A stretch of 64,000 nt of DNA, taken from positions 4,424,850 through 4,488,849 of the forward strand of contig NZ_JACBZA010000001.1 of the NCBI RefSeq assembly GCF_013408535.1. Reading direction: 5' to 3'. The DNA is from Actinopolymorpha cephalotaxi. Its GTDB lineage: Bacteria > Actinomycetota > Actinomycetes > Propionibacteriales > Actinopolymorphaceae. Positions 1 to 64,000 of the stretch are shown here, piece by piece. The translations under genes and the position numbers were made by a program. How positions within the stretch are numbered: the stretch's first letter is position 1; each line of letters starts with the position of its first letter. The notes beneath the pieces are model-generated. The model made no database searches. It had not been told where the DNA came from and saw nothing but the letters and a program-made list of their open reading frames with translations.

Positions 1-2
1 AG

Positions 3-1688
3 TCCCAGGACACCAGCAGCGGCGCCGGCACCAAGAACGCGCTCGGCCTCAAGCTGCCCGCCGGCGCCGCGTCGGCCGGCGACCAGTACTACGTGCTGCC
101 GTTCGACTCCACCGGCGCCAGCTACAAGGCCCTCGACTTCTACGAGAACGTCTACTCCCGCGCCCCGCTGGCCGACCAGTTCAACATCCCCCTCGTACGG
201 CTGAACCAGAACTACCAGATCGTGCCTGGCGCGGCCGGCGGCTGGGAACAGTCCGCCGACAAGAACAGCTGGACGTTCCATCTCCGCAAGGGGATCATGT
301 GGTCCGACGGCAAGGAGCTCACCGCCGCGGACTACGTCGAGACGCTGCGATACTCCGCCGATCCCAAGCACGCCTGGGACTTCAGCTGGTTCTGGTCCGG
401 CGTTATCAAGAACTACACCGACGCGGTCGCGGGCAAGGTCCCGACCAGCTCGATCGGTGTGAAGCAGGGCAAGGACAAGTACACCCTCGTCATCGAGACC
501 GAAGGACCCGTCGCCTACATCCCGTCCGCCTGCCTCTACACCACGCCACTGTCGGCCGCGGCACTGCACAAGTACGGTTCGGGCAGCTACAACATCAACC
601 CGGCGACCTGCGTCACCTGTGGTCCGTACACCCTCACGAAGTTCGACCCGACAGCCCAGGTCGTCCTCGGACCGAACAAGAAGTACACCGGCCCGTTCAA
701 ACCGCCGATCGACACCCTGGTGGGGAAGATCTACGCCGGCGGTGACATGCTCCCGCGCTTCCAGACCGGGCAGGTGGACCAGCTGAGCGTGACTCCGCTG
801 GACCTGAAGATCGCGGCCAAGAACCCGAAGACGAAGGCTCTCCACCTCTACAAGAACCCGAACGACTTCGAGATCTGGTACACCTTCTTCGACACGAAGA
901 AGGCGCCGTTCGACAACGTGAAGGTGCGCCAGGCGCTGGCACACAGCGTCGACCGGGAGTCCCTGATCAAGAGCCTGCTCGCGCCACTCGCCACTCCGGC
1001 GTACGGCTACCTCACACCGGGCTACCCGTTCGCCGTCGAGGATCCGCTGAAGCCCTACACCAACTACGACCCCGCGAAGGCGAAGTCCCTGCTTGCACAG
1101 GCGGGGTACCCCAACGGCAAGGGCTTCCCCCCGGTGAAGTTCTACTGGTGGGCGAACGCGGTCTCCAACACCGAGGCGGTCGTGCAGGCGCTGACCCACA
1201 CGTGGAACTCCGTGCTCGGCATCAACATCCAGCTCCAGCAACTGGACAAGACGACCTTCTACGCGCGGATGAACAAGAAGCCGACCGAGATCCAGATGGG
1301 CTTCGTCTCCTACGGCATGGACTACTTCGACGCGTCGAACATGCTCAGCGTCTACAAGAGCGACGGCCGGCACAACTGGAACAACGCGCAGTACGACAAG
1401 CTCCTGGCGAAGGGCGCGGCCGAGAGCAAGCCGCAGGCACGCCAGGAGATCTACACCGAGGCGCAGGTACAGCTGACCAGGGAGGCGCCGGGCGTCTTCG
1501 TCTTCCACCTCCTCTACGGCTACTACTACGCCCCTTACATGCAGGGCAAGGCTCTGTCGAAGAACAAGAACGGCTACGACGGCATCCAGTGGCCCGGGTT
1601 CGGCGCGACCAGCGACTCCCTCCAGGGGCTCTACGTCGCACAGAACAAGCAGAAGTGGCCCCGCCCCAAGCCGAACGGCATCTCCTGA
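3..1688 (+). CDS. ABC transporter substrate-binding protein, family 5 (5' truncated by window edge)
   Basis: Extracytoplasmic solute-binding protein of the SBP_bac_5 (DppA/OppA) family, expected to deliver peptides or oligosaccharides to the permease genes that follow. The reading frame is open from base 3, so the start and the signal peptide/lipobox lie outside the window; a GTG at 93 is internal, not the start. Visible hallmarks are the WTFHLRKGIMWSDGKELTA block (family motif around the first lobe), KVRQALAHSVDRESL, and the C-terminal lobe. It is followed after 33 bases by the permease genes in the same direction, forming the first visible gene of a five-gene importer operon. Two cysteines around 610-620 are unusual but not diagnostic. 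Substrate cannot be told from sequence. Family assignment is firm. Confidence 0.93.
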   Translation, partial: SQDTSSGAGTKNALGLKLPAGAASAGDQYYVLPFDSTGASYKALDFYENVYSRAPLADQFNIPLVRLNQNYQIVPGAAGGWEQSADKNSWTFHLRKGIMWSDGKELTAADYVETLRYSADPKHAWDFSWFWSGVIKNYTDAVAGKVPTSSIGVKQGKDKYTLVIETEGPVAYIPSACLYTTPLSAAALHKYGSGSYNINPATCVTCGPYTLTKFDPTAQVVLGPNKKYTGPFKPPIDTLVGKIYAGGDMLPRFQTGQVDQLSVTPLDLKIAAKNPKTKALHLYKNPNDFEIWYTFFDTKKAPFDNVKVRQALAHSVDRESLIKSLLAPLATPAYGYLTPGYPFAVEDPLKPYTNYDPAKAKSLLAQAGYPNGKGFPPVKFYWWANAVSNTEAVVQALTHTWNSVLGINIQLQQLDKTTFYARMNKKPTEIQMGFVSYGMDYFDASNMLSVYKSDGRHNWNNAQYDKLLAKGAAESKPQARQEIYTEAQVQLTREAPGVFVFHLLYGYYYAPYMQGKALSKNKNGYDGIQWPGFGATSDSLQGLYVAQNKQKWPRPKPNGIS

Positions 1689-1721
1689 CCCGTCGCATCA
1701 ACCGCGGAAGGTGGTGCGGCC

Positions 1722-2657
1722 TTGGTTGCCTATCTCGCCCGAAGGTTCCTGACCCTGCTACTGGTCATGTTCGTCATGACCATGCTCATCTTCGGACTCA
1801 TGCACGCCGTACCCGGCGGACCGTTCGACCAGACCCAGCAGCCCCTGCCGGGCCCCGCGATGGCGAACGTCATGCGCAAGTACGGACTGGACCAGCCGAT
1901 CTGGCGGCAGTACCTCAACTGGCTGTGGGCCCTGCTGCACGGCGACCTGGGCATCCCGTTCGAGCAACCGACGATGACGGTGACCGGCCTGATCGCCAGG
2001 GCGTGGCCGATCACGCTCGCCATCGGCGGTCTCACGATTCTCGTGTCCTACGTAGGCGGACTGGTGATGGGTTGTGCCGCGGCGCTGCGGCACAACACCT
2101 GGCTGGACTGGCTGCTCACCTCCGCGGTGTCGACCGTCGGCGTGGCATTGCCCAACTACGTCGTGGGATTCCTGCTCATCTCGCTGTTCTCGGTCAAGCT
2201 CGGGTGGTTGCCCGTCGGCGGGTGGGGCCAGCCGCAGGACCTCATCCTGCCCGTCGTCGCCTTCTCGCTGTATCCGATGGCGCTGATGGCCAGATACACC
2301 AGGGCCAGCACCCTCGAGGTGACCTACGCCGACTACGTACGCATGGGAAGGGCACGCGGCCTGTCCGAACGGCGGCTCACGGTGCGCTACATCCTGCGTA
2401 CCGCGCTCATTCCGCTGATCACGATCATGGGCCCGAACATCCCGAACATCCTCACCGGGTCGATCTTCATCGAGGCGACCTTCGCCCTTCCCGGGCTCGG
2501 GAGCTACTTCACCACCGCCAGCCTGCATCGTGACTACCCGCTGATCCTCGCTCTCGTCCTCATCGTCGCGGTCCTGTGGGGGACCTGCTACATCCTGAGC
2601 GACGTCGCCTACACACTCGTCGATCCCCGGGTGCGACTGGAGGGACTGTCCCGATGA
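1722..2657 (+). CDS. ABC transporter permease, DppB/OppB type
   Basis: Integral membrane permease subunit, 311 residues, with about six hydrophobic segments (roughly residues 9-28, 99-120, 134-156, 174-192, 225-250, 274-295). The cytoplasmic EAA loop that docks on the ATPases is seen at residues 209-230 (ARGLSERRLTVRYILRTAL), and the C-terminal DPRVR is typical of DppB proteins. The TTG start at 1722 is chosen because GGAAGGTGG (1706-1714) sits 7 bases upstream and the protein begins in the usual way just before the first membrane segment. Its stop overlaps the next start (ATGA at 2654-2657), indicating translational coupling. Confidence 0.95.
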   Translation: MVAYLARRFLTLLLVMFVMTMLIFGLMHAVPGGPFDQTQQPLPGPAMANVMRKYGLDQPIWRQYLNWLWALLHGDLGIPFEQPTMTVTGLIARAWPITLAIGGLTILVSYVGGLVMGCAAALRHNTWLDWLLTSAVSTVGVALPNYVVGFLLISLFSVKLGWLPVGGWGQPQDLILPVVAFSLYPMALMARYTRASTLEVTYADYVRMGRARGLSERRLTVRYILRTALIPLITIMGPNIPNILTGSIFIEATFALPGLGSYFTTASLHRDYPLILALVLIVAVLWGTCYILSDVAYTLVDPRVRLEGLSR

Positions 2658-3532
2658 CCATGGCAGCGGAACGTTCGCCCGCACGGGGCTCGAAGTCCGG
2701 ATTCTGGCACGCGGCGTGGTACCGCTACCGGCGCAACCGGCTCGCGCTCGTCAGCGGGGTCATCGCCGTGATCATCGTGCTGGTCGCCGCGCTGGCGCCA
2801 CTCATCGCTCCGTACGGCTATGCGGCCCAGGACCTCAGCCAGTCCCTGGTCGGCCCGAGCCTGCACCACCTGCTGGGCACCGACGAGTTGGGCAGGGATC
2901 TGCTGAGCCGGGCGATCTACGGCGCGCAGACCTCGATGACCATCGCCGTCGGCGCGCCGCTCGTCGGTGCGCTGATCGGCATCCCGATCGGGATCGCGAG
3001 CGGGTGGTTCGGCGGCCTCGTCGACGCCATCACCCTGCGGGCCTTCGAGATCTTCACGATGGTGCCGCAGATTCTGCTGGCCCTGTTGCTGATCGCGCTG
3101 TTCGGATCCGGCGTGCTGAAGCTGCTGCTCTTTCTCGGGGTGACGGCGTGGGTCGGGTTCGCCCGGCTCGCCCGCGCGCAGTACATCGCACTGCGAGATC
3201 GTGACTTCGTGGTCGCCGCCCGGGCCATGGGTGTGCCGACGTGGCGGATCATCACCGTGCACGTGCTGCCGAGCGCGGTCGGGCCCCTGATCGTCTTCTT
3301 CGTCCAGCAGATTCCGGCCACCATCTTCGCCGCTGCCGGGTTCAGCTTCCTCGGACTCGGGGTGCAGGACCCGACCGCGGACTGGGGAAAGATGATCAAC
3401 GACGGCCAGCAGTACCTCACCATCAGCCTCACCGTCGCCCTGCTGCCCATCGTCTGCATCGCGCTCGCGACCCTGACGTTCAGCTTCGCCGGGGACGGTC
3501 TGCGCGACGCCCTCGACCCGACCTCGCGGTAG
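2654..3532 (+). CDS. ABC transporter permease, DppC/OppC type
   Basis: Second permease of the importer, 292 residues from ATG 2654, which overlaps the preceding TGA. The open frame extends further upstream to 2576, but that extension lies wholly inside the upstream permease gene and is rejected. Features: a cytoplasmic N-terminus, first membrane helix at about 32-52, the family motif LLGTDELGRDLLSR at 73-86, and the EAA loop at about 188-206 (AARAMGVPTWRIITVHVLP). Length and topology are normal for DppC. The next gene begins directly after its stop at 3532. Confidence 0.95.
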   Translation: MTMAAERSPARGSKSGFWHAAWYRYRRNRLALVSGVIAVIIVLVAALAPLIAPYGYAAQDLSQSLVGPSLHHLLGTDELGRDLLSRAIYGAQTSMTIAVGAPLVGALIGIPIGIASGWFGGLVDAITLRAFEIFTMVPQILLALLLIALFGSGVLKLLLFLGVTAWVGFARLARAQYIALRDRDFVVAARAMGVPTWRIITVHVLPSAVGPLIVFFVQQIPATIFAAAGFSFLGLGVQDPTADWGKMINDGQQYLTISLTVALLPIVCIALATLTFSFAGDGLRDALDPTSR

Positions 3533-4558
3533 GTGGACATGAGCGACGACCAGCAACCACAGCACCTCGACGGCCGGCCACTGCTGGAGGTCAGGGACCT
3601 CCAGGTCTCCTTCCAGCTGGAACGCAGCACCATCTACGCCGTGCAGGGACTGGACCTACGGGTGGGCGCCGGCGAGCGGCTCGGCGTCGTGGGTGAGAGC
3701 GGCTCCGGCAAGAGCGTCACCGCGCAGTCCGTCCTGCGGATGGTGCCCTCGCCCGGCCGGATCACCGGAGGCGACATCGTGTTCGAGGGCGAGAGTCTGC
3801 TGGCCCAGCCCGAGCACCGGATGCGGCACATCCGCGGCCGGCAGATCGGCATGATCCCGCAGAACCCGATGACGTCCCTCAATCCCGTACTCACCGTGGA
3901 GGACCACTTCGACGAGGTGCTGTCACTGCATCTCGGCCTGGCCGGAGCCGAACGACGCGACCGAACGGTGGAGCTCCTTCGGTCGGTGGGGATTCCCGAT
4001 CCCGCGACCCGCATGCGGGAGTACCCTCATCGCCTGAGTGGAGGCCAACTGCAACGGGTGATGATCGCGCTGGCGATGGCATGCAAGCCACGCTTGCTCA
4101 TCGCGGACGAGCCGACCACCGCGCTGGATGTCACCATCCAGGCGCAGATCCTCAAGCTGTTCGACGATCTGGTCGCGGAGTCGAACGTCGGCGCGATCCT
4201 CATCACGCACAACCTCGGCATCGTCGCCGGGCACTGCGACCGGGTGGTCGTGATGTATGCGGGCAGGGTCATGGAGACGGCCACCGTCACCGACCTGTTC
4301 GCCCACCCCGCTCACCCCTACACGCTGGGGCTGCTGCGATGCGTGCCGAGGCTGACGGCGACCAGGACCCGGAAGTTCCACGCCATTCCCGGCCTGCCTC
4401 CCCGCGTGACCGAGCGCGTCGACGCGTGCCCGTTCGCCCCGCGTTGTGAGCGGGCCACCGATACCTGTCGTACGCAGACTCCTCCCCTGGACGACCTCCG
4501 GCCGGGTCACTCGATCGCGTGCTGGCACCCGGTCACCGACGCAACGGAGGTCGCGTGA
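3533..4558 (+). CDS. ABC transporter ATP-binding protein, DppD/OppD type
   Basis: Nucleotide-binding subunit energising the importer. Numbering from GTG 3533: Walker A GESGSGKS at 54-61, ABC signature LSGGQ at 168-172, Walker [13 protein letters not shown] at 188-199, then the C-terminal oligopeptide-transporter extension (oligo_HPY) with its cysteine cluster [14 protein letters not shown], which in this family can bind an iron-sulphur cluster. Start is ambiguous: GTG 3533 abuts the previous stop, while ATG 3539 is six bases on; GGTAGGTGG lies over both. Its TGA overlaps the ATG of the partner ATPase. Confidence 0.95.
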
Positions 4559-5643
4559 TGACGCCGACACCCACGACACCCACGACACCATCGACAGCAG
4601 CGCCGCCGGTGCACACCGCGCAGGATCCGCTGCTGGAAGTGGAGGGCCTGGTGGTCCACTACCAGGTCCGCGGCGCGGGCACGGTGATCCGACGGCGGGA
4701 AACCGTCCATGCGGTCGACGGAGTCGACCTCTCCCTCGGCACGCACCAGACGCTCGGCCTGGTCGGCGAGAGTGGTTGTGGCAAGAGCACCACCGGCCGT
4801 TCGGTGCTGCTCCTCGAACGTCCGACCGAGGGTTCGGTCCGGTTCGAAGGACGGGAGCTGACAGCTCTCAGCCGCCGGGAGCTGAGCGGACTCCGCCGGC
4901 GGATGCAGATCGTCTTCCAGGATCCCGTCGGCTCCCTCAACCCCAGGCACACGGTGGGCCAACTGCTTCGTGAACCCCTGCTCGTGCACCACCTGGTGCC
5001 GAAACAACGCCAACGTGAACGGGTGGAGGAGCTGCTCGACCTGGTGGGCCTTCCCACGGACGCCGTCTCGCGCTTCCCGCACGAGTTCAGTGGTGGGCAG
5101 TGTCAGCGGATCGGGATCGCCCGGGCGCTCGCGGCCGAGCCGTCCTTCCTCGTCCTGGACGAGCCGGTGTCCGCCCTCGACGTGTCGATCCAGGCACAGA
5201 TCCTCCAGCTGCTCACCGATCTGCAGGACCGGCTGGGCCTGTCCTACCTGTTCATCGCGCACGACCTCGCCGTCGTCGGGCAGATGAGCGACCGGGTGGC
5301 GGTGATGTATCTCGGAAAGATCGTGGAGATCGCCGAGCGCGACTCGCTCTACGCGCGACCGCACCACCCCTACACGCAGGGCCTCTTCTCCGCCGTCCCC
5401 GTCCCCGACCCGGCGCTCAGCCGCAAGCACGGCGACGCCGTGGTGGGTGGTGAGGTCCCGAGCTCGCTGGACCCTCCGTCCGGGTGCCGCTTCCACACCC
5501 GGTGCCCGCTGGCCCGGGAGCGCTGCCGTACGGAGGAGCCTCCGCTGGAGCAGGTTGCCCCAGGCCACCGGGTCGCGTGTCACTTCGCCGACGAGGCCGT
5601 ACGCAACAACCCGTTCGAATCGGCCACCACAGCCGAGGTGTGA
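4558..5643 (+). CDS. ABC transporter ATP-binding protein, DppF/OppF type
   Basis: Partner ATPase, 361 residues. ATG 4558 is chosen because GGAGG (4546-4550) lies 7 bases upstream and TGATG couples it to the previous gene; the longer open frame to 4519 is not supported. A flexible Thr/Pro-rich leader (residues 1-20) precedes the domain. Walker A GESGCGKS at 70-77, signature FSGGQ at 177-181, Walker [13 protein letters not shown] at 197-208, and the C-terminal extension with [14 protein letters not shown]. DppD plus DppF form the heterodimer normal for this transporter class. A hairpin at 5701-5720 probably ends the operon. Confidence 0.95.
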
Positions 5644-5700
5644 GCGGGTCCAGACGAACCGGTGCAAACGAGAAGAAGACGTACGCGGAGACGGGGGTGT

Positions 5701-5720
5701 CGGCCACGCTGAGGTGGCCG
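5701..5720. terminator. Candidate transcription terminator after the ABC importer operon
   Basis: A perfect 7-base inverted repeat, CGGCCAC (5701-5707) and GTGGCCG (5714-5720), with loop GCTGAG, lies 57 bases after the last ATPase gene. No T tract follows, which is common for actinobacterial terminators. The rest of 5644-5833 shows no gene. Confidence 0.5.
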
Positions 5721-5833
5721 TAGCAGTGCGAACGACCCTCGGGTGCGGCCGGGCGGATCGCGGGGCGCCGGGAAGCGTGCGACGCTGAGGGTCACAGCAC
5801 CCGCGAGCACGAGATCAGTCGAAGGAGCCGACC

Positions 5834-8596
5834 GTGACGCAGACGCTCCTTCGGGGACGATCGGCCGAGGTGGAGACGACGCTGCGGGTGCTCGAGGAGA
5901 CGGCGACGACGGGCCGATCCACGGTGCTGGTCGTCAGCGGTGAGGCGGGGCTCGGGAAGACCGCCCTGCTGGAGAGCGTGCGCGCCCAGGCCGAACGCGA
6001 CGGCTTCACCGCCTGCGTGGGCAAGGCCGAGGAACTCGACCGGATCTCGCCGATGGCCCCGCTGCTGCTCGCGCTGCGGGGCGGCCGTCCGCCACTGCTG
6101 TCCGAGGGCGACCTCGCCGCGGTGGGCCCGCTGCTGGACCAGCGGCTGTGGTTGGTGGACCGGATCGCCGCGCCGCTGGAGGAACGCTCCCAGCGCACCC
6201 CGATCCTCATCGCGCTGGACGACGCGCAGTGGGCGGATCCGCTGACGTTGTTCGCACTGCGGTTGCTTCCTCCCCGGCTGGCCGCCTCGCCGATCGTGTG
6301 GCTGCTCACCGCCCGGGACACGCCGGCGACCAGCACCGAGCTCTCCCAGGTGATACCGCGCGACATGCCCGTCCACCAGATCACCCTGCAGCCGTTGAGC
6401 TCGGCCGCGATGAGGGAACTGGCGACCGACCGGCTGGGCACCGAGCCAGGCCCGCGGTTGACCCGGCTGCTGGAAGGTACGGCCGGAAACCCGTTCCTGG
6501 TAACGGAGTTGCTCGACGGTGTGCTCAGCGAGGAGATGGTCGAGGGTGGTGACGTCACGGCGTCCGGTCCCGGCGTACCCACCAAACTTCGCACCGCCCT
6601 GCGCAGGCGACTTTCCGGACCCGACAAGGACGTGTGGAGCCTGCTCCAGGCCGGCTCGGTTCTGGGTGGCACGTTCTCCATCGACGACGCGGCCGCACTG
6701 CGGCGCGTACCCGTCTCCGATCTTCTGCCCAGCCTTCACGGTGCCCTTGCCGAGGGCATGCTGGTCGACACCGGGCTGCACGTGGCCTTCCGGCACGACT
6801 TGATCCGGGAAGCGGCCTACGAGGATCTGACGCCGACCGCCCGGCGGGTGCTGCATCGTGCCGCGGCCGAGCACCTGCTCGCCACCGGCCGGACCGCCGT
6901 GGACGCCGCGCACCACCTGATGGCGGGCGCACCTGCCGGCGACCGGGACGCGTCGGACATCCTGCGCAGCGCGGCCGCCGAGATCGCGCCGCAGTCGCCG
7001 CACACGGCGGTGAGCCTGATCACCCATGCGTACAACCTGTTGCCGCGCCGCGACCCGCTCCGGCTCGACGTGGGGCAAGAGGTGGTTGACATCTTCGTCC
7101 GAGCGCGCAGGGTGCAGGACGCCATCTTCACCGCGGACGAACTACTGCGCTCGTCCCCGGACCCCGAGACCGCCGCCCGCATCCATTCCCGGCTCGCCCG
7201 CCCGCTGTGGGATCTCGGCCTGGACGAGCGGCTGCTCGCCCGGGTCAGCCAGGCGCTGGAGCTGGACGGGATCTCCCCTCAGGTACGTGCTCTGCTGCTC
7301 GCGCAGCGCGCGCTGGCGCTGGCCCGGTCCGACGACCCCGACGCGGCCGTGAACGCGGGCCACGCGGCGCTCGCCGACGCCGACGAGGTGGGCGACACCG
7401 ACGCGCGTACGACCGCCCTCCGCGCGCTGGGGCACGCCGCCGCCACCGACGGCCGGTACGCCGACGCGCTGGACTTCTTCCAGCAGGTACGCGCGGTTCA
7501 CGGCGGGCCGGCTCAGGCCGCCGAGCTGCAGGCGCTGGCCCTGCTCGACCGGTACGACGAGGCGCGGGACGGTCTCACCCGGTCCCGCCAGGAGGCCGAG
7601 GAACACGGCGGGACGTGGGAGGTACCCGCGTTCGGCTGGTGGGAGGCGGCGATCGACCTGGCCGCCGGCCGGCTGGAGGAGGCGGAGGCCGGCGCGCGCA
7701 CGATCGTACGGCTGGCAGAGGATCTGCAGGAGTACGGCTACCGCGTCCAGGCGTACGCCCTGCTGGCCCGGATCGCCTTGCTGCGTGGCGATCTGCGGCA
7801 GGCCGGGGAGCACATGACCCAGGCCACCCGGTGGACGAGGTCGGAGGTCCGGCTCGCCTCGGCCCAGGCGACGCTGGCGCACGCGTTGTGGCTGGACGCC
7901 GGCGGGGACGCGGAGGGCGCGGCCCGGCTCCTCGGCGGCGCGGCGGACTCACCGGCCGCGCTGGCCCGGCACACCGGCGCGGGCTACGCCGATCTTCCGA
8001 CCGTCGTCCGGGTGGCACTACGCGGCAAGGACACCGCACTCGCCCGCCGGGCAACCCTGCTCGCCCAGCAGTACGCCGACCGCAACCCCGGCGTCGCCAC
8101 CGCCGCCGGGGGCGCCCTGCACGCCCGGGCGCTGCTCGACGACGACGTGGACCTGCTCGGTGAGGCCGTCGCCGTCCTGCGGGACAGCCCGCGGCTCCTC
8201 AGCCGCGCCTCGGCCGCTGAGGATCACGGCCGGGCGCTCGTCGCGCACGGCCGCCGCGATCCTGGGGTGGCGGAACTCGATCGGGCATGGGACGCCTACG
8301 TCGCCCTCGGCGCGACCGGCGAGGCGCGCCGGGTCCAGCGCCGCCTGCAGTCGACCGGTGCGCGGCGGCGCCGCTGGATGGCGACGACGCGCCGGCCCAG
8401 CACCGGGTGGGACGCGCTCACCGACACCGAGCGCCGGGTGGCTTCCCTGGTGGCGGAAGGCCGTACGAACCGTGACGTCGCGCAGACCCTGTGTCTGTCA
8501 CCGAACACCATCGGCACGCACCTGCGGTCGATCTTCGGCAAGCTCGGCGTCAACTCGCGGGTGCAGCTGACCCGGGAGGTTCTGAGCCGGCGGTGA
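5834..8596 (+). CDS. LAL-family LuxR transcriptional regulator with AAA ATPase domain
   Basis: Large ATP-binding regulator (920 residues) of the LuxR/MalT class. An N-terminal AAA module has Walker A GEAGLGKT at 36-43 and Walker B PILIALDDAQWAD at about 123-135; the middle is an Ala/Leu/Arg-rich TPR-like helical region expected to sense a ligand or protein partner; the last about 60 residues hold a LuxR helix-turn-helix (LTDTERRVASLVAEGRTNRD through SPNTIGTHLR). The GTG start has GGAG 7 bases upstream (5823-5826). Such proteins activate target promoters in an ATP-dependent manner, often for antibiotic or sugar genes. No target can be assigned; it stands alone between the importer operon and a gene-poor stretch. 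Confidence 0.92.
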   Translation: MTQTLLRGRSAEVETTLRVLEETATTGRSTVLVVSGEAGLGKTALLESVRAQAERDGFTACVGKAEELDRISPMAPLLLALRGGRPPLLSEGDLAAVGPLLDQRLWLVDRIAAPLEERSQRTPILIALDDAQWADPLTLFALRLLPPRLAASPIVWLLTARDTPATSTELSQVIPRDMPVHQITLQPLSSAAMRELATDRLGTEPGPRLTRLLEGTAGNPFLVTELLDGVLSEEMVEGGDVTASGPGVPTKLRTALRRRLSGPDKDVWSLLQAGSVLGGTFSIDDAAALRRVPVSDLLPSLHGALAEGMLVDTGLHVAFRHDLIREAAYEDLTPTARRVLHRAAAEHLLATGRTAVDAAHHLMAGAPAGDRDASDILRSAAAEIAPQSPHTAVSLITHAYNLLPRRDPLRLDVGQEVVDIFVRARRVQDAIFTADELLRSSPDPETAARIHSRLARPLWDLGLDERLLARVSQALELDGISPQVRALLLAQRALALARSDDPDAAVNAGHAALADADEVGDTDARTTALRALGHAAATDGRYADALDFFQQVRAVHGGPAQAAELQALALLDRYDEARDGLTRSRQEAEEHGGTWEVPAFGWWEAAIDLAAGRLEEAEAGARTIVRLAEDLQEYGYRVQAYALLARIALLRGDLRQAGEHMTQATRWTRSEVRLASAQATLAHALWLDAGGDAEGAARLLGGAADSPAALARHTGAGYADLPTVVRVALRGKDTALARRATLLAQQYADRNPGVATAAGGALHARALLDDDVDLLGEAVAVLRDSPRLLSRASAAEDHGRALVAHGRRDPGVAELDRAWDAYVALGATGEARRVQRRLQSTGARRRRWMATTRRPSTGWDALTDTERRVASLVAEGRTNRDVAQTLCLSPNTIGTHLRSIFGKLGVNSRVQLTREVLSRR

Positions 8597-9006
8597 CGTC
8601 GGCCGTTGGGGATGCGGCGCCGATCCGGACATTCCCGTACGAACGCGGGTGGTCCGCGCGGTTACACCTCCGCAACCTCGTCTTGACATAGACGTACGAC
8701 GCGGACCTTGCGTCGGCCCCGAACGGCTTCGCCTCACCCGAACACGTGAGGCGGATGCACACCTGGCCGCCCTCCCGGCCGTTCCGCCCTCACTCATTTG
8801 GCGCGAACTCGTGATTCACCCGAGCACCGCCGCGCGCTTTCCTGAGGTTGTGCACGAAGAGAGCCCCACCGCACCAGGGACTTTCGACCCCAGTACGTAG
8901 TCCATCGCCAGCCGGTGGCCCGGGACGATCCGAGTAACAGCCGCGCAGAACCGCGCGCATCGGACACATCGCCCCACGCAGGCCGCCGCCCGACGACGAG
9001 AAAGCA
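8597..9006. other. Intergenic stretch without a supported gene
   Basis: 410 bases between the LAL regulator and the SemiSWEET-like gene. Open frames here (for example 8649-8900) have no recognisable protein features and look like GC-rich noise. A perfect TTGACA hexamer sits at 8683-8688 but no convincing -10 element follows at normal spacing. Nothing else stands out. Confidence 0.5.
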
Positions 9007-9669
9007 ATGCCGATGATCGTTACCATCCTGAGCGCCGTGGCCACCTCGATCGGCCTGGCACAGGCATGTGCCCTGTTCGACCAGACCCGCAAGCTGCGCC
9101 GAGCCGGCAGCGCGGACGAGGTTTCCGTCGCCTTCCTCACCGCCTCGCTGATCGGGAACGTGGTCTGGTTCGCGTACGGCGCGTTCCAGGTGGACGCCGC
9201 GCTGCTCGCCGTCAACAGTGCGGGGCTGCTCGGCGGGACCGCCACGCTCACCACCGCGCTGCGGCTGCGCCGTCGCCGGCCGGCCGTCGCCCAGGCCGAC
9301 GTGCACGCTCGCGGATCGCGCCCGGAGCGCGAGACCACACGTCCCGTCGGCTCCACGGCCGTACGCCGCAACATCCCCAGGCCCCGCACGCACGACGTAC
9401 CCGTGCACCTGCGGCAGAACTGCCGGATGGCACCCGCGCAGATCCCCGCGGTGTCGGCACGCACGACGTCGGCACGCACCACGGCGGTGCACGGCGCGTC
9501 GACCCGGCCCCGGTCGGCCGCACGTCCCCAGTCCGCTCGGATCACGTCCGTCTCGGCGACACCGAGGACGGCGGAGGCGGACGCGCACTCCCCCAGCCTG
9601 GCCACGCCGCACACGCACCGGTGGATGCGTCGCATGTGCACCCCGGTCGCCGCAGCGGTCCCGGCCTGA
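9007..9669 (+). CDS. SemiSWEET/PQ-loop-like small membrane protein with long basic tail
   Basis: The first about 90 residues resemble a single three-helix MtN3/SemiSWEET unit: helices at about 3-22, 40-61 and 66-85, with the conserved pattern SxDEVSVAFL...GNVVWFAYG between helices 1 and 2. SemiSWEETs dimerise to carry small sugars across membranes. The usual PQ or PN kink in helix 1 is replaced by DQ (LFDQTRK), so transport ability is uncertain. Residues about 95-220 are an Arg/Thr/Ala/Pro-rich, low-complexity extension with HTH-less, basic composition that is not part of the family and may be disordered. ATG 9007 and ATG 9013 are both possible; GAGAAAG just upstream is a modest ribosome site. 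Confidence 0.62.
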   Translation: MPMIVTILSAVATSIGLAQACALFDQTRKLRRAGSADEVSVAFLTASLIGNVVWFAYGAFQVDAALLAVNSAGLLGGTATLTTALRLRRRRPAVAQADVHARGSRPERETTRPVGSTAVRRNIPRPRTHDVPVHLRQNCRMAPAQIPAVSARTTSARTTAVHGASTRPRSAARPQSARITSVSATPRTAEADAHSPSLATPHTHRWMRRMCTPVAAAVPA

Positions 9670-9728
9670 CCTGCCGGCTGCCTGGTCCGTGAGCCCACGG
9701 GCCAGGCAGCCTTCCAACCGGCGTCGGC

Positions 9729-10050
9729 AGCTGGCCGGAGTTCATGGGGCACGACGAGATCGCCGCCGCCCTGTTCCACCACGTACCGTCCACGTTCCCG
9801 CACCTGTGCCTCGTCGCCACCGAGGGCGACGAGATGGTGGCGCGGGCGTTCGCGGCGCCGTTCGCCCTCCACACCGACCGCCGCGGCACGCTGCCGGCCG
9901 GCGGCTGGGACCGCGTGCTGACCTGGGCCTTCCGCGATCACCGTGACGGCACGAAGCCCGACACCGTGAGTGCGCTGGAGATCGCCGTACGTCCGGACCG
10001 ACTACGCCGTCTACGTCGAACCGAACGTCTGGGTCCGGCACCGCCTCTGA
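9729..10050 (+). pseudogene. Relic of a GNAT-like acetyltransferase with truncated start, internal deletion and frameshift
   Basis: From about 9729 the frame reads SWPEFMGHDEIAAALFHH and continues to TVSALEIAVRPDR near 9999, which I recognise as the first part of an actinobacterial GNAT-family protein. At 10000 the sequence jumps, in another frame, to DYAVYVEPNVWVRHRL and a stop at 10048-10050, which matches the usual C-terminus of the same family. The roughly 100-120 codons that normally lie between (acetyl-CoA binding and middle part) are missing, and no start region is visible upstream of the SWPEF block. The undisturbed frame reads on into nonsense. So this is a broken gene, not a 112-residue protein. 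The family match is from memory and needs a search. Confidence 0.65.
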
Positions 10051-10224
10051 GCTGTCGGTCCGACCGTCGTCGGTGCGGTTGACAGGGTGCACTCGCCCGC
10101 TCACGCTGACTGCAGGTTTGCAGCGCCATCGACGCCTCTGCGGCCCAGGCACAGCAGGACTGGGCTGGCTCCCGAGGTGCACACCTCCTCGAAGGATCAG
10201 CCCAACGACGCGGAGACCGACGTC

Positions 10225-11874
10225 ATGAGGGCGGACAACCTGGAGGGCTCGTCGCCGGAGGTTTCGGGTGAGAGCCCCAGCGGGGTTTCGATCGACCGGC
10301 TGCAGGCGTGCATCAGGAGCGGCGCTCCCCTCGCCCTCGGCGAGCACCTGCCCGCATGGAATCCGTTCGACGGAGGACCGCCTCCGCCGGAGCTCACCGT
10401 TTCCTCCTCTCAACTTCGGCAGGTCCTCCTCGACCCCGAGCTCGGTTCACGAGCGGATCCACGCGGGCTCACGGTCCGCGGTGCGATCATCGTCGGCGAA
10501 CTCGATCTGGACTTCGCCACGGTCACCTTCCCGCTACGACTGCTCTGTTGCCGAGTCACCGGATCACTCAAGCTCAGCTACGGCAAACTCCGCGAACTCA
10601 TCCTGAGCGGAACGCACCTGCAAGGTATCGACCGAGAAGGAAGATGCCTGGCTGGTGACGGACTGGATGTGAGCCATGATCTTCACCTTGACAAGGGATT
10701 CACCGCGGCAGGCGCGATCCGACTGCGAGGGGCATACGTCGGCGGCCAGATAAACCTCGACGACGCCGCCCTGAGGGGAGCAGATTCCGAGGGCCACAGC
10801 CTGCGGGCCAACGGGCTGCAGGCGAAGAACAACGTCCTCGTGCGCAATGCGCTGACTTCCGTCGGCGGAATCATGATCGCCGGTGCGCATGTCGGTGGCA
10901 AGCTCGACTTCAGTGGGACGACTCTGGATGGCTGCGACATTCGAGGAAACAGCCTCGCTGCCGACGGGTTACTGGCGGACAACACCCTTGCGCTGGGGGA
11001 CGGCTTCTCAGCGACGGGAGTCATCCGGCTCCCAAGGGCTCGCATCGGTGGGTATCTCGACTTCAGCGACGCGTCACTGAAGGGCGCCGACCGGAACGGC
11101 GACAGCCTGGTCGGCGAGGGACTTCAGGCGAACAACACCGTACTGCTCACCGGCCGGTTCACCGCGGCCGGCCGAGTCAACTTCGCGGCGGCGAGGATCA
11201 CCAGTCTCGTCGTGGGCGCGAGCCGGGATTCCCTTCCGAAGCTCGGCGACATCACCGGGTGGCGACTGGGCGACGTCCACGGCGTGATCCGGGACGACCG
11301 AAGTGCGGCGGCCGCCTGGCTGAGCCAGCAGTCCGCGGCCCAACCGTGGCAGGAACTCGCGGACGTCTACGCGCGGAACGGCCAACCGACCGACGCGCGC
11401 TGGATGCGTTACAGGTCCGCGGTGAACTCGACCCGGAACGCCAGGTTGTCGGCGAAGCTCTCTCGCCAGGCCTACCGGTTGACGACCGGCCACGGCTACT
11501 ACCCGGGCGTGGCCCTTGCCTGGCTGGCGGTCATCTTCTGCCTGTCGTTCACGATGGCCTACTTCTGGAGAGACACGTTCACCACGCAACCCACCGCGGT
11601 AGCGATCCCGACTGATCCCGCAGGTCACCATGAGACCTCGACGACCGGCCACGTGACGAACGCCCAGTGCACACCTGCATGGAAGGTCGCCTGCCTGGAC
11701 CCCCTGGCCTTCGCGCTGAGCTCGACATTTCCCGGCGTCGCGGAGGACCCTTCGTGGGACCCGCCCGACAACGGCTGGATGCCGCTGCTGTTCTTCTTCC
11801 TGCGACTGGCCGCCTGGATGTTCACCGCCGTGCTGCTTGCCGGCATCACCGGGCTGTTGCACAAGCAGACTTAG
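10225..11874 (+). CDS. Membrane-anchored beta-helix/pentapeptide-like repeat protein
   Basis: Unknown function. After a polar N-terminus the protein has repeated units of about 20 residues resembling pentapeptide-type beta-helix coils (for example GAYVGGQINLDDAALRGAD, GAHVGGKLDFSGTTLDG, RARIGGYLDFSDASLKGAD), each followed by a nearly identical block containing DGLQANN or DGLLADN. The C-terminal about 150 residues hold a helical segment and two hydrophobic helices (near VALAWLAVIFCLSFTMAYFW and MPLLFFFLRLAAWMFTAVLLAGIT). Related streptomycete proteins are often labelled membrane-associated oxidoreductase, without evidence. The frame is open from GTG 10087, but the first 46 codons look non-coding, so ATG 10225 is preferred. 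Localisation to the membrane is inferred from the helices. Confidence 0.68.
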   Translation: MRADNLEGSSPEVSGESPSGVSIDRLQACIRSGAPLALGEHLPAWNPFDGGPPPPELTVSSSQLRQVLLDPELGSRADPRGLTVRGAIIVGELDLDFATVTFPLRLLCCRVTGSLKLSYGKLRELILSGTHLQGIDREGRCLAGDGLDVSHDLHLDKGFTAAGAIRLRGAYVGGQINLDDAALRGADSEGHSLRANGLQAKNNVLVRNALTSVGGIMIAGAHVGGKLDFSGTTLDGCDIRGNSLAADGLLADNTLALGDGFSATGVIRLPRARIGGYLDFSDASLKGADRNGDSLVGEGLQANNTVLLTGRFTAAGRVNFAAARITSLVVGASRDSLPKLGDITGWRLGDVHGVIRDDRSAAAAWLSQQSAAQPWQELADVYARNGQPTDARWMRYRSAVNSTRNARLSAKLSRQAYRLTTGHGYYPGVALAWLAVIFCLSFTMAYFWRDTFTTQPTAVAIPTDPAGHHETSTTGHVTNAQCTPAWKVACLDPLAFALSSTFPGVAEDPSWDPPDNGWMPLLFFFLRLAAWMFTAVLLAGITGLLHKQT

Positions 11875-11889
11875 CGACGGGTAGGGCTC

Positions 11890-11925
11890 GCGCCGGAATG
11901 ACCCCGCGGGCCGAACGTCCGGCGC
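11890..11925. terminator. Candidate bidirectional terminator between convergent genes
   Basis: Outer inverted repeat GCGCCGG (11890-11896) and CCGGCGC (11919-11925) encloses an inner CCCGCGGG palindrome (11903-11910). It lies exactly between the stops of the converging membrane-protein and glycosyltransferase genes. No T tract. Confidence 0.4.
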
Positions 11926-11932
11926 TCGCGTC

Positions 11933-13123
11933 TCAAGGTGTGAGGATGTCGCGGACGGACACGGTCGCCTCGACCTCATACGGGAGCGGTGCGCCGGCGA
12001 GGAGCGCTCGGGTGAGGATCACGTAGCGGGCGACGTAGTCGTCGGACGTGAGGCCCTGAGCGCGTATCTGCTTCAGCCCGTCCGGATCGGGGCCGTCCGC
12101 GGCGCGGTCGTACTCCGCGAGGATCGCGTCGGCGAGCGCGGCCGCGTTTCCCGTCTCGTACTGCGCCACCCGGCTTCCGACGAGGTAGAGCCCCAGGCCG
12201 CCGACATCGGTCGTGACCAACGAGGAGCCGACATGCTGAGTCTCCAGCGCCACCGTGCACCCCGACGCGTGCAGATTGGGCACGAGGGGGATCACGACGA
12301 CGGCCGCCTCGGCGTAGGCACGGTACACCTCATCGAGGGACCCGATCGGCTCGATGCGAACGTTCGGGGGCGCGTCGTGGGTCGGGTACGCCGCATCCAC
12401 TGTCGCCACCCAGAAGTCGATGTCAGGCAGCAACCGTGCCGCCGCATGGAGGGTGGACCAGTCCCGGTGCCGATCCCTTCCCATCGCGAGAACCCCGCCA
12501 CCGGCACCGGGCGCGACCGTCCGAAGGGCCCTTTCCAGCGTGGACTCGTTGACGGCGGCTCCGAACGGCAGACAGAGCACCTCGTCGGTTCCCCTGGCCG
12601 CCCGCGCCGCGTCACGGTTGAGCGTACTGAGCGTCACCTCCACCGCGGCATCCCGCAACAGACTGAGGTAGAGGCGACGGCGGAAGCCTCGGATGGTCTG
12701 CCAGTTGTCCCAGAGCCAGACCGTCTGCGCGATGACCCGCGTGGATCGATTGCGCAGCAGGCGCAGCAGCATCAGCGCCGCGAGCGACTCCCGCTCCGTG
12801 TGCGTCCACACGACCTCGGCGCGCGAGAGTCCACGGCGGTTGCGCCAGGCGTGCACGAAATCGAACCCCAGGACGCGCCGGGAACCGAGGCGGACGAAAC
12901 GGGAGACGCGCCCTTCGTCGGCGTCCTCCGACCAGGTCAGGTCGACGACCGCGCCGGCTGCGCCATAGCCGTAGGGCGTCGGGCTGTTCAGCTGCGCGTC
13001 GTCCTTCGAACGACGCCATGACGGAATCGACAGCCCGTGCTGAAGGAAGACGAACACGCGCGGCTGCGCCTCACCGACCACTCGAACCCCCCGGTTCCTC
13101 GGGTGGCGACCCACCCTTCCCAC
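11933..13123 (-). CDS. Glycosyltransferase family 1-like protein
   Basis: GT-B type sugar transferase with no membrane helices. The N-terminal half has a FVFLQHG opening and a Rossmann-like pattern with VVWTHTERESLAAL; the C-terminal half has the GT-1/GT-4 layout: GGVLAMGRDRHRDWSTL (start of the second Rossmann lobe), then IEPIGSLDEVYRAYAEAAVVVIPL and a GCTVALETQHVGSSLVTTDVGG block, where the family usually has the E-x7-E donor-binding motif. Only part of that motif is evident, so the donor is unclear. The GTG start at 13123 has no clear ribosome site; GTG codons at about 13081 and 13060 are alternatives. It is a solitary gene. Confidence 0.75.
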   Translation of the reverse strand: MGRVGRHPRNRGVRVVGEAQPRVFVFLQHGLSIPSWRRSKDDAQLNSPTPYGYGAAGAVVDLTWSEDADEGRVSRFVRLGSRRVLGFDFVHAWRNRRGLSRAEVVWTHTERESLAALMLLRLLRNRSTRVIAQTVWLWDNWQTIRGFRRRLYLSLLRDAAVEVTLSTLNRDAARAARGTDEVLCLPFGAAVNESTLERALRTVAPGAGGGVLAMGRDRHRDWSTLHAAARLLPDIDFWVATVDAAYPTHDAPPNVRIEPIGSLDEVYRAYAEAAVVVIPLVPNLHASGCTVALETQHVGSSLVTTDVGGLGLYLVGSRVAQYETGNAAALADAILAEYDRAADGPDPDGLKQIRAQGLTSDDYVARYVILTRALLAGAPLPYEVEATVSVRDILTP

Positions 13124-13226
13124 GGGGAGCGTATGTGATCAGCAGCCGTCACGGGCACACTTCGCGAAGGCGCGCCCCGACCACTGGCTGTGGCCTGGCA
13201 CGCCTCCGACCTGACTGGGATCGATC

Positions 13227-16200
13227 TCACCTGCCGTGTGGGAGCGCTACCGCACGGGTGATCTCCTGGGTGAGCTGGTTGCCGTTCGCGTCCTGCGCGT
13301 GCACCCGGAACGACACGAACCGGGCCTTCGCCGGGGCGCTCGCCGGCAGGTCCGCCGTGTAGCGGCCGTCGCCGTGGCGGACGGTGCGCAGGTGCCGCCA
13401 CCGGCCGCCGTCGTCGTAGGAGGCCTCGAACGTCAACCTGTTCACGGGAATGTCCACTCCCGCCTGGTGTCCGACGGTCACCTCCACCTCGTGCGCACCG
13501 CGCACCGGCGCCCTCAGTTCGTTGCGCAGGTCGACCCCGACGTCGTACCCGAGCGTCAGCAGCGGCACCGGCTGCGCGGAGTCCGTACGACCCGAACGGA
13601 ACGTCCACTCCGAGCGGCTACGAGTGGACAACTGCGCCCACGGCGCCCGGTTGGCCACCTCGAACGACATCCGGTAGGTGTCCGCCGATCCGGTGGGCAG
13701 GTCCACGTAGCCGAACAGTCCGCCAGGCGCGTACGCCGTCTCCCACAGCACCTGGTCGCCCTGCGACAGCCGGACCCTCGTGTCGATCCCGTCCTGACCC
13801 GGGACGGTGTACGCCACGGAGAAGTGCTGGTCTGCGTCCACCAACCCGACACCCTGGAAGACGTTCGGGAACGGCGCCCCGAGTATCAGCCGGTCCTGGT
13901 CTCGCCGGACCGGGAACCTGCCGTTCAGGCCGGGAACGACGGGCGCGCCGAGCCACGACTGGGTGACGTGTTCACCTCGCGCGTACTTCGTCAGCGGCGT
14001 ATCCAGCTCCAGTCGCGCCGGGGGATCTGTTTCTCCTCGTTGGTACGGCCGCTCCGGGGTCGCCATGGTGTAGGCCCACGTCGTCTGCGGGTCCGACACG
14101 TGGTAGACGACCCGCGAGCGCGGTGCGCCGAAGACCGGGCGCATGAAGGTCAACGACGACGTGTCCGTCGGCCCAAATGCGAACGAGCCCTCGCTGTAGC
14201 TGATGTTCTCGGTCGCCAGACTGTGCAGGTTCTCGTCGACACGGACCAGGTCCTTCGGAGCCACCCGATAGTCGAGCTTGCCGGGGACGCGGTTTCCTTC
14301 GGCGAATACCAGGTCGTAGACGTACGGACTGGCCATGTTTCCACCGGCCCGCACTGTCAACCTGCCCTTGCCGAGCAGAGCGAGCAAGGTGCCGCCCTCG
14401 GTACCGGTCAGGTGAACGGTCGGCACCTTGAGCTGAAGGTCCGCACTCCCGCCGGGGTTGGAGTTCGATCCCGGGTCGTCGTTGTAGATCGCGACCAGGC
14501 GTGCTCCCGCGTCTGCTGCCGCGTTCGACTGAACTGCCACCGGCACGTCGTCGGTACGGCGGACGAGCGCGACGGCACCCTTCAGGTCAAGGCCGGCGAG
14601 GTCCGCCGGACGCCCCTCCCCCGCGTCGACGACCGGTATGGTGGCGGCGCCCTTCAGGACCGGGAACTCCCAACTGTGGTTGCTGAACCAGTCCATCCGG
14701 TAGTACTGCGGATCCAGCTTCACGTCCTTGGCACCCGGAACGGACATCGTGACGTTCGGCGCCTCCAGTCGCATCCGCGAGGTCGCCTCGAACGAACCGG
14801 CCGATACCCCGTCCATGGGCTGAACGAAGAACCGCTCCTCGGCCTGGGCTCCGGGATTGTTCACGACAGCGTCACTGACCACCGTGCCGTCAGCGGCGAC
14901 ACGGCTCCACTTGAGTTCGACGGCGCCTCCGGGATTCGCCCTGGCCTCCGGGTTGGCCGGAGTGCTGACCTTCACCTCGACCGCCTTCCGGGCGTCGAGT
15001 GTCAACGTGGTGTTGCCGGAGATCCGAAGCTCCGGGTCGCCCACCAGGGCAGTGCTCACGGGTGCGATCGGGAAGCTCGCGTCGGCCGGTTCGCCGGCCG
15101 GGCGGGTGTCGATGTAGGCCAGCACCGAGTAGGTGCCGACGTGTACCCGAAGGCACAGCTCCTGCTTCGGATCCTGACTCGCGCAGTAGTCCCACCTCGA
15201 CGCGCCGGTCTGGACGTCGACGACCGGTGAGCCGAGCGACCCGTCCGCCACCGCGCCACCGATCCCCGGCCTCGAGGGACGGCCGTCGCGCGCGATGCCC
15301 CGCAGCCGGAGGTCGAACAGTTGCGGCTTGCCCACGAACCCGATCGGGGTGTGCAGGGACGGCACCTGCGGTGAGTCCGCGACCACCGTTCCTGTGTACT
15401 TGCCGACCTTGGCGGTCCCCGGGTCGAGGGTGACCGTGGCCGTGCCGACCGTGCCGGGTGCGACGGTCAGCTGGGACGGTTCCACAGACGCGTAGTCGAC
15501 CTCGGCCCCATCCTGGTCACGAAGCTGGGAGTGCAGGTCCAGCGTCACCGGCTGTTCGGAGACGTTGCGGTAGGCCAGCTTCCGCGCGACGGGCTCGGTT
15601 CCACCGGCCGCCTTCAGGGTGATGATTCCGAAGTCCAGCGAACCCTGCTCGGCGAGCACCGGGCTCTTCAGCACACGTCCGACGTCGACCCGGCCCGCCC
15701 CCTGTTCGTACTCCCGCAGCCCCGGAGTGGGCACCGCGGTGGACATCAGTGCTGCCTTGAGTTCCTGCCAGGTCATGTCGGGGCGGGCCTGGGACAGCAG
15801 GGCCGCGGCACCCGCCACATGCGGGGAGGCCATGGAGGTGCCGGACAGCTGGAGGTACGGGCCGGACCCGCCGAGCTTGCCGTCCTTGGCCCGTGCGGCC
15901 CAGATCCCCACGCCGGGTGCGGTGATGTCGGGCTTGAGCGCCAGGTTGACCGGTCCGGGACCACGGCTGGAGAAGTCGGCGAGCCGGTCCTGGCGGTCCA
16001 CCGCGCCCACCGTCAGGGCGCTCGGCGCGTCGCCGGGTGAGAGCACGCAGCCGTCGCACCCGCGGTTGCCTGCCGCGACCACAAACAGCGTCCCGTCCTC
16101 GTTACTGAGCCGGTCCACCGCCGCCGTCACCAGGCTGCTGCCGAACTCCGTCGGGTCCGAACCCAGGCTCATGTTCACAATGTCCGCGTGCTCGTCACCT

Positions 16201-17408
16201 GCGGCCCACTCCATCCCGGCGATCACCCAGGAGAGGGCGCCGTTGCCTTCGGAGTTCAGCACCTTGCCGTTGAGCAGGTCCGCGCCGTACGCGACGCCCT
16301 TGCGAGCACCGTCGGAGGCCGCACCGGACCCGCCGACGATCGACGCGACGTGCGTACCGTGCCCGAACCCGTCGTTGGTGTCCGGGTCGTCGGTGAAGTT
16401 GTGCGCGGCACTGACGCGTCCGGCGAGATCGGGGTGGGTGGTGTCGATGCCGGTGTCGAGTACGGCGACCTTGACGCCCTTCCCGGTGTAGCCGGCGTCC
16501 CAGGCGGCCGGGGCGTGGATCTGCCTGGTGCTCTGGTCCAGCGCCACCCGGACCCGGGCGTCCAGCCAGATCTTCCGGACGCCGGCGAGTGGCCCGGCCT
16601 GCGCGGCGGTCAGCGAGGTCGTACGCCGGCCGGACTTCTGTGCGGCCTCGGCCAGCTCGAACACCGCGTTCCCGAGCTTGGTCACCTCGTCCTTGGCGAC
16701 CTTCGTGGCCACGCCGTCCACGCTGTCGAGCACGCGACGGTCGCGCTCACCGGGAATCGCCTTCGTACGCAGGGTCTTCGCCGTCTTCTTCGGATACGTG
16801 ACGATCAGCGGGAGGGACGGGCTGGCCGCGTCGTCGTACCCCTGCTTCGCCAGCGCGGTCACGTCGAACAGTGCCGGATCGAGGACGTCCGCCTGCAGCA
16901 ACGAGCCGACGTCGGAGGGCACGACGTACGTCCGGCCGTCCCGGGTGCTGACCTCGAACTGCGGCACGACACCGTTGGGCCGGCGCGCGGGATCCACCGC
17001 CGCGGTGGTCTTCCCGCCGCCGAGCGAGCGAAGTTGGACGCGGTCGCCGGTGATCAGGGTGATCGCCGCGGGGCCGGAGGCCGCCTTGACCGGTGCGCTC
17101 GCGCTGGTCGCGGCGACGGTCTTCGTGGGTACGTTCTTCGTGGGTACGGAGTTCGCCGAGGCCGCCGCTGCGGCCACCGGCCCGGAGTGCCCGGGAGATC
17201 CGGCCACCGCGAGCGCGACAACCGCTGTCGCCGCCAACGCCCGGGGAAGAGCGCGGCGAAGAACACTGGGAGGGGGATTCGGGAGGGGCGGGAAACACCC
17301 TGACGGTCGAGATCCCGACCGGCCATGGCATGACCTCTTTCCTGCGTTGGCACAACTGCCTGGGGGGTAGCGACTTCGTGCGAAGTCACTCGTCTCCTGC
17401 GACCTCAC
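13227..17408 (-). CDS. Secreted subtilisin-like serine protease (S8 family) with PA domain
   Basis: Very large exported peptidase (up to 1,393 residues). Catalytic triad: Asp in VAVLDTGID (about residue 318), His in GHGTHVASIVGG (about 353), Ser in SGTSMASPHVAGAAALL (about 522), plus the oxyanion Asn in VVAAGNRG. A propeptide region precedes the catalytic domain. A protease-associated (PA) segment, GAVALVRRTDDVPVAV...DAGARLVAIYN, lies near residue 950, followed by beta-sandwich-like modules to the C-terminus. The hydrophobic signal (LAATAVVALAVAG) begins only at about residue 58, because no start codon in this frame lies nearer; the true start may therefore be misplaced or an unusual codon. 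Single-gene unit; likely nutrient scavenging outside the cell. Confidence 0.93.
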   Translation of the reverse strand: MRSQETSDFARSRYPPGSCANAGKRSCHGRSGSRPSGCFPPLPNPPPSVLRRALPRALAATAVVALAVAGSPGHSGPVAAAAASANSVPTKNVPTKTVAATSASAPVKAASGPAAITLITGDRVQLRSLGGGKTTAAVDPARRPNGVVPQFEVSTRDGRTYVVPSDVGSLLQADVLDPALFDVTALAKQGYDDAASPSLPLIVTYPKKTAKTLRTKAIPGERDRRVLDSVDGVATKVAKDEVTKLGNAVFELAEAAQKSGRRTTSLTAAQAGPLAGVRKIWLDARVRVALDQSTRQIHAPAAWDAGYTGKGVKVAVLDTGIDTTHPDLAGRVSAAHNFTDDPDTNDGFGHGTHVASIVGGSGAASDGARKGVAYGADLLNGKVLNSEGNGALSWVIAGMEWAAGDEHADIVNMSLGSDPTEFGSSLVTAAVDRLSNEDGTLFVVAAGNRGCDGCVLSPGDAPSALTVGAVDRQDRLADFSSRGPGPVNLALKPDITAPGVGIWAARAKDGKLGGSGPYLQLSGTSMASPHVAGAAALLSQARPDMTWQELKAALMSTAVPTPGLREYEQGAGRVDVGRVLKSPVLAEQGSLDFGIITLKAAGGTEPVARKLAYRNVSEQPVTLDLHSQLRDQDGAEVDYASVEPSQLTVAPGTVGTATVTLDPGTAKVGKYTGTVVADSPQVPSLHTPIGFVGKPQLFDLRLRGIARDGRPSRPGIGGAVADGSLGSPVVDVQTGASRWDYCASQDPKQELCLRVHVGTYSVLAYIDTRPAGEPADASFPIAPVSTALVGDPELRISGNTTLTLDARKAVEVKVSTPANPEARANPGGAVELKWSRVAADGTVVSDAVVNNPGAQAEERFFVQPMDGVSAGSFEATSRMRLEAPNVTMSVPGAKDVKLDPQYYRMDWFSNHSWEFPVLKGAATIPVVDAGEGRPADLAGLDLKGAVALVRRTDDVPVAVQSNAAADAGARLVAIYNDDPGSNSNPGGSADLQLKVPTVHLTGTEGGTLLALLGKGRLTVRAGGNMASPYVYDLVFAEGNRVPGKLDYRVAPKDLVRVDENLHSLATENISYSEGSFAFGPTDTSSLTFMRPVFGAPRSRVVYHVSDPQTTWAYTMATPERPYQRGETDPPARLELDTPLTKYARGEHVTQSWLGAPVVPGLNGRFPVRRDQDRLILGAPFPNVFQGVGLVDADQHFSVAYTVPGQDGIDTRVRLSQGDQVLWETAYAPGGLFGYVDLPTGSADTYRMSFEVANRAPWAQLSTRSRSEWTFRSGRTDSAQPVPLLTLGYDVGVDLRNELRAPVRGAHEVEVTVGHQAGVDIPVNRLTFEASYDDGGRWRHLRTVRHGDGRYTADLPASAPAKARFVSFRVHAQDANGNQLTQEITRAVALPHGR

Positions 17409-17704
17409 AGGTCTGCCGTGATGTCACGCGTCTGCTGAGGTCACAGGGGTTCGAAGCGCTCGTCGGCGGGAGGTGAATCGGCGGGAGGTGAAGGAGCGTC
17501 GGGCTCGGACGGATCCGAACCCGGCGTGACGCGCCGCCCGATCCGCGTCGGCTGTTCCGGCCTCACCGGGTCGCCCGAGCGCTGCGCGTCGAGGTCGCCG
17601 TGCTGCTGGTCGTCGTGCTGCTGCTCGTACTGGTCGTCACCCTGGTCACCGCCCACCCGAACACGATCGGGTCTGGCTGAAGTTTCAGCGACCGGGCAGA
17701 TGAC
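17409..17704. other. Intergenic stretch with a possible tiny membrane peptide
   Basis: 296 bases between the protease start (minus strand) and the end of the second LAL regulator. No standard gene is convincing. On the plus strand a GTG at 17600 with GAGG five bases upstream opens a 26-codon frame, ending 17680, that is almost wholly Val/Leu (one membrane helix) followed by TAHPNTIGSG. The overlapping minus-strand frame 17441-17656 is Asp/Gln/Pro-rich and unconvincing. Confidence 0.3.
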
Positions 17705-20700
17705 CTATTGGTTGTCCGGTTCCGGCGCCCGCCCGGACGGTCGGTCCACCGCGAGCAGGCCGGCCTCGGTCGCGGCGATCGCCGCCGCCGTACGCGTGGA
17801 CACGCCCAGCTTGCGCATCGCGGCGCGCAGATGATGGCCGACCGTACGCGGCGAGAGGAACAGCGTCTCGCCGATCTGCCGGTTCGTCAGCCCCCGGGCG
17901 ACCAGGCCGACCACCTCAAGCTCCCGCGGCGAGAGCCGGTCACCGTAGCCGCGCGGGCCCCGCCGCCAGGTCCGGGCCACCTCGACTCCGTGGTGGCGTA
18001 GCAGCCGCGCCACCCGGTCGGCGTCCCATCGAGCACCCAGGGACCGCAGCTCCCGCTCGGCGTCCGACAGCCGCGCGAGACCCCGGCGTTCCTCGCCCGC
18101 GGCGACCAGGCACCGGCCCTCCCCTTCGCTGGCGAGGAGTTCGTCGTACGGACGAGGCAGGGCATGCCATCCCGCGGCCGCGTCGGCGAACAGCGCGGCC
18201 GCCTCGCCCAACCGGCCCCGCGCCTCGGCGACGACCGCCCGGCACACCGTCAGCGCGGCCGCGGGCGCCGGTCCTCCTCGGCCACCCAGACCGGCGGCGA
18301 GCCGGCCGGCCATGTCCGCGGCCGTGTCGACCTGACCGGACGCGACCAGTGCGGCCACCGCGACCGGTGCGATGTCCGTCGCCCACCACCACACGCCCTT
18401 GCGTTCGATCGTCGTGACGTCGCGCGCGAGCACCGTCAGCGCGTCGTCCGCCGCGCCGTCGGCCAGGTGCAGCCGGGCCAGCGCCGCCGCGGCCGGCATG
18501 GCCAACGGGTCGACCACCCCGAGCCGGGCGTACTCCTCGGTGACCTCGGTGAGGTGCCGCCGCGCGGTGTCGCGTTCGCCGCGGGCGAGGGCCACCAGGC
18601 CGAGGAGCTGCCGTGCCTGCAGCTGGTCCAGCGTCACCGACGTCTCCGAGGTGAGCAGCTCGTTCGCCGTGGTTTCGAGGTCGCCCCAGTCGCCGGTGTG
18701 CCAGTCGAGGAAGGCTTCGGTGACGCGGACGGTCGCCCGCAGCCGCTGGTAGTCCGCGGCCTGCAGGTGTTCCAGCGCCGACGCCAGCCGCGGGCGTACC
18801 TCGTCGTAGCGTCCCCACACCACCGCGAGCTGGGCGGCGTTCAGCAGACCTCGCGCGACGACCAGCCGTTCGGACGGACTGTCCGGGTCGGCCGCCTCCC
18901 GCGGAAGCTCCGCCGCCGCCTGCCAGCCCGCCTCCTCGCCCAGCAGCAGCAGGCAGCTCGCGCGGTTGACCGCGAACGACAGCCGGTCGACTTCGGAGGT
19001 CGACGCGGGCAGAGCTTTGGTGCCACGCTCCAGCCATTCCAGGTGGCGGGCGGCCGGCCAGTCCGGGACCAGCGGCATGGCCAGGTTGAGCATCGCGCGC
19101 ATCGCGAGGTCGGGGCGGTGCCCGAGGTCGTCGACGGCCGCCTCGATCGCGGCGTACGCCTCGGGTTCCTCGCTGATCTCGCGGAGCATCCGGCCGAGCA
19201 GCAGCCGAAGCTCGCCACGTGCGGCGGGTGTCGCGACGCCCGCTGCGAGCGCGTTCCGCAGCGCGTCGGCGACCTGCGCCGCGAGGTCGCCGAGCGCGGC
19301 GGTGCCGAGGTGCGCCGCCTCACCGAGTTTGCGGGCCAGCCGGGTTCGCCGGTCGACCGGGTGGTCGCCGGCCGCCAGCAGTTCCAGCAGCGCGGTGACG
19401 GCGAACCGGTCGTCACCGGACCTCAGCGCGAGGTCGGCGCTCGCCTCCGCGTACTCCGTCCAGGCCTCGCGGTCCGCGGCCTCCCGGAAGTGCCGGGCCA
19501 GCCGCGCCACCGGCGGCGGGTCGAGACGCCGGAGCCGCTCGGCCGCCCGCCGGTGCAGGTGGCGGCGGCGAGAGACGGGAATCGCCTCGTCCACGGCCTG
19601 CGAGGCGAGCACGTGCCGGAAGACGAACCGTCCCGGCCCCGCCTCGCGGAGCAGACCCGAGGTCAGCGCGGCGGCGACACCACGCCGGCCGGCCTCGGCG
19701 TCCAGCCCTGGTACGTCGGTGAGCGTCGGCTCGTCGGCAGGGGCGGCCAGGACCGCGGCCGCCTCGAGCACCGCGCGGGTCTCCGGGGCCTGACGCTCGA
19801 CGCGTTCGAGTACGGAGTCGCGCACCGTCGGCGGCACCTGAAGCTGGTCGAGCACCCGGCGCGTCCACTGCCCGCCCCGCTCCACGATGTCGCGGCGGTC
19901 GCGCAGCAGGTGCAGGCATTCCTCCAGGGCGAGCGGCAGCCCGTCCGTACGCGCGTGCAGGAACGCCGCGAACTGCTCCGACACCTGTTCGGTGGCGAAC
20001 ATCGCCGACACCAGGTCGCGGGTTCCGCCGACGTCGAGGGGCTGCAGGTCGATCCGTAGCTGCGCCATCCCCGCCGGTCGCCTGGTGACCAGCCGGCGCA
20101 GCAGTGACCCGGCCGGCACGTCCGCGGGCCGGTAGGTGAGCAGCACGGGCACGCGGGTGTGGCCGGTGGCGTACGTCGTCAGCAGCCACTCCCACGTCGC
20201 CGTGTCGGCCCAGTGGACGTCCTCCACCACCAGCACGTCCACCCGTAGGCACTCCAGGAGTTCGGCGAACGCGCGGAAGAGCCGGTGCCTGGTGGCGATC
20301 GGGTCGGTGAGTACGTCCACCGCGGGTGGCAGCCGGTCCGCGAGCTCGGGGAAGACCGGACGCAGCGCGCCGCCCAGCGGGCTCAACGCCAGCGCGCCGT
20401 CAGGGGGCACCAGCCGGCGTACGCCGTCCAGCACCGGCCCCAGCGGGAACGGCTCCGGCAGCGGCGGGCAGGCAGCGGCCAGTACGACTCGGCCGCCCAA
20501 CGCCGGGGACGCAAGGCATTCGCGGACCAGGCGGGACTTGCCGACGCCGGCCTCGCCCCCGACCAGCACCATCGCCGCCTGTCCGTGCAGGGCGCCGACG
20601 ATCGCCTCGACCTCGGCAGCGCGCCCGACGAACGTCGAGGCCGACGCGGCCAACGGTGAGGTGGCTGATGCCGCCCACGTCGTTGACGGCGGAGTCGACG

Positions 20701-20749
20701 TCGTTGACGGCGGAGTCGACGTAGCCCCTGCCGGCCGTCCCGAACGCAT
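17705..20749 (-). CDS. LAL-family LuxR transcriptional regulator with AAA ATPase domain
   Basis: Second LAL regulator, 1,014 residues. A low-complexity Ser/Thr/Pro leader (residues 9-38) precedes TFVGRAAEVEAI, then Walker A GGEAGVGKS at 64-72 and Walker B VDVLVVEDVHWAD at about 170-182. A long Ala-rich TPR-like sensor region follows, and the C-terminus has the LuxR DNA-binding domain (LSPRELEVVGLVARGLTNRQ ... SPRTVGHHLRAAMRKLGV). It differs clearly from the regulator at 5834, so the two are not a recent duplication. The leader contains a perfect 21-base tandem duplication (20680-20721). Upstream, TACGTT six bases before the start could act as a -10 for a leaderless transcript. Targets unknown; the divergent methyltransferase gene is a candidate. 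Confidence 0.92.
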   Translation of the reverse strand: MRSGRPAGATSTPPSTTSTPPSTTWAASATSPLAASASTFVGRAAEVEAIVGALHGQAAMVLVGGEAGVGKSRLVRECLASPALGGRVVLAAACPPLPEPFPLGPVLDGVRRLVPPDGALALSPLGGALRPVFPELADRLPPAVDVLTDPIATRHRLFRAFAELLECLRVDVLVVEDVHWADTATWEWLLTTYATGHTRVPVLLTYRPADVPAGSLLRRLVTRRPAGMAQLRIDLQPLDVGGTRDLVSAMFATEQVSEQFAAFLHARTDGLPLALEECLHLLRDRRDIVERGGQWTRRVLDQLQVPPTVRDSVLERVERQAPETRAVLEAAAVLAAPADEPTLTDVPGLDAEAGRRGVAAALTSGLLREAGPGRFVFRHVLASQAVDEAIPVSRRRHLHRRAAERLRRLDPPPVARLARHFREAADREAWTEYAEASADLALRSGDDRFAVTALLELLAAGDHPVDRRTRLARKLGEAAHLGTAALGDLAAQVADALRNALAAGVATPAARGELRLLLGRMLREISEEPEAYAAIEAAVDDLGHRPDLAMRAMLNLAMPLVPDWPAARHLEWLERGTKALPASTSEVDRLSFAVNRASCLLLLGEEAGWQAAAELPREAADPDSPSERLVVARGLLNAAQLAVVWGRYDEVRPRLASALEHLQAADYQRLRATVRVTEAFLDWHTGDWGDLETTANELLTSETSVTLDQLQARQLLGLVALARGERDTARRHLTEVTEEYARLGVVDPLAMPAAAALARLHLADGAADDALTVLARDVTTIERKGVWWWATDIAPVAVAALVASGQVDTAADMAGRLAAGLGGRGGPAPAAALTVCRAVVAEARGRLGEAAALFADAAAGWHALPRPYDELLASEGEGRCLVAAGEERRGLARLSDAERELRSLGARWDADRVARLLRHHGVEVARTWRRGPRGYGDRLSPRELEVVGLVARGLTNRQIGETLFLSPRTVGHHLRAAMRKLGVSTRTAAAIAATEAGLLAVDRPSGRAPEPDNQ
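20680..20721. repeat. Perfect 21-bp tandem duplication inside a LAL regulator gene
   Basis: Two identical 21-base units, 20680-20700 and 20701-20721, in frame with the regulator, each adding seven residues to its Ser/Thr/Pro-rich N-terminal leader. A copy-number-variable tract of this kind would alter only the linker length. Confidence 0.9.
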
Positions 20750-20832
20750 CGCCCGAACGTACTACGGCGCCGACCTCGCCCGGCACCTTAATCCGGTTGC
20801 CTCCCGCGTGCGGCCTCGACAGACTCCGCGGC

Positions 20833-21585
20833 GTGGAGGACGACGAGCTGACCCGGTTGCTGACGAACGAGCGCTACCCCCGGTCGGGGCGATACTCCGC
20901 CCGCTGGATGGTGGACAACGCCATGGGCCCGAACCCCGTATGGCTGGCTGAAGCCTTGACGGAGGTCATGCCGCTCGAACCCGGCATGCGGGTCCTGGAC
21001 ATGGGCTGCGGCAAGGCGCTCACCTCGATCTTCCTTGCCCGGGAGTTCGGCGTACGGGTGTGGGCCACCGACCTGTGGATCGATGCCGCGCAGAACTGGT
21101 CCCGCATCGAGGAGGCCGACCTACGTGGCCGGGTGCATCCGGTGCACGCCGAGGCACGTGCGCTTCCGTTCGAGGAGGGCTTCTTCGACGCCCTGGTCAG
21201 CGTCGACTCCTACCACTACTTCGGTACCGACGACCTGTATCTCGGCTACTACGCGCGATTCGTCAAGCTTGGCGGCCCGATCGGCATGGTGGTCCCCGGT
21301 CTCGCGGAGGAACCACCGTCGTATCCGCCGGCACATCTGGCGCCCTACTGGAAGTGGGACTTCTGTTCCTTCCACAGCCCGGACTGGTGGCGCTCCCACT
21401 GGGAGAAGACCGGCCAGGTCACCGTCGACCTGGCCGACCGGATTCCCGGCGGCTGGGCGGACTGGCTGCGCTGGAACGACGTGTGCGACCGCGACTTCGG
21501 CGAGCCCCGGGATGAGGCGGAGATGCTTCGTGCCGACGCCGGGCGGCTGCTGGGTTTCAGCCGGGTGGTCGCGCGACGACGTTGA
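20833..21585 (+). CDS. Class I SAM-dependent methyltransferase
   Basis: Soluble methyltransferase, 250 residues from GTG 20833. SAM-binding motif I is VLDMGCGKAL (residues 54-63), followed by the acidic motif II end ATDLW (78-82) and a motif IV-like FFDALVSVDSYHYFG. The C-terminal part (WRSHWEKTGQVTVDLADRIP) is typical of small-molecule methyltransferases of the Methyltransf_11/25 group. The open frame extends back to 20797 but those codons look non-coding; no strong ribosome site is present, so the message may be leaderless. It is divergent from the LAL regulator across about 80 bases. Methyl acceptor unknown. Confidence 0.85.
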   Translation: MEDDELTRLLTNERYPRSGRYSARWMVDNAMGPNPVWLAEALTEVMPLEPGMRVLDMGCGKALTSIFLAREFGVRVWATDLWIDAAQNWSRIEEADLRGRVHPVHAEARALPFEEGFFDALVSVDSYHYFGTDDLYLGYYARFVKLGGPIGMVVPGLAEEPPSYPPAHLAPYWKWDFCSFHSPDWWRSHWEKTGQVTVDLADRIPGGWADWLRWNDVCDRDFGEPRDEAEMLRADAGRLLGFSRVVARRR

Positions 21586-21765
21586 GAGCTCGGGAGTTGT
21601 GTCGTGCCGTCAACCTGCGGTTGGCGGTCGTGGTGGACTGGAAAGATGGAGGGGGAACCGGACTCCGGTGGGGGCACCTTCTGCACCACCGCAAGCGTGC
21701 CTTGTCACCTGCTCGCCTTTGCCCGTACGAAGCGCATGCCCGCGAGGGCGGCCGAGGAGGAAGCG

Positions 21766-22092
21766 ATGACCGCCACTGCTCACGCCCGGGCCGAGGAGCA
21801 CGAGCACCACACCCACGGGCCCGGCTGCGGACACGAGTCCGTGGTGCACAACGACCACGTCGACTATTTCCACGGCGACCACGCGCATCGCGAACATGCC
21901 GGACACTACGACGAGTGCACGACCTGCCAGTGCGGCAACTGTCAGGATGTGTGCGCCCGTTGCCGCTGTGCGGACTGCACCTGCCCAAGCTGCAACCACG
22001 GCACCTGCTCGTGCCGGAACTGCGGCGGTGAGAGCTGCGCCAACTGCGCCTGTGCCGACTGCGACTGTCCGACCTGCTCACACGCGGGCTGA
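21766..22092 (+). CDS. His-rich N-terminus fused to metallothionein-like Cys-rich domain, probable metal-binding protein
   Basis: 108 residues with two clearly different halves. Residues 1-48 are His/Asp-rich (HTHGPGCGHESVVHNDHVDY, then a HGDHAHREHAGHYD run), a pattern I know from small actinobacterial and proteobacterial proteins associated with zinc. Residues 49-108 carry 19 cysteines in CxC, CxxC and CxCxxC spacings, with two near-copies (CARCRCADCTCPSC and CANCACADCDCPTC). That density and spacing are those of a metallothionein. ATG 21766 is chosen for the GAGGAGGAAG ribosome site just upstream; the frame back to 21604 is not supported. No membrane segment or signal peptide: likely cytosolic metal storage or buffering. 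No Zur- or Cmt-like operator was recognised upstream. Convergent with a sigma factor gene. Confidence 0.8.
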   Translation: MTATAHARAEEHEHHTHGPGCGHESVVHNDHVDYFHGDHAHREHAGHYDECTTCQCGNCQDVCARCRCADCTCPSCNHGTCSCRNCGGESCANCACADCDCPTCSHAG

Positions 22093-22151
22093 ATCTCCAG
22101 CGCCTGTACGAGCTGGACCGGCACGAACGGGCCCCACTGTGGCCGCGTCAC

Positions 22152-23144
22152 TCAGACGGTGAGCGTGGCCTCGATACCGAACACAGGCACGAGACGTGGC
22201 TCGTTGAAGGCCGTGATCCGGGCGATCCGAGCATCGATCAACGTCAGAACCTGCACACCATAAGCCGCGTACACATCGCCGCCCACCTGCTTGTGGACCA
22301 CAAGGGCGGGCTGCCCGTTGGCCCGGGTGGGCACCATCCGCCACTGGCCGCCGCCCAGGACCCGACTGCTCAGAAACCCGATGACGGCCGCCCGCCCGGT
22401 GAACCAGGTCGGGATCGGCGGCATCTCCATCTCCACATCGGCCCTCACCAGCCCCACCAGCGCGGCGGCGTCGGCCCGGGTGAACGCGTCGACATAACGG
22501 TCGAGCAGCTCCCGGATGGCCTTCTCGTCAGGCTCGGCCAACTCGTCCTCGACCGGCCCGGCCTCGGCCAGGCGGGCCCGTGCCCGACGCAGCGCACTGT
22601 CGACAGCCGCGGTGGTCGTGTCGAGAATCTCGGCGACCTCGACCGTCCGGAAGGCGAGCACGTCACGCAAAGTCAGCACGGCCCGCTGCCGTGCACTAAG
22701 CAGCTGGAGCGCGGCGATGAATGCCAGCCGCACTCCGCTCCGCCCGGACACGACGGCAGCCGGATCTCCGGTGCCGAACAGTGAGTCCGGTGCCGGCTCG
22801 AGCCACGGCACCGACGGATCTCGGTCGGCCACGGCCACCCGCGGATCGTCCGAGGGCGCGCCCAGCCCTGACGGAAGCGGCCGCCGGGAGCGCGTTTCCA
22901 GGGCCGTGAGGCAGGTCGTGGTCGCGATCTTGTACAACCACCGCCGCACCGAGGATCGCCCCTCGAACCGCCCGTACCCTCGCCAGGCACGCAGATAGGT
23001 CTCCTGCACCAGGTCCTCGGCGTCGTGGATGGACCCGAGAATCCGGTAGCAGTGCGCGAGTAGCTCGGGCCGGTAGGGTTCGGCCACAGTGGCGAAGTCG
23101 GCGTGGGACGGCATCGCGGCCACTCCCCGTGGTGCGGATTCCAT
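22152..23144 (-). CDS. ECF RNA polymerase sigma factor with SnoaL-like C-terminal domain (SigG/ECF56-like)
   Basis: 330 residues. Sigma-70 region 2 spans about 15-85 (LLAHCYRILGSIHDAEDLVQETYLRAWRG..., the -10 recognition and core-binding region) and region 4 about 165-215 (LLSARQRAVLTLRDVLAFRT ... TTTAAVDSALRRARARL, the -35 recognition helix). The last about 115 residues form a SnoaL-like fold (LLDRYVDAFTRADAAALVGL ... WFTGRAAVIGFL), which in ECF41/ECF56-type factors regulates activity in place of an anti-sigma factor. ATG 23144 lies 11 bases after the stop of the SDR gene, so the two are probably one transcript. A second ATG ten codons in (before PSHADF) is an alternative start. Confidence 0.9.
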   Translation of the reverse strand: MESAPRGVAAMPSHADFATVAEPYRPELLAHCYRILGSIHDAEDLVQETYLRAWRGYGRFEGRSSVRRWLYKIATTTCLTALETRSRRPLPSGLGAPSDDPRVAVADRDPSVPWLEPAPDSLFGTGDPAAVVSGRSGVRLAFIAALQLLSARQRAVLTLRDVLAFRTVEVAEILDTTTAAVDSALRRARARLAEAGPVEDELAEPDEKAIRELLDRYVDAFTRADAAALVGLVRADVEMEMPPIPTWFTGRAAVIGFLSSRVLGGGQWRMVPTRANGQPALVVHKQVGGDVYAAYGVQVLTLIDARIARITAFNEPRLVPVFGIEATLTV

Positions 23145-23155
23145 TGTCGGACGAT

Positions 23156-23899
23156 TCAGCTGAGCGGGCGCAACTCGGCACCGCTGACAACGTACTCCGA
23201 AGCACCATCGGAGTCCCCTGCGACATCGAGTACGGCTTTGGCAACCTGCTCCGGACCGAGAATCGACTCGAGCCCTTCAGCAAAGGCGTCCGGGGTGATG
23301 CCCTGCCGCGCGGCGTACCCCGCGACCCCGACGGAGCCGAGGCCGGTCGTCGGCGTCAGTTGCGGAAGCAACGCGACGAACCGAATACCGAGCCCGCTCC
23401 TCTCCGACTCCTCCGCGGCATACCCCCGCATGTACCGGATAGCCTGCTTGGCACTGGCGTACCCGCCACTCAGCGGAGAGCCGGCCAGAGCGGCGCCACT
23501 CGACATGGCGACGACAACGCTCCCCGGCACCAGCGGCGCCAACAACGCCGCCCGCGTCCAGACGAACATCTGACGGGTGTCGATGTGCCAGTTCCGGCTG
23601 AACGTCTCCCAGGTCTGCTCCTGCAGGGGAGCCATGTGTGGGGTGGCCCCGGCGTTGAGCACGAGCAGACCGGGCTGGTACTCGCTGATCACGTCTCGGG
23701 CCAGAGCTTCGTCGGTCGCATCGCCGACGAAGGCGGTGAAACCTTCACCAAGCACCTCACGTACGGCACTCAGGTCCCTCTCATCGCGCGCGACGCCGAC
23801 GACGCGGGTCCCCAGGGCGACGAGAGCGGCGGCAATGGCCCGCCCGAAGCCACGGCTCGCACCGGTGACGACGGCGGTCTCGAAGGTGGTCTCGGACAT
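23156..23899 (-). CDS. SDR-family oxidoreductase
   Basis: Short-chain dehydrogenase/reductase, 247 residues. Nucleotide-binding glycine motif TGASRGFGRA near the N-terminus, the structural LLVLNAGA motif, and the catalytic Ser with YxxxK (YASAK) later. The ATG at 23899 is chosen for GGGAGG about 6 bases upstream; the frame reaching 23989 is rejected. Directly upstream of, and probably co-transcribed with, the ECF sigma gene; NAD(P)-linked partner oxidoreductases of this kind are common targets of SnoaL-type ECF factors (inference). Substrate unknown. Confidence 0.9.
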   Translation of the reverse strand: MSETTFETAVVTGASRGFGRAIAAALVALGTRVVGVARDERDLSAVREVLGEGFTAFVGDATDEALARDVISEYQPGLLVLNAGATPHMAPLQEQTWETFSRNWHIDTRQMFVWTRAALLAPLVPGSVVVAMSSGAALAGSPLSGGYASAKQAIRYMRGYAAEESERSGLGIRFVALLPQLTPTTGLGSVGVAGYAARQGITPDAFAEGLESILGPEQVAKAVLDVAGDSDGASEYVVSGAELRPLS

Positions 23900-24019
23900 C
23901 GGAGCCTCCCGCGGTAGTGGTGTGCGTTCCCCCATCAAGACCGGTGACCACCGGAAAATCCGTCGCCGGACCCAAAGAATTTTCGCCACCCGGTCGCCGT
24001 GGCAGCGAACCGTCTCGTC

Positions 24020-25714
24020 TCAGGGGCGGAGGATGCGCTGCTGCGGGTCCACCCACTCCGGGGGTACGTACTCGGGGTGGCCGTGGCTGCCCATCCGCAC
24101 CAGCCAGCCTTTGTGGTGGACGGTGACGTGGTGGAAGCGGCACAACAGCACACCGTTGTTCAGGTCGGTGGGGCCGCCGTGGTCCCAGGCGGTCATGTGG
24201 TGGGTGATGCAGCGTGGTTCGGGGATGTTGCAGCCGGGGAAGTGGCAGTGGCTGCCGTCGCGGATCGCGAGTGCTCGTCGCTGGTGTTCCCTGAAGAACC
24301 GGTCGGAGCGGCCGAGGTCGAGCACCTGCCCGTCGCCTGCGAGGACGACCGGGATGAGGTCGGCCTCGCACGCCAACCGGCGCACCGTCGCCGCCGAGAT
24401 GGGTTTGCCGTCGGCGCCGAGGTAACGGGCCGACCCGCCACCTCCACACCTGGGGCACCCGTCGTGCGGGTCGATGGCGTCCTTCAGCCCCACCGCACGC
24501 TGGAGTTCGGCGTCATCCTCCTCGGTTCCGGGGTCGGTGTTCGGTTGTGGGGGTTGGACCGGTTCTCGCGGTGGGGGTATCCCGTCGGCGGGTGATCCGG
24601 TGCCGGGTGGTGGCCGTTTCTGCTTGCCTGGCTGGGATTCCTGGCCTTCGTCCTGACCTCTGGCCTCCTCTGTCGTCGGTTCGCCGGCCTGGTCGGGGTC
24701 CTTGGCCGCGTTCTTCGCGTTCTTGGCGTTGCCTGTGTCCTTGCTGGTGCCGTACTTGGGGTCGGTGCAGGGGCAGGTGCAGGGCCGGGGGGGTACGGGG
24801 GTGGCGGTGTCGTCGATCGTCCCGGCACCGGTGCCGGTCAGGAGGACGTCCATCGGGATGGTGACCGCGACCTGGGGTGGTCGGCCGCCGCGTACGGGTG
24901 CGGTGGTGGCGGCGGCGAGCAGGCCGAGGGCTTCGGCGAACGCGTCCCCTCGCCGCTGTTCGATCGGCCGCCGGTCCGGCTCTGCGCCCTTCTTCGGCTC
25001 GGCCAACGGTTCGATGATCTTGCGGAACAGTTCCATCTCCCACGACGGCAAAGTGATCCGCACCGTCTCCGACTGGGGGATGCCGTTGGGCAGGTACCGC
25101 AGGGACCGTTTCTGTTCGGCCTTGCGGTCCTTCTTCGCCAGTTCTTCACCCTCCAGCCGTTCGGCCTCTTCGGGCGCGATGCGTTCCAGCAGCGACTCGC
25201 CCATTCCACGGAGTTCGTCGGGGTTGGCGAAGCCGGCCTTCTCGATCAGGAACTCCTCCGCCCAGTGCCGCTCGTCCGCCCCCACGTATTCGGGGAGTTT
25301 CTTCAGTGCTTCGGCGATCACTTTCGCCTGCATCGCCGACACCGCCCCGGCGGCCATCGCCTCCAGGGTCAGCCGCGCCACCTTGCCCAGGGCGCGGGCC
25401 AGCCCGACGACTGCGGACGCCTCCCGCTGGCCCAGCCGCTGCGCCGTGCGCAGGTAGACGGTGGCGTTGGGGGAGCCGGTCAGCCTGCCGATGTCACAGG
25501 CCTCCGCCAGAGCCACCAGGTCCAGCTCCAGCGCCTCCAGCCGGGCCTTCTTCGCCCGCGCCGCAGCGATCACCGCCCCCATGTCCTCCGGCTTCAGGCC
25601 ACCCTTCGGCGCCACCCACGCCTCGTCCAGCGGAGCGTCGACCCGATCGAGCGCAGCCAGGATCCGGCCGGCGGCATCACCACCGGTCCAGGCACCCCAC
25701 TCACTCGAAGACAT
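24020..25714 (-). CDS. DUF222 / HNH endonuclease-signature protein (13E12-like)
   Basis: 564 residues. Residues about 20-330 are the helical DUF222 domain typical of actinobacterial 13E12-repeat proteins; a Pro/Asp/Glu-rich linker (about 340-420) follows, and the C-terminus carries an HNH module: CHFPGCNIPEPRCITHHMTAWDHGG, NNGVLLCRFHH and the terminal HHVTVHHKGW. The family is widespread in actinobacterial genomes, often multicopy, with nuclease activity predicted but rarely shown. The ATG start at 25714 opens directly on MSSSEWGAWTGG. Its presence is often linked to past mobile-element activity, but no element boundary is visible here. Confidence 0.88.
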   Translation of the reverse strand: MSSSEWGAWTGGDAAGRILAALDRVDAPLDEAWVAPKGGLKPEDMGAVIAAARAKKARLEALELDLVALAEACDIGRLTGSPNATVYLRTAQRLGQREASAVVGLARALGKVARLTLEAMAAGAVSAMQAKVIAEALKKLPEYVGADERHWAEEFLIEKAGFANPDELRGMGESLLERIAPEEAERLEGEELAKKDRKAEQKRSLRYLPNGIPQSETVRITLPSWEMELFRKIIEPLAEPKKGAEPDRRPIEQRRGDAFAEALGLLAAATTAPVRGGRPPQVAVTIPMDVLLTGTGAGTIDDTATPVPPRPCTCPCTDPKYGTSKDTGNAKNAKNAAKDPDQAGEPTTEEARGQDEGQESQPGKQKRPPPGTGSPADGIPPPREPVQPPQPNTDPGTEEDDAELQRAVGLKDAIDPHDGCPRCGGGGSARYLGADGKPISAATVRRLACEADLIPVVLAGDGQVLDLGRSDRFFREHQRRALAIRDGSHCHFPGCNIPEPRCITHHMTAWDHGGPTDLNNGVLLCRFHHVTVHHKGWLVRMGSHGHPEYVPPEWVDPQQRILRP

Positions 25715-25800
25715 GATCGAATCGTACCGGCCACCACCGACAAGCCCAGGTTGCCCACAGAGCGGGATTCCTCAACGTACACAGGAGTTCTGCGCCTGCA

Positions 25801-25824
25801 GTTGACAGATGATCGCGGGTCAAC
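25801..25824. promoter_or_regulatory. Inverted repeat in the divergent region upstream of the HNH gene
   Basis: GTTGAC (25801-25806) and GTCAAC (25819-25824) form a perfect 6-base inverted repeat with a 12-base spacer, 87 bases upstream of the HNH gene and 165 bases upstream of the binding-protein-like gene. It could be an operator; the left arm also reads as a TTGAC-type -35. The rest of 25715-25988 holds no convincing gene. Confidence 0.3.
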
Positions 25825-25988
25825 AAGCCTTCCTCAGCGTACGGCGATCTCGTCCAGCAGCTCCATCGGCACCTTCTTCACCGTCACGTGGTCATGGCCC
25901 GACAGCGACGCTTCAGAAGCCGGACGCGGCCGTTGAACCACACGACGTCGACCATGACCACCGAGCACCGTTCGGTACGCTCCCCCAC

Positions 25989-26714
25989 ATGACGGCCGGC
26001 ACTGCTGCGATCGCCGAGGACCTCGCCCCGACGGGCGTCCTGCGGGCGTCGATCAACCTCGGCAACCCCGTACTCGCCCAGGGAACGCCCACGAACCCCA
26101 GTGGCGTCACGGTCGACATCGCGCGCGAGGTCGCGGCTCGCCTGGGCCTGCCGGTACGCCTGCTCTGCTTCGACGCGGCGCGTAAGTCGTTCGAGGCGAT
26201 GGCGACGGGTGAGGCCGACCTCTGCTTCCTGGCCATCGAGCCCGCACGGGAAGCGGAGGTCTCGTTCACCGGACCGTACGTCGTGATCGAGGGCGTGCTG
26301 GTCGTACCCCAGGACTCACCACTGTCAACCGTCGCGGACGTCGACCGGCCGGGCGTGCGGATCGGGGTGAAGCGCGGCTCCGCCTACGATCTCTACCTTT
26401 CCCGCACCCTCCGGCACGCGGAGGTCGTACGCGGCGAGGAGGGAGTCGAGGTCTTCCGCGACCAGGCTCTGGACGCCGGAGCGGGCATCCGCCAGCCGAT
26501 GACGGAGTACGTCGCCGCGCACCCGGAGTTCCGGCTGATCGACGAACGCTTCATGCAGATCCGGCAGGCGGTGGGGACGACCAGGGACCGGGCTCCGGAG
26601 ACCGTTCGGTTCCTGCGCGAACTGGTCGAGGAACTCAGGGCCGGCGGGTTCGTCGCCGAGTCGCTTCGCCGAGCAAGCCTCCCCGCCACCCTGGTCGCCT
26701 CCGCCGAGGAGTGA
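25989..26714 (+). CDS. Solute-binding protein family 3-like protein without signal peptide
   Basis: 241 residues from ATG 25989. It has the family 3 (amino-acid-type) binding-protein layout: GVLRASINLGNPVLAQ opening, GVTVDIAREVAARLGL, the DLCFLAIEPAREAEVSFTGPYV block and GVRIGVKRGSAYDLYLSR of the second lobe. Unlike exported members it begins directly with the first lobe and has no signal peptide, so it is either cytosolic (a sensor or a relic) or mis-started. The longer frame to 25809 does not supply a signal sequence. No ABC permease or ATPase gene lies nearby. No clear ribosome site; a leaderless message is possible. Confidence 0.75.
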   Translation: MTAGTAAIAEDLAPTGVLRASINLGNPVLAQGTPTNPSGVTVDIAREVAARLGLPVRLLCFDAARKSFEAMATGEADLCFLAIEPAREAEVSFTGPYVVIEGVLVVPQDSPLSTVADVDRPGVRIGVKRGSAYDLYLSRTLRHAEVVRGEEGVEVFRDQALDAGAGIRQPMTEYVAAHPEFRLIDERFMQIRQAVGTTRDRAPETVRFLRELVEELRAGGFVAESLRRASLPATLVASAEE

Positions 26715-26771
26715 CCGGAGCCAGGATCGTTTGGTCGCCGACGTCAAGCCGCTCTTGACGTCACGCCTACG

Positions 26772-27092
26772 TCAGGTGCCGGGCGGGCGGAACTCCACCG
26801 ACTTCTTGGCCGCGGCGTCGATCTCCTCCGGTGTCAGCAGCACCGTCGCCTTCGTCTGGATCGCCCCACTCGCCTTGACCGCAAGGGCCACCGCCGCCAT
26901 CGAGACGTTGTCCGGGAAGTCGAGGATGCTGTAGAGATCGACGTCGCCGAACGCGAAGTACGTCGACTCGACCTTTCCGCCCAGCGACCGGGTCACCTGC
27001 TCGACCGCGTCCCGCCGCCCGGTTCCGCCGTCTTTGACCAGACCCTCGGACCCCTTGGCCGTGTAGCTCGCCTGCACGAGAAACTTCGGCAT
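26772..27092 (-). CDS. GYD domain protein
   Basis: 106 residues, a small ferredoxin-like fold protein of the GYD family: PKFLVQASYTAKGSEGL at the start and the signature FAFGDVDLYSILDFPDNVSM in the middle. Function is unknown; members are small soluble dimers frequently found in actinobacteria. ATG 27092 is chosen for the GGAGGGGG ribosome site upstream; the frame to 27122 adds ten unlikely residues. Convergent with the binding-protein-like gene and divergent from the nucleotidyltransferase gene. Confidence 0.82.
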   Translation of the reverse strand: MPKFLVQASYTAKGSEGLVKDGGTGRRDAVEQVTRSLGGKVESTYFAFGDVDLYSILDFPDNVSMAAVALAVKASGAIQTKATVLLTPEEIDAAAKKSVEFRPPGT

Positions 27093-27259
27093 CGAAACCA
27101 CCCCCTCCGTCCAGACTCTCACCCGGCGACCACCCGCCTTTCCGCCTCAATCCGGCGTATCTCGGCATGGCCCTGCTCAAAGCCGCGCCTATCCTGGATC
27201 ACCGGCACGTCCGACGGCAGCGGGCACGGCAAGGCTCGCGCCTTTCGAGGGTGGGTGAA

Positions 27260-28081
27260 GTGTTGCGGGAGCTGAGCACCGAGCCGCAGTGGAAGCTGAT
27301 CGAAGGTGTGAAAGCCGTTGCCGCCGGCGACGAACGGATCCTTGCCGCCTGGGTCGCCGGCAGTTTCGCGACCGGGGAGGCCGACGCCTACAGCGACGTC
27401 GACGTGCACTGTCTGGTCAGCGACGACAGTGCCGAGTGGTTCCGGGACAACTGGCCGGAGACGGCGGCAGCGATGGCCGGTCCGTTGGTGCTCGCGACCA
27501 GCCTGCCCGGCCTGATCGGCGGGTACGCCCTGACAAAGGACTGGCAGCATCTGGACCTGATCCTGCACCCGTGCGGCCTGGCCGACCCGCGGCTCACGGA
27601 CGACGGGTTGCCCCTGTACGACTCGACCGGCGACCTCCTTCCGGCCGAGCAGGCGGCGCCGAGACCGCACGCGGGTGAGCCGTTCTTCCCCGACGCCGCG
27701 GTCACGTTGTGCCTGTACTTCCTCGGCAACCTCGTGGTGACGTTCGGTCGGAACGAACTCACCGTCGCCCACAGCGGTATCAACGCGATCCGGGACGGGC
27801 TGGTCCAGGTCATGCTCGCCGAACGCGGAGTTCGCCGGCGCGGCGGCAACAAGAGGCTCAACCCCTACCTCAGCGCCGAGCAACGCACGTTCCTGGAATC
27901 GATCCCAGCCGCGGACGTGTCCGAGGAGGGCATCACCGCCACGATCCGGGTGCTGTCGCGGGAGTTCATCCGGCGTGGCAGGGCGCTGGCCGGCCGCACC
28001 GGGGCCACCTGGCCCGAGGAACTCGAGGACGCGACGATCGCGCACCTCCAGCGACACCTGGGCGTCGACTTCCGCTCGTGA
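27260..28081 (+). CDS. Nucleotidyltransferase-domain protein (Pol beta superfamily)
   Basis: About 273 residues. The signature AGSFATGEADAYSDVDVHC holds the G-S-x(9-10)-D-x-D pattern that binds Mg-NTP in MNT/kanamycin-nucleotidyltransferase-like folds; the helical C-terminal part (GINAIRDGLVQVMLAERGVRRRGGNKRL) resembles the HI0074/HEPN-like partner domain of aminoglycoside-type nucleotidyltransferases. GTG 27260 is chosen for GAGGGTGGG about 8 bases upstream; the frame reaching 27167 looks non-coding before that. It might modify a small molecule or drug, but the substrate is not evident. A hairpin at 28086-28100 follows its stop. Confidence 0.78.
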   Translation: MLRELSTEPQWKLIEGVKAVAAGDERILAAWVAGSFATGEADAYSDVDVHCLVSDDSAEWFRDNWPETAAAMAGPLVLATSLPGLIGGYALTKDWQHLDLILHPCGLADPRLTDDGLPLYDSTGDLLPAEQAAPRPHAGEPFFPDAAVTLCLYFLGNLVVTFGRNELTVAHSGINAIRDGLVQVMLAERGVRRRGGNKRLNPYLSAEQRTFLESIPAADVSEEGITATIRVLSREFIRRGRALAGRTGATWPEELEDATIAHLQRHLGVDFRS

Positions 28082-28085
28082 GCCC

Positions 28086-28100
28086 GTCCTGGGTCAGGAC
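28086..28100. terminator. Candidate bidirectional terminator
   Basis: GTCCTG (28086-28091) and CAGGAC (28095-28100) with loop GGT make a perfect short hairpin between the convergent nucleotidyltransferase and MFS genes. Confidence 0.45.
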
Positions 28101-28145
28101 CGGCGTACGACCTGAGGCGGATCCTCCTTCTGCCGGGACGTGGGT

Positions 28146-29732
28146 TCAGCGGACGGGCTCGAGCTCGTCCAGATCGTCATCGGACAGGCACGGCTGTGGG
28201 TCGTCCGGCGTCGGGTTCTGGCTGTCAGCGGCTCGCTGCGGCATGCGTACGGCCACCGCGACCACGATGATCGAGAGCACCGCGCTGACCAGGAAGGCGA
28301 GTCGCATGCCGCCGAGGTGCGCGCTGCCGGCGGGGGTCCCGGAACCCATCAGCTGGTCCGCCCGGAGGGTCATCACGGTCACCGCCAGCGCGGTGCCGAA
28401 CGCGGCGGCCACCTGCTGCAGGGTCCCCAGCATCGAACTCCCGTGGGAGTAGAGGTGCTGCGGCAGGTCGCCGAGCGCGAGCGTGAAGACCGGGGTGAAG
28501 ACCATGGCCAGCGACAGCATCAGGAGCATGTAGAGCCCGAGCACCTGCCAGTACGGCATCGTCATGGACACCTGGGTGAACCCGGCCAGCGAGGCCACGA
28601 TCCCGACGGAGCCCGGGATGATCAGCACCCGGCCACCGCGCCGGTCGAAAACCCGTCCGACGGTCGGGCCGAGCACGCCCATGGCCAGACCCCCGGGCAT
28701 CACCAGCAGGCCCGTCTGCAGCGGGCTCAGGTCGCGGATGTTCTGCAGGTACAGGGGCAGCAGGATCATCGAGCCCATCATCGCCACGAACCCCGCCGAC
28801 ATCAGGGTCACGCCCTTGGCATAGGTCGAGTGCCCCAGAGTGCCCAGGTCCATCAGCGGCGTGGAGCCTGCGCGCTTGAGCCGGCGCTGGCGCAGCACGA
28901 ACGCTCCGACAGCCACCAGGCCGCCGACGACGATGACGGCCGACTCGGCCGCTCCGCCCTCGGCGAACTGGGTGAGACCGAAGACCAGTCCACCGAAGCC
29001 GACGGCGGCCAGGACGACACTGGGCCAGTCGATGGTGCTGTCCTGCGGCTCGCCGACGTTCTCGAGGCGACGCAGCCCGAACCACGTGACCGCGCCCGCG
29101 ATCGGCAGAACCAGCAGGAACAGCATCCGCCACGATCCGTGCTGCAGGACGAAGCCGGACACCGTCGGCCCCATCGCGGGAGCCACCGAGATCGCCAGGG
29201 TCACGTTGCCCATCACCCGACCCCGATCACTCTCGGGCACCACGGACATCAGGGTGGTCATCAGCAACGGCAGCATCACGGCTGTGCCGAGTGCCTGAAC
29301 GACGCGGCCGAGCAGAAGCGCCTCGAAGACCGGGGCGGCAGCCGACAGTGCCGTACCCGCGAGGAAGATGCCCATCGCCGTGGCATAGGCGGTGCGGGTG
29401 GACACTCGCTGGAGGAACCAGCCGGTGACCGGGATGACGGCGGCGGTGGTCAGCATGAACCCGGTGGAAACCCACTGCGCTGCCTGCTCGGTGACGTGCA
29501 GATCAGCCGTCAGGCGCGGGATGGCGTTCAGCATGATGGTCTCGTTGAGGATCACCACGAAGGTCGCCAGCATCAGAAGTCTGATCACTGCGGGGGTACG
29601 ACGACTCGGCACGCCCGCGGGGTCCGTCCGGACGTCTTCGGGCCGATCGGCAGGCATGGATCCTCGCACGGGGTAGGTCTTGTCGGTGTCGCAGCCGGCA
29701 TTCCGGCTGAGGGCCTCGGTAGTCGCCGTCAT
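28146..29732 (-). CDS. MFS transporter, DHA2 (14-TM drug/proton antiporter) family
   Basis: 528 residues with about 14 hydrophobic helices and the DHA2/EmrB signature: motif A-like PTVGRVFDRRGGRVLI between helices, LGRVVQALGTAVMLPLLMTTL, and APAMGPTVSGFVLQHGSWRML (motif C, the antiporter motif). Proton-driven export of drugs or small metabolites is the family role; the physiological substrate is not known. It is divergent from the six-hairpin protein gene over a 138-base region, suggesting shared control or export of a product. The ATG start at 29732 lacks a clear ribosome site. Confidence 0.9.
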   Translation of the reverse strand: MTATTEALSRNAGCDTDKTYPVRGSMPADRPEDVRTDPAGVPSRRTPAVIRLLMLATFVVILNETIMLNAIPRLTADLHVTEQAAQWVSTGFMLTTAAVIPVTGWFLQRVSTRTAYATAMGIFLAGTALSAAAPVFEALLLGRVVQALGTAVMLPLLMTTLMSVVPESDRGRVMGNVTLAISVAPAMGPTVSGFVLQHGSWRMLFLLVLPIAGAVTWFGLRRLENVGEPQDSTIDWPSVVLAAVGFGGLVFGLTQFAEGGAAESAVIVVGGLVAVGAFVLRQRRLKRAGSTPLMDLGTLGHSTYAKGVTLMSAGFVAMMGSMILLPLYLQNIRDLSPLQTGLLVMPGGLAMGVLGPTVGRVFDRRGGRVLIIPGSVGIVASLAGFTQVSMTMPYWQVLGLYMLLMLSLAMVFTPVFTLALGDLPQHLYSHGSSMLGTLQQVAAAFGTALAVTVMTLRADQLMGSGTPAGSAHLGGMRLAFLVSAVLSIIVVAVAVRMPQRAADSQNPTPDDPQPCLSDDDLDELEPVR

Positions 29733-29858
29733 GATCGTTCAGACCGGCGTACCGTCCACAACTCATCGGTGGCCGGACGCATTCCGGCTCGCGACGCCGC
29801 CCTGAAGTTGACCATCATAGAGAACCGGCTCGGGTGCGTCCGCTCGGGAAGCCGGCAA

Positions 29859-29864
29859 TACAGT
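29859..29864 (+). promoter_or_regulatory. -10 element of a probable leaderless promoter
   Basis: TACAGT (TAnnnT consensus) ends six bases before the GTG at 29871, the spacing of actinobacterial leaderless transcripts, and no ribosome site is present before that GTG. No convincing -35 hexamer at the usual distance. Confidence 0.4.
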
Positions 29865-29870
29865 CACCCC

Positions 29871-32264
29871 GTGACAGCCGCAGTGAACGAGCCGCCCCGT
29901 CCACTCCCGCACCTGGTGACAATTTGCGAGCAGAGCGTCACGCTCGCGGTAGCGGAGGGCACAGAAGCTCGGCTGCACGTGGGCGAGGCCCGGGACGGCT
30001 GGGTGCTGATGGCGACGGTTCATGGCCGCCGAGGCGGTGACGTCGCGGTCTTCGAGGACTTCACGTCGACGACCGGACCGATCGCCGTGGTCGGTCAGGA
30101 CGGCACCGCGCGCATCCTCGGCAAGTCACTGGAACCCACGTTCGCCGAAGCCGGCAGCCTCTATCACGGCCACGACGCCCGGACAGTCCTGTCGAGTGAC
30201 ACCGATCTGCTCGGCGAGGAGATTCTTGCCGAGCCCGGCGACCCCTCGTACGCCGACGTCGCGGCGTGCTTCCCGCCGATCGCCAAGCCCGCGAACTCCA
30301 GCATCTCCGCCATGGCGACCTACACGTTCGTCGCCACTCCTTCGTGCCGGGACAAGATCGGCGTCGCCTACGGCGGACGTACGGCGAACTTCGACCCGGC
30401 CGTTTACGTCCCCGCGATCGCTGCGATCCGCGAGCGCGGCGAGGTCCTGGACGGGCTCGTGGGCGGGTGGCCTCCGGTGCTCCGGTTCGTCTACCCCGAA
30501 GGCGAGGGAACCTGGTCGGAGCTGGTGATGTTCGCTCCGTTTCGTACCGACAACGGCAACGAACGCATCCAGCCGGTGTGGCACCGCATCGCCAGGGTCG
30601 AGAACGGCGAGCTCGCGTGGGTGAAGTACGTCGACTCCTACCCGCCGGTCCCACCTCGTACGACCGTCGACCGCGCGGACGACTTCTTCGCCGACCTGCT
30701 GGACACCGTGCGGGGGTGGGAGGACCTGCTCGCGGACGCCACCGACATCGACGTACCTGACCAGCGACTGGCCGACCAGGCGCGGCACTCCCTCGCCCGG
30801 GCGATGAGCACCCGGATCGGCGACTTCCCGAAGTACGGCGTGATGGACCGGGCCTACGGGGGTGCCGAGCACGACGGCTTCCAGGACACGTTCAACGTGG
30901 ATGTCACCGCGATGCTGGACTGGGGACTGTTCGACGCCGCGCGCAGATACGTCGACAACTACCTCACCAACTTCGTCCGCGACGACGGCTCCATCGTCTA
31001 CCGCGGCCCCGGCACCGGCCAGTACGGCCGGATGCTGACCGTGCTCGCCCACTACTTCCGGCTCACGCGGGATGACGACCTGCTGAGGCGTCACCGGCCG
31101 CGTATCGACGCCATCGCGACGGTGCTTCTCGGTCTTCGCGCGACCGCGAAATCCCTGCCGGACAACGATCCTGGGCACGGCCTGATCGCGGGCTGGTCCG
31201 AGGCGGACTCCTGTCTGGAGGCCGACCCCGACCGTTACGTGCGGCCCTACCTGTCCAACAGCAGTGAGGCGGTACGCGGGTTCGCCGACCTCGGCGCCGT
31301 GTGGGAGGAGCTCGGCGAGACCCACCGCGACGACGGGTTGACGGCGTGGGGCGAGCGGCTCCGGGACGAGTCGACGGCGCTCCTGGCAGATCTTCGTACC
31401 GCCGTCGACCGGTCGATGCTGACCGACGTGCAACCACCCTGCCTTCCCAGCATCGCGGGCGTCGAGGAGCCGTTCCACGTCGCGGTGCAACGGGACAACG
31501 TGGATCCGCAGTTCCGCGCCTACCGTGTCAACTCGGAGTTGCTGCACTCCGGCGTACTCGACGGGGACGCCGTGGACACGATCGTTCGCTACCGGGCGGC
31601 GCACCGAGACATCCGCCTCGGGGTTCCGATGGCGTACGGGTTCGACTCCTGGGACGACCTCGGCGGCAACGGCGGCGAAATGGCCGGCTTCCTCAGCTAC
31701 GGACACGCGTACGGCCTGCTGCAGCACGACCGGATCCGCGAGTTCCTGCTGGCGTTGTACAGTCTGTCGGCCCACCAGTACACGCGCGGATCGTGGACCG
31801 CGCCGGAGACGAGGAGCGTCCATCCGGACCGGCCGGCCGCGCCGTACGCCGTGCCCGCCCAGCTCGTCGTCCCGTTGCTGACGCGGTGGATGCTGGCGTT
31901 CGAGGAGCCCTTCGAGGACGTGCTGTGGCTGTGCCGGGCGACCCCACGCGACTGGCTTCGCGACGGTGGCCGGATCTCGGCTCGCGGCGTGCCCACCCGG
32001 TGGGGGAAGGTCGACGTCACCGTCGACTCGCGGGTCGCACACGGCCGGGTCGACGTCGAGGTGCGCCTTCCGGAGAAGGCGGCCGTGCCACTCACCCGGA
32101 TCCGGCTACGGCTCCCTGACGGGCTTCGGATCGTGGCCGCGTCGGTCGTCGACAACGGCGCGCCGGTGCCCTTCGACGCGGAGTCGGAGACGGTCACCCT
32201 CCCCGCCGACCGAGGCGGCCACGTCCGGCTGACGGTCGCGGTCTCGGCAGTCTCGGCGGAGTGA
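29871..32264 (+). CDS. Six-hairpin glycosidase-like protein (alpha/alpha toroid)
   Basis: 797 residues. The middle (about 330-700) has the repeated-helix layout of six-hairpin glycoside hydrolase families: DFPKYGVMDRAYGGAEHDGF, DTFNVDVTAMLDWGLFDAARRY, DDGSIVYRGPGTGQYGRML, GLIAGWSEADSCLE, and GNGGEMAGFLSYGHAYGLLQ. N- and C-terminal beta domains flank it. No signal peptide, so probably cytosolic and acting on imported sugar. The open frame continues far upstream (to 28140) only because the opposite strand codes for the MFS gene; GTG 29871, with a -10 at six bases, is the credible start. Exact glycosidase family and catalytic acids are not certain. Confidence 0.68.
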   Translation: MTAAVNEPPRPLPHLVTICEQSVTLAVAEGTEARLHVGEARDGWVLMATVHGRRGGDVAVFEDFTSTTGPIAVVGQDGTARILGKSLEPTFAEAGSLYHGHDARTVLSSDTDLLGEEILAEPGDPSYADVAACFPPIAKPANSSISAMATYTFVATPSCRDKIGVAYGGRTANFDPAVYVPAIAAIRERGEVLDGLVGGWPPVLRFVYPEGEGTWSELVMFAPFRTDNGNERIQPVWHRIARVENGELAWVKYVDSYPPVPPRTTVDRADDFFADLLDTVRGWEDLLADATDIDVPDQRLADQARHSLARAMSTRIGDFPKYGVMDRAYGGAEHDGFQDTFNVDVTAMLDWGLFDAARRYVDNYLTNFVRDDGSIVYRGPGTGQYGRMLTVLAHYFRLTRDDDLLRRHRPRIDAIATVLLGLRATAKSLPDNDPGHGLIAGWSEADSCLEADPDRYVRPYLSNSSEAVRGFADLGAVWEELGETHRDDGLTAWGERLRDESTALLADLRTAVDRSMLTDVQPPCLPSIAGVEEPFHVAVQRDNVDPQFRAYRVNSELLHSGVLDGDAVDTIVRYRAAHRDIRLGVPMAYGFDSWDDLGGNGGEMAGFLSYGHAYGLLQHDRIREFLLALYSLSAHQYTRGSWTAPETRSVHPDRPAAPYAVPAQLVVPLLTRWMLAFEEPFEDVLWLCRATPRDWLRDGGRISARGVPTRWGKVDVTVDSRVAHGRVDVEVRLPEKAAVPLTRIRLRLPDGLRIVAASVVDNGAPVPFDAESETVTLPADRGGHVRLTVAVSAVSAE

Positions 32265-32271
32265 GGTCCGT

Positions 32272-32288
32272 GCCGGGTCAGGCCCGGC
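32272..32288. terminator. Candidate bidirectional terminator
   Basis: GCCGGG (32272-32277) and CCCGGC (32283-32288) with loop TCAGG; the loop includes the minus-strand stop codon of the ribosomal protection gene. It separates two convergent genes. Confidence 0.45.
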
Positions 32289-34251
32289 GTACGACGTGAA
32301 GTAGGTACTCCTTGCGGTCGAGGGGATTGTGGTCGGTCCTCGGCCTGGCGGGGACCGCGCCGCCCCTGACGGGCTCGTAGCTGTCGAACGCGAACTCCAG
32401 TACGCCCTCGCCGCGGGTCAGCCCCGGCAACTGCTGCTGCAGGTCGTGCACGGCGGCCGCTCGGATCCTTCCCTCCAGTACGCAGCCAGCTCCCCTTGTA
32501 GTCGGTGCTTCCGGAACAGCGCCCAGCCGGGAGAGCACGGGCAGCAGCGCTCCCAGCGTGTCGGCCGGAAGCTCCAGCCGGAACCTGTGCACCGGTTCGC
32601 ACACGACCGTTCTCGCCTGCTTGAGCGCGTCCATCACCACCAGCGGCGTCAGCCCGCGAAAGTCGCCGGCGGTGCTGCCGGCCGAGGAGTAGCCGGAGTG
32701 TGTCAACGTGACCTTGCACTCGGGCACCTGCCAGCCGTACAGGCCCTGCCGCAACGCGAGCGGAACGGTCTCCTCGATCGCCTTCAGCAGCGTGGGCAGA
32801 AGGGAGCCGCGTTCGACCTCCAGCCGGAAGTCGATCCCCGCGTCCACCTGTGCGGGTTCGACCCGCAGTCCGATCGTCGCCGCGAACGGATTGTTCGGGC
32901 CGCCCATCAGGTCGTACGACGCGCCGCTGCCGAGCACCCGCTCGACGCAGATGGGGGTGGTTTCGCGGAAGGTGACGTCGATGCCGTACTCCAGGGCGAG
33001 GGTGGCCTCGATGACCTCCTTCTGCACCTCGCCGTACAACGAGACGTACAACTCCTGGGCGACGTCGTCCTGACGCAGGTTGATCAGCGGGTCCTGCTCG
33101 GCCAACTGCGTCAACGCGCCATGCAACCGGCCCTTGTCACCGGCTCGGACCGGCACCACCACCGTCTCCAACGTCGGCGGCGCGAAGTGGTGGTCGCCGG
33201 TCGTTCCCGAAACACCGATCGTGTCGCCGATCCGTACGTCGGAAAGCCCCCACACCTTGGCGATCTGCCCGCCCACCACCGCGGGGCACTGCACCACCCC
33301 GCCCCGGTCGAACACCCGCAGCGCGGTCACCTTCTCGCCCTGGTCCTCACCCTCGCTGTCGCCGCGGGCGAACCGCACTCGCTCCCGCGCCCGCAACTCC
33401 CCCGAGAACATCCGCAGGTAGGCGACCTTCTCCCCCGCCGGCCCCCGCTCGACCTTGAACACCGTCCCCGACACCGGGCCACGGGTCTCGGCCTCCTTCG
33501 CGGGCAGCAACCCGGTGATCCCGGCCACCAGGTCCGCCACCCCCGCACCGGTGATCGCCGAACCGTAGAACACCGGATGCACCACCGCGCGGGCGGTCCC
33601 GGCGGCGAGCTCCGCACGGGCACGCCTGCCAGTGAGCACCTCGGGCCCACCGTCGACGTAGGTGGCCAGGAACTCCTCGTCGCGGTCCGCGAGCACCTCC
33701 ACCGCCGCGGCCACGAACGGCTCGTCATCCGGTCCGTACGGCACGAAGCCCGCCTGTCGGGTTCCCTCGTCGTACGCCCGGCCCATCGCCACCACCGCGG
33801 GCGTCAACTTCTCCGCGATCTCGGCGAACACCCGCTCCGCGTCGGCGCCACGACGGTCCAGCTTGTTCACGAACGCCAGCGTGGGAATCCCCAGCCGCCG
33901 TAGCGTCCGCATCAGCACCCGGGTCTGCGCCTGCACACCCTCCACCGCCGACACCACCAGCACCGCACCGTCCAGCACCCCCAGCACCCGCTCCACCTCG
34001 GCTATGAAATCCGGGTGCCCAGGAGTGTCGATCAGATTGACCGTGACACCGTCCAGCACGAACGACACCACCGCCGACCGAATCGTGATCCCACGACGCC
34101 GCTCCAACTCCAAGGTGTCGGTCTGCGTGCTGCCCGCATCCACACTCCCCACCTGCGCGATCACCCCCGCCAGGTGGAGCAGCCGCTCCGTCAGACTCGT
34201 CTTACCCGCATCGACATGGGCCACGATCCCAAGGTTCAACGTCCGCGCCAC
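32278..34251 (-). CDS. TetM/OtrA-type tetracycline resistance ribosomal protection protein
   Basis: 657-residue EF-G-like GTPase that removes tetracyclines from the ribosome. G1 AHVDAGKT (11-18), the RRRGITI switch I segment, G3 DTPGHPDF (75-82) and G4 NKLD (about 128-131) are all intact. Domain IV retains the functional loop region (THSGYSSAGSTAGDFRGLTPLV), and length matches this family rather than EF-G (about 700). It begins with GTG; TGA immediately precedes it in frame, so this start or a later one is forced. GAAGGG lies about 8 bases upstream. Actinobacterial homologues (OtrA type) are often chromosomal and intrinsic. A candidate leader ORF overlaps its 5' end. Confidence 0.93.
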   Translation of the reverse strand: MARTLNLGIVAHVDAGKTSLTERLLHLAGVIAQVGSVDAGSTQTDTLELERRRGITIRSAVVSFVLDGVTVNLIDTPGHPDFIAEVERVLGVLDGAVLVVSAVEGVQAQTRVLMRTLRRLGIPTLAFVNKLDRRGADAERVFAEIAEKLTPAVVAMGRAYDEGTRQAGFVPYGPDDEPFVAAAVEVLADRDEEFLATYVDGGPEVLTGRRARAELAAGTARAVVHPVFYGSAITGAGVADLVAGITGLLPAKEAETRGPVSGTVFKVERGPAGEKVAYLRMFSGELRARERVRFARGDSEGEDQGEKVTALRVFDRGGVVQCPAVVGGQIAKVWGLSDVRIGDTIGVSGTTGDHHFAPPTLETVVVPVRAGDKGRLHGALTQLAEQDPLINLRQDDVAQELYVSLYGEVQKEVIEATLALEYGIDVTFRETTPICVERVLGSGASYDLMGGPNNPFAATIGLRVEPAQVDAGIDFRLEVERGSLLPTLLKAIEETVPLALRQGLYGWQVPECKVTLTHSGYSSAGSTAGDFRGLTPLVVMDALKQARTVVCEPVHRFRLELPADTLGALLPVLSRLGAVPEAPTTRGAGCVLEGRIRAAAVHDLQQQLPGLTRGEGVLEFAFDSYEPVRGGAVPARPRTDHNPLDRKEYLLHVVRRA

Positions 34252-34312
34252 GCGTCATGCCCTTCGGATAGGCGACAGTTGCCTCCTGAGGTGACACGAA
34301 CGCCGCACGCAT
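34202..34312 (-). CDS. Candidate 36-codon leader ORF overlapping the ribosomal protection gene
   Basis: On the minus strand an ATG at 34312 follows AAGGAG with a 6-base gap (ribosome site at 34319-34324), better than the site of the resistance gene itself. It reads 36 codons (MRAAFVSPQEATVAYPKG...) and stops inside the resistance gene, overlapping its first about 50 bases in another frame. The peptide resembles no known protein. It could be a translated leader coupling or attenuating expression of the drug-resistance gene, as seen in other tetracycline resistance determinants, or chance. It was found by direct reading and is too short for automatic ORF calls. Confidence 0.4.
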   Translation of the reverse strand: MRAAFVSPQEATVAYPKGMTRGADVEPWDRGPCRCG

Positions 34313-34623
34313 GGCGCACTCCTTGGGCGCCGACCGGTGGTCGGCAGCCGGGTAGCCGGGAAGCCGGTGGGTGGTCCTGCCGCACAGTGCAGCAAGCGGC
34401 CACCTGTGCGGTCAACCGAATTGCCGGCTCAGGCGAACGACGAACGGCGTCCGTTCCCGGCCAACTTCACCGCCGCGTGACCGGATCGTGACGCTCCTCG
34501 CGGCGCGGAGGTGCAACCTTCCTGATCTTCACGACATCCTTTGGATGGTGTCGCCGTACAGCACAGTCGGCCGCACAGCACAGCCGGCCGCACAGCACAG
34601 TCGCCTGAACCCCTGGGGGTCCG
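34252..34623. other. Divergent regulatory stretch between resistance gene and L,D-transpeptidase
   Basis: 372 bases. It holds the leader ORF start on the minus strand (34312), an unused AGGAGG-like site (34282-34287, minus), and a threefold tandem repeat (34555-34605) near the transpeptidase start. No other gene seen. Confidence 0.6.
34555..34605. repeat. 17-bp tandem repeat, three copies
   Basis: Copies at 34555-34571, 34572-34588 and 34589-34605 follow CGYACAGCACAGYCGSC with one or two differences per copy. They lie 19 bases before the L,D-transpeptidase start, so within its promoter or 5' leader. Possibly a triple operator or slippage product. Confidence 0.85.
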
Positions 34624-35607
34624 ATGCGCCATCGTCGTCTCGCAGCGGTGTCAGCCGCCGCCGTTCTCGCGGTCGCCGTACTCGGCGGTGTCGCGTACGG
34701 CGCCGGCCTCCCGCCGTTCGCGCACAGGGCGCCGGACACCACGGACACGTCGGCGCAGGCGCACCACCCGGCCGCCGATCCGGCGCGTCACACCCCCACG
34801 CCGTCGTCCGGTGAGAAGCCGCCTGTCAAGGCGACCCCGACCTCTCGCGCGCCCCGTCCGAAGCCGCTCCCGAGCCGGACACCGAGGGCGACACCGACGC
34901 CCACCCCCACGCCCACCGCGACGACGAAGCCCTCCCCGAAGCCAACTGCCACACCCAAGCCCAAGCCCAAGGCGCTGATGAGCGTCGGCGCTCGCTCGGA
35001 CCAGGTCCGCGAACTCGAGGCCCGCCTGCACCAACTCGACTGGCTCTCCACCGAGTGGATCGACGGCTACTTCGGTACCACCACCCGCAAAGCGGTTTAC
35101 GGCTACCAGGGCAAGCACGGCCTCGAACCGCTCGGCTACGTCGACAGCGCCACCTGGCGCAGCCTGCGCGAGACCAGCCGGACCCCGACCCACGACGAGC
35201 TGTACCCGCCGAAGCCCAAGCCGCGCACCGGTCCCCTCGACCCGCGCTGTACGACCGGCCGGACGGTCTGCATCGACAAGTCCACCCGTAGTCTGCGCTG
35301 GGTCGTCGACGGCAACGTCCGGTTGACGATGGACGTACGGTTCGGCTGCCCGTCGTCACCGACCCGGGAGGGCACGTTCCACATCCGGGCAAAGGTGCGG
35401 CACGGCTACTCCAACTGGTACGACAGCGCCATGCCGTTCGCGATGTTCTTCAGCGGCGACGAGGCGGTGCACTACTCCTCCGACTTCGCCGCCCGCGGCT
35501 ACAACGGCTGCTCCCACGGGTGCGTGAACGTCCGCAACTGGAACGCGCTCTCCCAGCTGTTCGGCGAGGCCCGGATCGGCGACAAGGTCGTCGTCTACTG
35601 GTCCTGA
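34624..35607 (+). CDS. L,D-transpeptidase with peptidoglycan-binding domain
   Basis: 327-residue exported cell-wall enzyme making 3-3 crosslinks or attaching proteins. Residues 1-27 are a signal peptide (RRLAAVSAAAVLAVAVLGGVAYG). A Pro/Thr/Lys-rich wall-spanning linker covers about 40-115, a PG_binding_1 domain about 118-170 (SDQVRELEARLHQLDWL ... YFGTTTRKAVYGYQ), and the YkuD domain about 205-327, with the catalytic HGC motif in GCSHGCVN, Cys at about 300 and the His of HYSSDF upstream. GGGGGT precedes the ATG. Stands alone; three 17-base repeats lie upstream. Confidence 0.93.
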   Translation: MRHRRLAAVSAAAVLAVAVLGGVAYGAGLPPFAHRAPDTTDTSAQAHHPAADPARHTPTPSSGEKPPVKATPTSRAPRPKPLPSRTPRATPTPTPTPTATTKPSPKPTATPKPKPKALMSVGARSDQVRELEARLHQLDWLSTEWIDGYFGTTTRKAVYGYQGKHGLEPLGYVDSATWRSLRETSRTPTHDELYPPKPKPRTGPLDPRCTTGRTVCIDKSTRSLRWVVDGNVRLTMDVRFGCPSSPTREGTFHIRAKVRHGYSNWYDSAMPFAMFFSGDEAVHYSSDFAARGYNGCSHGCVNVRNWNALSQLFGEARIGDKVVVYWS

Positions 35608-35764
35608 CGGCACTCGTCGCCACCGGCGAGTCGCCGTTGGTAGCCTTCGGCGACTTTTCCGGCCGTCGACGCTGGCGTCCACCCCGGTTCGCGGTATATG
35701 TTCGCGAGCCGGCGACGCAGTGAGCAGTGTCCTGCCTCGACCGCATCACTCGAGGGGGCACCCG

Positions 35765-36925
35765 ATGTCGTCAGCTGCCGCAGCGCCGGCCGAAGTCGTG
35801 GCCGCACCGGCGTCGACGGCGACCTCCGACCGTCCTGCTCGCCGTTACGTCCCCTGGCTGTCGTGGGTCCGCGTCGTCGCCACGATCGCGGTCGTCGCCT
35901 GCCACGTCTGCACGCACCTGGCATGGGAGTGGGGGAAGGTCTCCGACCGCGAGTGGCACTTCGGCAACCTCGTCACGGCCACCAGCCGGTTCAGTGTGCC
36001 GATCTTCGTGATGGCGTCGGGCGCCGTACTCCTCCAGGCAGGACGCAACCAGTCGCTGCGGGACTTCTATGCTCGGCGCGCGTCCAGGCTCGCGATCCCA
36101 CTCCTCGCCTGGTCGGCCTTCTACATCTGGTTCGGGCGCTGGACGACCGGTCAGGATCTGGCCTGGAGCGACTTCCCCAGGCTCCTGCTGCTCGGCCAGC
36201 CGTACTACCACCTGTACTTCCTCTTCGTGATCTTCGGCCTCTACCTGATCACGCCGTTTCTCCGGATCTTCGTCGACGCGGCACCGCGCAGGTACCTCGT
36301 CACGGGCACTGCGCTGATCATCGCCGTGACGCTCTTCGACAAGCTGCACAGGGTTTTCAGCGGCCTCTCGCTGGAACCGAACGCGTTCAGCTACTTCCTG
36401 CCCTGGATCGGTTACTACCTGCTGGGGTACGTCCTGCTGACGATGCCGATGCCGGCAAGCCGCCGGCGCGTCGGCTGGATCGCGGGGGTGACGTTCGCCG
36501 TCACGCTGCTGGCCAACGTCATCGGCACCTGGGTGCTGTACATGGCGTTCGCCAACCGGTACGGCCTGATGCTGTACCACTACCAGCTGCTCGGGCCCAT
36601 GATCATGGCGATCGCGATGGTCTTCCTCATGCGGGCGATCTTCGGTGACGGCGAACCCGTCGACGCCACGCGGGACCGCGCTGCCACCGCTGCCTCCGAG
36701 AAGCCGAAGAAGCGACCCGTCGGGCTGCGGCTGGCCGACCTCACGCTCGGGATCTACCTCATCCACCCGATCCCGGTGGCGTTCGTCCGGGAATACCAGC
36801 CGAGGTTCAGCTCGCCGTGGTCGAGCATCGGCTACCACTCGGCAGGCGTCGTCGTGGTTCTTCTGCTGTGCGCGGCGGCGGCCTGGTTGCTGCTGCGTGT
36901 GCCGTACGTTCGCCGGCTGGTCTGA
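35765..36925 (+). CDS. Membrane acyltransferase, family 3 (OafA/WecH-like)
   Basis: 386 residues with about 10 membrane helices. The family 3 layout is evident: WLSWVRVVATIAVVACHV (first helix with the catalytic His of this family), FIWF-type loops, YYHLYFLFVIFGLYLITPFL, and LTLGIYLIHPIPVAFV near the end. These enzymes O-acetylate surface sugars or lipids. ATG 35765 is chosen because GAGGGGGC lies 6 bases upstream; the frame to 35720 adds 15 unlikely residues. It converges with a GT39-like glycosyltransferase gene, consistent with both acting on a cell-surface glycan. Confidence 0.88.
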   Translation: MSSAAAAPAEVVAAPASTATSDRPARRYVPWLSWVRVVATIAVVACHVCTHLAWEWGKVSDREWHFGNLVTATSRFSVPIFVMASGAVLLQAGRNQSLRDFYARRASRLAIPLLAWSAFYIWFGRWTTGQDLAWSDFPRLLLLGQPYYHLYFLFVIFGLYLITPFLRIFVDAAPRRYLVTGTALIIAVTLFDKLHRVFSGLSLEPNAFSYFLPWIGYYLLGYVLLTMPMPASRRRVGWIAGVTFAVTLLANVIGTWVLYMAFANRYGLMLYHYQLLGPMIMAIAMVFLMRAIFGDGEPVDATRDRAATAASEKPKKRPVGLRLADLTLGIYLIHPIPVAFVREYQPRFSSPWSSIGYHSAGVVVVLLLCAAAAWLLLRVPYVRRLV

Positions 36926-36949
36926 CGTAGAAGGTCGGGTCACGTCCGG

Positions 36950-38584
36950 TCAGTCGACCGGGAGCGCGGGCGGGCGAGCCGGGGTCCCGGGAGGCCCGAC
37001 GGGAGCAAACCCCAGGCACCGGCCCTTCGCGGGCTCCACCCCCCGGGCGGGTCCGGGCATCAGGACCTGGATCGTCACGTGCCCCTTGTCGGCGAAGTAG
37101 ACCCGGTGATAGCGGTCGAGGAACGGCACGATCACCGTGTACCGGCTCCGGTCCCTGGGGTAGATCGACACCCGGTCGCCGGTCATCAGCCAGATGCGCC
37201 CGGCCGAGGTGATCCCGGTCGGCAGCGGGCAGCCGACCCGTTTGGTCTCGTCCAGGAGCCGCATGGCCCGGTACGCACGGTCGGCGGGCAGGCCGAGGCG
37301 GGGGCCGTAGACCCGGAACGCCACCCGGTCGCCGTTGCCGACGACGAGGACGTCCCCCGGCTTCCACCGCGCCTTCACGAACCGCAACGCCACGCGGTAG
37401 TCGTCCACGCCGTACTGGTAGCGGAGGTCCTGGTTCAGGCCCACCGGCGTCGTCCAGGCGACCAGCCCGAGGGCGAGGACGACGGCGAGTCCCACGACCT
37501 GTGCCGCCCACGAAGGAGCGAGTCGCCGCACACCGTCGACCAGGGCGTCCACGGCGATACCGGCCAGGACGAGCACGCCGGGTACGCAGAACAGCACGAG
37601 GCGGCGCCCGAACGGGTACATCGAGACGAGCGCGAAGGCGTACGCGGTGATCAACGGGAGTACGAGCAACGGCGCGGTGCTCCGTGACCATCGCCGCGCG
37701 CACGCGGCGGCCAGGCCCAGCACCGGAACGGCGAGCAGGACCAGCGCCCAGGGCCGGTCGAAGCCCAGCTCCCGGATGCCGAAGTCCTCCCACAGGAAGC
37801 GGTTCCAGTGCAGGAAACGGCCGCGGTCGCCGACGCGCATGAACGGCTTCCAGTACCACGCGAAGTCGGGCGCGAGCGAGGTGAGATGGCGGGCCCAGAG
37901 GGCGGCCAGCAACAACGAAACACCGGGCACCGCCAGCCGGGCCAGTTGTCCCAGGAGCGATCGCACTCCCCCGCGCCACTGAACGAACCCGACCCAGGCC
38001 GCGAGCAGCGGTGCCGCCAGCATGAAACCGTGGGAGAACCACGGACCGATCGCGATCAGCGCGTACCAGGCGACCTCGCGCCGCCGGCTCGGTTCCCCGC
38101 GGAGCATCCCGACCCCGAGCAGCAACAGGCCGGTGACCAGCAGCATGTCGGTGGTGTACTGCTTGGCCTGGGCTGAGTAGAAGACCAACTGTGGCAACGT
38201 TGCCAGCGCCAGCACCGGGATCGCCGCGGTCCACGTGTGGCGGACGAACTTCCTTGCCAGCAGGGCGACCAGGACCAGCGTCGCGCAGCCGGCCAGCAGC
38301 GGGATCAGCCGATACGCGCGCTCACCGGTACCGAAGGCGGTCGTGACCAGGCGTTCGAGCAGCAGCCAGGCCGGCGGTGCCGACTGGGTGTCCGACAGCG
38401 GGCCCAGCAGCTTCCTGAGCGAGTAGGTGTCCAGGCTCTGCACCAGCGCCAGCTCGTCGCGCCAGAACGCGCGCCCCTGCCACCACAGGTCGACCCGGGC
38501 AACAATGCCGGCCAGGACGGCCGCCCACACCACGACTTCTCCCACCAGGCCCGTGCGGGAACGAGGGTGCTGGGTTCTGGGCAC
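36950..38584 (-). CDS. Membrane glycosyltransferase, GT39/ArnT-like (PMT_2)
   Basis: 544 residues. About 11-12 hydrophobic helices follow a short N-terminus; the first extracytoplasmic loop holds WRDELALVQSL, matching the acidic DE motif that in GT39/GT83 enzymes is essential for transfer from polyprenyl-phosphate sugar. SAQAKQYTTDMLLV and SHGFMLAAPLLAAW also fit the family. A soluble C-terminal domain (VDDYRVALRFVKARWKPGDV) ends the protein. It probably moves a sugar from lipid carrier to a surface acceptor. Acceptor unknown. It follows the FAD oxidoreductase gene on the same strand but a hairpin at 38601-38620 separates them. Confidence 0.87.
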   Translation of the reverse strand: MPRTQHPRSRTGLVGEVVVWAAVLAGIVARVDLWWQGRAFWRDELALVQSLDTYSLRKLLGPLSDTQSAPPAWLLLERLVTTAFGTGERAYRLIPLLAGCATLVLVALLARKFVRHTWTAAIPVLALATLPQLVFYSAQAKQYTTDMLLVTGLLLLGVGMLRGEPSRRREVAWYALIAIGPWFSHGFMLAAPLLAAWVGFVQWRGGVRSLLGQLARLAVPGVSLLLAALWARHLTSLAPDFAWYWKPFMRVGDRGRFLHWNRFLWEDFGIRELGFDRPWALVLLAVPVLGLAAACARRWSRSTAPLLVLPLITAYAFALVSMYPFGRRLVLFCVPGVLVLAGIAVDALVDGVRRLAPSWAAQVVGLAVVLALGLVAWTTPVGLNQDLRYQYGVDDYRVALRFVKARWKPGDVLVVGNGDRVAFRVYGPRLGLPADRAYRAMRLLDETKRVGCPLPTGITSAGRIWLMTGDRVSIYPRDRSRYTVIVPFLDRYHRVYFADKGHVTIQVLMPGPARGVEPAKGRCLGFAPVGPPGTPARPPALPVD

Positions 38585-38600
38585 CCGCCGATCCTAACGA

Positions 38601-38620
38601 CCCGGACGCGGCGGTCCGGG
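38601..38620. terminator. Candidate terminator for the minus-strand SBP-FAD oxidoreductase operon
   Basis: CCCGGAC (38601-38607) and GTCCGGG (38614-38620) with a 6-base loop GCGGCG lie 51 bases after the FAD oxidoreductase stop and before the glycosyltransferase start. Confidence 0.6.
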
Positions 38621-38670
38621 CGGCCCCGTAGGCCCGGCCGGCACCCGGAGCCGAAAGGTCGATCGTTCGG

Positions 38671-40908
38671 TCAGCGCGGGTCGGCGTAGACGCGGAGTGC
38701 CACCACATGCGCTCGGGGCGCGCCGTTGGTGGCCTCGACCAGGACGCGAAGCCGACGGGTGGTGACGGCTTCGGCCAACCGGTGCACGCGGTGCCGGCGG
38801 CGGTTCTCGCGTACCGAAACGATCGTGGTCCACTCCCCGGCGACCATCGCCTGCACGCGATAGTCACGGACCAGGCCGGGCATGACGTCGAACGGCGTCC
38901 GGTGGTGGTGCAGGTTGATCAGATCCTCCTCCACCTCGTCGTCGAAGATGACCGCGACCTCGCCGAAGGTCACGGCCTCGTTCCAGGAAAGCCGGAGCCA
39001 CGGCCGCTCGTCCCACTCCATCCGCTCCGACACCCACATCCGCGGGCCACCGTAGGGACGCGCGTACCCGCCGACCGCATGACCGGCGTCGTAGGCACCG
39101 GTCGGCGAACCCAGCCGCAGGCACAGGCTCTGCCGGTGCAGGATGTGCTTCCACTCCCGCCACTGCTCGGTGTACTTCTCCTCCGGCGGCGGTGTGCGGT
39201 GCCGGAAGAACAACGTGCCGGGCTCGGCACTGTCGCTGTGGTGGACCGACACGGCGTCGTTCGCGCGTACGACGACGAAGGCGTTCTGCGGCTGGTCCGG
39301 CGTCCAGTCCAGCGCGAACCGCACCCACCGCTTCTGGCCGGCCTCGACCCGCGCGGTGGCCGACGTCTCCAGATGAAGGGGAACGTAGTTCTGCGGCTGA
39401 CCCGTGCTGTGCAACTCCACGTTGACAGTGGTGTCCTCCTCGGCGTCCAGCAGCAACTCGACGAAGCCGAGGGTGGGATCGACCGGAACGACCATGCCCA
39501 GATGGGAGTCCAGCGGAACGGTGCCGACGGAGGTGTCGACCACCAGCCGCCTGAGCGTGGACGACGCGTCGACCCGCGCCGAGCGGGCCAGGTCGTTCGG
39601 GTCGGTGTTCTCCACGCCCAGCAGCGCGGCGTCGGCGCGCACCATCGCCTGATGGACCAGGCCGAGCTCGTTCGTGGCGAGGTCGCGCGGCGTCACCCCG
39701 CGGCGGGTCGCCAGCGCCGCCCCGGTCCCGGCCGCCTCCCCCACCACGGCGCACGTGGCCATCACCCGGGTGCTCCCGAACGCCACGTGGCTGCAGCTGA
39801 TGTTGCGACCGGCCATCCACAGGTTCGTGACGTTCTCGGAGTAGAGACTGCGCAGCGGAATGTGGTAGTTCCCGTGCGGGTGCCAGTGCCGCGACCCTCG
39901 CTCCGTCGCGTACATCCCGCCGGGAGGGTGCAGGTCGATCGACCAGCCGCCGAAGCCGATCCGGTCGGGGAAGAACTCCTGTCCCAGCACGTCGGCTTGC
40001 GTCAGCGTGTGGTCACCGACGAACCTGCGGTACTCCCGCTTGCCCGGCACCGCGCCGATCCATTCCAGGGTGAGGTTGTCGGCGTCGAACTGCCCGGAGT
40101 TCTTGATGTGGTCCCAGATGCCGTAGATCGCGGCCTGCAGCTCGTCCCGGATCTCCTCGTTGTCGTGGACGACGTCCCGCTCGCCGCCCCACTCGATCCA
40201 CCAGTACGCGCATCCGTTCAGGTCCTCGCGGATGATCCGGCGTTCCGGGATGGACGTGCGGGTGATGTCACGGGCGAACGCCGGCGGGACGTACTTCACC
40301 GGATGCCCGGCGTCCTTGGAGTAGAAGAGGATGGTGCTGCCGAGGGTGGTGTCGTCGGCCTGCTCCGGCGCCCAGGACTCGCCGTACTCCCCGCGCGCCT
40401 CGCAGCCGGTCCGGAAGCGGGCGCCGGCCAGGAAACCCACCAGGCCGTCACCACTGCAGTCGAGGAACGTCGGGCCGGTGAACCTGATCTCGCGTTCGGA
40501 GCCCATCATCCAGCCGGTCACCGACCGGATGATCCGCTCGTGCTCGGGCCCGTCGGCCTCCACCGTGCGCACGTCGGTGTTGAGGAACAGGCTGATGTTC
40601 GGCTCGTCGCGCACGGCCTCCAGCACCACGAGGTCCCAGTAGTAGGGGTTCCCGTCGGGGTTGCGGAACTGGTTCTCCACCATCAGCTCGCCGATGATCC
40701 CGGTCTCGCGGGCGTGGTGGTGGGTGCCGTGTGCGGTGGCGCCACACACCCAGACCCGGACTTCGCTGGAGGAGTTCCCGCCCAGCACCGGGCGGTTCTG
40801 GATCAGCGCCACCCTCGCACCCTGCCGGGCGGCCGCTATCGCCGCACAGCAACCCGCGAGCCCACCACCCACGACCGTGACGTCGGAGACGACTTCCTCG
40901 TGGCGCAT
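38671..40908 (-). CDS. FAD-dependent oxidoreductase (FAD_oxidored family)
   Basis: 745 residues. N-terminal dinucleotide-binding GxGxxG motif VTVVGGGLAGCCAAIAAA (residues 9-26) followed by LGGNSSSEVR, a hallmark of the FAD_oxidored (PF12831-type) group. A second FAD-contact segment lies near ENVTNLWMAGRNISCSHVAFGS, and the last about 300 residues form a beta-rich domain (MWVSERMEWDERPWLRLSW). Members are often linked to carbohydrate catabolism loci, but the chemistry is not established. It lies 22 bases downstream of the binding-protein gene in the same direction, so both are probably one operon. Confidence 0.88.
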   Translation of the reverse strand: MRHEEVVSDVTVVGGGLAGCCAAIAAARQGARVALIQNRPVLGGNSSSEVRVWVCGATAHGTHHHARETGIIGELMVENQFRNPDGNPYYWDLVVLEAVRDEPNISLFLNTDVRTVEADGPEHERIIRSVTGWMMGSEREIRFTGPTFLDCSGDGLVGFLAGARFRTGCEARGEYGESWAPEQADDTTLGSTILFYSKDAGHPVKYVPPAFARDITRTSIPERRIIREDLNGCAYWWIEWGGERDVVHDNEEIRDELQAAIYGIWDHIKNSGQFDADNLTLEWIGAVPGKREYRRFVGDHTLTQADVLGQEFFPDRIGFGGWSIDLHPPGGMYATERGSRHWHPHGNYHIPLRSLYSENVTNLWMAGRNISCSHVAFGSTRVMATCAVVGEAAGTGAALATRRGVTPRDLATNELGLVHQAMVRADAALLGVENTDPNDLARSARVDASSTLRRLVVDTSVGTVPLDSHLGMVVPVDPTLGFVELLLDAEEDTTVNVELHSTGQPQNYVPLHLETSATARVEAGQKRWVRFALDWTPDQPQNAFVVVRANDAVSVHHSDSAEPGTLFFRHRTPPPEEKYTEQWREWKHILHRQSLCLRLGSPTGAYDAGHAVGGYARPYGGPRMWVSERMEWDERPWLRLSWNEAVTFGEVAVIFDDEVEEDLINLHHHRTPFDVMPGLVRDYRVQAMVAGEWTTIVSVRENRRRHRVHRLAEAVTTRRLRVLVEATNGAPRAHVVALRVYADPR

Positions 40909-40930
40909 TGCTCGATCACTCCCAGCGGAG

Positions 40931-42868
40931 TCAGCTGATGAAGTACTGCTCGGGATTCGTCGGGCCCGGGGTCGGATACACCCAGGAGTTCGGCATCGTG
41001 TCCGGGACGTTGCGCAAGCGGTTGTTGACGGTGGCGTACTCCTCCGGCTGGAGGTTGATTCCGATGGTGTAGAACTCCTCGCGGGCGATGGCGAGGATCT
41101 GCTTCATCAGGGACGTCCTTCTCCCGGGGTCCGCGGTGCCCTTCAGCTGGTCGAAGAGCGTCAGTTGCCGCTTCGTCGGCTCCGGTGGCTCCTCGCCGTT
41201 CTTGCCGCCGCTGAGATACCAGTCCCACCAGGCGCGGCCGAAGTAGGTCGCACCCGCGCTCGCCGGCAGGTAGAAGTAGGGGTTGAGGTAGATGTCGTTC
41301 CATCCACCGGCGCCCTGCCACACCGCCGCGTCGTGCTTTTGCGCCTCACCGGTGCGTACGTCGAACAGCGCACGGTCCTCACCCCTGATCGTCAGGTCGA
41401 CGCCCACCTTGGTGGCGTAGGTGCGGATGAGTTCGAGAACGGCGGGATACTCCGGCCAGATGCCGTTCGCGAACTCCACCGTGAACTCCAGCCGCCGGCC
41501 GTCCGGTCGCAGCCGGAAGCCCTTGTCGTCCTTGTCAGGCAGCACCCGGTCCAGGTGCTGGTTCGCACCGGCCACGTCGTACTCCGTGTACTGCGTGGCG
41601 AACTTCTCGTCGTAGAACTCCGACTCCGGACGCGGCGCGGCCTGGTAGGGCTTGCCCTGCTTCTGGTACGCCGTGTCGATGATCTCCTTGCGGTTGATCG
41701 CCAGCGAGAGCCCGATCCGGAAGTCCCTGTTCCGGAAGACGTCCCGCAGCACCCGGTCGCCGTGGGTGAGGTTCAGGCACAGCACCATGGTGTTCATGTT
41801 CGACGGCACCGCCCGGCTGAAGCGGTAGTGGCCCTGCTCGCGACGGCGGGCCAGCACCGGCTTGTTCGTCAGCGTGTTGGTCGGGCGGAGCTGGAAGTCG
41901 ATGTCCCCGGCCAGCACGTGCGTCAGCAGGACCTCCGGGTCGGAGACCACCGAGTACACCACCCGGTCGATGTAGGGAAGCTGCCGGCCGTCCGGATCCA
42001 CCTTCCAGTAGTACGGATTCCGCTCCAGCACGACTCGCGTCCCCTCACCGACTCCCTGGGTGATCCGCCACGGGAACACCGTCGGCAGGTCGGGGTTGAC
42101 CCAGCGGTCCGCCTTGGCGGAGAAGTACTCCGTCCAGCCGGCGAACTTCTCCTTCTTCGCCTCCGCCGCGACGTCCCGGTTGTACTTCGCGTGGAACCGC
42201 TTGAGATAGCGCGACGGCCTGGTGACATAGTCCAGGCCCATCGTGGAGGCCTGCTCCTGCAGGAAGAGCCCGTTCGGTTCGTCGAAGGTGAACCGGACCG
42301 TGTGGTCGTCCAGCGCCTGCGCGGTGCCGGCGTTCGTCGGGCCCGCCGGATACAGCTCCAAGTTGTTGAAGACGTCGTTCTGGACGAAGACGATGTCGTG
42401 CGCGGTGAACGGGTCCCCGTTCGACCAGCGCATCCCTTCGCGCAACGCGAAGGTGAACTGCCGGGCGTCCGGACTGGCCTTCACCGACGTGGCGATGTTC
42501 GGGATCGGCACGGACTTCCACTGCGGGCTCCAGCGCATGAGGTACTCGTACCCGACGATCCGGTAGAGCTGCACGGCCTCGGCCGGGCCGAGGATCGCGC
42601 TGGTGAGGTCGCCGCCGTACGCGCCCACCCGCTCCACGGGAGTCACGACGAGCGGCGACTTCGGGAGCCGTTCGGCCAACCGCGGCAGCTTCCCGGCCTT
42701 GACGAGCTTCTGCAGGCCGGGCGCTTCCTTTGCGCCGGAGGCTCCACGGTCGCGACCGGAGTTCCGGTTGCCGTTGGTGGGATCGGTGGACAGCAGGTCG
42801 CACGCGCTCAGGGACGTGAGCGCCAGGGTCCCGGCGCCGGTGGTGAGGAGGAAGCGACGGCGGTCCAC
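40931..42868 (-). CDS. Lipoprotein ABC solute-binding protein, family 5, without nearby permease
   Basis: 645 residues from GTG 42868. The export signal is VDRRRFLLTTGAG with the twin-arginine pattern RRRFLL and a lipobox LSAC at about residues 20-23, so a lipid-anchored binding protein. SBP_bac_5 features: ALREGMRWSNGDPFTAHDI and LSLAINRKEIIDTAYQKQG. The longer frame to 42913 is rejected because the Tat/lipobox signal starts at the GTG. It is closely related in design to the protein at 51433-53439 (shared CDLLSTDP and EAPGL...VKAGKLP). It pairs with the FAD oxidoreductase downstream; no permease or ATPase gene is adjacent. Confidence 0.92.
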   Translation of the reverse strand: MDRRRFLLTTGAGTLALTSLSACDLLSTDPTNGNRNSGRDRGASGAKEAPGLQKLVKAGKLPRLAERLPKSPLVVTPVERVGAYGGDLTSAILGPAEAVQLYRIVGYEYLMRWSPQWKSVPIPNIATSVKASPDARQFTFALREGMRWSNGDPFTAHDIVFVQNDVFNNLELYPAGPTNAGTAQALDDHTVRFTFDEPNGLFLQEQASTMGLDYVTRPSRYLKRFHAKYNRDVAAEAKKEKFAGWTEYFSAKADRWVNPDLPTVFPWRITQGVGEGTRVVLERNPYYWKVDPDGRQLPYIDRVVYSVVSDPEVLLTHVLAGDIDFQLRPTNTLTNKPVLARRREQGHYRFSRAVPSNMNTMVLCLNLTHGDRVLRDVFRNRDFRIGLSLAINRKEIIDTAYQKQGKPYQAAPRPESEFYDEKFATQYTEYDVAGANQHLDRVLPDKDDKGFRLRPDGRRLEFTVEFANGIWPEYPAVLELIRTYATKVGVDLTIRGEDRALFDVRTGEAQKHDAAVWQGAGGWNDIYLNPYFYLPASAGATYFGRAWWDWYLSGGKNGEEPPEPTKRQLTLFDQLKGTADPGRRTSLMKQILAIAREEFYTIGINLQPEEYATVNNRLRNVPDTMPNSWVYPTPGPTNPEQYFIS

Positions 42869-42892
42869 GGTGCCAGCATGCCCTTCACAGCA

Positions 42893-42907
42893 AAGGTTGG
42901 TCACCTT
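42893..42907. promoter_or_regulatory. Candidate operator in divergent SBP/PhyH region
   Basis: Imperfect inverted repeat AAGGT (42893-42897) and ACCTT (42903-42907) with 5-base spacer, in the 104-base region shared by the minus-strand binding-protein operon and the plus-strand dioxygenase gene. A possible site for the adjacent AraC regulator; weak evidence. Confidence 0.25.
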
Positions 42908-42972
42908 GTGCATATGGCCAGTGCCGGTCAGTGGCGACGCCGTCCATGCGTTCCGGCGGTCAGCATCGGACG

Positions 42973-43779
42973 ATGACGACGCATCCGCCCACCCCGGCGA
43001 ACACCCCGGCGACCACCTCGGCGACCACTCCGGCGACCGCCCCGAGCCTGGACCGCGACGAGGTACGCCACTTCCACGAGCGGGGGCACCTCGGCCCCTT
43101 CACCGCGATGCCGCCGGCGGAGATGGCCGCCATCCGGCAGCGGATCGACACCGAGGTGATTCCCACTCCCGGTCGGAACCCGAAGAACCCGTTGCAGTCA
43201 CGGCACCTCGACCACCGGCTGGTCCACGACCTCGTCACCCGGCCGGAGATCCTCGGCCGGCTGCGCGCCCTGATCGGAAACGATCTCGTGGTCTGGGCAA
43301 GCTACTTCTTCACCAAGGACCCCGGTGGCAAGGAGATTCCCTGGCACCAAGACGCGAACTACTGGCCGCTCGAGCCACCGCTCAACCTGTCCATGTGGAT
43401 GGCGATCGACGAGGTGACGACGGAGAACTCCTGCGTACGGATCATTCCCGGCTCCCATCGCCGGGTCGTCCCCCACGTGCCGGCGCGCGACGGTGTGGCG
43501 TTCGGGCAGGAGGCCGATCCGGCGTACGTCGACGAGTCCGCGGCGGTGGACATGGTGCTGCGACCCGGGCAGTTCTTCCTGTTCAACGAGCGTCTGCTCC
43601 ACCAGTCGCACCGGAACACCTCGAACACGCGACGGATGGGGCTGTCGGCGCGGTACACGCTGCCGTTCGTCGCCCTGCTCGACCAGGACGCTCCGCCGCT
43701 GTTTCCCGGACACGCCTGCGTGGTGGTCAGTGGCGAGGACACCTTCGGCCTGAACCGCACCCAGCCACCGCCGTCCTGA
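42973..43779 (+). CDS. Phytanoyl-CoA dioxygenase (PhyH) family Fe(II)/2-oxoglutarate oxygenase
   Basis: 268 residues from ATG 42973. Metal-binding H-x-D is seen as His125 and Asp127 in WHQDANYW, the distal His around 210 in RLLHQSHRNTSNTRR, and the 2OG-binding Arg about 10 residues later. The Thr/Pro-rich first 25 residues are a flexible leader. PhyH enzymes hydroxylate or demethylate diverse substrates; phytanoyl-CoA is not implied. It is divergent from the binding-protein operon and immediately precedes the AraC gene, whose start overlaps its end by a few bases. A second PhyH gene lies at 44782. Confidence 0.88.
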   Translation: MTTHPPTPANTPATTSATTPATAPSLDRDEVRHFHERGHLGPFTAMPPAEMAAIRQRIDTEVIPTPGRNPKNPLQSRHLDHRLVHDLVTRPEILGRLRALIGNDLVVWASYFFTKDPGGKEIPWHQDANYWPLEPPLNLSMWMAIDEVTTENSCVRIIPGSHRRVVPHVPARDGVAFGQEADPAYVDESAAVDMVLRPGQFFLFNERLLHQSHRNTSNTRRMGLSARYTLPFVALLDQDAPPLFPGHACVVVSGEDTFGLNRTQPPPS

Positions 43780-43809
43780 GTGTCGACGTGGGATGGCAGG
43801 CTGCCATGC

Positions 43810-44763
43810 ATGGCGAACGGCGCGGCCCCCGCGGCGGAGGACTGGCTGCACCAGGCACACGTCGACTTGGTGGGCCTCTGGGAGGATGCCGCGTTCCGGT
43901 TGTACGAGGCGTACGACGTGATCGCCGGTCCGCGCTGGCGGCTGGAGCTCGACGCGCAGCCGTACGGCGAGGTGTGGCTGATCCGCGATGGGTCGTGCTC
44001 GGTCGCGCTGGGTGAGCAGCACGTGGTAGCCGAGGCAGGGCAGGTCGCAGTGCTGCGTCCGGGCCCCCGTCGGGTCTCGGCGAACGCCGGCGCCGGACCG
44101 CTTTCGCTTGCGGGCTTCGGATGTGGAGTGATGCTGTTCGACGCGATCGACCTGCTCGGGTTGCTGAAGCTGCCGCTGGTCCTCCCCCACCCGTCGGACC
44201 GGCTGCGTCACCTGATCACGGAGACGGTCGCGGCATCCCAGGCGGACCGGACGTCCCGCGCGTTCCGGGCACCCGCACTGGCCGAGCTCGCACTGGCGGA
44301 GATCGTCGACCTCGCGCAGGCCGACCTACCGGACAGAGCCGGCGATGCCGCGCCGCTCCCAGGTGTGGAGTTGCGGCCCGAGGTCCGCGCGGTCCTCGCG
44401 CACGTCGCCCAGCACTTCGGGGAGCGTCTCGAACTCGACGACCTCGCCCGGGCGGCTCACCTCTCACCGAAGCACCTGGCACGCTGCTTCCGGGAGACGC
44501 TCGGCGTCGCGCCGATGGCGTACGTACGCCGCTATCGGCTGACCCGTGCACGGGAGCGGCTGGTCACCGGCGACCTGCCCGTCAGCCGGATCGCCGCGGA
44601 CACCGGCTTCGCGGACCTCGCGCACTTCTCCCGCGCCTTCCGCACACAGTTCGGCGTCAGCCCACGCGTCCTGCGAGCCCACGCACGCGCCTTGCGGTCA
44701 ACTACGCGCTCCGCACGGACAAGCTTCCCCGACGGCCCGGACGTAGTGTCAACGCACACCTGA
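43810..44763 (+). CDS. AraC-family transcriptional regulator
   Basis: 317 residues from ATG 43810 (GTG 43780 is an alternative). The N-terminal half is a cupin-type ligand-sensing domain (WRLELDAQPYGEVWLIRDGS ... AGQVAVLRPGPRRV), and the C-terminal about 100 residues hold two helix-turn-helix units: LELDDLARAAHLSPKHLARCF and RLVTGDLPVSRIAADTGFAD with the AraC signature through FSRAFRTQFGVSP. It lies between two PhyH genes and opposite an ABC binding-protein operon, so those are its likely targets, with a sugar or sugar derivative as effector (inference). Confidence 0.88.
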   Translation: MANGAAPAAEDWLHQAHVDLVGLWEDAAFRLYEAYDVIAGPRWRLELDAQPYGEVWLIRDGSCSVALGEQHVVAEAGQVAVLRPGPRRVSANAGAGPLSLAGFGCGVMLFDAIDLLGLLKLPLVLPHPSDRLRHLITETVAASQADRTSRAFRAPALAELALAEIVDLAQADLPDRAGDAAPLPGVELRPEVRAVLAHVAQHFGERLELDDLARAAHLSPKHLARCFRETLGVAPMAYVRRYRLTRARERLVTGDLPVSRIAADTGFADLAHFSRAFRTQFGVSPRVLRAHARALRSTTRSARTSFPDGPDVVSTHT

Positions 44764-44781
44764 CACTGCCGGGAGGATCCG

Positions 44782-45561
44782 TTGTCCACCGCCGAAGCCA
44801 CCGTCTCACTGAACGCGGACCAGATCGCCGCCTTCCACCGCGACGGATTCCTCTCCCTGCCCGCACTCACCTCACCCGACGAGGTGGCGTTGCTGCGGGA
44901 GGTCTACGACCGGCTGTTCGCCAGCACCGGCGACACCTTCCGCGCCGGCGACCACCTCGGACTCGCCACGCCAGACGAGGACGGCCGGGAGACCCTTCCG
45001 CAGATCCTCAACCCGGAGACCTACGCACCTGAACTGCTGGACACCCAGGCCCGGGTGAACGCGCTCGCCGTCGCCGGTCAGCTGCTCGGTCCCGACGTGA
45101 CCCGGGCGGGCGACCACGCGATCATGAAGCCGGCCGGTCACGGCGCGCCGACGCCCTGGCACCAGGACGAGGCGTACTGGCATCCCGGCTACGACCACCA
45201 GGCGGTCAGCTTCTGGATGCCGCTGCAGGACACCACGGTCGAGATGGGCTGCATGCAGTTCGTGCCCGGAAGCCACGCTCTCGACGTACGCCCACACCGG
45301 CTGGCCAACCCCGACGCGCACGCGCTCGAACTCGAGCCCGCCGAGGCCGAGGCGGCCGACGGCCGCGCGGTCGCCTGCCCACTTCCGGCCGGCGGGGTGA
45401 CGATCCACCACTGCCGTACGGTGCACTACGCGGGGCCGAACCGTTCGGGCGTCCCGCGCCGGGCGTACATCATGGGCTTCCAGGTCGCACCCACCCCGGT
45501 CGAGACCCCGCACGACTACTACTGGCAGCGGCCCGAGTGGTACGCCTCGGAGCAGGCGTAG
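44782..45561 (+). CDS. Phytanoyl-CoA dioxygenase (PhyH) family Fe(II)/2-oxoglutarate oxygenase
   Basis: 259 residues from TTG 44782, preceded by GGGAGG. Metal ligands His127 and Asp129 in WHQDEAYW, distal His about 215 in HHCRTVHYAGPN and Arg about 226. The insert between MPLQDTTVEMGCMQF and the distal His is as usual for the family. It is distinct from the PhyH at 42973 (different flanking sequence), so the two are not a recent tandem copy. Located between the AraC regulator and the ROK gene. The reaction is unknown; a carbon hydroxylation or dealkylation of a glycoside or ring is a reasonable guess only. Confidence 0.88.
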   Translation: MSTAEATVSLNADQIAAFHRDGFLSLPALTSPDEVALLREVYDRLFASTGDTFRAGDHLGLATPDEDGRETLPQILNPETYAPELLDTQARVNALAVAGQLLGPDVTRAGDHAIMKPAGHGAPTPWHQDEAYWHPGYDHQAVSFWMPLQDTTVEMGCMQFVPGSHALDVRPHRLANPDAHALELEPAEAEAADGRAVACPLPAGGVTIHHCRTVHYAGPNRSGVPRRAYIMGFQVAPTPVETPHDYYWQRPEWYASEQA

Positions 45562-45610
45562 GCTCCCTGAGCCGCTTGGCGAAACGGGCGACTCGACAGG
45601 AGACAGCAGG

Positions 45611-46546
45611 GTGAAACCGGGACTGGACGTCGCCCTCGCGCTCGACGTCGGCGGGACCAAACTCGCCGGCGCTCTGGTCGACGATCGTTTGGACGTCCGC
45701 TGGTACGCCGAGACGCCGACGCCGCGGTCACCGCAGGGCGGCGATCCCGCGCTGGCCGCCACCGCCGCGCTGGCCGCGGACCTTCGCTCCCACGCCGCCG
45801 AACAGGGCTGGCGGATCGCAGGCGTGGGCGCGGGATTCCCGGAGTACGTGGATGACAAGGGCCGGTTGACATCGCGGGAGGTGCTGGCCTGGACCGAGCA
45901 GCCCTCCGACGTACTCGCCGCGATCTGCCCGGGAGTACCGGTGGCGATCGAGTCGGACGTGCGCTGCGGTGCGATCGCGGAGTGGCGGCACGGTGCGGGC
46001 ACGGGCCACCCGGGGCTCTTCTACGTCGCCCTCGGGACGGGGCTGTCCGCGGCGGCGATCGTCGACGGCACTGTCGTACGAGGCGCACGTGGCGAGGCGA
46101 TCGCCCTCGGCGAGTGGGACGTGCCCGCGCGGGTCGACCCCACCTGGACCGGCAATCTGGAGAGCTTCGCCTCCGGGCGGGGCATCGAGCACCGGCACGC
46201 GGAGCTGACCGGGACCGAGGTGCCGACCCGTGACCTCGCCGCCAGAGCGGAGGCCGGAGACCCGTCCGCGACACTGCTCCTGACCTCCGCCGGAGACGCG
46301 CTGGGCGTGGCTCTCGCCGACGTCGTTGCCCTGCTCGATCCGCCCGTGGTCGTCCTCGGCGGCGGGCTGGGCAGCGCCGACAGTCCCGTGCGTACGACAA
46401 CTCGCGACACCTACACCGCGCGCGCCGGGCGCCGCCCGAACCCCCCGCCGTTGGTCACCGCCGCGCTCGGCGCACGAGCCGGCCTCGTCGGCGCTGCCCT
46501 GGTTGCCCTGACGGCCATGGCCACTCCGGCGACTGCGGCCGATTAG
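45611..46546 (+). CDS. ROK-family protein lacking the zinc-binding cysteines
   Basis: 311 residues. N-terminal ATP-binding ALDVGGTKLAGALVDD and the catalytic-Asp segment AIESDVRCGAIAEWRHG (the D is the ROK base) are present, as is YVALGTGLSAAAIVDG. But the ROK signature of sugar kinases, a GHxxV followed by CxCGxxGC, is absent: this protein reads ALGEWDVPARVDPTWTGNLESFASGRGI, with E in place of the His and no cysteines. So it is either a zinc-independent or altered-specificity kinase. GTG 45611 is preceded by AGGAGACAGCAGG. Its TAG overlaps the TAA of the convergent WYL gene by four bases. Confidence 0.8.
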   Translation: MKPGLDVALALDVGGTKLAGALVDDRLDVRWYAETPTPRSPQGGDPALAATAALAADLRSHAAEQGWRIAGVGAGFPEYVDDKGRLTSREVLAWTEQPSDVLAAICPGVPVAIESDVRCGAIAEWRHGAGTGHPGLFYVALGTGLSAAAIVDGTVVRGARGEAIALGEWDVPARVDPTWTGNLESFASGRGIEHRHAELTGTEVPTRDLAARAEAGDPSATLLLTSAGDALGVALADVVALLDPPVVVLGGGLGSADSPVRTTTRDTYTARAGRRPNPPPLVTAALGARAGLVGAALVALTAMATPATAAD

Positions 46547-47523
46547 TTGGCTCGTGGCCAGTCAGGGGCGTGCGCGGCGATCAGCCGGTGCCCGATCCGG
46601 ACCATCTCGGCGCGGACGGCGGGAGGTTCGAGCACCCGCACACCCTCGCCGAGGTAGATCAGCTCGCAGGCGGCCTCGTGGACGGAGGGAAAGGTGGCGA
46701 CGAACCGCCGGACCTGGCCGGACGGGCCGTCGACCGGTTGAAGACGGTAGTGCTCGGGGAGTGTCGAGCTGACCGCGGCAACGACGTCCGGACGGACCTG
46801 GAACTCGACCTTGACCCGCTCGCGCGAGCACGGCCCGCGGCGTCGGTTGACGTCCTCCCACGCCCGTACGAGGTCGAAGTCGTCCGGACGCTCGACCGCT
46901 TCGGTGGTGACCGCGGCATCGACGACTCGCGAGACGCGGAATGTCCGCAGGCCCGAGTCGGTGCCGGCCACCAGATACCAGACGCCGCTCTTCGACACCA
47001 GGCCGTACGGATGGACACGCCGGGCGATGGCGTCCTCTCCGGCATTGGCGTACGTGAGATCCACCTGGACTCCGGCGACCACAGCGGCCCGAAGGGGAGC
47101 GAGGGCCGGAGGCGCCGGCAGGGTCGGCTGACCCCACCGGGTCGGATCGATGTGGATGGCGCGCCGGGTCAGGCCGGCCTGCTCCCGGGTGGTGGCCGGC
47201 AGCGCGGCGAGCAGCTTGCGCAGCGCCGACGTCAGGCCGTCGAGGCCCAGGCCGGCCAGGAGTTCCGGCCCGGTCACGAGAAAGAGGGCTTGCGCCTCCT
47301 CCGCCGTCAGGGCGGACAGGTTGATCGCGTGGCCGTCGACCAGTGCCCACCCGCCGCCTCGCCCGCGCTGGGAGTACACCGGCAGCCCGGACAGCAGCAG
47401 CGCGTCGAGGTCGCGCCGAACCGTACGGTCGGACACCTCGAGCCGCCGCGCCAACTGCGAGACGGTCATCTGTCCGTGGGCCTGCAGAAGCAGTGCGATG
47501 GCCACGAGGCGCTCTGCGCGCAT
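46543..47523 (-). CDS. DeoR/WYL-family transcriptional regulator
   Basis: 326 residues. N-terminal winged helix-turn-helix RRLEVSDRTVRRDLDALLL, and a WYL ligand domain with HPYGLVSKSGVWYLVAGTDS (the WYL-like pattern, here WYLV) followed by the RTFRVSRV stretch; a C-terminal WCX-type extension completes it. ATG 47523 gives the canonical start MRAERLVAIALLLQ; the open frame to 48006 is antisense overlap with the PCD-VOC gene. It is divergent from PCD-VOC across 110 bases, and convergent with the ROK gene. Probable autoregulator and regulator of the divergent gene. Confidence 0.88.
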   Translation of the reverse strand: MRAERLVAIALLLQAHGQMTVSQLARRLEVSDRTVRRDLDALLLSGLPVYSQRGRGGGWALVDGHAINLSALTAEEAQALFLVTGPELLAGLGLDGLTSALRKLLAALPATTREQAGLTRRAIHIDPTRWGQPTLPAPPALAPLRAAVVAGVQVDLTYANAGEDAIARRVHPYGLVSKSGVWYLVAGTDSGLRTFRVSRVVDAAVTTEAVERPDDFDLVRAWEDVNRRRGPCSRERVKVEFQVRPDVVAAVSSTLPEHYRLQPVDGPSGQVRRFVATFPSVHEAACELIYLGEGVRVLEPPAVRAEMVRIGHRLIAAHAPDWPRAN

Positions 47524-47546
47524 GAGCGCAAAGTAGCAGGGAAATA

Positions 47547-47562
47547 GGCCACTCAGCTGGCC
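47547..47562. promoter_or_regulatory. Candidate operator between WYL regulator and PCD-VOC gene
   Basis: Inverted repeat GGCCA (47547-47551) and TGGCC (47558-47562) with a 6-base centre, 24 bases upstream of the regulator start. A TAnnnT element TACAGT at 47575-47580 may serve the plus-strand gene. Both features fit autoregulation. Confidence 0.35.
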
Positions 47563-47633
47563 ACTTCTGTCTCCTACAGTTCCCCCAGATCCAGGCGAGG
47601 CCCGTCTGGACGCTACGACCGGAGAGTGGAGAG

Positions 47634-48425
47634 ATGAGTACGAAGGCGCTGACAGGGCAGCAGATCGCGGCCGCCAACCTCGACGGCTGGGCCCTTCTTC
47701 TGTCGTACGGCCAAGGCGGGCTGCAGACCAGGATTCACACCGCGAACTTCGCCGCCGGGCTTCGGCTCGTCGAGGCGATCGGCCAGGCCGCCGAAGAGCT
47801 GAACCACCACGCCGAGCTCGACCTGCGTCCGAACCGGGTCGACGTCCGGCTGACCAGCCGCGAGGGCGGCGGAGTGACCGAAAGCGACGTGACGCTGGCT
47901 CGCCGGGTCCGCGACATCGCCGCCGGGGCTGGTGCCGAACTCGAATGCGGCACCGTGTCCCGGATCGAGCTCGGCCTCGACACCCCTGCGTACGACAAGA
48001 TCGCACCGTTCTGGGCCGCGATCCTGGGCGGCGAACACGTGATCGGCGACGACAACTGGGGCGACGTCGGCGACACGCGCCAAGCGCTGCCGATGGTCTG
48101 GTTCCAGCGCTCCGATGCCGCCGGCACCGCCGGCACCGCCGGCACCGCCGGCACCGCCGACACGCGGCGCGTCTGGCACCCCCACCTGTGGGTCGACCCC
48201 AGCCAGGTGAAGCCGCGCATCGACGCGGCCCTGGCCGCCGACGGAACGCTGGTCACCAGCGAGGCAGCGCCGTCGGCCTGGGTGCTGGCCGACCCGGACG
48301 GCAACCTCGTCTACCTGTGCACCTGGCGACCAGGAGACACGGCCCTGTGCGACTCGCAGTACCGGCCCGGCGGATCCAACTGGGTGAACCCACCAGACCG
48401 CGCCGTGACCGAGCCAGCTGGTTAA
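47634..48425 (+). CDS. Pterin carbinolamine dehydratase-VOC domain fusion
   Basis: 263 residues. Residues about 5-100 resemble pterin-4a-carbinolamine dehydratase (LTGQQIAAANLDGWALL, FAAGLRLVEAIGQAAEELNHHAELDL with the HH pair, and VTESDVTLARRV), which in other organisms regenerates tetrahydrobiopterin or acts as a coactivator. Residues about 110-245 form a VOC/glyoxalase-like domain (VSRIELGLDT ... WHPHLWVDP ... AWVLADPDGNLVYLCTW). A four-fold GTA repeat links subdomains at about 164-175. VOC proteins bind metals or small molecules. The fusion is known in actinobacteria but not characterised. Its stop overlaps the convergent Gfo/Idh/MocA stop by four bases. Confidence 0.78.
   Translation: MSTKALTGQQIAAANLDGWALLLSYGQGGLQTRIHTANFAAGLRLVEAIGQAAEELNHHAELDLRPNRVDVRLTSREGGGVTESDVTLARRVRDIAAGAGAELECGTVSRIELGLDTPAYDKIAPFWAAILGGEHVIGDDNWGDVGDTRQALPMVWFQRSDAAGTAGTAGTAGTADTRRVWHPHLWVDPSQVKPRIDAALAADGTLVTSEAAPSAWVLADPDGNLVYLCTWRPGDTALCDSQYRPGGSNWVNPPDRAVTEPAG
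48123..48158. repeat. 9-bp x 4 in-frame repeat encoding (Gly-Thr-Ala)4
   Basis: Four identical ggcaccgcc units in the VOC part of the PCD-VOC gene, keeping frame. Slippage-prone; would change the length of a surface loop only. Confidence 0.9.
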
Positions 48426-49534
48426 CGCTCCGGTGCGTGCACCAGGTGAGCGTCCTGGCGGTCGTCCCCAAGATCGAACGCCGGTGGAGTGAAGGTGCTC
48501 TCGACCGTCCTCGTCTGCCCGTCCCGGCCGGCGTCGATGGCTTTGATCATGACCTCCAGGCAGTGGTAGGCGTGTTCAGGCGTGATCAACGGTGCGACGT
48601 CGTTGTCGATGCAGTCGATCAGGTGCCGAAGGCCGTCCGTCCAGGGCCACCGCGGATTGCGGTCCCCGTGGATCTTCCACGCGCCCGCGTCGTTCTGCCA
48701 CAGCTCGTATCCCGCGGGCGCCCAGTCGTCGCCCATCATCTGGACGGTTCCCTTGCTGCCGTAGACCTCGATCGCCGGCCCGCGGTAGGCCTGCATCGAG
48801 AACCCCGTGGTGATGGAGGCGAACGTCGCGTCACCGAAGTCGAGCAGGATCTGGAAGTTGTCCTCGACCTCGACCTTGATGAGTTCGTCGTCGACCACGC
48901 GCTCCGGCGTCGCCGTGCCGGCCATCGCGGTCACCCGCTGCACCGGTCCGAACCATCCGGTCAGGGACGCGACGTTGTAGACGCCGAGGTCGAACAGCGG
49001 TCCGCCGCCGGAACGGTAGAACCACTTCCCCCACCAGGGACCCGCCCATCCGTAACGTGCCCGCGCGAGATGCACCCGGCCGATGTCGCCGCGAGCGATG
49101 TGCCGCCACATGTCCTGGTACGTGGGGCTCAGGATCACCGCCGGCGCGCAGACCAGATGGCCGGGACTCTCCTTCGCCACCTGCACCAGCTTCGCCGCCT
49201 CGTCGAGGGTCACCGCCATCGGCTTCTCGACCAGGACGTGCTTGCCGGCCTCCAGCGCGGCCAGGGCAAGCGAACCGTGCTCGGGCATCGAGGTGAGGAT
49301 GAGTACGGCGTCGACGTCCGGGGAGTCGATGATCTCCCGCGGGTCGGTGGTGACCCACGGGATGTCGTGCCGCTCGCCCGTCGCCCGGGCCCTCTCCGGG
49401 TCGACGTCGCACGCGGCGACCGTGCGGATACGGCCGCGCTCACGCAGCTCACGGGCCAGGCTCATGTACGGCCCGTTCATCACGCTGCCGCAACCGACGA
49501 ATCCTACGTTGACCACATTGCCCGGGCGGCTCAT
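48422..49534 (-). CDS. Gfo/Idh/MocA-family oxidoreductase
   Basis: 370 residues. N-terminal Rossmann motif VGFVGCGSVMNGPYM (GxGxxG-like), then ILTSMPEHGSLALAALEAGKHVLVEKPMAVT: the EKP motif contributing the catalytic Lys is intact. The C-terminal beta domain has GGGPLFDLGVYNVASLTGWFG, with the Asp/Tyr of the active-site region. Such enzymes oxidise or reduce sugars and inositols using NAD(P). The start has an AAGGAGGTGG ribosome site. It lies 64 bases after the bicupin gene on the same strand, so is likely the last gene of the SBP-GntR-bicupin-Gfo operon. Substrate unknown. Confidence 0.9.
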   Translation of the reverse strand: MSRPGNVVNVGFVGCGSVMNGPYMSLARELRERGRIRTVAACDVDPERARATGERHDIPWVTTDPREIIDSPDVDAVLILTSMPEHGSLALAALEAGKHVLVEKPMAVTLDEAAKLVQVAKESPGHLVCAPAVILSPTYQDMWRHIARGDIGRVHLARARYGWAGPWWGKWFYRSGGGPLFDLGVYNVASLTGWFGPVQRVTAMAGTATPERVVDDELIKVEVEDNFQILLDFGDATFASITTGFSMQAYRGPAIEVYGSKGTVQMMGDDWAPAGYELWQNDAGAWKIHGDRNPRWPWTDGLRHLIDCIDNDVAPLITPEHAYHCLEVMIKAIDAGRDGQTRTVESTFTPPAFDLGDDRQDAHLVHAPER

Positions 49535-49598
49535 CGGCCACCTCCTTCTCGTTTCGTACTTACTGCTTGGAGAAACGCCCTCGCCCGCGGCGCCACGG

Positions 49599-50480
49599 TC
49601 AGTTGACTTCGGCGGCAGCACCCGCCGGTAGGTAGGACGGCGCAGTCGCGAACAGGAACTTCGCCTGCCCCTGCGAGACGTTGTGGTACTGGTGTGCGGT
49701 CCCCTGGGGTACGTAGAACCCGTCGCCCGGGCCCAGCTCGAACCAGATCGGAGCTTCCGTCGCGTCCGGCAGCAGGATGTTGAGGCGGCCCTCGAGCACG
49801 TACACGCTCTCGTCCCCGTCGTGCCGCTCGACCGGACTGCGGCGGCCCGGCAGGAGCACACCCTTCCCGACGGTCAGGTGCTCGGTGCTGACGAGGAGGC
49901 CGACGAGGTACTCACCGTTGGGATCCTCCAGCCGCCACAGCAGATCGGCGTCGCGAATGACGCGGAACGAGCGACTCTTCTTCAGCTGTTCCGCGTTCAT
50001 CGGCCACTGTGTCAACTCACTGTTGTCGTGGTAGGTCCACTCGGTGAGGTTCTCCTTGGTCCGCGCGTAGCCGGACGACGTGCCCTGCGCGGGCGGCGGC
50101 GCGAACAGTTCGAGGACCCGGAGCCGCGACGTGGCGTCGTAGTTGTAGCCGTGGTGCCAGGTGTCGCGGCGGAAGAAGACACTCTCCCCGGCGTGCGCGA
50201 CCTCGACCTCTCCCGTGCCCGGGTTGGCGATCACCAGGGTGCCTTTCAGTACGTGGTACACCTCGTCGGCAGCGAAGATCGTGCGGTTCTGGTCGGAGTG
50301 CTGGAACCGCCCGCCGGGCGGCAGGCTGAGCTCGAGTTGGTGCACGGAGTCCGACGACACGTAGATCCGGTCCTCGACCAGCCCGGCCTCCTCGTCACCC
50401 CACAGGTGAAGGGTCGCGTCCGCGCGGCGGATCGGCGTTGCCTTGTCGTACGTGGGACGCGGCGACGGTCGGCGGGCCAT
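49599..50480 (-). CDS. Bicupin protein
   Basis: 293 residues with two cupin barrels. The first holds EVYHVLKGTLVIANPGTGEVEVAHAGESVFFRRDTWHH (His/Glu metal-ligand pattern E...H...H with WHHG), the second RHDGDESVYVLEGRLNILLP and YVPQGTAHQYHNVSQGQAKFL with the GxH-type ligands. Fits 3-hydroxyacyl/sugar-binding or isomerase-type cupins; a metal is likely bound. It lies between GntR and Gfo/Idh/MocA genes, indicating a role in sugar-acid or keto-sugar metabolism, but the reaction cannot be deduced. The start is preceded by GGAAAGG at modest distance. Confidence 0.85.
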   Translation of the reverse strand: MARRPSPRPTYDKATPIRRADATLHLWGDEEAGLVEDRIYVSSDSVHQLELSLPPGGRFQHSDQNRTIFAADEVYHVLKGTLVIANPGTGEVEVAHAGESVFFRRDTWHHGYNYDATSRLRVLELFAPPPAQGTSSGYARTKENLTEWTYHDNSELTQWPMNAEQLKKSRSFRVIRDADLLWRLEDPNGEYLVGLLVSTEHLTVGKGVLLPGRRSPVERHDGDESVYVLEGRLNILLPDATEAPIWFELGPGDGFYVPQGTAHQYHNVSQGQAKFLFATAPSYLPAGAAAEVN

Positions 50481-50534
50481 AGGTGGGGATTCCTTTCCAC
50501 AGGGTTCAACAGGGGTTGACGATCTGGTGCCGGC

Positions 50535-51332
50535 TCAGGCGCCGGGGAGCGGCCGGCGACCGTCGCGGAGCACGGTGCGGAAGCGGTATCGGTCTCCCCG
50601 GTAGACGATCCGGCCGACCTCGAACGCGCGGTCGTTGTCGTCGAAGCAGGTGTACGCGCCGACGAGCACCGCCTCGCCCGGGGCAAGCCCGAGTTGCGCC
50701 GCCTCGTCGGGCTCGGCGCCCCTCGCCTGCAGCATGTACTCCGACCGGGTGGGTGTGATCCCGCAGCGTTCGCGCAGGGTGGCGTACAGCGACCGGGTGG
50801 AATAGTCGACGTCCAGCGCCTCGCGCACCAGGGCGACCGGCAGCAGGGCACCTGCCACCGCGACCGGCACGTCGTCGAGCTTGCGCAACCGGTCGAGGCT
50901 GAAAACCTCCGACCCGGGTGCGATCCCGAGTTCCTCGGCCTCCTCCAGCGTGGCCGGTCTGGTCGACTGGTTCAGCACCTCCGCCGTGGCGGTGAGGCCG
51001 CGCAGCGCCGCGATCTCGGTGAAGCTCAGCGGCGGCTCGTGCCCCTCCTCCACGACGCTCGGCGTGACGACATGCCACCCGCGGCCCTGGGTCGGCTCGA
51101 GTACGCCGTCGTCGCGGAGGGCACGCAACGCGACGCGCAGCGTGGCGCGGCTGACCCCGACCTGGGAGCTGAGCTCGCGTTCGGGCGGAAGCTGCGCGCC
51201 GGGCCTGAACGTCCCGTCCGAGATGGCTCCGACGAACATTCGGTAGACCTGCATGGACGGAGGCTCGGCGCTGTCCTTCCGAACGCTGCTGAGGATCGCC
51301 ACACCAAACCTCTCATGCCGCTTTTGGCTCAT
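50535..51332 (-). CDS. GntR/UTRA-family transcriptional regulator
   Basis: 265 residues from ATG 51332. N-terminal winged helix YRMFVGAISDGTFRPGAQLP followed by RELSSQVGVSRATLRVALRALRDDGVLEPTQGRGWHV, the GntR signature; C-terminal UTRA (chorismate-lyase-like) effector domain (EVFSLDRLRKLDDVPVAV ... YMLQARGAEPDEAAQLGLAPGEAVLVGAYTCF). It lies downstream of the second binding-protein gene and upstream of bicupin and Gfo genes. The longer frame to 51440 overlaps the stop of the binding-protein gene and is rejected. A dre-like half-site just upstream suggests autoregulation. Confidence 0.87.
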   Translation of the reverse strand: MSQKRHERFGVAILSSVRKDSAEPPSMQVYRMFVGAISDGTFRPGAQLPPERELSSQVGVSRATLRVALRALRDDGVLEPTQGRGWHVVTPSVVEEGHEPPLSFTEIAALRGLTATAEVLNQSTRPATLEEAEELGIAPGSEVFSLDRLRKLDDVPVAVAGALLPVALVREALDVDYSTRSLYATLRERCGITPTRSEYMLQARGAEPDEAAQLGLAPGEAVLVGAYTCFDDNDRAFEVGRIVYRGDRYRFRTVLRDGRRPLPGA

Positions 51333-51334
51333 GT

Positions 51335-51354
51335 TGGTTTGGAATGCTAGACCA
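51335..51354. promoter_or_regulatory. Candidate GntR/UTRA operator and -10 element before the GntR gene
   Basis: Read on the minus strand, the bases before the GntR start contain AGTGGTCTAG, the left half of the DasR-type dre consensus (AGTGGTCTAGACCACT), then TAGCAT as a -10 candidate 11 bases before the ATG. TGGTTTGGAATGCTAGACCA (51335-51354, plus strand) has 7 of 10 palindromic positions. No ribosome site is visible, so the transcript may start near the ATG. Confidence 0.4.
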
Positions 51355-51432
51355 CTTCGAACCACACGCACCGAATCGCCGGTGACCGGATCCGGCCACC
51401 AGTACGACGAGACGAGTCTGAGGGTCGCGCCC

Positions 51433-53439
51433 TCAGGCACGGAGGTAGAACTGCTCCGGGCCGACCGGAGCCGGGTCCGGATACAACGAGCCTTCAGGGA
51501 TGGGCTCGGGGACGTTGCGGACCTTGTTCTGCACGATCGAGTAGCGGCCCGCGATCAGGACCGTGCCGATCGTGTAGAACTCGTCGGCGGAGATGCGCAG
51601 GATCTCGGCGAAGAGCCGACGGCGTTCCCCTTCGTCCATGGTGATCTTGATGGTGTCGTACAGCTCCATCTGGCGAAGCGGCGCGGCCGGTGGTTTCTCG
51701 CCACTCTTCCCGCCGGTCGCATACCAGTCCGCCCACTGCCGGGCGTAGTAGCAGCGGCCGGCGATCGGGAAGAACCAGCCCGGGTCGAGGATCGCGTCGC
51801 GCAGGCCGTTCTCCGCGCTGTAGAGGACCGCGTCGTGTTCGTTGGCGAAGAGCCGTTTCCAGAACAGCGGGCCGCCCTGCGCCTGGACCCGCAGCTGGAC
51901 GCCGACCGCCTTCCAGTAGTTCTGGACCAGTTCGGCGGTGGCCGGGTAGGTGGGGTCGAAACCGGTCGGCAGCTCCACGGTGAACGCGACCCGCTGCCCG
52001 TCCGGGCGCAGCCGCCAGCCGGTGCTGTCCCGCCGGGTGAGCCCGGCACGGTCGAGGCGGCGGTTCGCCTCCGCCACGTCGTACTTCGTGTACTGCGTCG
52101 CCAGCTTCTCGTCGTGGAAGTCCGACTCGGGCCGGGGTGCGGACTGGTAGGGCATGCCCTGGCGCTGGTGCACGGCCTTGATCAGCTCGCCACGGTTGAT
52201 CGCGTACGACAGACCGATCCGGAAGTCCTTGTCCTGGAACAGTTTTCGGATCGCGGGGTTCTTGTGCGTGAGGTTGAGACAGAACACTCCGTTGTTGATG
52301 TCGGAGGTCATCTGGTCGATCATCCGAAAGTCGCCCTTGTCGGTGCTGCGCGCGAAGACCGGCTTGTTGGACGGGGTGAGGATGTCGGTCGAGGGAAGCG
52401 TGTACTCCCCGTTGCTCACCTTGAGAACCGCCGTCTCCGGACTGGTGACCACCTCGACGACCACCTCGTCCAGGTAGGGCAACTGGCTGCCGTCGGGGTC
52501 GGTCTTCCAGTAGTACGGATTGCGCTTCGCGACCAGCCGGTCCTTCGTCAACGGGGTCGCGACCATCCACGGCAGCAGGACGGGCAGGTCGGGGTTCTGC
52601 CAGATCGCCAGGCCCGACGTGCCGTCACCTCCCTTGCCGAAGTACAGCTGGTTCCAGTCGGTGAGCTTCGCGTCCTTGACGAGTTTCATCAGGTCCGGGT
52701 TGTACTTCCTGTGGAACTGCTTCAGGTAGTGCTTGGGCGAGGCGGCGAGCATGTTGCCCTCGGGGCTCGCCAGGCGTTCGAGGAAGAACGCGTGCGGCTC
52801 GGCGAAGGAGAACCTGCAGGTGACGTCGTCCACCTTGGTGAAGCGGGCGGGCTTCCCGCCGGGCGCCAGCCATTCGGGGAAGACCGGGAAGAGCTCCTTG
52901 TTGCCGAGCACGTCCTCGAAGGCGAACGCGATGTCGTCGGCGGTGAAGGGTTCTCCGTCGGACCACCGCATTCCCTTGCGTAGCTGGAGGACGTACTCCT
53001 TCCCGTCCGCGTCGACCTTCCACGTCACGATGTTCGGGATCACACCGGAGAAGTCGGGAGCCCAGCGCACCAGCGGGTCGTAACCGATGTTCTCGTACAC
53101 CGACGAACCGTCGATCCCCTGGATGAACGTCCTCCACGTGCCACCGTACGAACCCGCCTCCTGGGCCGGTTTGAGTACCAGCGGACGTGCGGGCAACCGG
53201 TCCTTGACAGCAGGCAGCTTGCCCGCCTTCACCTGTGCGGCAAGGCCGGGAGCTTCCTTGCCCTTGCCGCCGGCGGGTTTGCTCTTGGGCTGGTTGGAGG
53301 GATCGGTGCTGAGCAGGTCACAGCCGACCAGGGAGGTGGCGGCGAGCGCTGCGCCTCCGGCCGATCGGAGCAGGTCGCGTCTGGTGAGGTCTGGTCCGGT
53401 GAAGTGTCGTCCGGTGAGGTGTCGTCGCTGGTCGCCCAT
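51433..53439 (-). CDS. Lipoprotein ABC solute-binding protein, family 5, without nearby permease
   Basis: 668 residues. Export signal: LTRRDLLRSAGGAALAATSL with twin-arginine RRDLL and lipobox LVGC at about residues 37-40. SBP_bac_5 features: LRKGMRWSDGEPFTADDIAF, KRNPYYWKTDPDGSQLPYL and LSYAINRGELIKAVHQRQG. It shares N-terminal design (CDLLSTDP, EAPGL, VKAGKLP, RLPxxPLV) with the protein at 40931-42868, indicating paralogy. It heads a minus-strand operon SBP-GntR-bicupin-Gfo/Idh/MocA. No permease nearby; it must use a transporter elsewhere, perhaps the one at the window start. Confidence 0.92.
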   Translation of the reverse strand: MGDQRRHLTGRHFTGPDLTRRDLLRSAGGAALAATSLVGCDLLSTDPSNQPKSKPAGGKGKEAPGLAAQVKAGKLPAVKDRLPARPLVLKPAQEAGSYGGTWRTFIQGIDGSSVYENIGYDPLVRWAPDFSGVIPNIVTWKVDADGKEYVLQLRKGMRWSDGEPFTADDIAFAFEDVLGNKELFPVFPEWLAPGGKPARFTKVDDVTCRFSFAEPHAFFLERLASPEGNMLAASPKHYLKQFHRKYNPDLMKLVKDAKLTDWNQLYFGKGGDGTSGLAIWQNPDLPVLLPWMVATPLTKDRLVAKRNPYYWKTDPDGSQLPYLDEVVVEVVTSPETAVLKVSNGEYTLPSTDILTPSNKPVFARSTDKGDFRMIDQMTSDINNGVFCLNLTHKNPAIRKLFQDKDFRIGLSYAINRGELIKAVHQRQGMPYQSAPRPESDFHDEKLATQYTKYDVAEANRRLDRAGLTRRDSTGWRLRPDGQRVAFTVELPTGFDPTYPATAELVQNYWKAVGVQLRVQAQGGPLFWKRLFANEHDAVLYSAENGLRDAILDPGWFFPIAGRCYYARQWADWYATGGKSGEKPPAAPLRQMELYDTIKITMDEGERRRLFAEILRISADEFYTIGTVLIAGRYSIVQNKVRNVPEPIPEGSLYPDPAPVGPEQFYLRA

Positions 53440-53491
53440 TCGAATTCAGCCCCCGTCATCGGGTCCGCGCGGCAGCACGTCGGATCGACAC

Positions 53492-53520
53492 AGCGTGATC
53501 AGGCTCGGACCGAATGTCAA
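53492..53520 (-). promoter_or_regulatory. Candidate promoter of the second binding-protein operon
   Basis: On the minus strand TTGACA (53520-53515) is followed 17 bases later by CACGCT (53497-53492), about 50 bases before the start at 53439. The -35 is perfect, the -10 is poor. Confidence 0.25.
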
Positions 53521-53636
53521 CGGAACGGGGCGAACGAGGGCAAAGGTGGTCGTTTCGGCGGGACGTTTCGGTGGTGCGTTGTCGGCTGCGTAGCCGCTCC
53601 GGATTGGTGTCCGACCTACGCGGGAAGAAGCCCGGC

Positions 53637-54080
53637 ATGACGTCTCCATCCGGTGCCGACGGCTCGCGCATCGTCGTGGGCTTCGACGGCTCGGACTGCT
53701 CACGGCTGGCATTGAAGTGGGCGGCCCGCGAGGCCAAGGCACACGGCGCACGCATGGAGGTCATCTGTGCGTGGGAACCGGTGACCCGGGTGGCCCCGCC
53801 GTTCTTCGTCTACGCCGACGAGGAGTTCGAGCCCGAGGCGCAGGCGATCCTCGACTCCGCCGTCGCCGATCTCGGCACCGAAGGTCAGGTGGACGTCGAG
53901 CGCAGGGCCGTGATGGCTCACCCGGCGGCTGCGCTGATCGACGCTTCCCGGGGCGCGGACCTCGTGGTGGTGGGATCCCGAGGCCACGGCGGTGTCGCCG
54001 GGACGCTGCTCGGATCTGTCAGCCAGCGGGTGGCCATGCACGCGCACTGTCCAGTGGTGATCGTCCGGGACGGCGACTGA
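53637..54080 (+). CDS. Universal stress protein (UspA family)
   Basis: 147 residues, one Usp domain. IVVGFDGSDCSRLALKWAA at the N-terminus and the C-terminal ATP-binding signature GSRGHGGVAGTLLGSVSQRV (G-x2-G-x9-G-S/T) followed by HCPVVIVR, so ATP-binding type. ATG 53637 has GGGAAG upstream; the frame from 53514 is not supported. Usp proteins help survival under stress or starvation. Convergent with the aldo/keto reductase gene and divergent from the binding-protein operon. Confidence 0.92.
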   Translation: MTSPSGADGSRIVVGFDGSDCSRLALKWAAREAKAHGARMEVICAWEPVTRVAPPFFVYADEEFEPEAQAILDSAVADLGTEGQVDVERRAVMAHPAAALIDASRGADLVVVGSRGHGGVAGTLLGSVSQRVAMHAHCPVVIVRDGD

Positions 54081-54094
54081 GCGAACCGGCCAGA

Positions 54095-55072
54095 TCAGCT
54101 CTGGTCGAGGCGGGTCAGTTGCTCCTCGGACAGCTTCAACTCCAGCGCACCGAGGGACTCCTCCAACTGCGTGACCGAACTCGCGCTGAACAACGGCAGG
54201 ATCGACGGCGTACTGGCGAGCATCCAGGCCAGCACCACCTGGTTGGGCGTGGCGCCGAGTTCGGTGGCGACGTCCTTCAGTGCCGCAAGGCGACCGGCAC
54301 TCGCCGGGTGGGCGTACGGCGGCGGTATCGGCTTGTCGGATCGCCCGCTGTAGGCACCGGACAGCAGCGGCGAGTACGCGACCAGGGTCAGGTCGGGCTC
54401 GGACCGCACGTAGTCCAGAAGTTCCTCGCCGAGCACCGGCATGAACTCGTCGTGGAAGCCCGGCTTCGGCTGCAGGTAGGTGTGCCGCTGCTGGACGACG
54501 GTGTAGGAGGGAAGCCCTGTGTGGGTGGCGATCTGGCGTGCCCGCTCCACCCGCCACGCCGGTTCGTTGCTGACTCCGAGCGCCTTCGCCTTGCCCGCTT
54601 GGACGATCTCACCGAATGCCCGGACCGTCTCCTCCAGCGGCACGGACCGGTCCTCGTGGTGGGAGTAGTACAGGTCGACGTGATCCAGGCCGAGCCGGCG
54701 CAAGCTCACCTCGATCTGACCCCGGATGATCTCGGCGGACAGCCCCTCGCGGTTCTCCGGGAAGTCGCCGCGACCGGGCCCGGTGATCGGCCGGGCGCCC
54801 ACCTTCGTGGCGACCACGACCTTCTCCCTTCCCGCACCTGAGGCGAGGCCACGGCTGTGCAGCCACCGGCCGAGCAGTTCCTCGCTCTCGTGCCCCTGCC
54901 CGTCGCCCTCCCAGAACTGGTAGCAGTTCGCCGTGTCGAGAAAAGTCCCGCCGGCATCCACGAACCGGTCGAGGATGTCGAACGACGTGCGCTCATCGAC
55001 TCTGGTTCCGAACATCATCGTGCCCAGGCACAGCTGGCTGACGTCGAGCCCGCTTACGTTTCTGTACTCCAT
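54095..55072 (-). CDS. Aldo/keto reductase
   Basis: 325 residues from ATG 55072. TIM-barrel reductase: GTMMFGTRVDERTSFDIL, catalytic DTANCY (Asp and Tyr), K in VVATKVG, HEDRSVPLEETVRAF (catalytic His region HHED), and the NADP-binding ILPLFSASSVTQL end. Matches the AKR11/13-type group. Substrate unknown; probably an aldehyde or keto sugar given the neighbours, which is inference. The extended frame to 55216 overlaps the DUF1330 start region and is rejected. Two direct GACCAATC repeats (55109, 55133) lie in the divergent region. Confidence 0.9.
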   Translation of the reverse strand: MEYRNVSGLDVSQLCLGTMMFGTRVDERTSFDILDRFVDAGGTFLDTANCYQFWEGDGQGHESEELLGRWLHSRGLASGAGREKVVVATKVGARPITGPGRGDFPENREGLSAEIIRGQIEVSLRRLGLDHVDLYYSHHEDRSVPLEETVRAFGEIVQAGKAKALGVSNEPAWRVERARQIATHTGLPSYTVVQQRHTYLQPKPGFHDEFMPVLGEELLDYVRSEPDLTLVAYSPLLSGAYSGRSDKPIPPPYAHPASAGRLAALKDVATELGATPNQVVLAWMLASTPSILPLFSASSVTQLEESLGALELKLSEEQLTRLDQS

Positions 55073-55108
55073 GCGTTTCACCGTAAGGACGATCGGCGGG
55101 CCCGAGCA

Positions 55109-55140
55109 GACCAATCGCGACCGGCGGTATCGGACCAATC
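55109..55140. repeat. Direct GACCAATC repeats in the AKR/DUF1330 divergent region
   Basis: GACCAATC at 55109-55116 and again at 55133-55140, 24 bases apart (about two helical turns), between the divergent reductase and DUF1330 genes. Could be paired operator half-sites; weak. Confidence 0.3.
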
Positions 55141-55215
55141 CGCGCGGAAGATGTCGGCGCTGCGCCTGAGCAACGGATCGGGGCTCCTGCGCACCGGCAG
55201 GGGCGCCGCGACACA

Positions 55216-55515
55216 ATGGCCCGCATGACTGCGTACTGGATCAGCATCTACCGCGAGATCCTCGACGAGGACAAGCTCGCTGCCTACGCCGAGCTGGCCG
55301 GGCCGGCGCTCACCTCCAACGGTGGCACGTTCGTCGCCCGCGGCCTCCCGGAGAAGGTCTACGAGGCCGGCGAGGAGACCCGCACCGTGGTGATCAGGTT
55401 CGACTCGATCGAGGCCGCCGAGGCAGCACACGACAGCCCGGAGTACCAGAAGGCGCTCGCGGCGCTGGACGGCGGAGTGGTCCGCGAGATCCGCTTGGTC
55501 CCCGGGGTCGAGTGA
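55216..55515 (+). CDS. DUF1330 domain protein
   Basis: 99 residues (96 if the second ATG at 55225 is used). DUF1330 ferredoxin-like fold: AYWISIYREILDEDKLAAYAELAGPAL, then GGTFVARGLPEKVYEAGEE and RTVVIRFDSIEAAEAAHDSPEYQ. Family function unknown; small dimeric proteins. It is divergent from the reductase gene and ends at a strong terminator (55525-55553). Confidence 0.88.
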   Translation: MARMTAYWISIYREILDEDKLAAYAELAGPALTSNGGTFVARGLPEKVYEAGEETRTVVIRFDSIEAAEAAHDSPEYQKALAALDGGVVREIRLVPGVE

Positions 55516-55524
55516 GCCGAGCAC

Positions 55525-55553
55525 GGTCCAGCTGAGCCGGGCTCGGCTGGACC
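55525..55553. terminator. Strong bidirectional terminator
   Basis: GGTCCAGC-T-GAGC (55525-55537), loop CGG, then GCTC-G-GCTGGACC (55541-55553): an 8-base stem, one wobble, and a 4-base stem. It lies between the converging DUF1330 and heparinase-like genes. Confidence 0.75.
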
Positions 55554-55556
55554 AGG

Positions 55557-57497
55557 TCAGCCGACCGGCTCGGCACGCAGGTCGAGGCTCCACTCACCGC
55601 GCCTGCCGGGCCGGAGGGGACTCAGAGCGATCCGCCACAGCGCGGGTCCCCAGACGCCACTCAACCGCCGGTCGTCGAGGTCGATCCGCTCCACGGACGG
55701 CGTACGGAAACCGCTGGCGTCGTAAGTGATCCGCAAGGCGCGTCCCGGCGTCAGCACCCGGATGCCTCCGCCGCCCAGCACTGGCTCGGCCGACGTGATC
55801 AGGTGCAGGGTCATCGATTCCGGGTCGTGGTCGAGCTCCCACTCGTCGTGCCAGCTCACGTGCGCAGGCTCCCCACGTGAGAACGTCACCTGCCGCGAGA
55901 ACCGGACCAGCCCGGCCTCCTTCGGGTAGGCACCGGCGAGGTCGAGCCGTACGTCGACCCGTTCGGCACCGAGGTCGGCCGTCACCTCACGCGCGCGGAA
56001 CTCCTTGCCAGGCTGCTGTTCGTGGCCGTCGACGTTCGGGACGTTGTGGTAGTCGCTGCGCATCGTCCAGATCTCGTACCGCCGTGGACCGAAATGCTGG
56101 CGGGTGTACTGCGCAACGCCGGCGTCGACCAGGGCGGGATGCCCGTCGACCGCGACCAGGACGGTGCCGACATCGTTGTGGTTGTGGCTCTCGCCATTGT
56201 GGCCGCCCTTCACCGACACGAAGAGCCCGTCGACCTGCCCCTCGGTCTCGCGCGCGGTCAGCAGCTGGGTCTGCGGCCACCAGGCCTGCAACGGCAGCGG
56301 CGCGGGCGACGCCGACGCCGGTGCCTTCGCCCAGTCGCGGTCGGCCAGCGCGAACAGCGAACGACCAAGACTCAGCCGGGGCAGGGTGGCCGCGCCGTCG
56401 CCTCGCATGTAGCGCGCATGGGCGACCACCTCCTCGTCGCCGGTACGACGCCCGAACCGGTGGAGCACGTGTGGCTCAACGGTGTCCGCGGCCTCGGTGC
56501 GCGCGGGCCCGTCACCGACGTTGACGTACCAGTCGTCGGCGATGTGGACGCGGTGCGGGTAGCGCGCGATCTCGCGCACCTTGGGCAGGGCGTACCCGTC
56601 GAGCGCTCCACCGGTGGCGTCGTACAGCTGCTCCAGGCACTCCGACAGCGATGCTCCCGCGCGCCACCAGTACATCTGCCCCTCGTCGCACCCGCCGTCG
56701 TCGGGATAGCCGGACACGAAGGTGTCGAGACCCTCCAGTACCCGGCTCACAGTCGTCACAATGTCGTCGCGGTCCTGGTCGAGGAGCAGCGAACACGTGA
56801 GCACGTTGGAGTTGATCCACGGATTCCAGTTGTTCACCGGGCCCGAACGCCCGAACCACGACCAGGTGTCGTCCGTACGCTGCGGAACCAGGATCCGCCG
56901 ACGTACCTCCTCGACGATCCGCGCCCGCGCCAGTGGCGACCGCTCGTCCAGCCGCGAGCCGAGGACGTGCAGCGTCCAGGCCAGCAGGGCGCCGGTCTCG
57001 GCCGCGAACAGGTCCAGAAACGGACGATCCGGATCGGGCAGCCGCGGCCCATCCTCACGCGCGGAGTAGTCGTGCGCCGGCACGCACCACGTGGTCTCCT
57101 CCAGCATCAGCCACACGCCGTCGAGCACGTCGTCGTGCCAGCTCGGATCGTCGGTGAGGCAGGCCGCGAGGGCGGAGGCGACCGTGCGTCGACGCCGGCC
57201 GAAGTAACGGTCCTCGTACATCGTCCGGTTACCCGTCTCGACGAAGTCCCGCCATCCGCGGGCCGTCAGTACGGGCCATTCCCGCGTACGGAAGTCCTCC
57301 GCCCGCTGCAGGATCGCCTGCCGGGTGGGCGTGTCCACCGCGCCCCAGAAGCCCCGGTCGGAGACGTCTGGGACAGAGCGCCACTGCCCGGGAGCGGGCA
57401 GCACCCTGGCCAGGAAGCTCGTTTCGTTGAAGCCCGCCAGGGAGTTCGGCGCCGATCCGCCTGGACGGCCCGGTCGAGAGGACGGCGACTGCTGCAC
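55557..57497 (-). CDS. Heparinase II/III-like polysaccharide lyase
   Basis: 646 residues from GTG 57497, chosen because AGGAGG lies 5 bases upstream; the open frame reaches 57587. The N-terminal about 350 residues form an alpha toroid and the remainder the Hepar_II_III beta domain with GGHNGESHNHNDVGTVLVAVDG, the SHNHNDVG motif that gives the catalytic and metal-binding histidines of the family, and TMRSDYHNVPNVDGHEQ. No signal peptide is evident, so probably intracellular, acting on imported uronic-acid oligomers. Divergent from the amidohydrolase gene, about 150 bases between. Substrate (heparan, alginate, other) undetermined. Confidence 0.82.
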   Translation of the reverse strand: MQQSPSSRPGRPGGSAPNSLAGFNETSFLARVLPAPGQWRSVPDVSDRGFWGAVDTPTRQAILQRAEDFRTREWPVLTARGWRDFVETGNRTMYEDRYFGRRRRTVASALAACLTDDPSWHDDVLDGVWLMLEETTWCVPAHDYSAREDGPRLPDPDRPFLDLFAAETGALLAWTLHVLGSRLDERSPLARARIVEEVRRRILVPQRTDDTWSWFGRSGPVNNWNPWINSNVLTCSLLLDQDRDDIVTTVSRVLEGLDTFVSGYPDDGGCDEGQMYWWRAGASLSECLEQLYDATGGALDGYALPKVREIARYPHRVHIADDWYVNVGDGPARTEAADTVEPHVLHRFGRRTGDEEVVAHARYMRGDGAATLPRLSLGRSLFALADRDWAKAPASASPAPLPLQAWWPQTQLLTARETEGQVDGLFVSVKGGHNGESHNHNDVGTVLVAVDGHPALVDAGVAQYTRQHFGPRRYEIWTMRSDYHNVPNVDGHEQQPGKEFRAREVTADLGAERVDVRLDLAGAYPKEAGLVRFSRQVTFSRGEPAHVSWHDEWELDHDPESMTLHLITSAEPVLGGGGIRVLTPGRALRITYDASGFRTPSVERIDLDDRRLSGVWGPALWRIALSPLRPGRRGEWSLDLRAEPVG

Positions 57498-57649
57498 GAG
57501 GACCTCCTGGCTCGCTGATGTGGGCACGATTCCATCCGCCCGGTCGACGATGCCGACGAAGCGGCGATTCGTCCAGTACCCACCCAACCCGACGATGAGT
57601 ACGGTGGCCGTGTCCGTGACAGGTTCCGGAAGGAAATCGAGGCCGACTC

Positions 57650-58636
57650 ATGACCGCCGAGCGCGTGATCACGAGGCTCCCCCGCAAGGTCGTGGTCGGC
57701 ACGACGATCTTCGGCGGCGGCCGGGGATACCCCGGACTGGCCGAGCGGGCGCGGGAGCTCAGCGCGCTCGTGGACCGGATGGCCGTCCGGGCGAAGGAGT
57801 CCTGGGACGGACACGGACTTGATCTCGCCGTCCTTCCCGAGGCCGTGCTCACCCCGGACGCCGAGCTTCCCGCGGATCGTTCCATCGGGATGGACGACGA
57901 GGTGCTCGACGTCCTCCGTGAGACCGCCCGGCGGCACCGCACGTACCTGATCGTTCCCCTTGACCTGCGCGAGCCTGAGCCCTCACCCGCGGCTCCGGCG
58001 TACTCCAACGCCGCTGTGCTGCTGGACCGGCAGGGCGAGGTGGCGGGCACCTATCGGAAGATGCATCCGGTCGGCGTCCGTCCCGCAGAGACCCTCGAGG
58101 GCGGTGTGGAACCGGGCCGGGAGGTCCCGGTGTTCGAATGTGACTTCGGCCGGCTCGGGATCCAGATCTGCTGGGATGTGGTCTACGACGACGGCTGGGC
58201 GGAGCTTGCCCGCCACGGCGCCGAGATCGTCGCCTGGCCGAGCGCGTCTCCGGCGACCGTCCTCACCGCCGCGCACGCCGCCCGGCATCGCTACCACATC
58301 GTGTCGAGTACGCCGCGCGACAACGCCACCATTTACGAACCCACGGGGATGGTGGCGAGCCGGATCACCGAGGCCGACTCCGTTCTGGTTCATCAGGTCG
58401 ACCTCAGCCACGTCCTGCTCGGCTGGTCGCCCGCGCTGCGAGAGGGTGCGGCGCTGCGGGAGACCTATGGCGATCGGGTGGGCTTCCACTACAGCACCCG
58501 CGAGGACATCGGCCTGTTCTGGTCGAACGATCCCGACGTCAGCATCGACGAGATGATCGGGTCGTTCGACCTGGAGCCGATCGACGCGCAGATCGCGCGC
58601 AACCTCGCCCAACGTTCCCGCGCGCACCCCGCGTAG
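57650..58636 (+). CDS. Carbon-nitrogen hydrolase (nitrilase superfamily)
   Basis: 328 residues. Catalytic triad of the superfamily is complete: Glu64 in AVLPEAVLTPD, Lys137 in GTYRKMHPVG, Cys174 in GIQICWDVVY. The protein may be an amidase or N-carbamoyl hydrolase; the latter are commonly found near catabolic genes, but the substrate is unknown. ATG 57650 has GAGG about 8 bases upstream. It is divergent from the heparinase-like gene, and its stop lies 45 bases before the convergent 2H phosphoesterase stop. Confidence 0.9.
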   Translation: MTAERVITRLPRKVVVGTTIFGGGRGYPGLAERARELSALVDRMAVRAKESWDGHGLDLAVLPEAVLTPDAELPADRSIGMDDEVLDVLRETARRHRTYLIVPLDLREPEPSPAAPAYSNAAVLLDRQGEVAGTYRKMHPVGVRPAETLEGGVEPGREVPVFECDFGRLGIQICWDVVYDDGWAELARHGAEIVAWPSASPATVLTAAHAARHRYHIVSSTPRDNATIYEPTGMVASRITEADSVLVHQVDLSHVLLGWSPALREGAALRETYGDRVGFHYSTREDIGLFWSNDPDVSIDEMIGSFDLEPIDAQIARNLAQRSRAHPA

Positions 58637-58681
58637 AGATTGACCCGCCGCACCTGCCGAACCTGCGGGACCTGCCCTTCG

Positions 58682-59167
58682 TCATGCGCGATCCAGTGGG
58701 ATCGTTGCCAGCACCCCTCGCTGGTGAGTGTCCTCACCGGGCTCGAGGTCGACCAGCGACACCGAGCCCACGACCACGACCTCGCCGCGTTGCAGCCGGC
58801 GCTGGGGTGTGATCGTGACGTGCGGCCGGTAGCCGGAACCGACGTACTCGGCCTTTTCGAAGCACGCGCCGGCTTCGGTCAGGACGCCGAGAAGCCTGCT
58901 GTGCAACGCCAGGAGCCCCGGCGTCGGCGCCAGGACGCTGACAGGAATGTCCTTGTGCGGGCCGAACAGCTCTTCGCCCTCGGCGGGTGCGGCAAGGACC
59001 GTGACTCCGCTCAGAGCGCCTTCGATGGCCGCCGTCAATGCGGACATGGATTGCTCGATCGAGAAGTTGAGCACAAGTGTCACGTGAGGAGGCCAGTTCG
59101 ATCCCAGGAACTCGTCACCATCAGGACGAGCGTTCAGGAAGCTGGCGAGGGTATACCGATGCGGCAT
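58682..59167 (-). CDS. 2H phosphoesterase (2'-5' RNA ligase-like)
   Basis: 161 residues. Two HxT motifs, WPPHVTLVLNF near residue 27 and YRPHVTITPQ near 114, are the active site of the 2H superfamily (2'-5' RNA ligase, cyclic phosphodiesterase). This member has one such domain and no other recognisable feature. Role unknown. It is divergent from the P-loop kinase gene with only 55 bases between, in which TACGGT (59209-59214) is a candidate -10 for the kinase. Confidence 0.88.
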   Translation of the reverse strand: MPHRYTLASFLNARPDGDEFLGSNWPPHVTLVLNFSIEQSMSALTAAIEGALSGVTVLAAPAEGEELFGPHKDIPVSVLAPTPGLLALHSRLLGVLTEAGACFEKAEYVGSGYRPHVTITPQRRLQRGEVVVVGSVSLVDLEPGEDTHQRGVLATIPLDRA

Positions 59168-59222
59168 GGTCGGATGCTAGTCGCTGCCCGCACATCAGAC
59201 CGGCCCGTTACGGTGTCTCCCC

Positions 59223-59699
59223 ATGGGACGCGTACTCGTCACCGGCATGTCCGGCGCCGGCAAGTCCACGCTCCTCGAGGAACTGAGGCGCCGTGGCGTG
59301 CCGACTGTCGACACCGACTACGACGGTTGGGTCCTTCCCGACGGCACCTGGGACGAGTCGCGGATCGGCGGGCTGCTCGCCGCGCACCAGGACCTGGTTG
59401 TCTCCGGCACTGTCGCCAACCAGGGGCGCTTCTACGACCGGTTCGATCACGTCGTGTTGCTCACCGCACCGCTCGACGTGCTGCTCGATCGGGTAAGGCG
59501 ACGTTCGAACAACCCGTACGGCAGGACGGTCCAGCAGCAGGAGGAGATCCGGCAGTACGTCGAGGAGGTCGAACCGCTCCTCCGCAACAGCGCGACCCTC
59601 GAACTGGACGGTCGGCTCCCGGTGACGCAGCTCGCCGACACTCTGGAACCGCTCGTTTCACAGGCACCGCCTACGGACGCTCCGTCAACCTCCTCCTGA
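59223..59699 (+). CDS. P-loop nucleotide kinase-like protein
   Basis: 158 residues, a single P-loop domain: Walker A TGMSGAGKST at residues 7-16, DTDYDGWVL (Walker B-adjacent acidic residues), and the LID-like Arg-rich RVRRRSNNPYG. Resembles adenylate/shikimate-type AAA_18 kinases. No ribosome site: TACGGT at 59209-59214 lies 8 bases before the ATG, so a leaderless message is likely. Substrate unknown. Divergent from the 2H phosphoesterase gene. Confidence 0.82.
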   Translation: MGRVLVTGMSGAGKSTLLEELRRRGVPTVDTDYDGWVLPDGTWDESRIGGLLAAHQDLVVSGTVANQGRFYDRFDHVVLLTAPLDVLLDRVRRRSNNPYGRTVQQQEEIRQYVEEVEPLLRNSATLELDGRLPVTQLADTLEPLVSQAPPTDAPSTSS

Positions 59700-59758
59700 C
59701 AGTGCCTGTCGCCCCGGCGAGGTGATCGGCCGCGTGGACCGCGGCAGTTCGGCGTACG

Positions 59759-60634
59759 TCAAAGGGGTCTGCTCAGATCGGCGGCCATCAGTTGGAGGCG
59801 GTCCAGGAGCCCGGGCAGCCGCTCCGGCGCGTGCCGCACGTGGAAGCGCACGATGTCGAACGACGTCGCCGCCACGCAGTACGCGAGTACTCCCGGCCCG
59901 GCGACCGCCTCACCGGCGCGCCGGACTCGTCGTACGGCTTCGGGTTCCGCGTCCATCGCGTACGCCTCACGCAGCAACCAGGCGTAGTCGATCACCCGGG
60001 TTCCACTGCCGAACGCGTCGATGTCGATGACCCCGCTGACCCTGCCGTCGCGCAGCAGCACGTTGCAGGAGTTGAGATCGCCGTGCACCAGGTCGCCTGC
60101 CGGGAGGCGCACCGGCCCGCACTCCGCGAGGACCCGATCGAACGCGGCGAGGACATCGTTCCCCGGCGGTCCGAACCCACGCAGAAGTGCCCGGCTGTCC
60201 TCGCGGCGCTCACCGCCGAGAACGGAGCCGACGTAGACGTTCCAGTCGTTGCCCGGATCCGGGTCCAGGCCGGCGTGGAGTTCGATCACCTCGATCAGCA
60301 GCGCGACCTTGTCCGCCGTCAGCGGCGACGACGGTTCACCCTCGACGAATTCCTGAACGTGGTAACGGATCCCGGCCTCGGTGACGCCGGCGGCGATCCA
60401 GCGCGGCGTGGGATAGCCTGCCGCGTTCATCCGATTGACTGCCTCGAGTAACGTCCACGGCCTTCGCGAGCCCGGCTTGTCCTCCTGCAACTTCAGGATC
60501 GCCGGTCGCCCCTCGGGGTCCGCCAGCAGCCACGCCCCGCCTTGCATCCCGCCCGCACACCGGCCGCGCAGGTGGTATCGCAGGCCATGCGTACGGTTGA
60601 TCTCGGGCAGTACGGGTTCCGCGGCGACAGACAC
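59759..60634 (-). CDS. Phosphotransferase (APH/choline kinase fold)
   Basis: 291 residues from GTG 60634. The Brenner motif HGDLNSCNVL and the metal-binding D in GVIDIDAFGSG are intact, with DYAWLLREAY after, as in aminoglycoside phosphotransferase-type kinases. It may phosphorylate a small molecule; many actinobacterial members are of unknown specificity. The open frame runs to 60727, but TAGGGT (-10-like) lies 7 bases before GTG 60634, supporting this start as leaderless. Same strand as the DUF6458 gene that precedes it. Confidence 0.82.
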   Translation of the reverse strand: MSVAAEPVLPEINRTHGLRYHLRGRCAGGMQGGAWLLADPEGRPAILKLQEDKPGSRRPWTLLEAVNRMNAAGYPTPRWIAAGVTEAGIRYHVQEFVEGEPSSPLTADKVALLIEVIELHAGLDPDPGNDWNVYVGSVLGGERREDSRALLRGFGPPGNDVLAAFDRVLAECGPVRLPAGDLVHGDLNSCNVLLRDGRVSGVIDIDAFGSGTRVIDYAWLLREAYAMDAEPEAVRRVRRAGEAVAGPGVLAYCVAATSFDIVRFHVRHAPERLPGLLDRLQLMAADLSRPL

Positions 60635-60755
60635 AGCCCACACCCTAGGTTGCACACGCCCGGGACCGCCACGCCATATCGGTGCCGGGCTGCGAAGACG
60701 CGTACCGCTCGCCGACACCGCGGACAACTGAGGCGGGCGGGCAGCGGTCGCCCTC

Positions 60756-60998
60756 CTACCGTCCCGAGTGATACGTCCCGGTGACGTGACCGCGGCGAGC
60801 CGAGGAACCCCGGGTGACGGGGACGTTCCTGGCCCGGCCCGGCATCCAGATCGCCAGGGTGGCGACGACTCCCAGAGCTCCCGCCGTCATGAGGATCCAT
60901 CCGATCAGAGTGACGTCGACTCCGGCGAGCCTGTAGTCGACCGCGAAGGCGAGGATCGCGCCCACAGTAGCGAGAAGAAGGCTGACACCGATACCCAT
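60756..60998 (-). CDS. DUF6458 small membrane protein
   Basis: 80 residues with two hydrophobic helices, GIGVSLLLATVGAILAFAVD (N-terminus) and TLIGWILMTAGALGVVATLAIW, the layout of the actinobacterial DUF6458 family, followed by an Arg/Ser-rich tail. Function unknown. ATG 60998 has AAGGGG about 8 bases upstream. It is divergent from the oxidoreductase gene at 61200. Confidence 0.85.
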   Translation of the reverse strand: MGIGVSLLLATVGAILAFAVDYRLAGVDVTLIGWILMTAGALGVVATLAIWMPGRARNVPVTRGSSARRGHVTGTYHSGR

Positions 60999-61199
60999 CG
61001 AAAACCCCTTGCGTGCATAGCTTTACTGACCTTGACGGTCCCCCCGTGGCCGAGCACGCTCCGCAGCCAGGACTCCCCGGCCTCCTCGGCACCTGGACAC
61101 AATAGGACAAGCCGTTCTTGGAACGCGAACACTTGTCCACAGCCCCGTCTCCGTCGCCCGGCTTGACCCCGACCAGGGTTGACGTCCGAGCATCGCGTC

Positions 61200-61601
61200 A
61201 TGACGTTCACCCAGACCGAACTCCGCTATCTCCTCGACCAACCACTGGGACGACTGGCAACGCTCGGACCCGGCGGCCCACAGATCACACCGGTCGCCTT
61301 CTGGGTCGACACCTCGACCCATCGCATCGAGATCAGCGGCCCGAACTTCGGCACGAGTCGGAAGGTCCGTAACATCCACGCCGATCCACGGGTCTCGTTC
61401 GTCGTCGACGACATGGCGGCTGAACCCGTCGGTCCAGGCGGGCAGACGGGCCGCGGGCTGGAGATCCGGGCGCGCGCGGAGATCGTGTCGGCCGGTCGTC
61501 CTCTGCGCGAAGGGTTCGGCAACGTTCTCGTCCGGCTCCATCCGCGCAGGATCCTGGCGTGGAACCTCGACGGGCCCGGCCCCCACTTCCGGGACGTCTG
61601 A
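61200..61601 (+). CDS. PPOX-class F420/FMN-dependent oxidoreductase
   Basis: 133 residues from ATG 61200. Split-barrel flavin/F420-binding fold of the pyridoxamine oxidase group: LGRLATLGPGGPQITPVAFW at the start, then GTSRKVRNIHADPRVSFVVDD, and a short C-terminal strand set. Actinobacterial members reduce F420 or act as flavin reductases. The seven-codon extension to 61179 lacks support. Divergent from the DUF6458 gene. Cofactor (F420 versus FMN) cannot be settled from sequence. Confidence 0.85.
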   Translation: MTFTQTELRYLLDQPLGRLATLGPGGPQITPVAFWVDTSTHRIEISGPNFGTSRKVRNIHADPRVSFVVDDMAAEPVGPGGQTGRGLEIRARAEIVSAGRPLREGFGNVLVRLHPRRILAWNLDGPGPHFRDV

Positions 61602-61751
61602 CGGCCGCCTCCACAGCCGGTCGACAGAGCTCGTTCACCGACGGAGCGAACCATCCGCATGGCCGGGATGGCCAACTTCCCCGCGGTTTCCTTGACGGCT
61701 CCGGCCCACCTATTACGGTCCTAGCCGAAACCACCTCGCCTTGGAGGAGCC

Positions 61752-64000
61752 ATGCCCGCCCGGCATACCTGGACCCGCGTGCTCGTGACCGCCGCCGCCG
61801 TCTGCACGCTCGCCGCACCACTGGCCGCGGTCCCGGCAGCCGCCGACGGCGCGCTGGACAACCCGCTGCCGTCCACCTACGTTTCGCCCGCGGCGCCCGG
61901 CGGCCGGCTCGACGACCTCGGGTCGCCGATGAGTTCGCTCACCGTGGTCGAGGGTGCCTTCGGGCACCTCCCGGACGGCCGGCTGGTCGCGTACGCCGCT
62001 CCGATGGGCGAGAACGCACAGCTGAACGTCTCCACCACCACCTTCCCCGAGCCGACCACCCAACTCGGCCGGCACCCGATGCCCGGCGCCTCCGGTGACG
62101 CGACGATCGCGGTCGCTCCGGACGGCAAGGTCTACGTCGGCACCTTCTACGAGGGGCGCCTGTTCCAGTGGGATCCCGCCACCGGCGCGATGACGAACCT
62201 CGGCCGGGCGACGTCGGAGGCGACCTATCTGTACGGCCTGTCGGTCGCGGACGACGGGACGGTCTACGGCGGCTCCTACCCCGACGCGCACGCGTGGTCC
62301 TTCAAGCCAGGCAACGGTTTCGCCGACCTCGGCCGCGTCACCGACGACCAGGACGTGAAGTACGCACGGTCCACTACGTACGACCCGGTCCACAACGCGC
62401 TCTACGTCGGCACCGCACCGGTCGGCAAGGTCTTCCGGCTCGACCTCGCGACCGGGCAGACCAGCGAGATCCCGCTTGCCCCCAACGCGAAACCAGCTTC
62501 TGCCGTCGCCGACCTGGACTACGCCGACGGCCAGATTCTGGTGAACCTCGACGGAATGCTGCGTGCCATCGACACGAACACCAACACCGAGGTGCCGGTC
62601 GTGGACGGGGACACCGGCCAGGTGACCACCTCGTACCCGATGTCGGCGCGTGGGGTCTCCCCCGTCAGGCAAGGCGGGGTTTACACGAGCTCCGTCTACA
62701 ACGGCGCGGTGCACGTCGTCCGCTACGACCTGGCCACCCACACCGTCAAACGGACCGGGATCACCTCACGGCGCGGAGCCCTCGTCGGCTACGGCTGGAA
62801 CTCCGAGAACGGCCACGACGTGCTCTACGCGTTCGCGGGCAACTACTCCGGTGGCGGTTTCCGCTACGACATCGACTCCGGCGAGTCCGGCTCGCTGCAG
62901 TACCAGATCACCGCGTCACCGTCGCCTCTGCAGCACGTCCTGCCCAACCACGATGGTTCCAAAGTGTTCGTGGACGCGTTCCTCAACGGCAACACCAGTG
63001 TGTACGACGTGGCCACCGGGACCTCCGCACCGATCGCCCGCGTCGGTCAGGTCGAGGACTGGACGTTGCACGACGGGACGGTGTTCGCCGGCACCTACCC
63101 CAACGGTTCACTCGTCGGCCTCCCCGAGGACACCGGCACACCCCTGACGACCTACACGAGACTGCAGGACACCGACAGCCAGATCAGGCCGATCGAGGCG
63201 AAGGAACACGACGGGAAGATCTGGTTCGGGACCGAGCCGGACTACGGCCTGCGCGGAGGGGCGATCGCCGTCCTCGACCCCGCGACGAAGGCCGTGGACG
63301 TCACCCGCAACGTCGTACCCGACCACACGATCGCGTCGCTGGCGTTCCTCGACGATTCCGTCTACGCGGGAACGTCCACGCAGGGCGGCACCGGCACCGT
63401 ACCCGCTCCTGGTGACGCCAGGCTCGTCCGCTGGGATCCCGCGACGAAGGCGGTGGTCCGCTCCGTCTCCCCCGTCGCCGGTGCCGGGTCGGTGAACGCG
63501 CTGACCGTCCACAACGGGCACCTGTACGGGCTGGCGGACGGCACGCTGTTCGAGGCGAACCCCGGGACCCTCGCGGTGACCAGATCCCTTCACCTGAACG
63601 TGAGTGGCGGCTTCGGCGCGAGTGGTGGCGAGCTGGTGTTCCACCCCAACGGCTACCTCTACGTGAGTGCGGGCAGCTCGATGGTGGTCGTCGACCCGCT
63701 GGCGTTCGTCCAGAAGACATCGGTCACAGCTGCCCAGCTCCGCCTGGAACTCTCCCCGGACCAGACGATGTGGACGCTCCTGCGACCCGACGGCTTCACG
63801 AACTTCCTTCACCTCGGCCGCTACACCCCGACGGCGACGAGGTGTCCCACGCCGGACACCCGCGGGTACGTGACGCTGAACGGCTCGACCACCACGGTGC
63901 GGAACCGCTTCCTGGAAACGGGATGCACCCTGCAGGACCTCCTCCTGCGGCGAACCGGCAGGGACGCGGACGTCCCGACGGTCAAGCCCTGGTTGGACCG
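61752..64000 (+). CDS. Secreted beta-propeller (WD40/YVTN-like) protein, 3' truncated by window edge
   Basis: About 749 residues visible; the frame stays open at the window end. Residues 1-31 form a signal peptide (TRVLVTAAAVCTLAAPLAAV with an alanine-rich cleavage site). The body is repeated blades with patterns such as VAPDGKVYVGTFYEGRLFQW, LFRLDLATGQTSEIPL and SSVYNGAVHVVRYDL, each resembling a YVTN/WD40 beta-propeller strand set. No enzyme motif is recognised. GGAGGAG (61743-61749) precedes ATG 61752 closely. Possibly a polysaccharide-binding or enzyme-scaffold protein. The end and any C-terminal domain are unknown. Confidence 0.85.
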   Translation, partial: MPARHTWTRVLVTAAAVCTLAAPLAAVPAAADGALDNPLPSTYVSPAAPGGRLDDLGSPMSSLTVVEGAFGHLPDGRLVAYAAPMGENAQLNVSTTTFPEPTTQLGRHPMPGASGDATIAVAPDGKVYVGTFYEGRLFQWDPATGAMTNLGRATSEATYLYGLSVADDGTVYGGSYPDAHAWSFKPGNGFADLGRVTDDQDVKYARSTTYDPVHNALYVGTAPVGKVFRLDLATGQTSEIPLAPNAKPASAVADLDYADGQILVNLDGMLRAIDTNTNTEVPVVDGDTGQVTTSYPMSARGVSPVRQGGVYTSSVYNGAVHVVRYDLATHTVKRTGITSRRGALVGYGWNSENGHDVLYAFAGNYSGGGFRYDIDSGESGSLQYQITASPSPLQHVLPNHDGSKVFVDAFLNGNTSVYDVATGTSAPIARVGQVEDWTLHDGTVFAGTYPNGSLVGLPEDTGTPLTTYTRLQDTDSQIRPIEAKEHDGKIWFGTEPDYGLRGGAIAVLDPATKAVDVTRNVVPDHTIASLAFLDDSVYAGTSTQGGTGTVPAPGDARLVRWDPATKAVVRSVSPVAGAGSVNALTVHNGHLYGLADGTLFEANPGTLAVTRSLHLNVSGGFGASGGELVFHPNGYLYVSAGSSMVVVDPLAFVQKTSVTAAQLRLELSPDQTMWTLLRPDGFTNFLHLGRYTPTATRCPTPDTRGYVTLNGSTTTVRNRFLETGCTLQDLLLRRTGRDADVPTVKPWLD

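Follow-up and report, generated by a model that had tools for sequence, protein, structure and literature searches.

A probable zinc-buffering, metallothionein-like protein of Actinopolymorpha cephalotaxi with a histidine-rich head related by sequence to the tail of zinc-importer permeases

A gene for a protein with a histidine-rich head and a cysteine-rich tail

The window analysed here is a stretch of 64,000 nucleotides from the genome of A. cephalotaxi (G000), which consists of one contig of 6.86 Mb. It contains a gene for a protein of 108 amino acids (P0001; Table 1) with 20 cysteines and 15 histidines. Thirteen histidines and one cysteine are located in residues 1-48, and 19 cysteines and two histidines in the last 60 residues; these counts bear out the bipartite architecture of a preliminary description of this DNA, which gave about 12 histidines for the first 48 residues and 19 cysteines for the last 60. 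The tail, rich in CxC and CxxC motifs, has the metallothionein-like look that was ascribed to it, and with 19 cysteines in its last 60 residues the protein is as small and cysteine-rich as is expected of a prokaryotic metallothionein of the SmtA/BmtA type. The two near-copies of CxxCxCxxCxCxxC that had been noticed are C63-C76 and C91-C104, and each lies in a block of nine cysteines and a closing histidine. Alignment of the two blocks (residues 54-78 and 81-106) was better than that of 5000 of 5000 full shuffles and of 4999 of 5000 shuffles that kept the cysteine positions. An alternative longer frame opens at GTG 21604; relatives start at or near the ATG instead.

Table 1. Features at and around the P0001 gene (window positions)
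Feature	Coordinates	Strand	Remarks
Gene for 108-aa histidine- and cysteine-rich protein (P0001)	21766..22092	+	open frame including stop codon; A. rutila orthologue; purifying selection
Histidine-rich module, residues 1-50	21766..21915	+	by sequence, same module as C-terminal tail of ZnuB permeases
Cysteine-rich metallothionein-like tail, residues 51-106	21916..22083	+	19 Cys and 2 His
Cys block 1, residues 54-78	21925..21999	+	Cys9His
Cys block 2, residues 81-106	22006..22083	+	Cys9His
Ribosome-site-like AGGAGGA, just 5' of ATG	21755..21761	+	read from sequence; conserved in A. rutila
Upstream region of the gene	21586..21765	+	partly conserved in A. rutila (136/175 aligned bases)
Inverted repeat GTCAACC-TGC-GGTTGGC	21609-21625		within upstream region; not locus-specific
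Sigma-70-family factor gene with C-terminal SnoaL-like domain	22152..23144	-	beside the P0001 gene; no counterpart at A. rutila locus

P0001 matched no Pfam or NCBIfam family, metallothionein profiles included, up to E 10. Comparison of 29 family members with Pfam gave only weak unrelated matches, the best being a plant zinc finger in one member (E 0.015), and comparison of the same members with NCBIfam gave a best match of E 0.26. A sequence and profile search of the PDB (best match E 0.18) found no solved structure that fits, and the AlphaFold model of P0001 has a mean pLDDT of 44.9, a confidence too low for use.

P0001 and its A. rutila orthologue share 88% identity along their entire length, and a simple Nei-Gojobori count gives a dN/dS of 0.10 between the two genes. 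All 35 cysteine and histidine sites are kept, with none of the 13 replacements falling on them (hypergeometric P = 0.004). Because of the full-length orthologue, the low dN/dS, the untouched cysteine and histidine sites and the ribosome-site-like sequence before the start codon, the window gene is a real gene under purifying selection, which rules out a one-off or chance frame. The A. rutila locus shares the upstream methyltransferase gene (91%) and has counterparts of LuxR-type, subtilase-like, HNH-type and binding-protein genes; the sigma-factor and SDR genes of the window have no match there.

Distribution and block number

A profile of the two orthologues (window and A. rutila) was searched against 391 genomes of the order, and the counts obtained are lower bounds. 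The head followed by two cysteine blocks is present in at least 26 of the 391 genomes, A. cephalotaxi included (block 1 is shortened in L045), and in at least seven of these 26 the profile also matches at a second place. One-block versions of 79-81 amino acids occur in at least three genomes (L046-L048), and one further match is interrupted by a contig end; together these matches, at least 30, span seven genera and three families. A phylum-wide search of 396 genomes at E 1e-12 gave 18 matches, of which two are full-length (G000, G003), 15 are head only by reading, and one is a short one-block form from outside the class (G429, L097). A profile of the tail, with matches to E 1e-6 considered, matched 13 of 394 genomes of the class, six of them outside the order. 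The head is present in all 13 of these tail-positive genomes, and for matches down to that threshold a free-standing tail family was rejected.

Since full-length relatives occur in at least 26 of the 391 genomes of the order, and others outside it, the protein is by sequence one conserved family, with no fitting family in Pfam, NCBIfam or the PDB. The joining of both halves, thought singular in the preliminary description, is thus a family trait; the rival prospect raised there, a long-known conserved single family, holds for the conserved single family but not for long-known, as no description of the protein, or of a module common to ZnuB tails and metallothioneins, was found in the open-licence literature.

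The one-block versions (L046-L048, L097) agree with the earlier proposal that the tail grew by repetition. Within 25 two-block proteins, the mean identity between blocks is 65%, compared with 84-92% in four proteins of a single genus (L023, L025, L039, L043), which suggests recent duplication or homogenisation of the blocks in that genus. L046, from the same genus, has a single block; in combination with the near-identical blocks, this suggests that blocks have been gained and lost there through repeat recombination. A tree of the blocks, built from 26 columns, has five well-supported inner branches out of 48.

The head is related to the tail of ZnuB

Searches with the profile of the two orthologues found the head in the C-terminal tails of the zinc-importer permease ZnuB, the tail profile found the tail joined to the head in all 13 genomes matched, and the expected relationship of the head to other histidine-rich proteins was confirmed by sequence matches. 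In A. cephalotaxi itself, residues 6-54 of P0001 are 56% identical (E 1e-10) to the C-terminal end of ZnuB, a permease that matches PF00950 (E 5e-61) and is followed by a Zur-like frame. Twenty head-only matches from the order-wide list, all with open frames of at least 319 amino acids, were fetched, and all 20 proved to be ZnuB homologues that carry the module in frame as their C-terminal end, a figure that describes the nature of long-frame matches and not their share of all head matches, the list including short stand-alone histidine-rich proteins as well. A Zur homologue is present within the fetched stretch at 10 of the 20 loci. The module ends with HYDEH or HYDEC both in ZnuB tails and in the stand-alone histidine-rich proteins of Actinomycetota, and on sequence grounds the head of P0001 and the C-terminal tail of ZnuB are the same module.

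The ZnuB tails and stand-alone proteins differ from P0001 in having no cysteine-rich tail, which in the stand-alone proteins is often replaced by a second histidine-rich module. Of eight stand-alone loci examined, four (L077, L079, L081, L082) have an ArsR gene upstream of the head, an arrangement also found in relatives of P0001, and one (L075) has it just downstream; znuABC-like genes, assigned by reading and clustering, are beside two (L076, L079).

Mobile spread of the fused protein was considered and rejected: three plasmid and two phage-labelled records match the head only, and none covers most of the protein. A 51-amino-acid histidine-rich module alone is encoded on a Citricoccus plasmid (NZ_CP133844.1; L147:3450-3605), where it is annotated as 'zinc transporter permease', a label that was probably carried over from ZnuB tails. 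MT837699.1 and MT836058.1 ('Bacteriophage sp.', human faeces) encode the module only; one inspected record is marked UNVERIFIED, and the two may be bacterial DNA.

Linkage to an SmtB-type repressor and to zinc-uptake genes

Of the 32 intact fused loci examined, 28 have an ArsR/SmtB-type gene that immediately precedes the fused gene in the same orientation; it overlaps the start codon of the fused gene in 24 and is separated from it by 11, 16, 113 and 119 bases in the other four. The loci that have no such gene are those of the window, A. rutila, L069 and L133. Two of the upstream repressors were tested against Pfam and both match PF01022, and all 28 contain the motif DxHx10Hx2E. Excerpts of PMC8790569 give this motif as the mark of SmtB-type sensors with an alpha5 site, and they also describe a metallothionein under control of such a repressor. 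The cyanobacterial pairs SmtA/SmtB and NmtA/AzuR are alike in combining a small cysteine-rich protein with an ArsR-family repressor that carries the same motif, as far as excerpts of PMC8790569 describe them; the P0001 family differs in having no Pfam metallothionein match, a histidine-rich module in front, two cysteine blocks, and, in relatives, a repressor gene that precedes it in the same orientation and mostly overlaps its start codon.

The alpha5 motif bears on whether P0001 is instead a metallothionein that chiefly detoxifies Cd(II) or other thiophilic metals, with zinc as no more than a by-product. Such a role would suit a tail rich in CxC and CxxC thiolates, and in Anabaena a metallothionein linked with protection against cadmium is under the control of an alpha5 sensor (excerpts of PMC8790569); the role is nevertheless unlikely, because excerpts of the same source associate alpha3N sites with Cd and Pb and alpha5 sites with Zn, Cu, Co and Ni, the first 60 residues, examined in all 28 linked repressors, contain no alpha3N-type CxC, and the linkage to znu and zur genes and the relation to ZnuB tails are specific to zinc. 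That linkage is found at two loci, L128 with the gene order znuA-znuC-znuB-arsR-gene-zur and a CobW_C-domain gene next to znuA, and L133 with the order znuA-znuC-znuB-gene-zur.

Other genes were observed in the surroundings of the fused gene. L128 (G975) has two zinc-uptake-like gene sets, the second by reading only, and two FUR-family-like genes around it. A COG0523/CobW-like GTPase gene (by reading) is close to the arsR-fused pair in L059, L060 and L063, which represent two genera. By reading and clustering, copA- and copZ-like genes are located a few kilobases from the pair at four loci of one genus (L052, L064, L068, L071), with a csoR-like gene also a few kilobases away in L052, L064 and L071 and not in L068.

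These copper genes, together with CxC and CxxC thiolates that suit Cu(I), would fit a protein that buffers copper and resembles MymT, the copper metallothionein of mycobacteria. This reading is highly improbable, given that the copper genes occur in one genus only, with other genes between them and the operon, and that the direct neighbours of the fused gene are alpha5 ArsR, znu and zur genes. The mycobacterial protein is comparable as an actinobacterial cysteine-rich metal-binding protein, by description only (excerpts of PMC10612145). Across relatives, the genetic context favours zinc.

Operator-like elements in relatives and the orphan copy in the window

Upstream of arsR, a conserved promoter- and operator-like element (TTGACATGC...ATATAA...GCATG) spans the likely promoter and extends as far as the start codon. 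Of 22 fused arsR loci, 18 yielded the element; nine of 27 upstream regions gave no site, four of these being fused loci of one genus. The clearest palindrome is that of L060, and palindromicity is at or below 0.05 for eight of the 18 extracted sites, with a mean of 9.4 versus 7.3 for shuffles. When 18 genomes were scanned with the operator pattern, 11 matches were found in 10 of them, nine being source sites or their like upstream of arsR and the remaining two lying elsewhere with two mismatches each; a reversed control gave none, and five arsR-linked genomes among the 18 had no match. Zur-like boxes with at most one mismatch are present upstream of arsR at two of 22 fused loci, and a perfect Zur-like box is present upstream of znuA in L133, with none in L128.

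The copies of the window and of A. rutila have no ArsR-family neighbour and no match to the operator pattern, so that regulation is shown by relatives only. Upstream of the window gene, a scan allowing one mismatch found no Zur-like box, and a simple, insensitive scan found no sigma-70-like promoter. An ArsR-linked or Zur-like operator, of the kinds that had been suggested for the region upstream of the gene, was thus not found at the window copy, but an operator-like element does stand upstream of arsR in relatives. The inverted repeat of the upstream region (Table 1) was set aside as a candidate for a dedicated operator, as G000 contains 24 sites with at most two mismatches, versus three for the reversed control. 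The closest ArsR matches in the genome have at most 45% identity, and a single one of the 12 that were inspected, L091, carries a motif of alpha5-like form that ends in histidine, D-x-H-x10-H-x2-H. Anabaena AzuR controls the metallothionein gene nmtA from a remote locus (excerpts of PMC8790569), and it is a speculation from this analogy that the L091 repressor might act on the window gene from a distance.

The absence of an arsR neighbour, operator and detectable promoter could mean that the gene has become a relict in this lineage, with both its regulator and its role lost. This is very unlikely in view of the dN/dS of 0.10, the cysteine and histidine sites free of replacements, the 136 of 175 upstream bases conserved with A. 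rutila, the remote action of AzuR (excerpts of PMC8790569) and the presence of L091. Judged by sequence, the gene in the lineage of A. cephalotaxi and A. rutila is instead an orphan that keeps all of its potential ligands.

Proposed function

The linkage to arsR, the alpha5 motif, the homology of the head to the ZnuB tail and the znu and zur linkage at two loci together make it likely that P0001 is a metallothionein-like protein that buffers zinc, the counterpart in actinobacteria of smtB-smtA, set apart by its importer-tail module. In the predicted mechanism, with zinc as the ligand, the two Cys9His blocks of the tail would most likely form two zinc-thiolate clusters. The Pseudomonas metallothionein PflQ2MT likewise combines a cysteine-rich domain with added histidine, and its Zn3 cluster has the Cys9His ligand set found in each block of P0001 (excerpts of PMC7387436); from this analogy, the tail can reasonably be guessed to bind about six Zn. 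The likeness rests on the ligand set by description, P0001 having no profile match in the PDB search, and in excerpts of PMC7387436 PflQ2MT differs in having one cysteine-rich domain instead of two and, as its extra part, a disordered histidine-rich C-terminal tail instead of a ZnuB-related N-terminal module.

As the head corresponds to the tail of an importer, it would probably provide weaker, fast-exchanging zinc sites, from which the metal would then pass to the tighter cysteine clusters. In relatives that have the arsR-gene operon, with the fused gene second, excess zinc would release the alpha5 repressor and more buffer would be made. The arsR-linked majority would thus make a zinc buffer at high zinc, and at the two znu-linked loci (L128, L133) the buffer would be made together with the importer.

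A further step, doubtful at present, is that the histidine-rich module is a zinc-handover domain, with the ZnuB tail passing incoming zinc directly to the detached copy of the module in the metallothionein. If this were true, import and storage of zinc would form a physically coupled system in which an SmtB sensor controls the store.

In the excerpted text of PMC10612145, the copper metallothionein of M. tuberculosis is the only metallothionein of Actinomycetota mentioned. P0001 and its relatives add to this phylum a conserved, zinc-linked, metallothionein-like family that has no Pfam or NCBIfam profile, and they show one module that is common to an importer tail, stand-alone histidine-rich proteins and a metallothionein-like protein. 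This makes testable the question of whether imported zinc may be handed through shared histidine-rich modules to a buffer.
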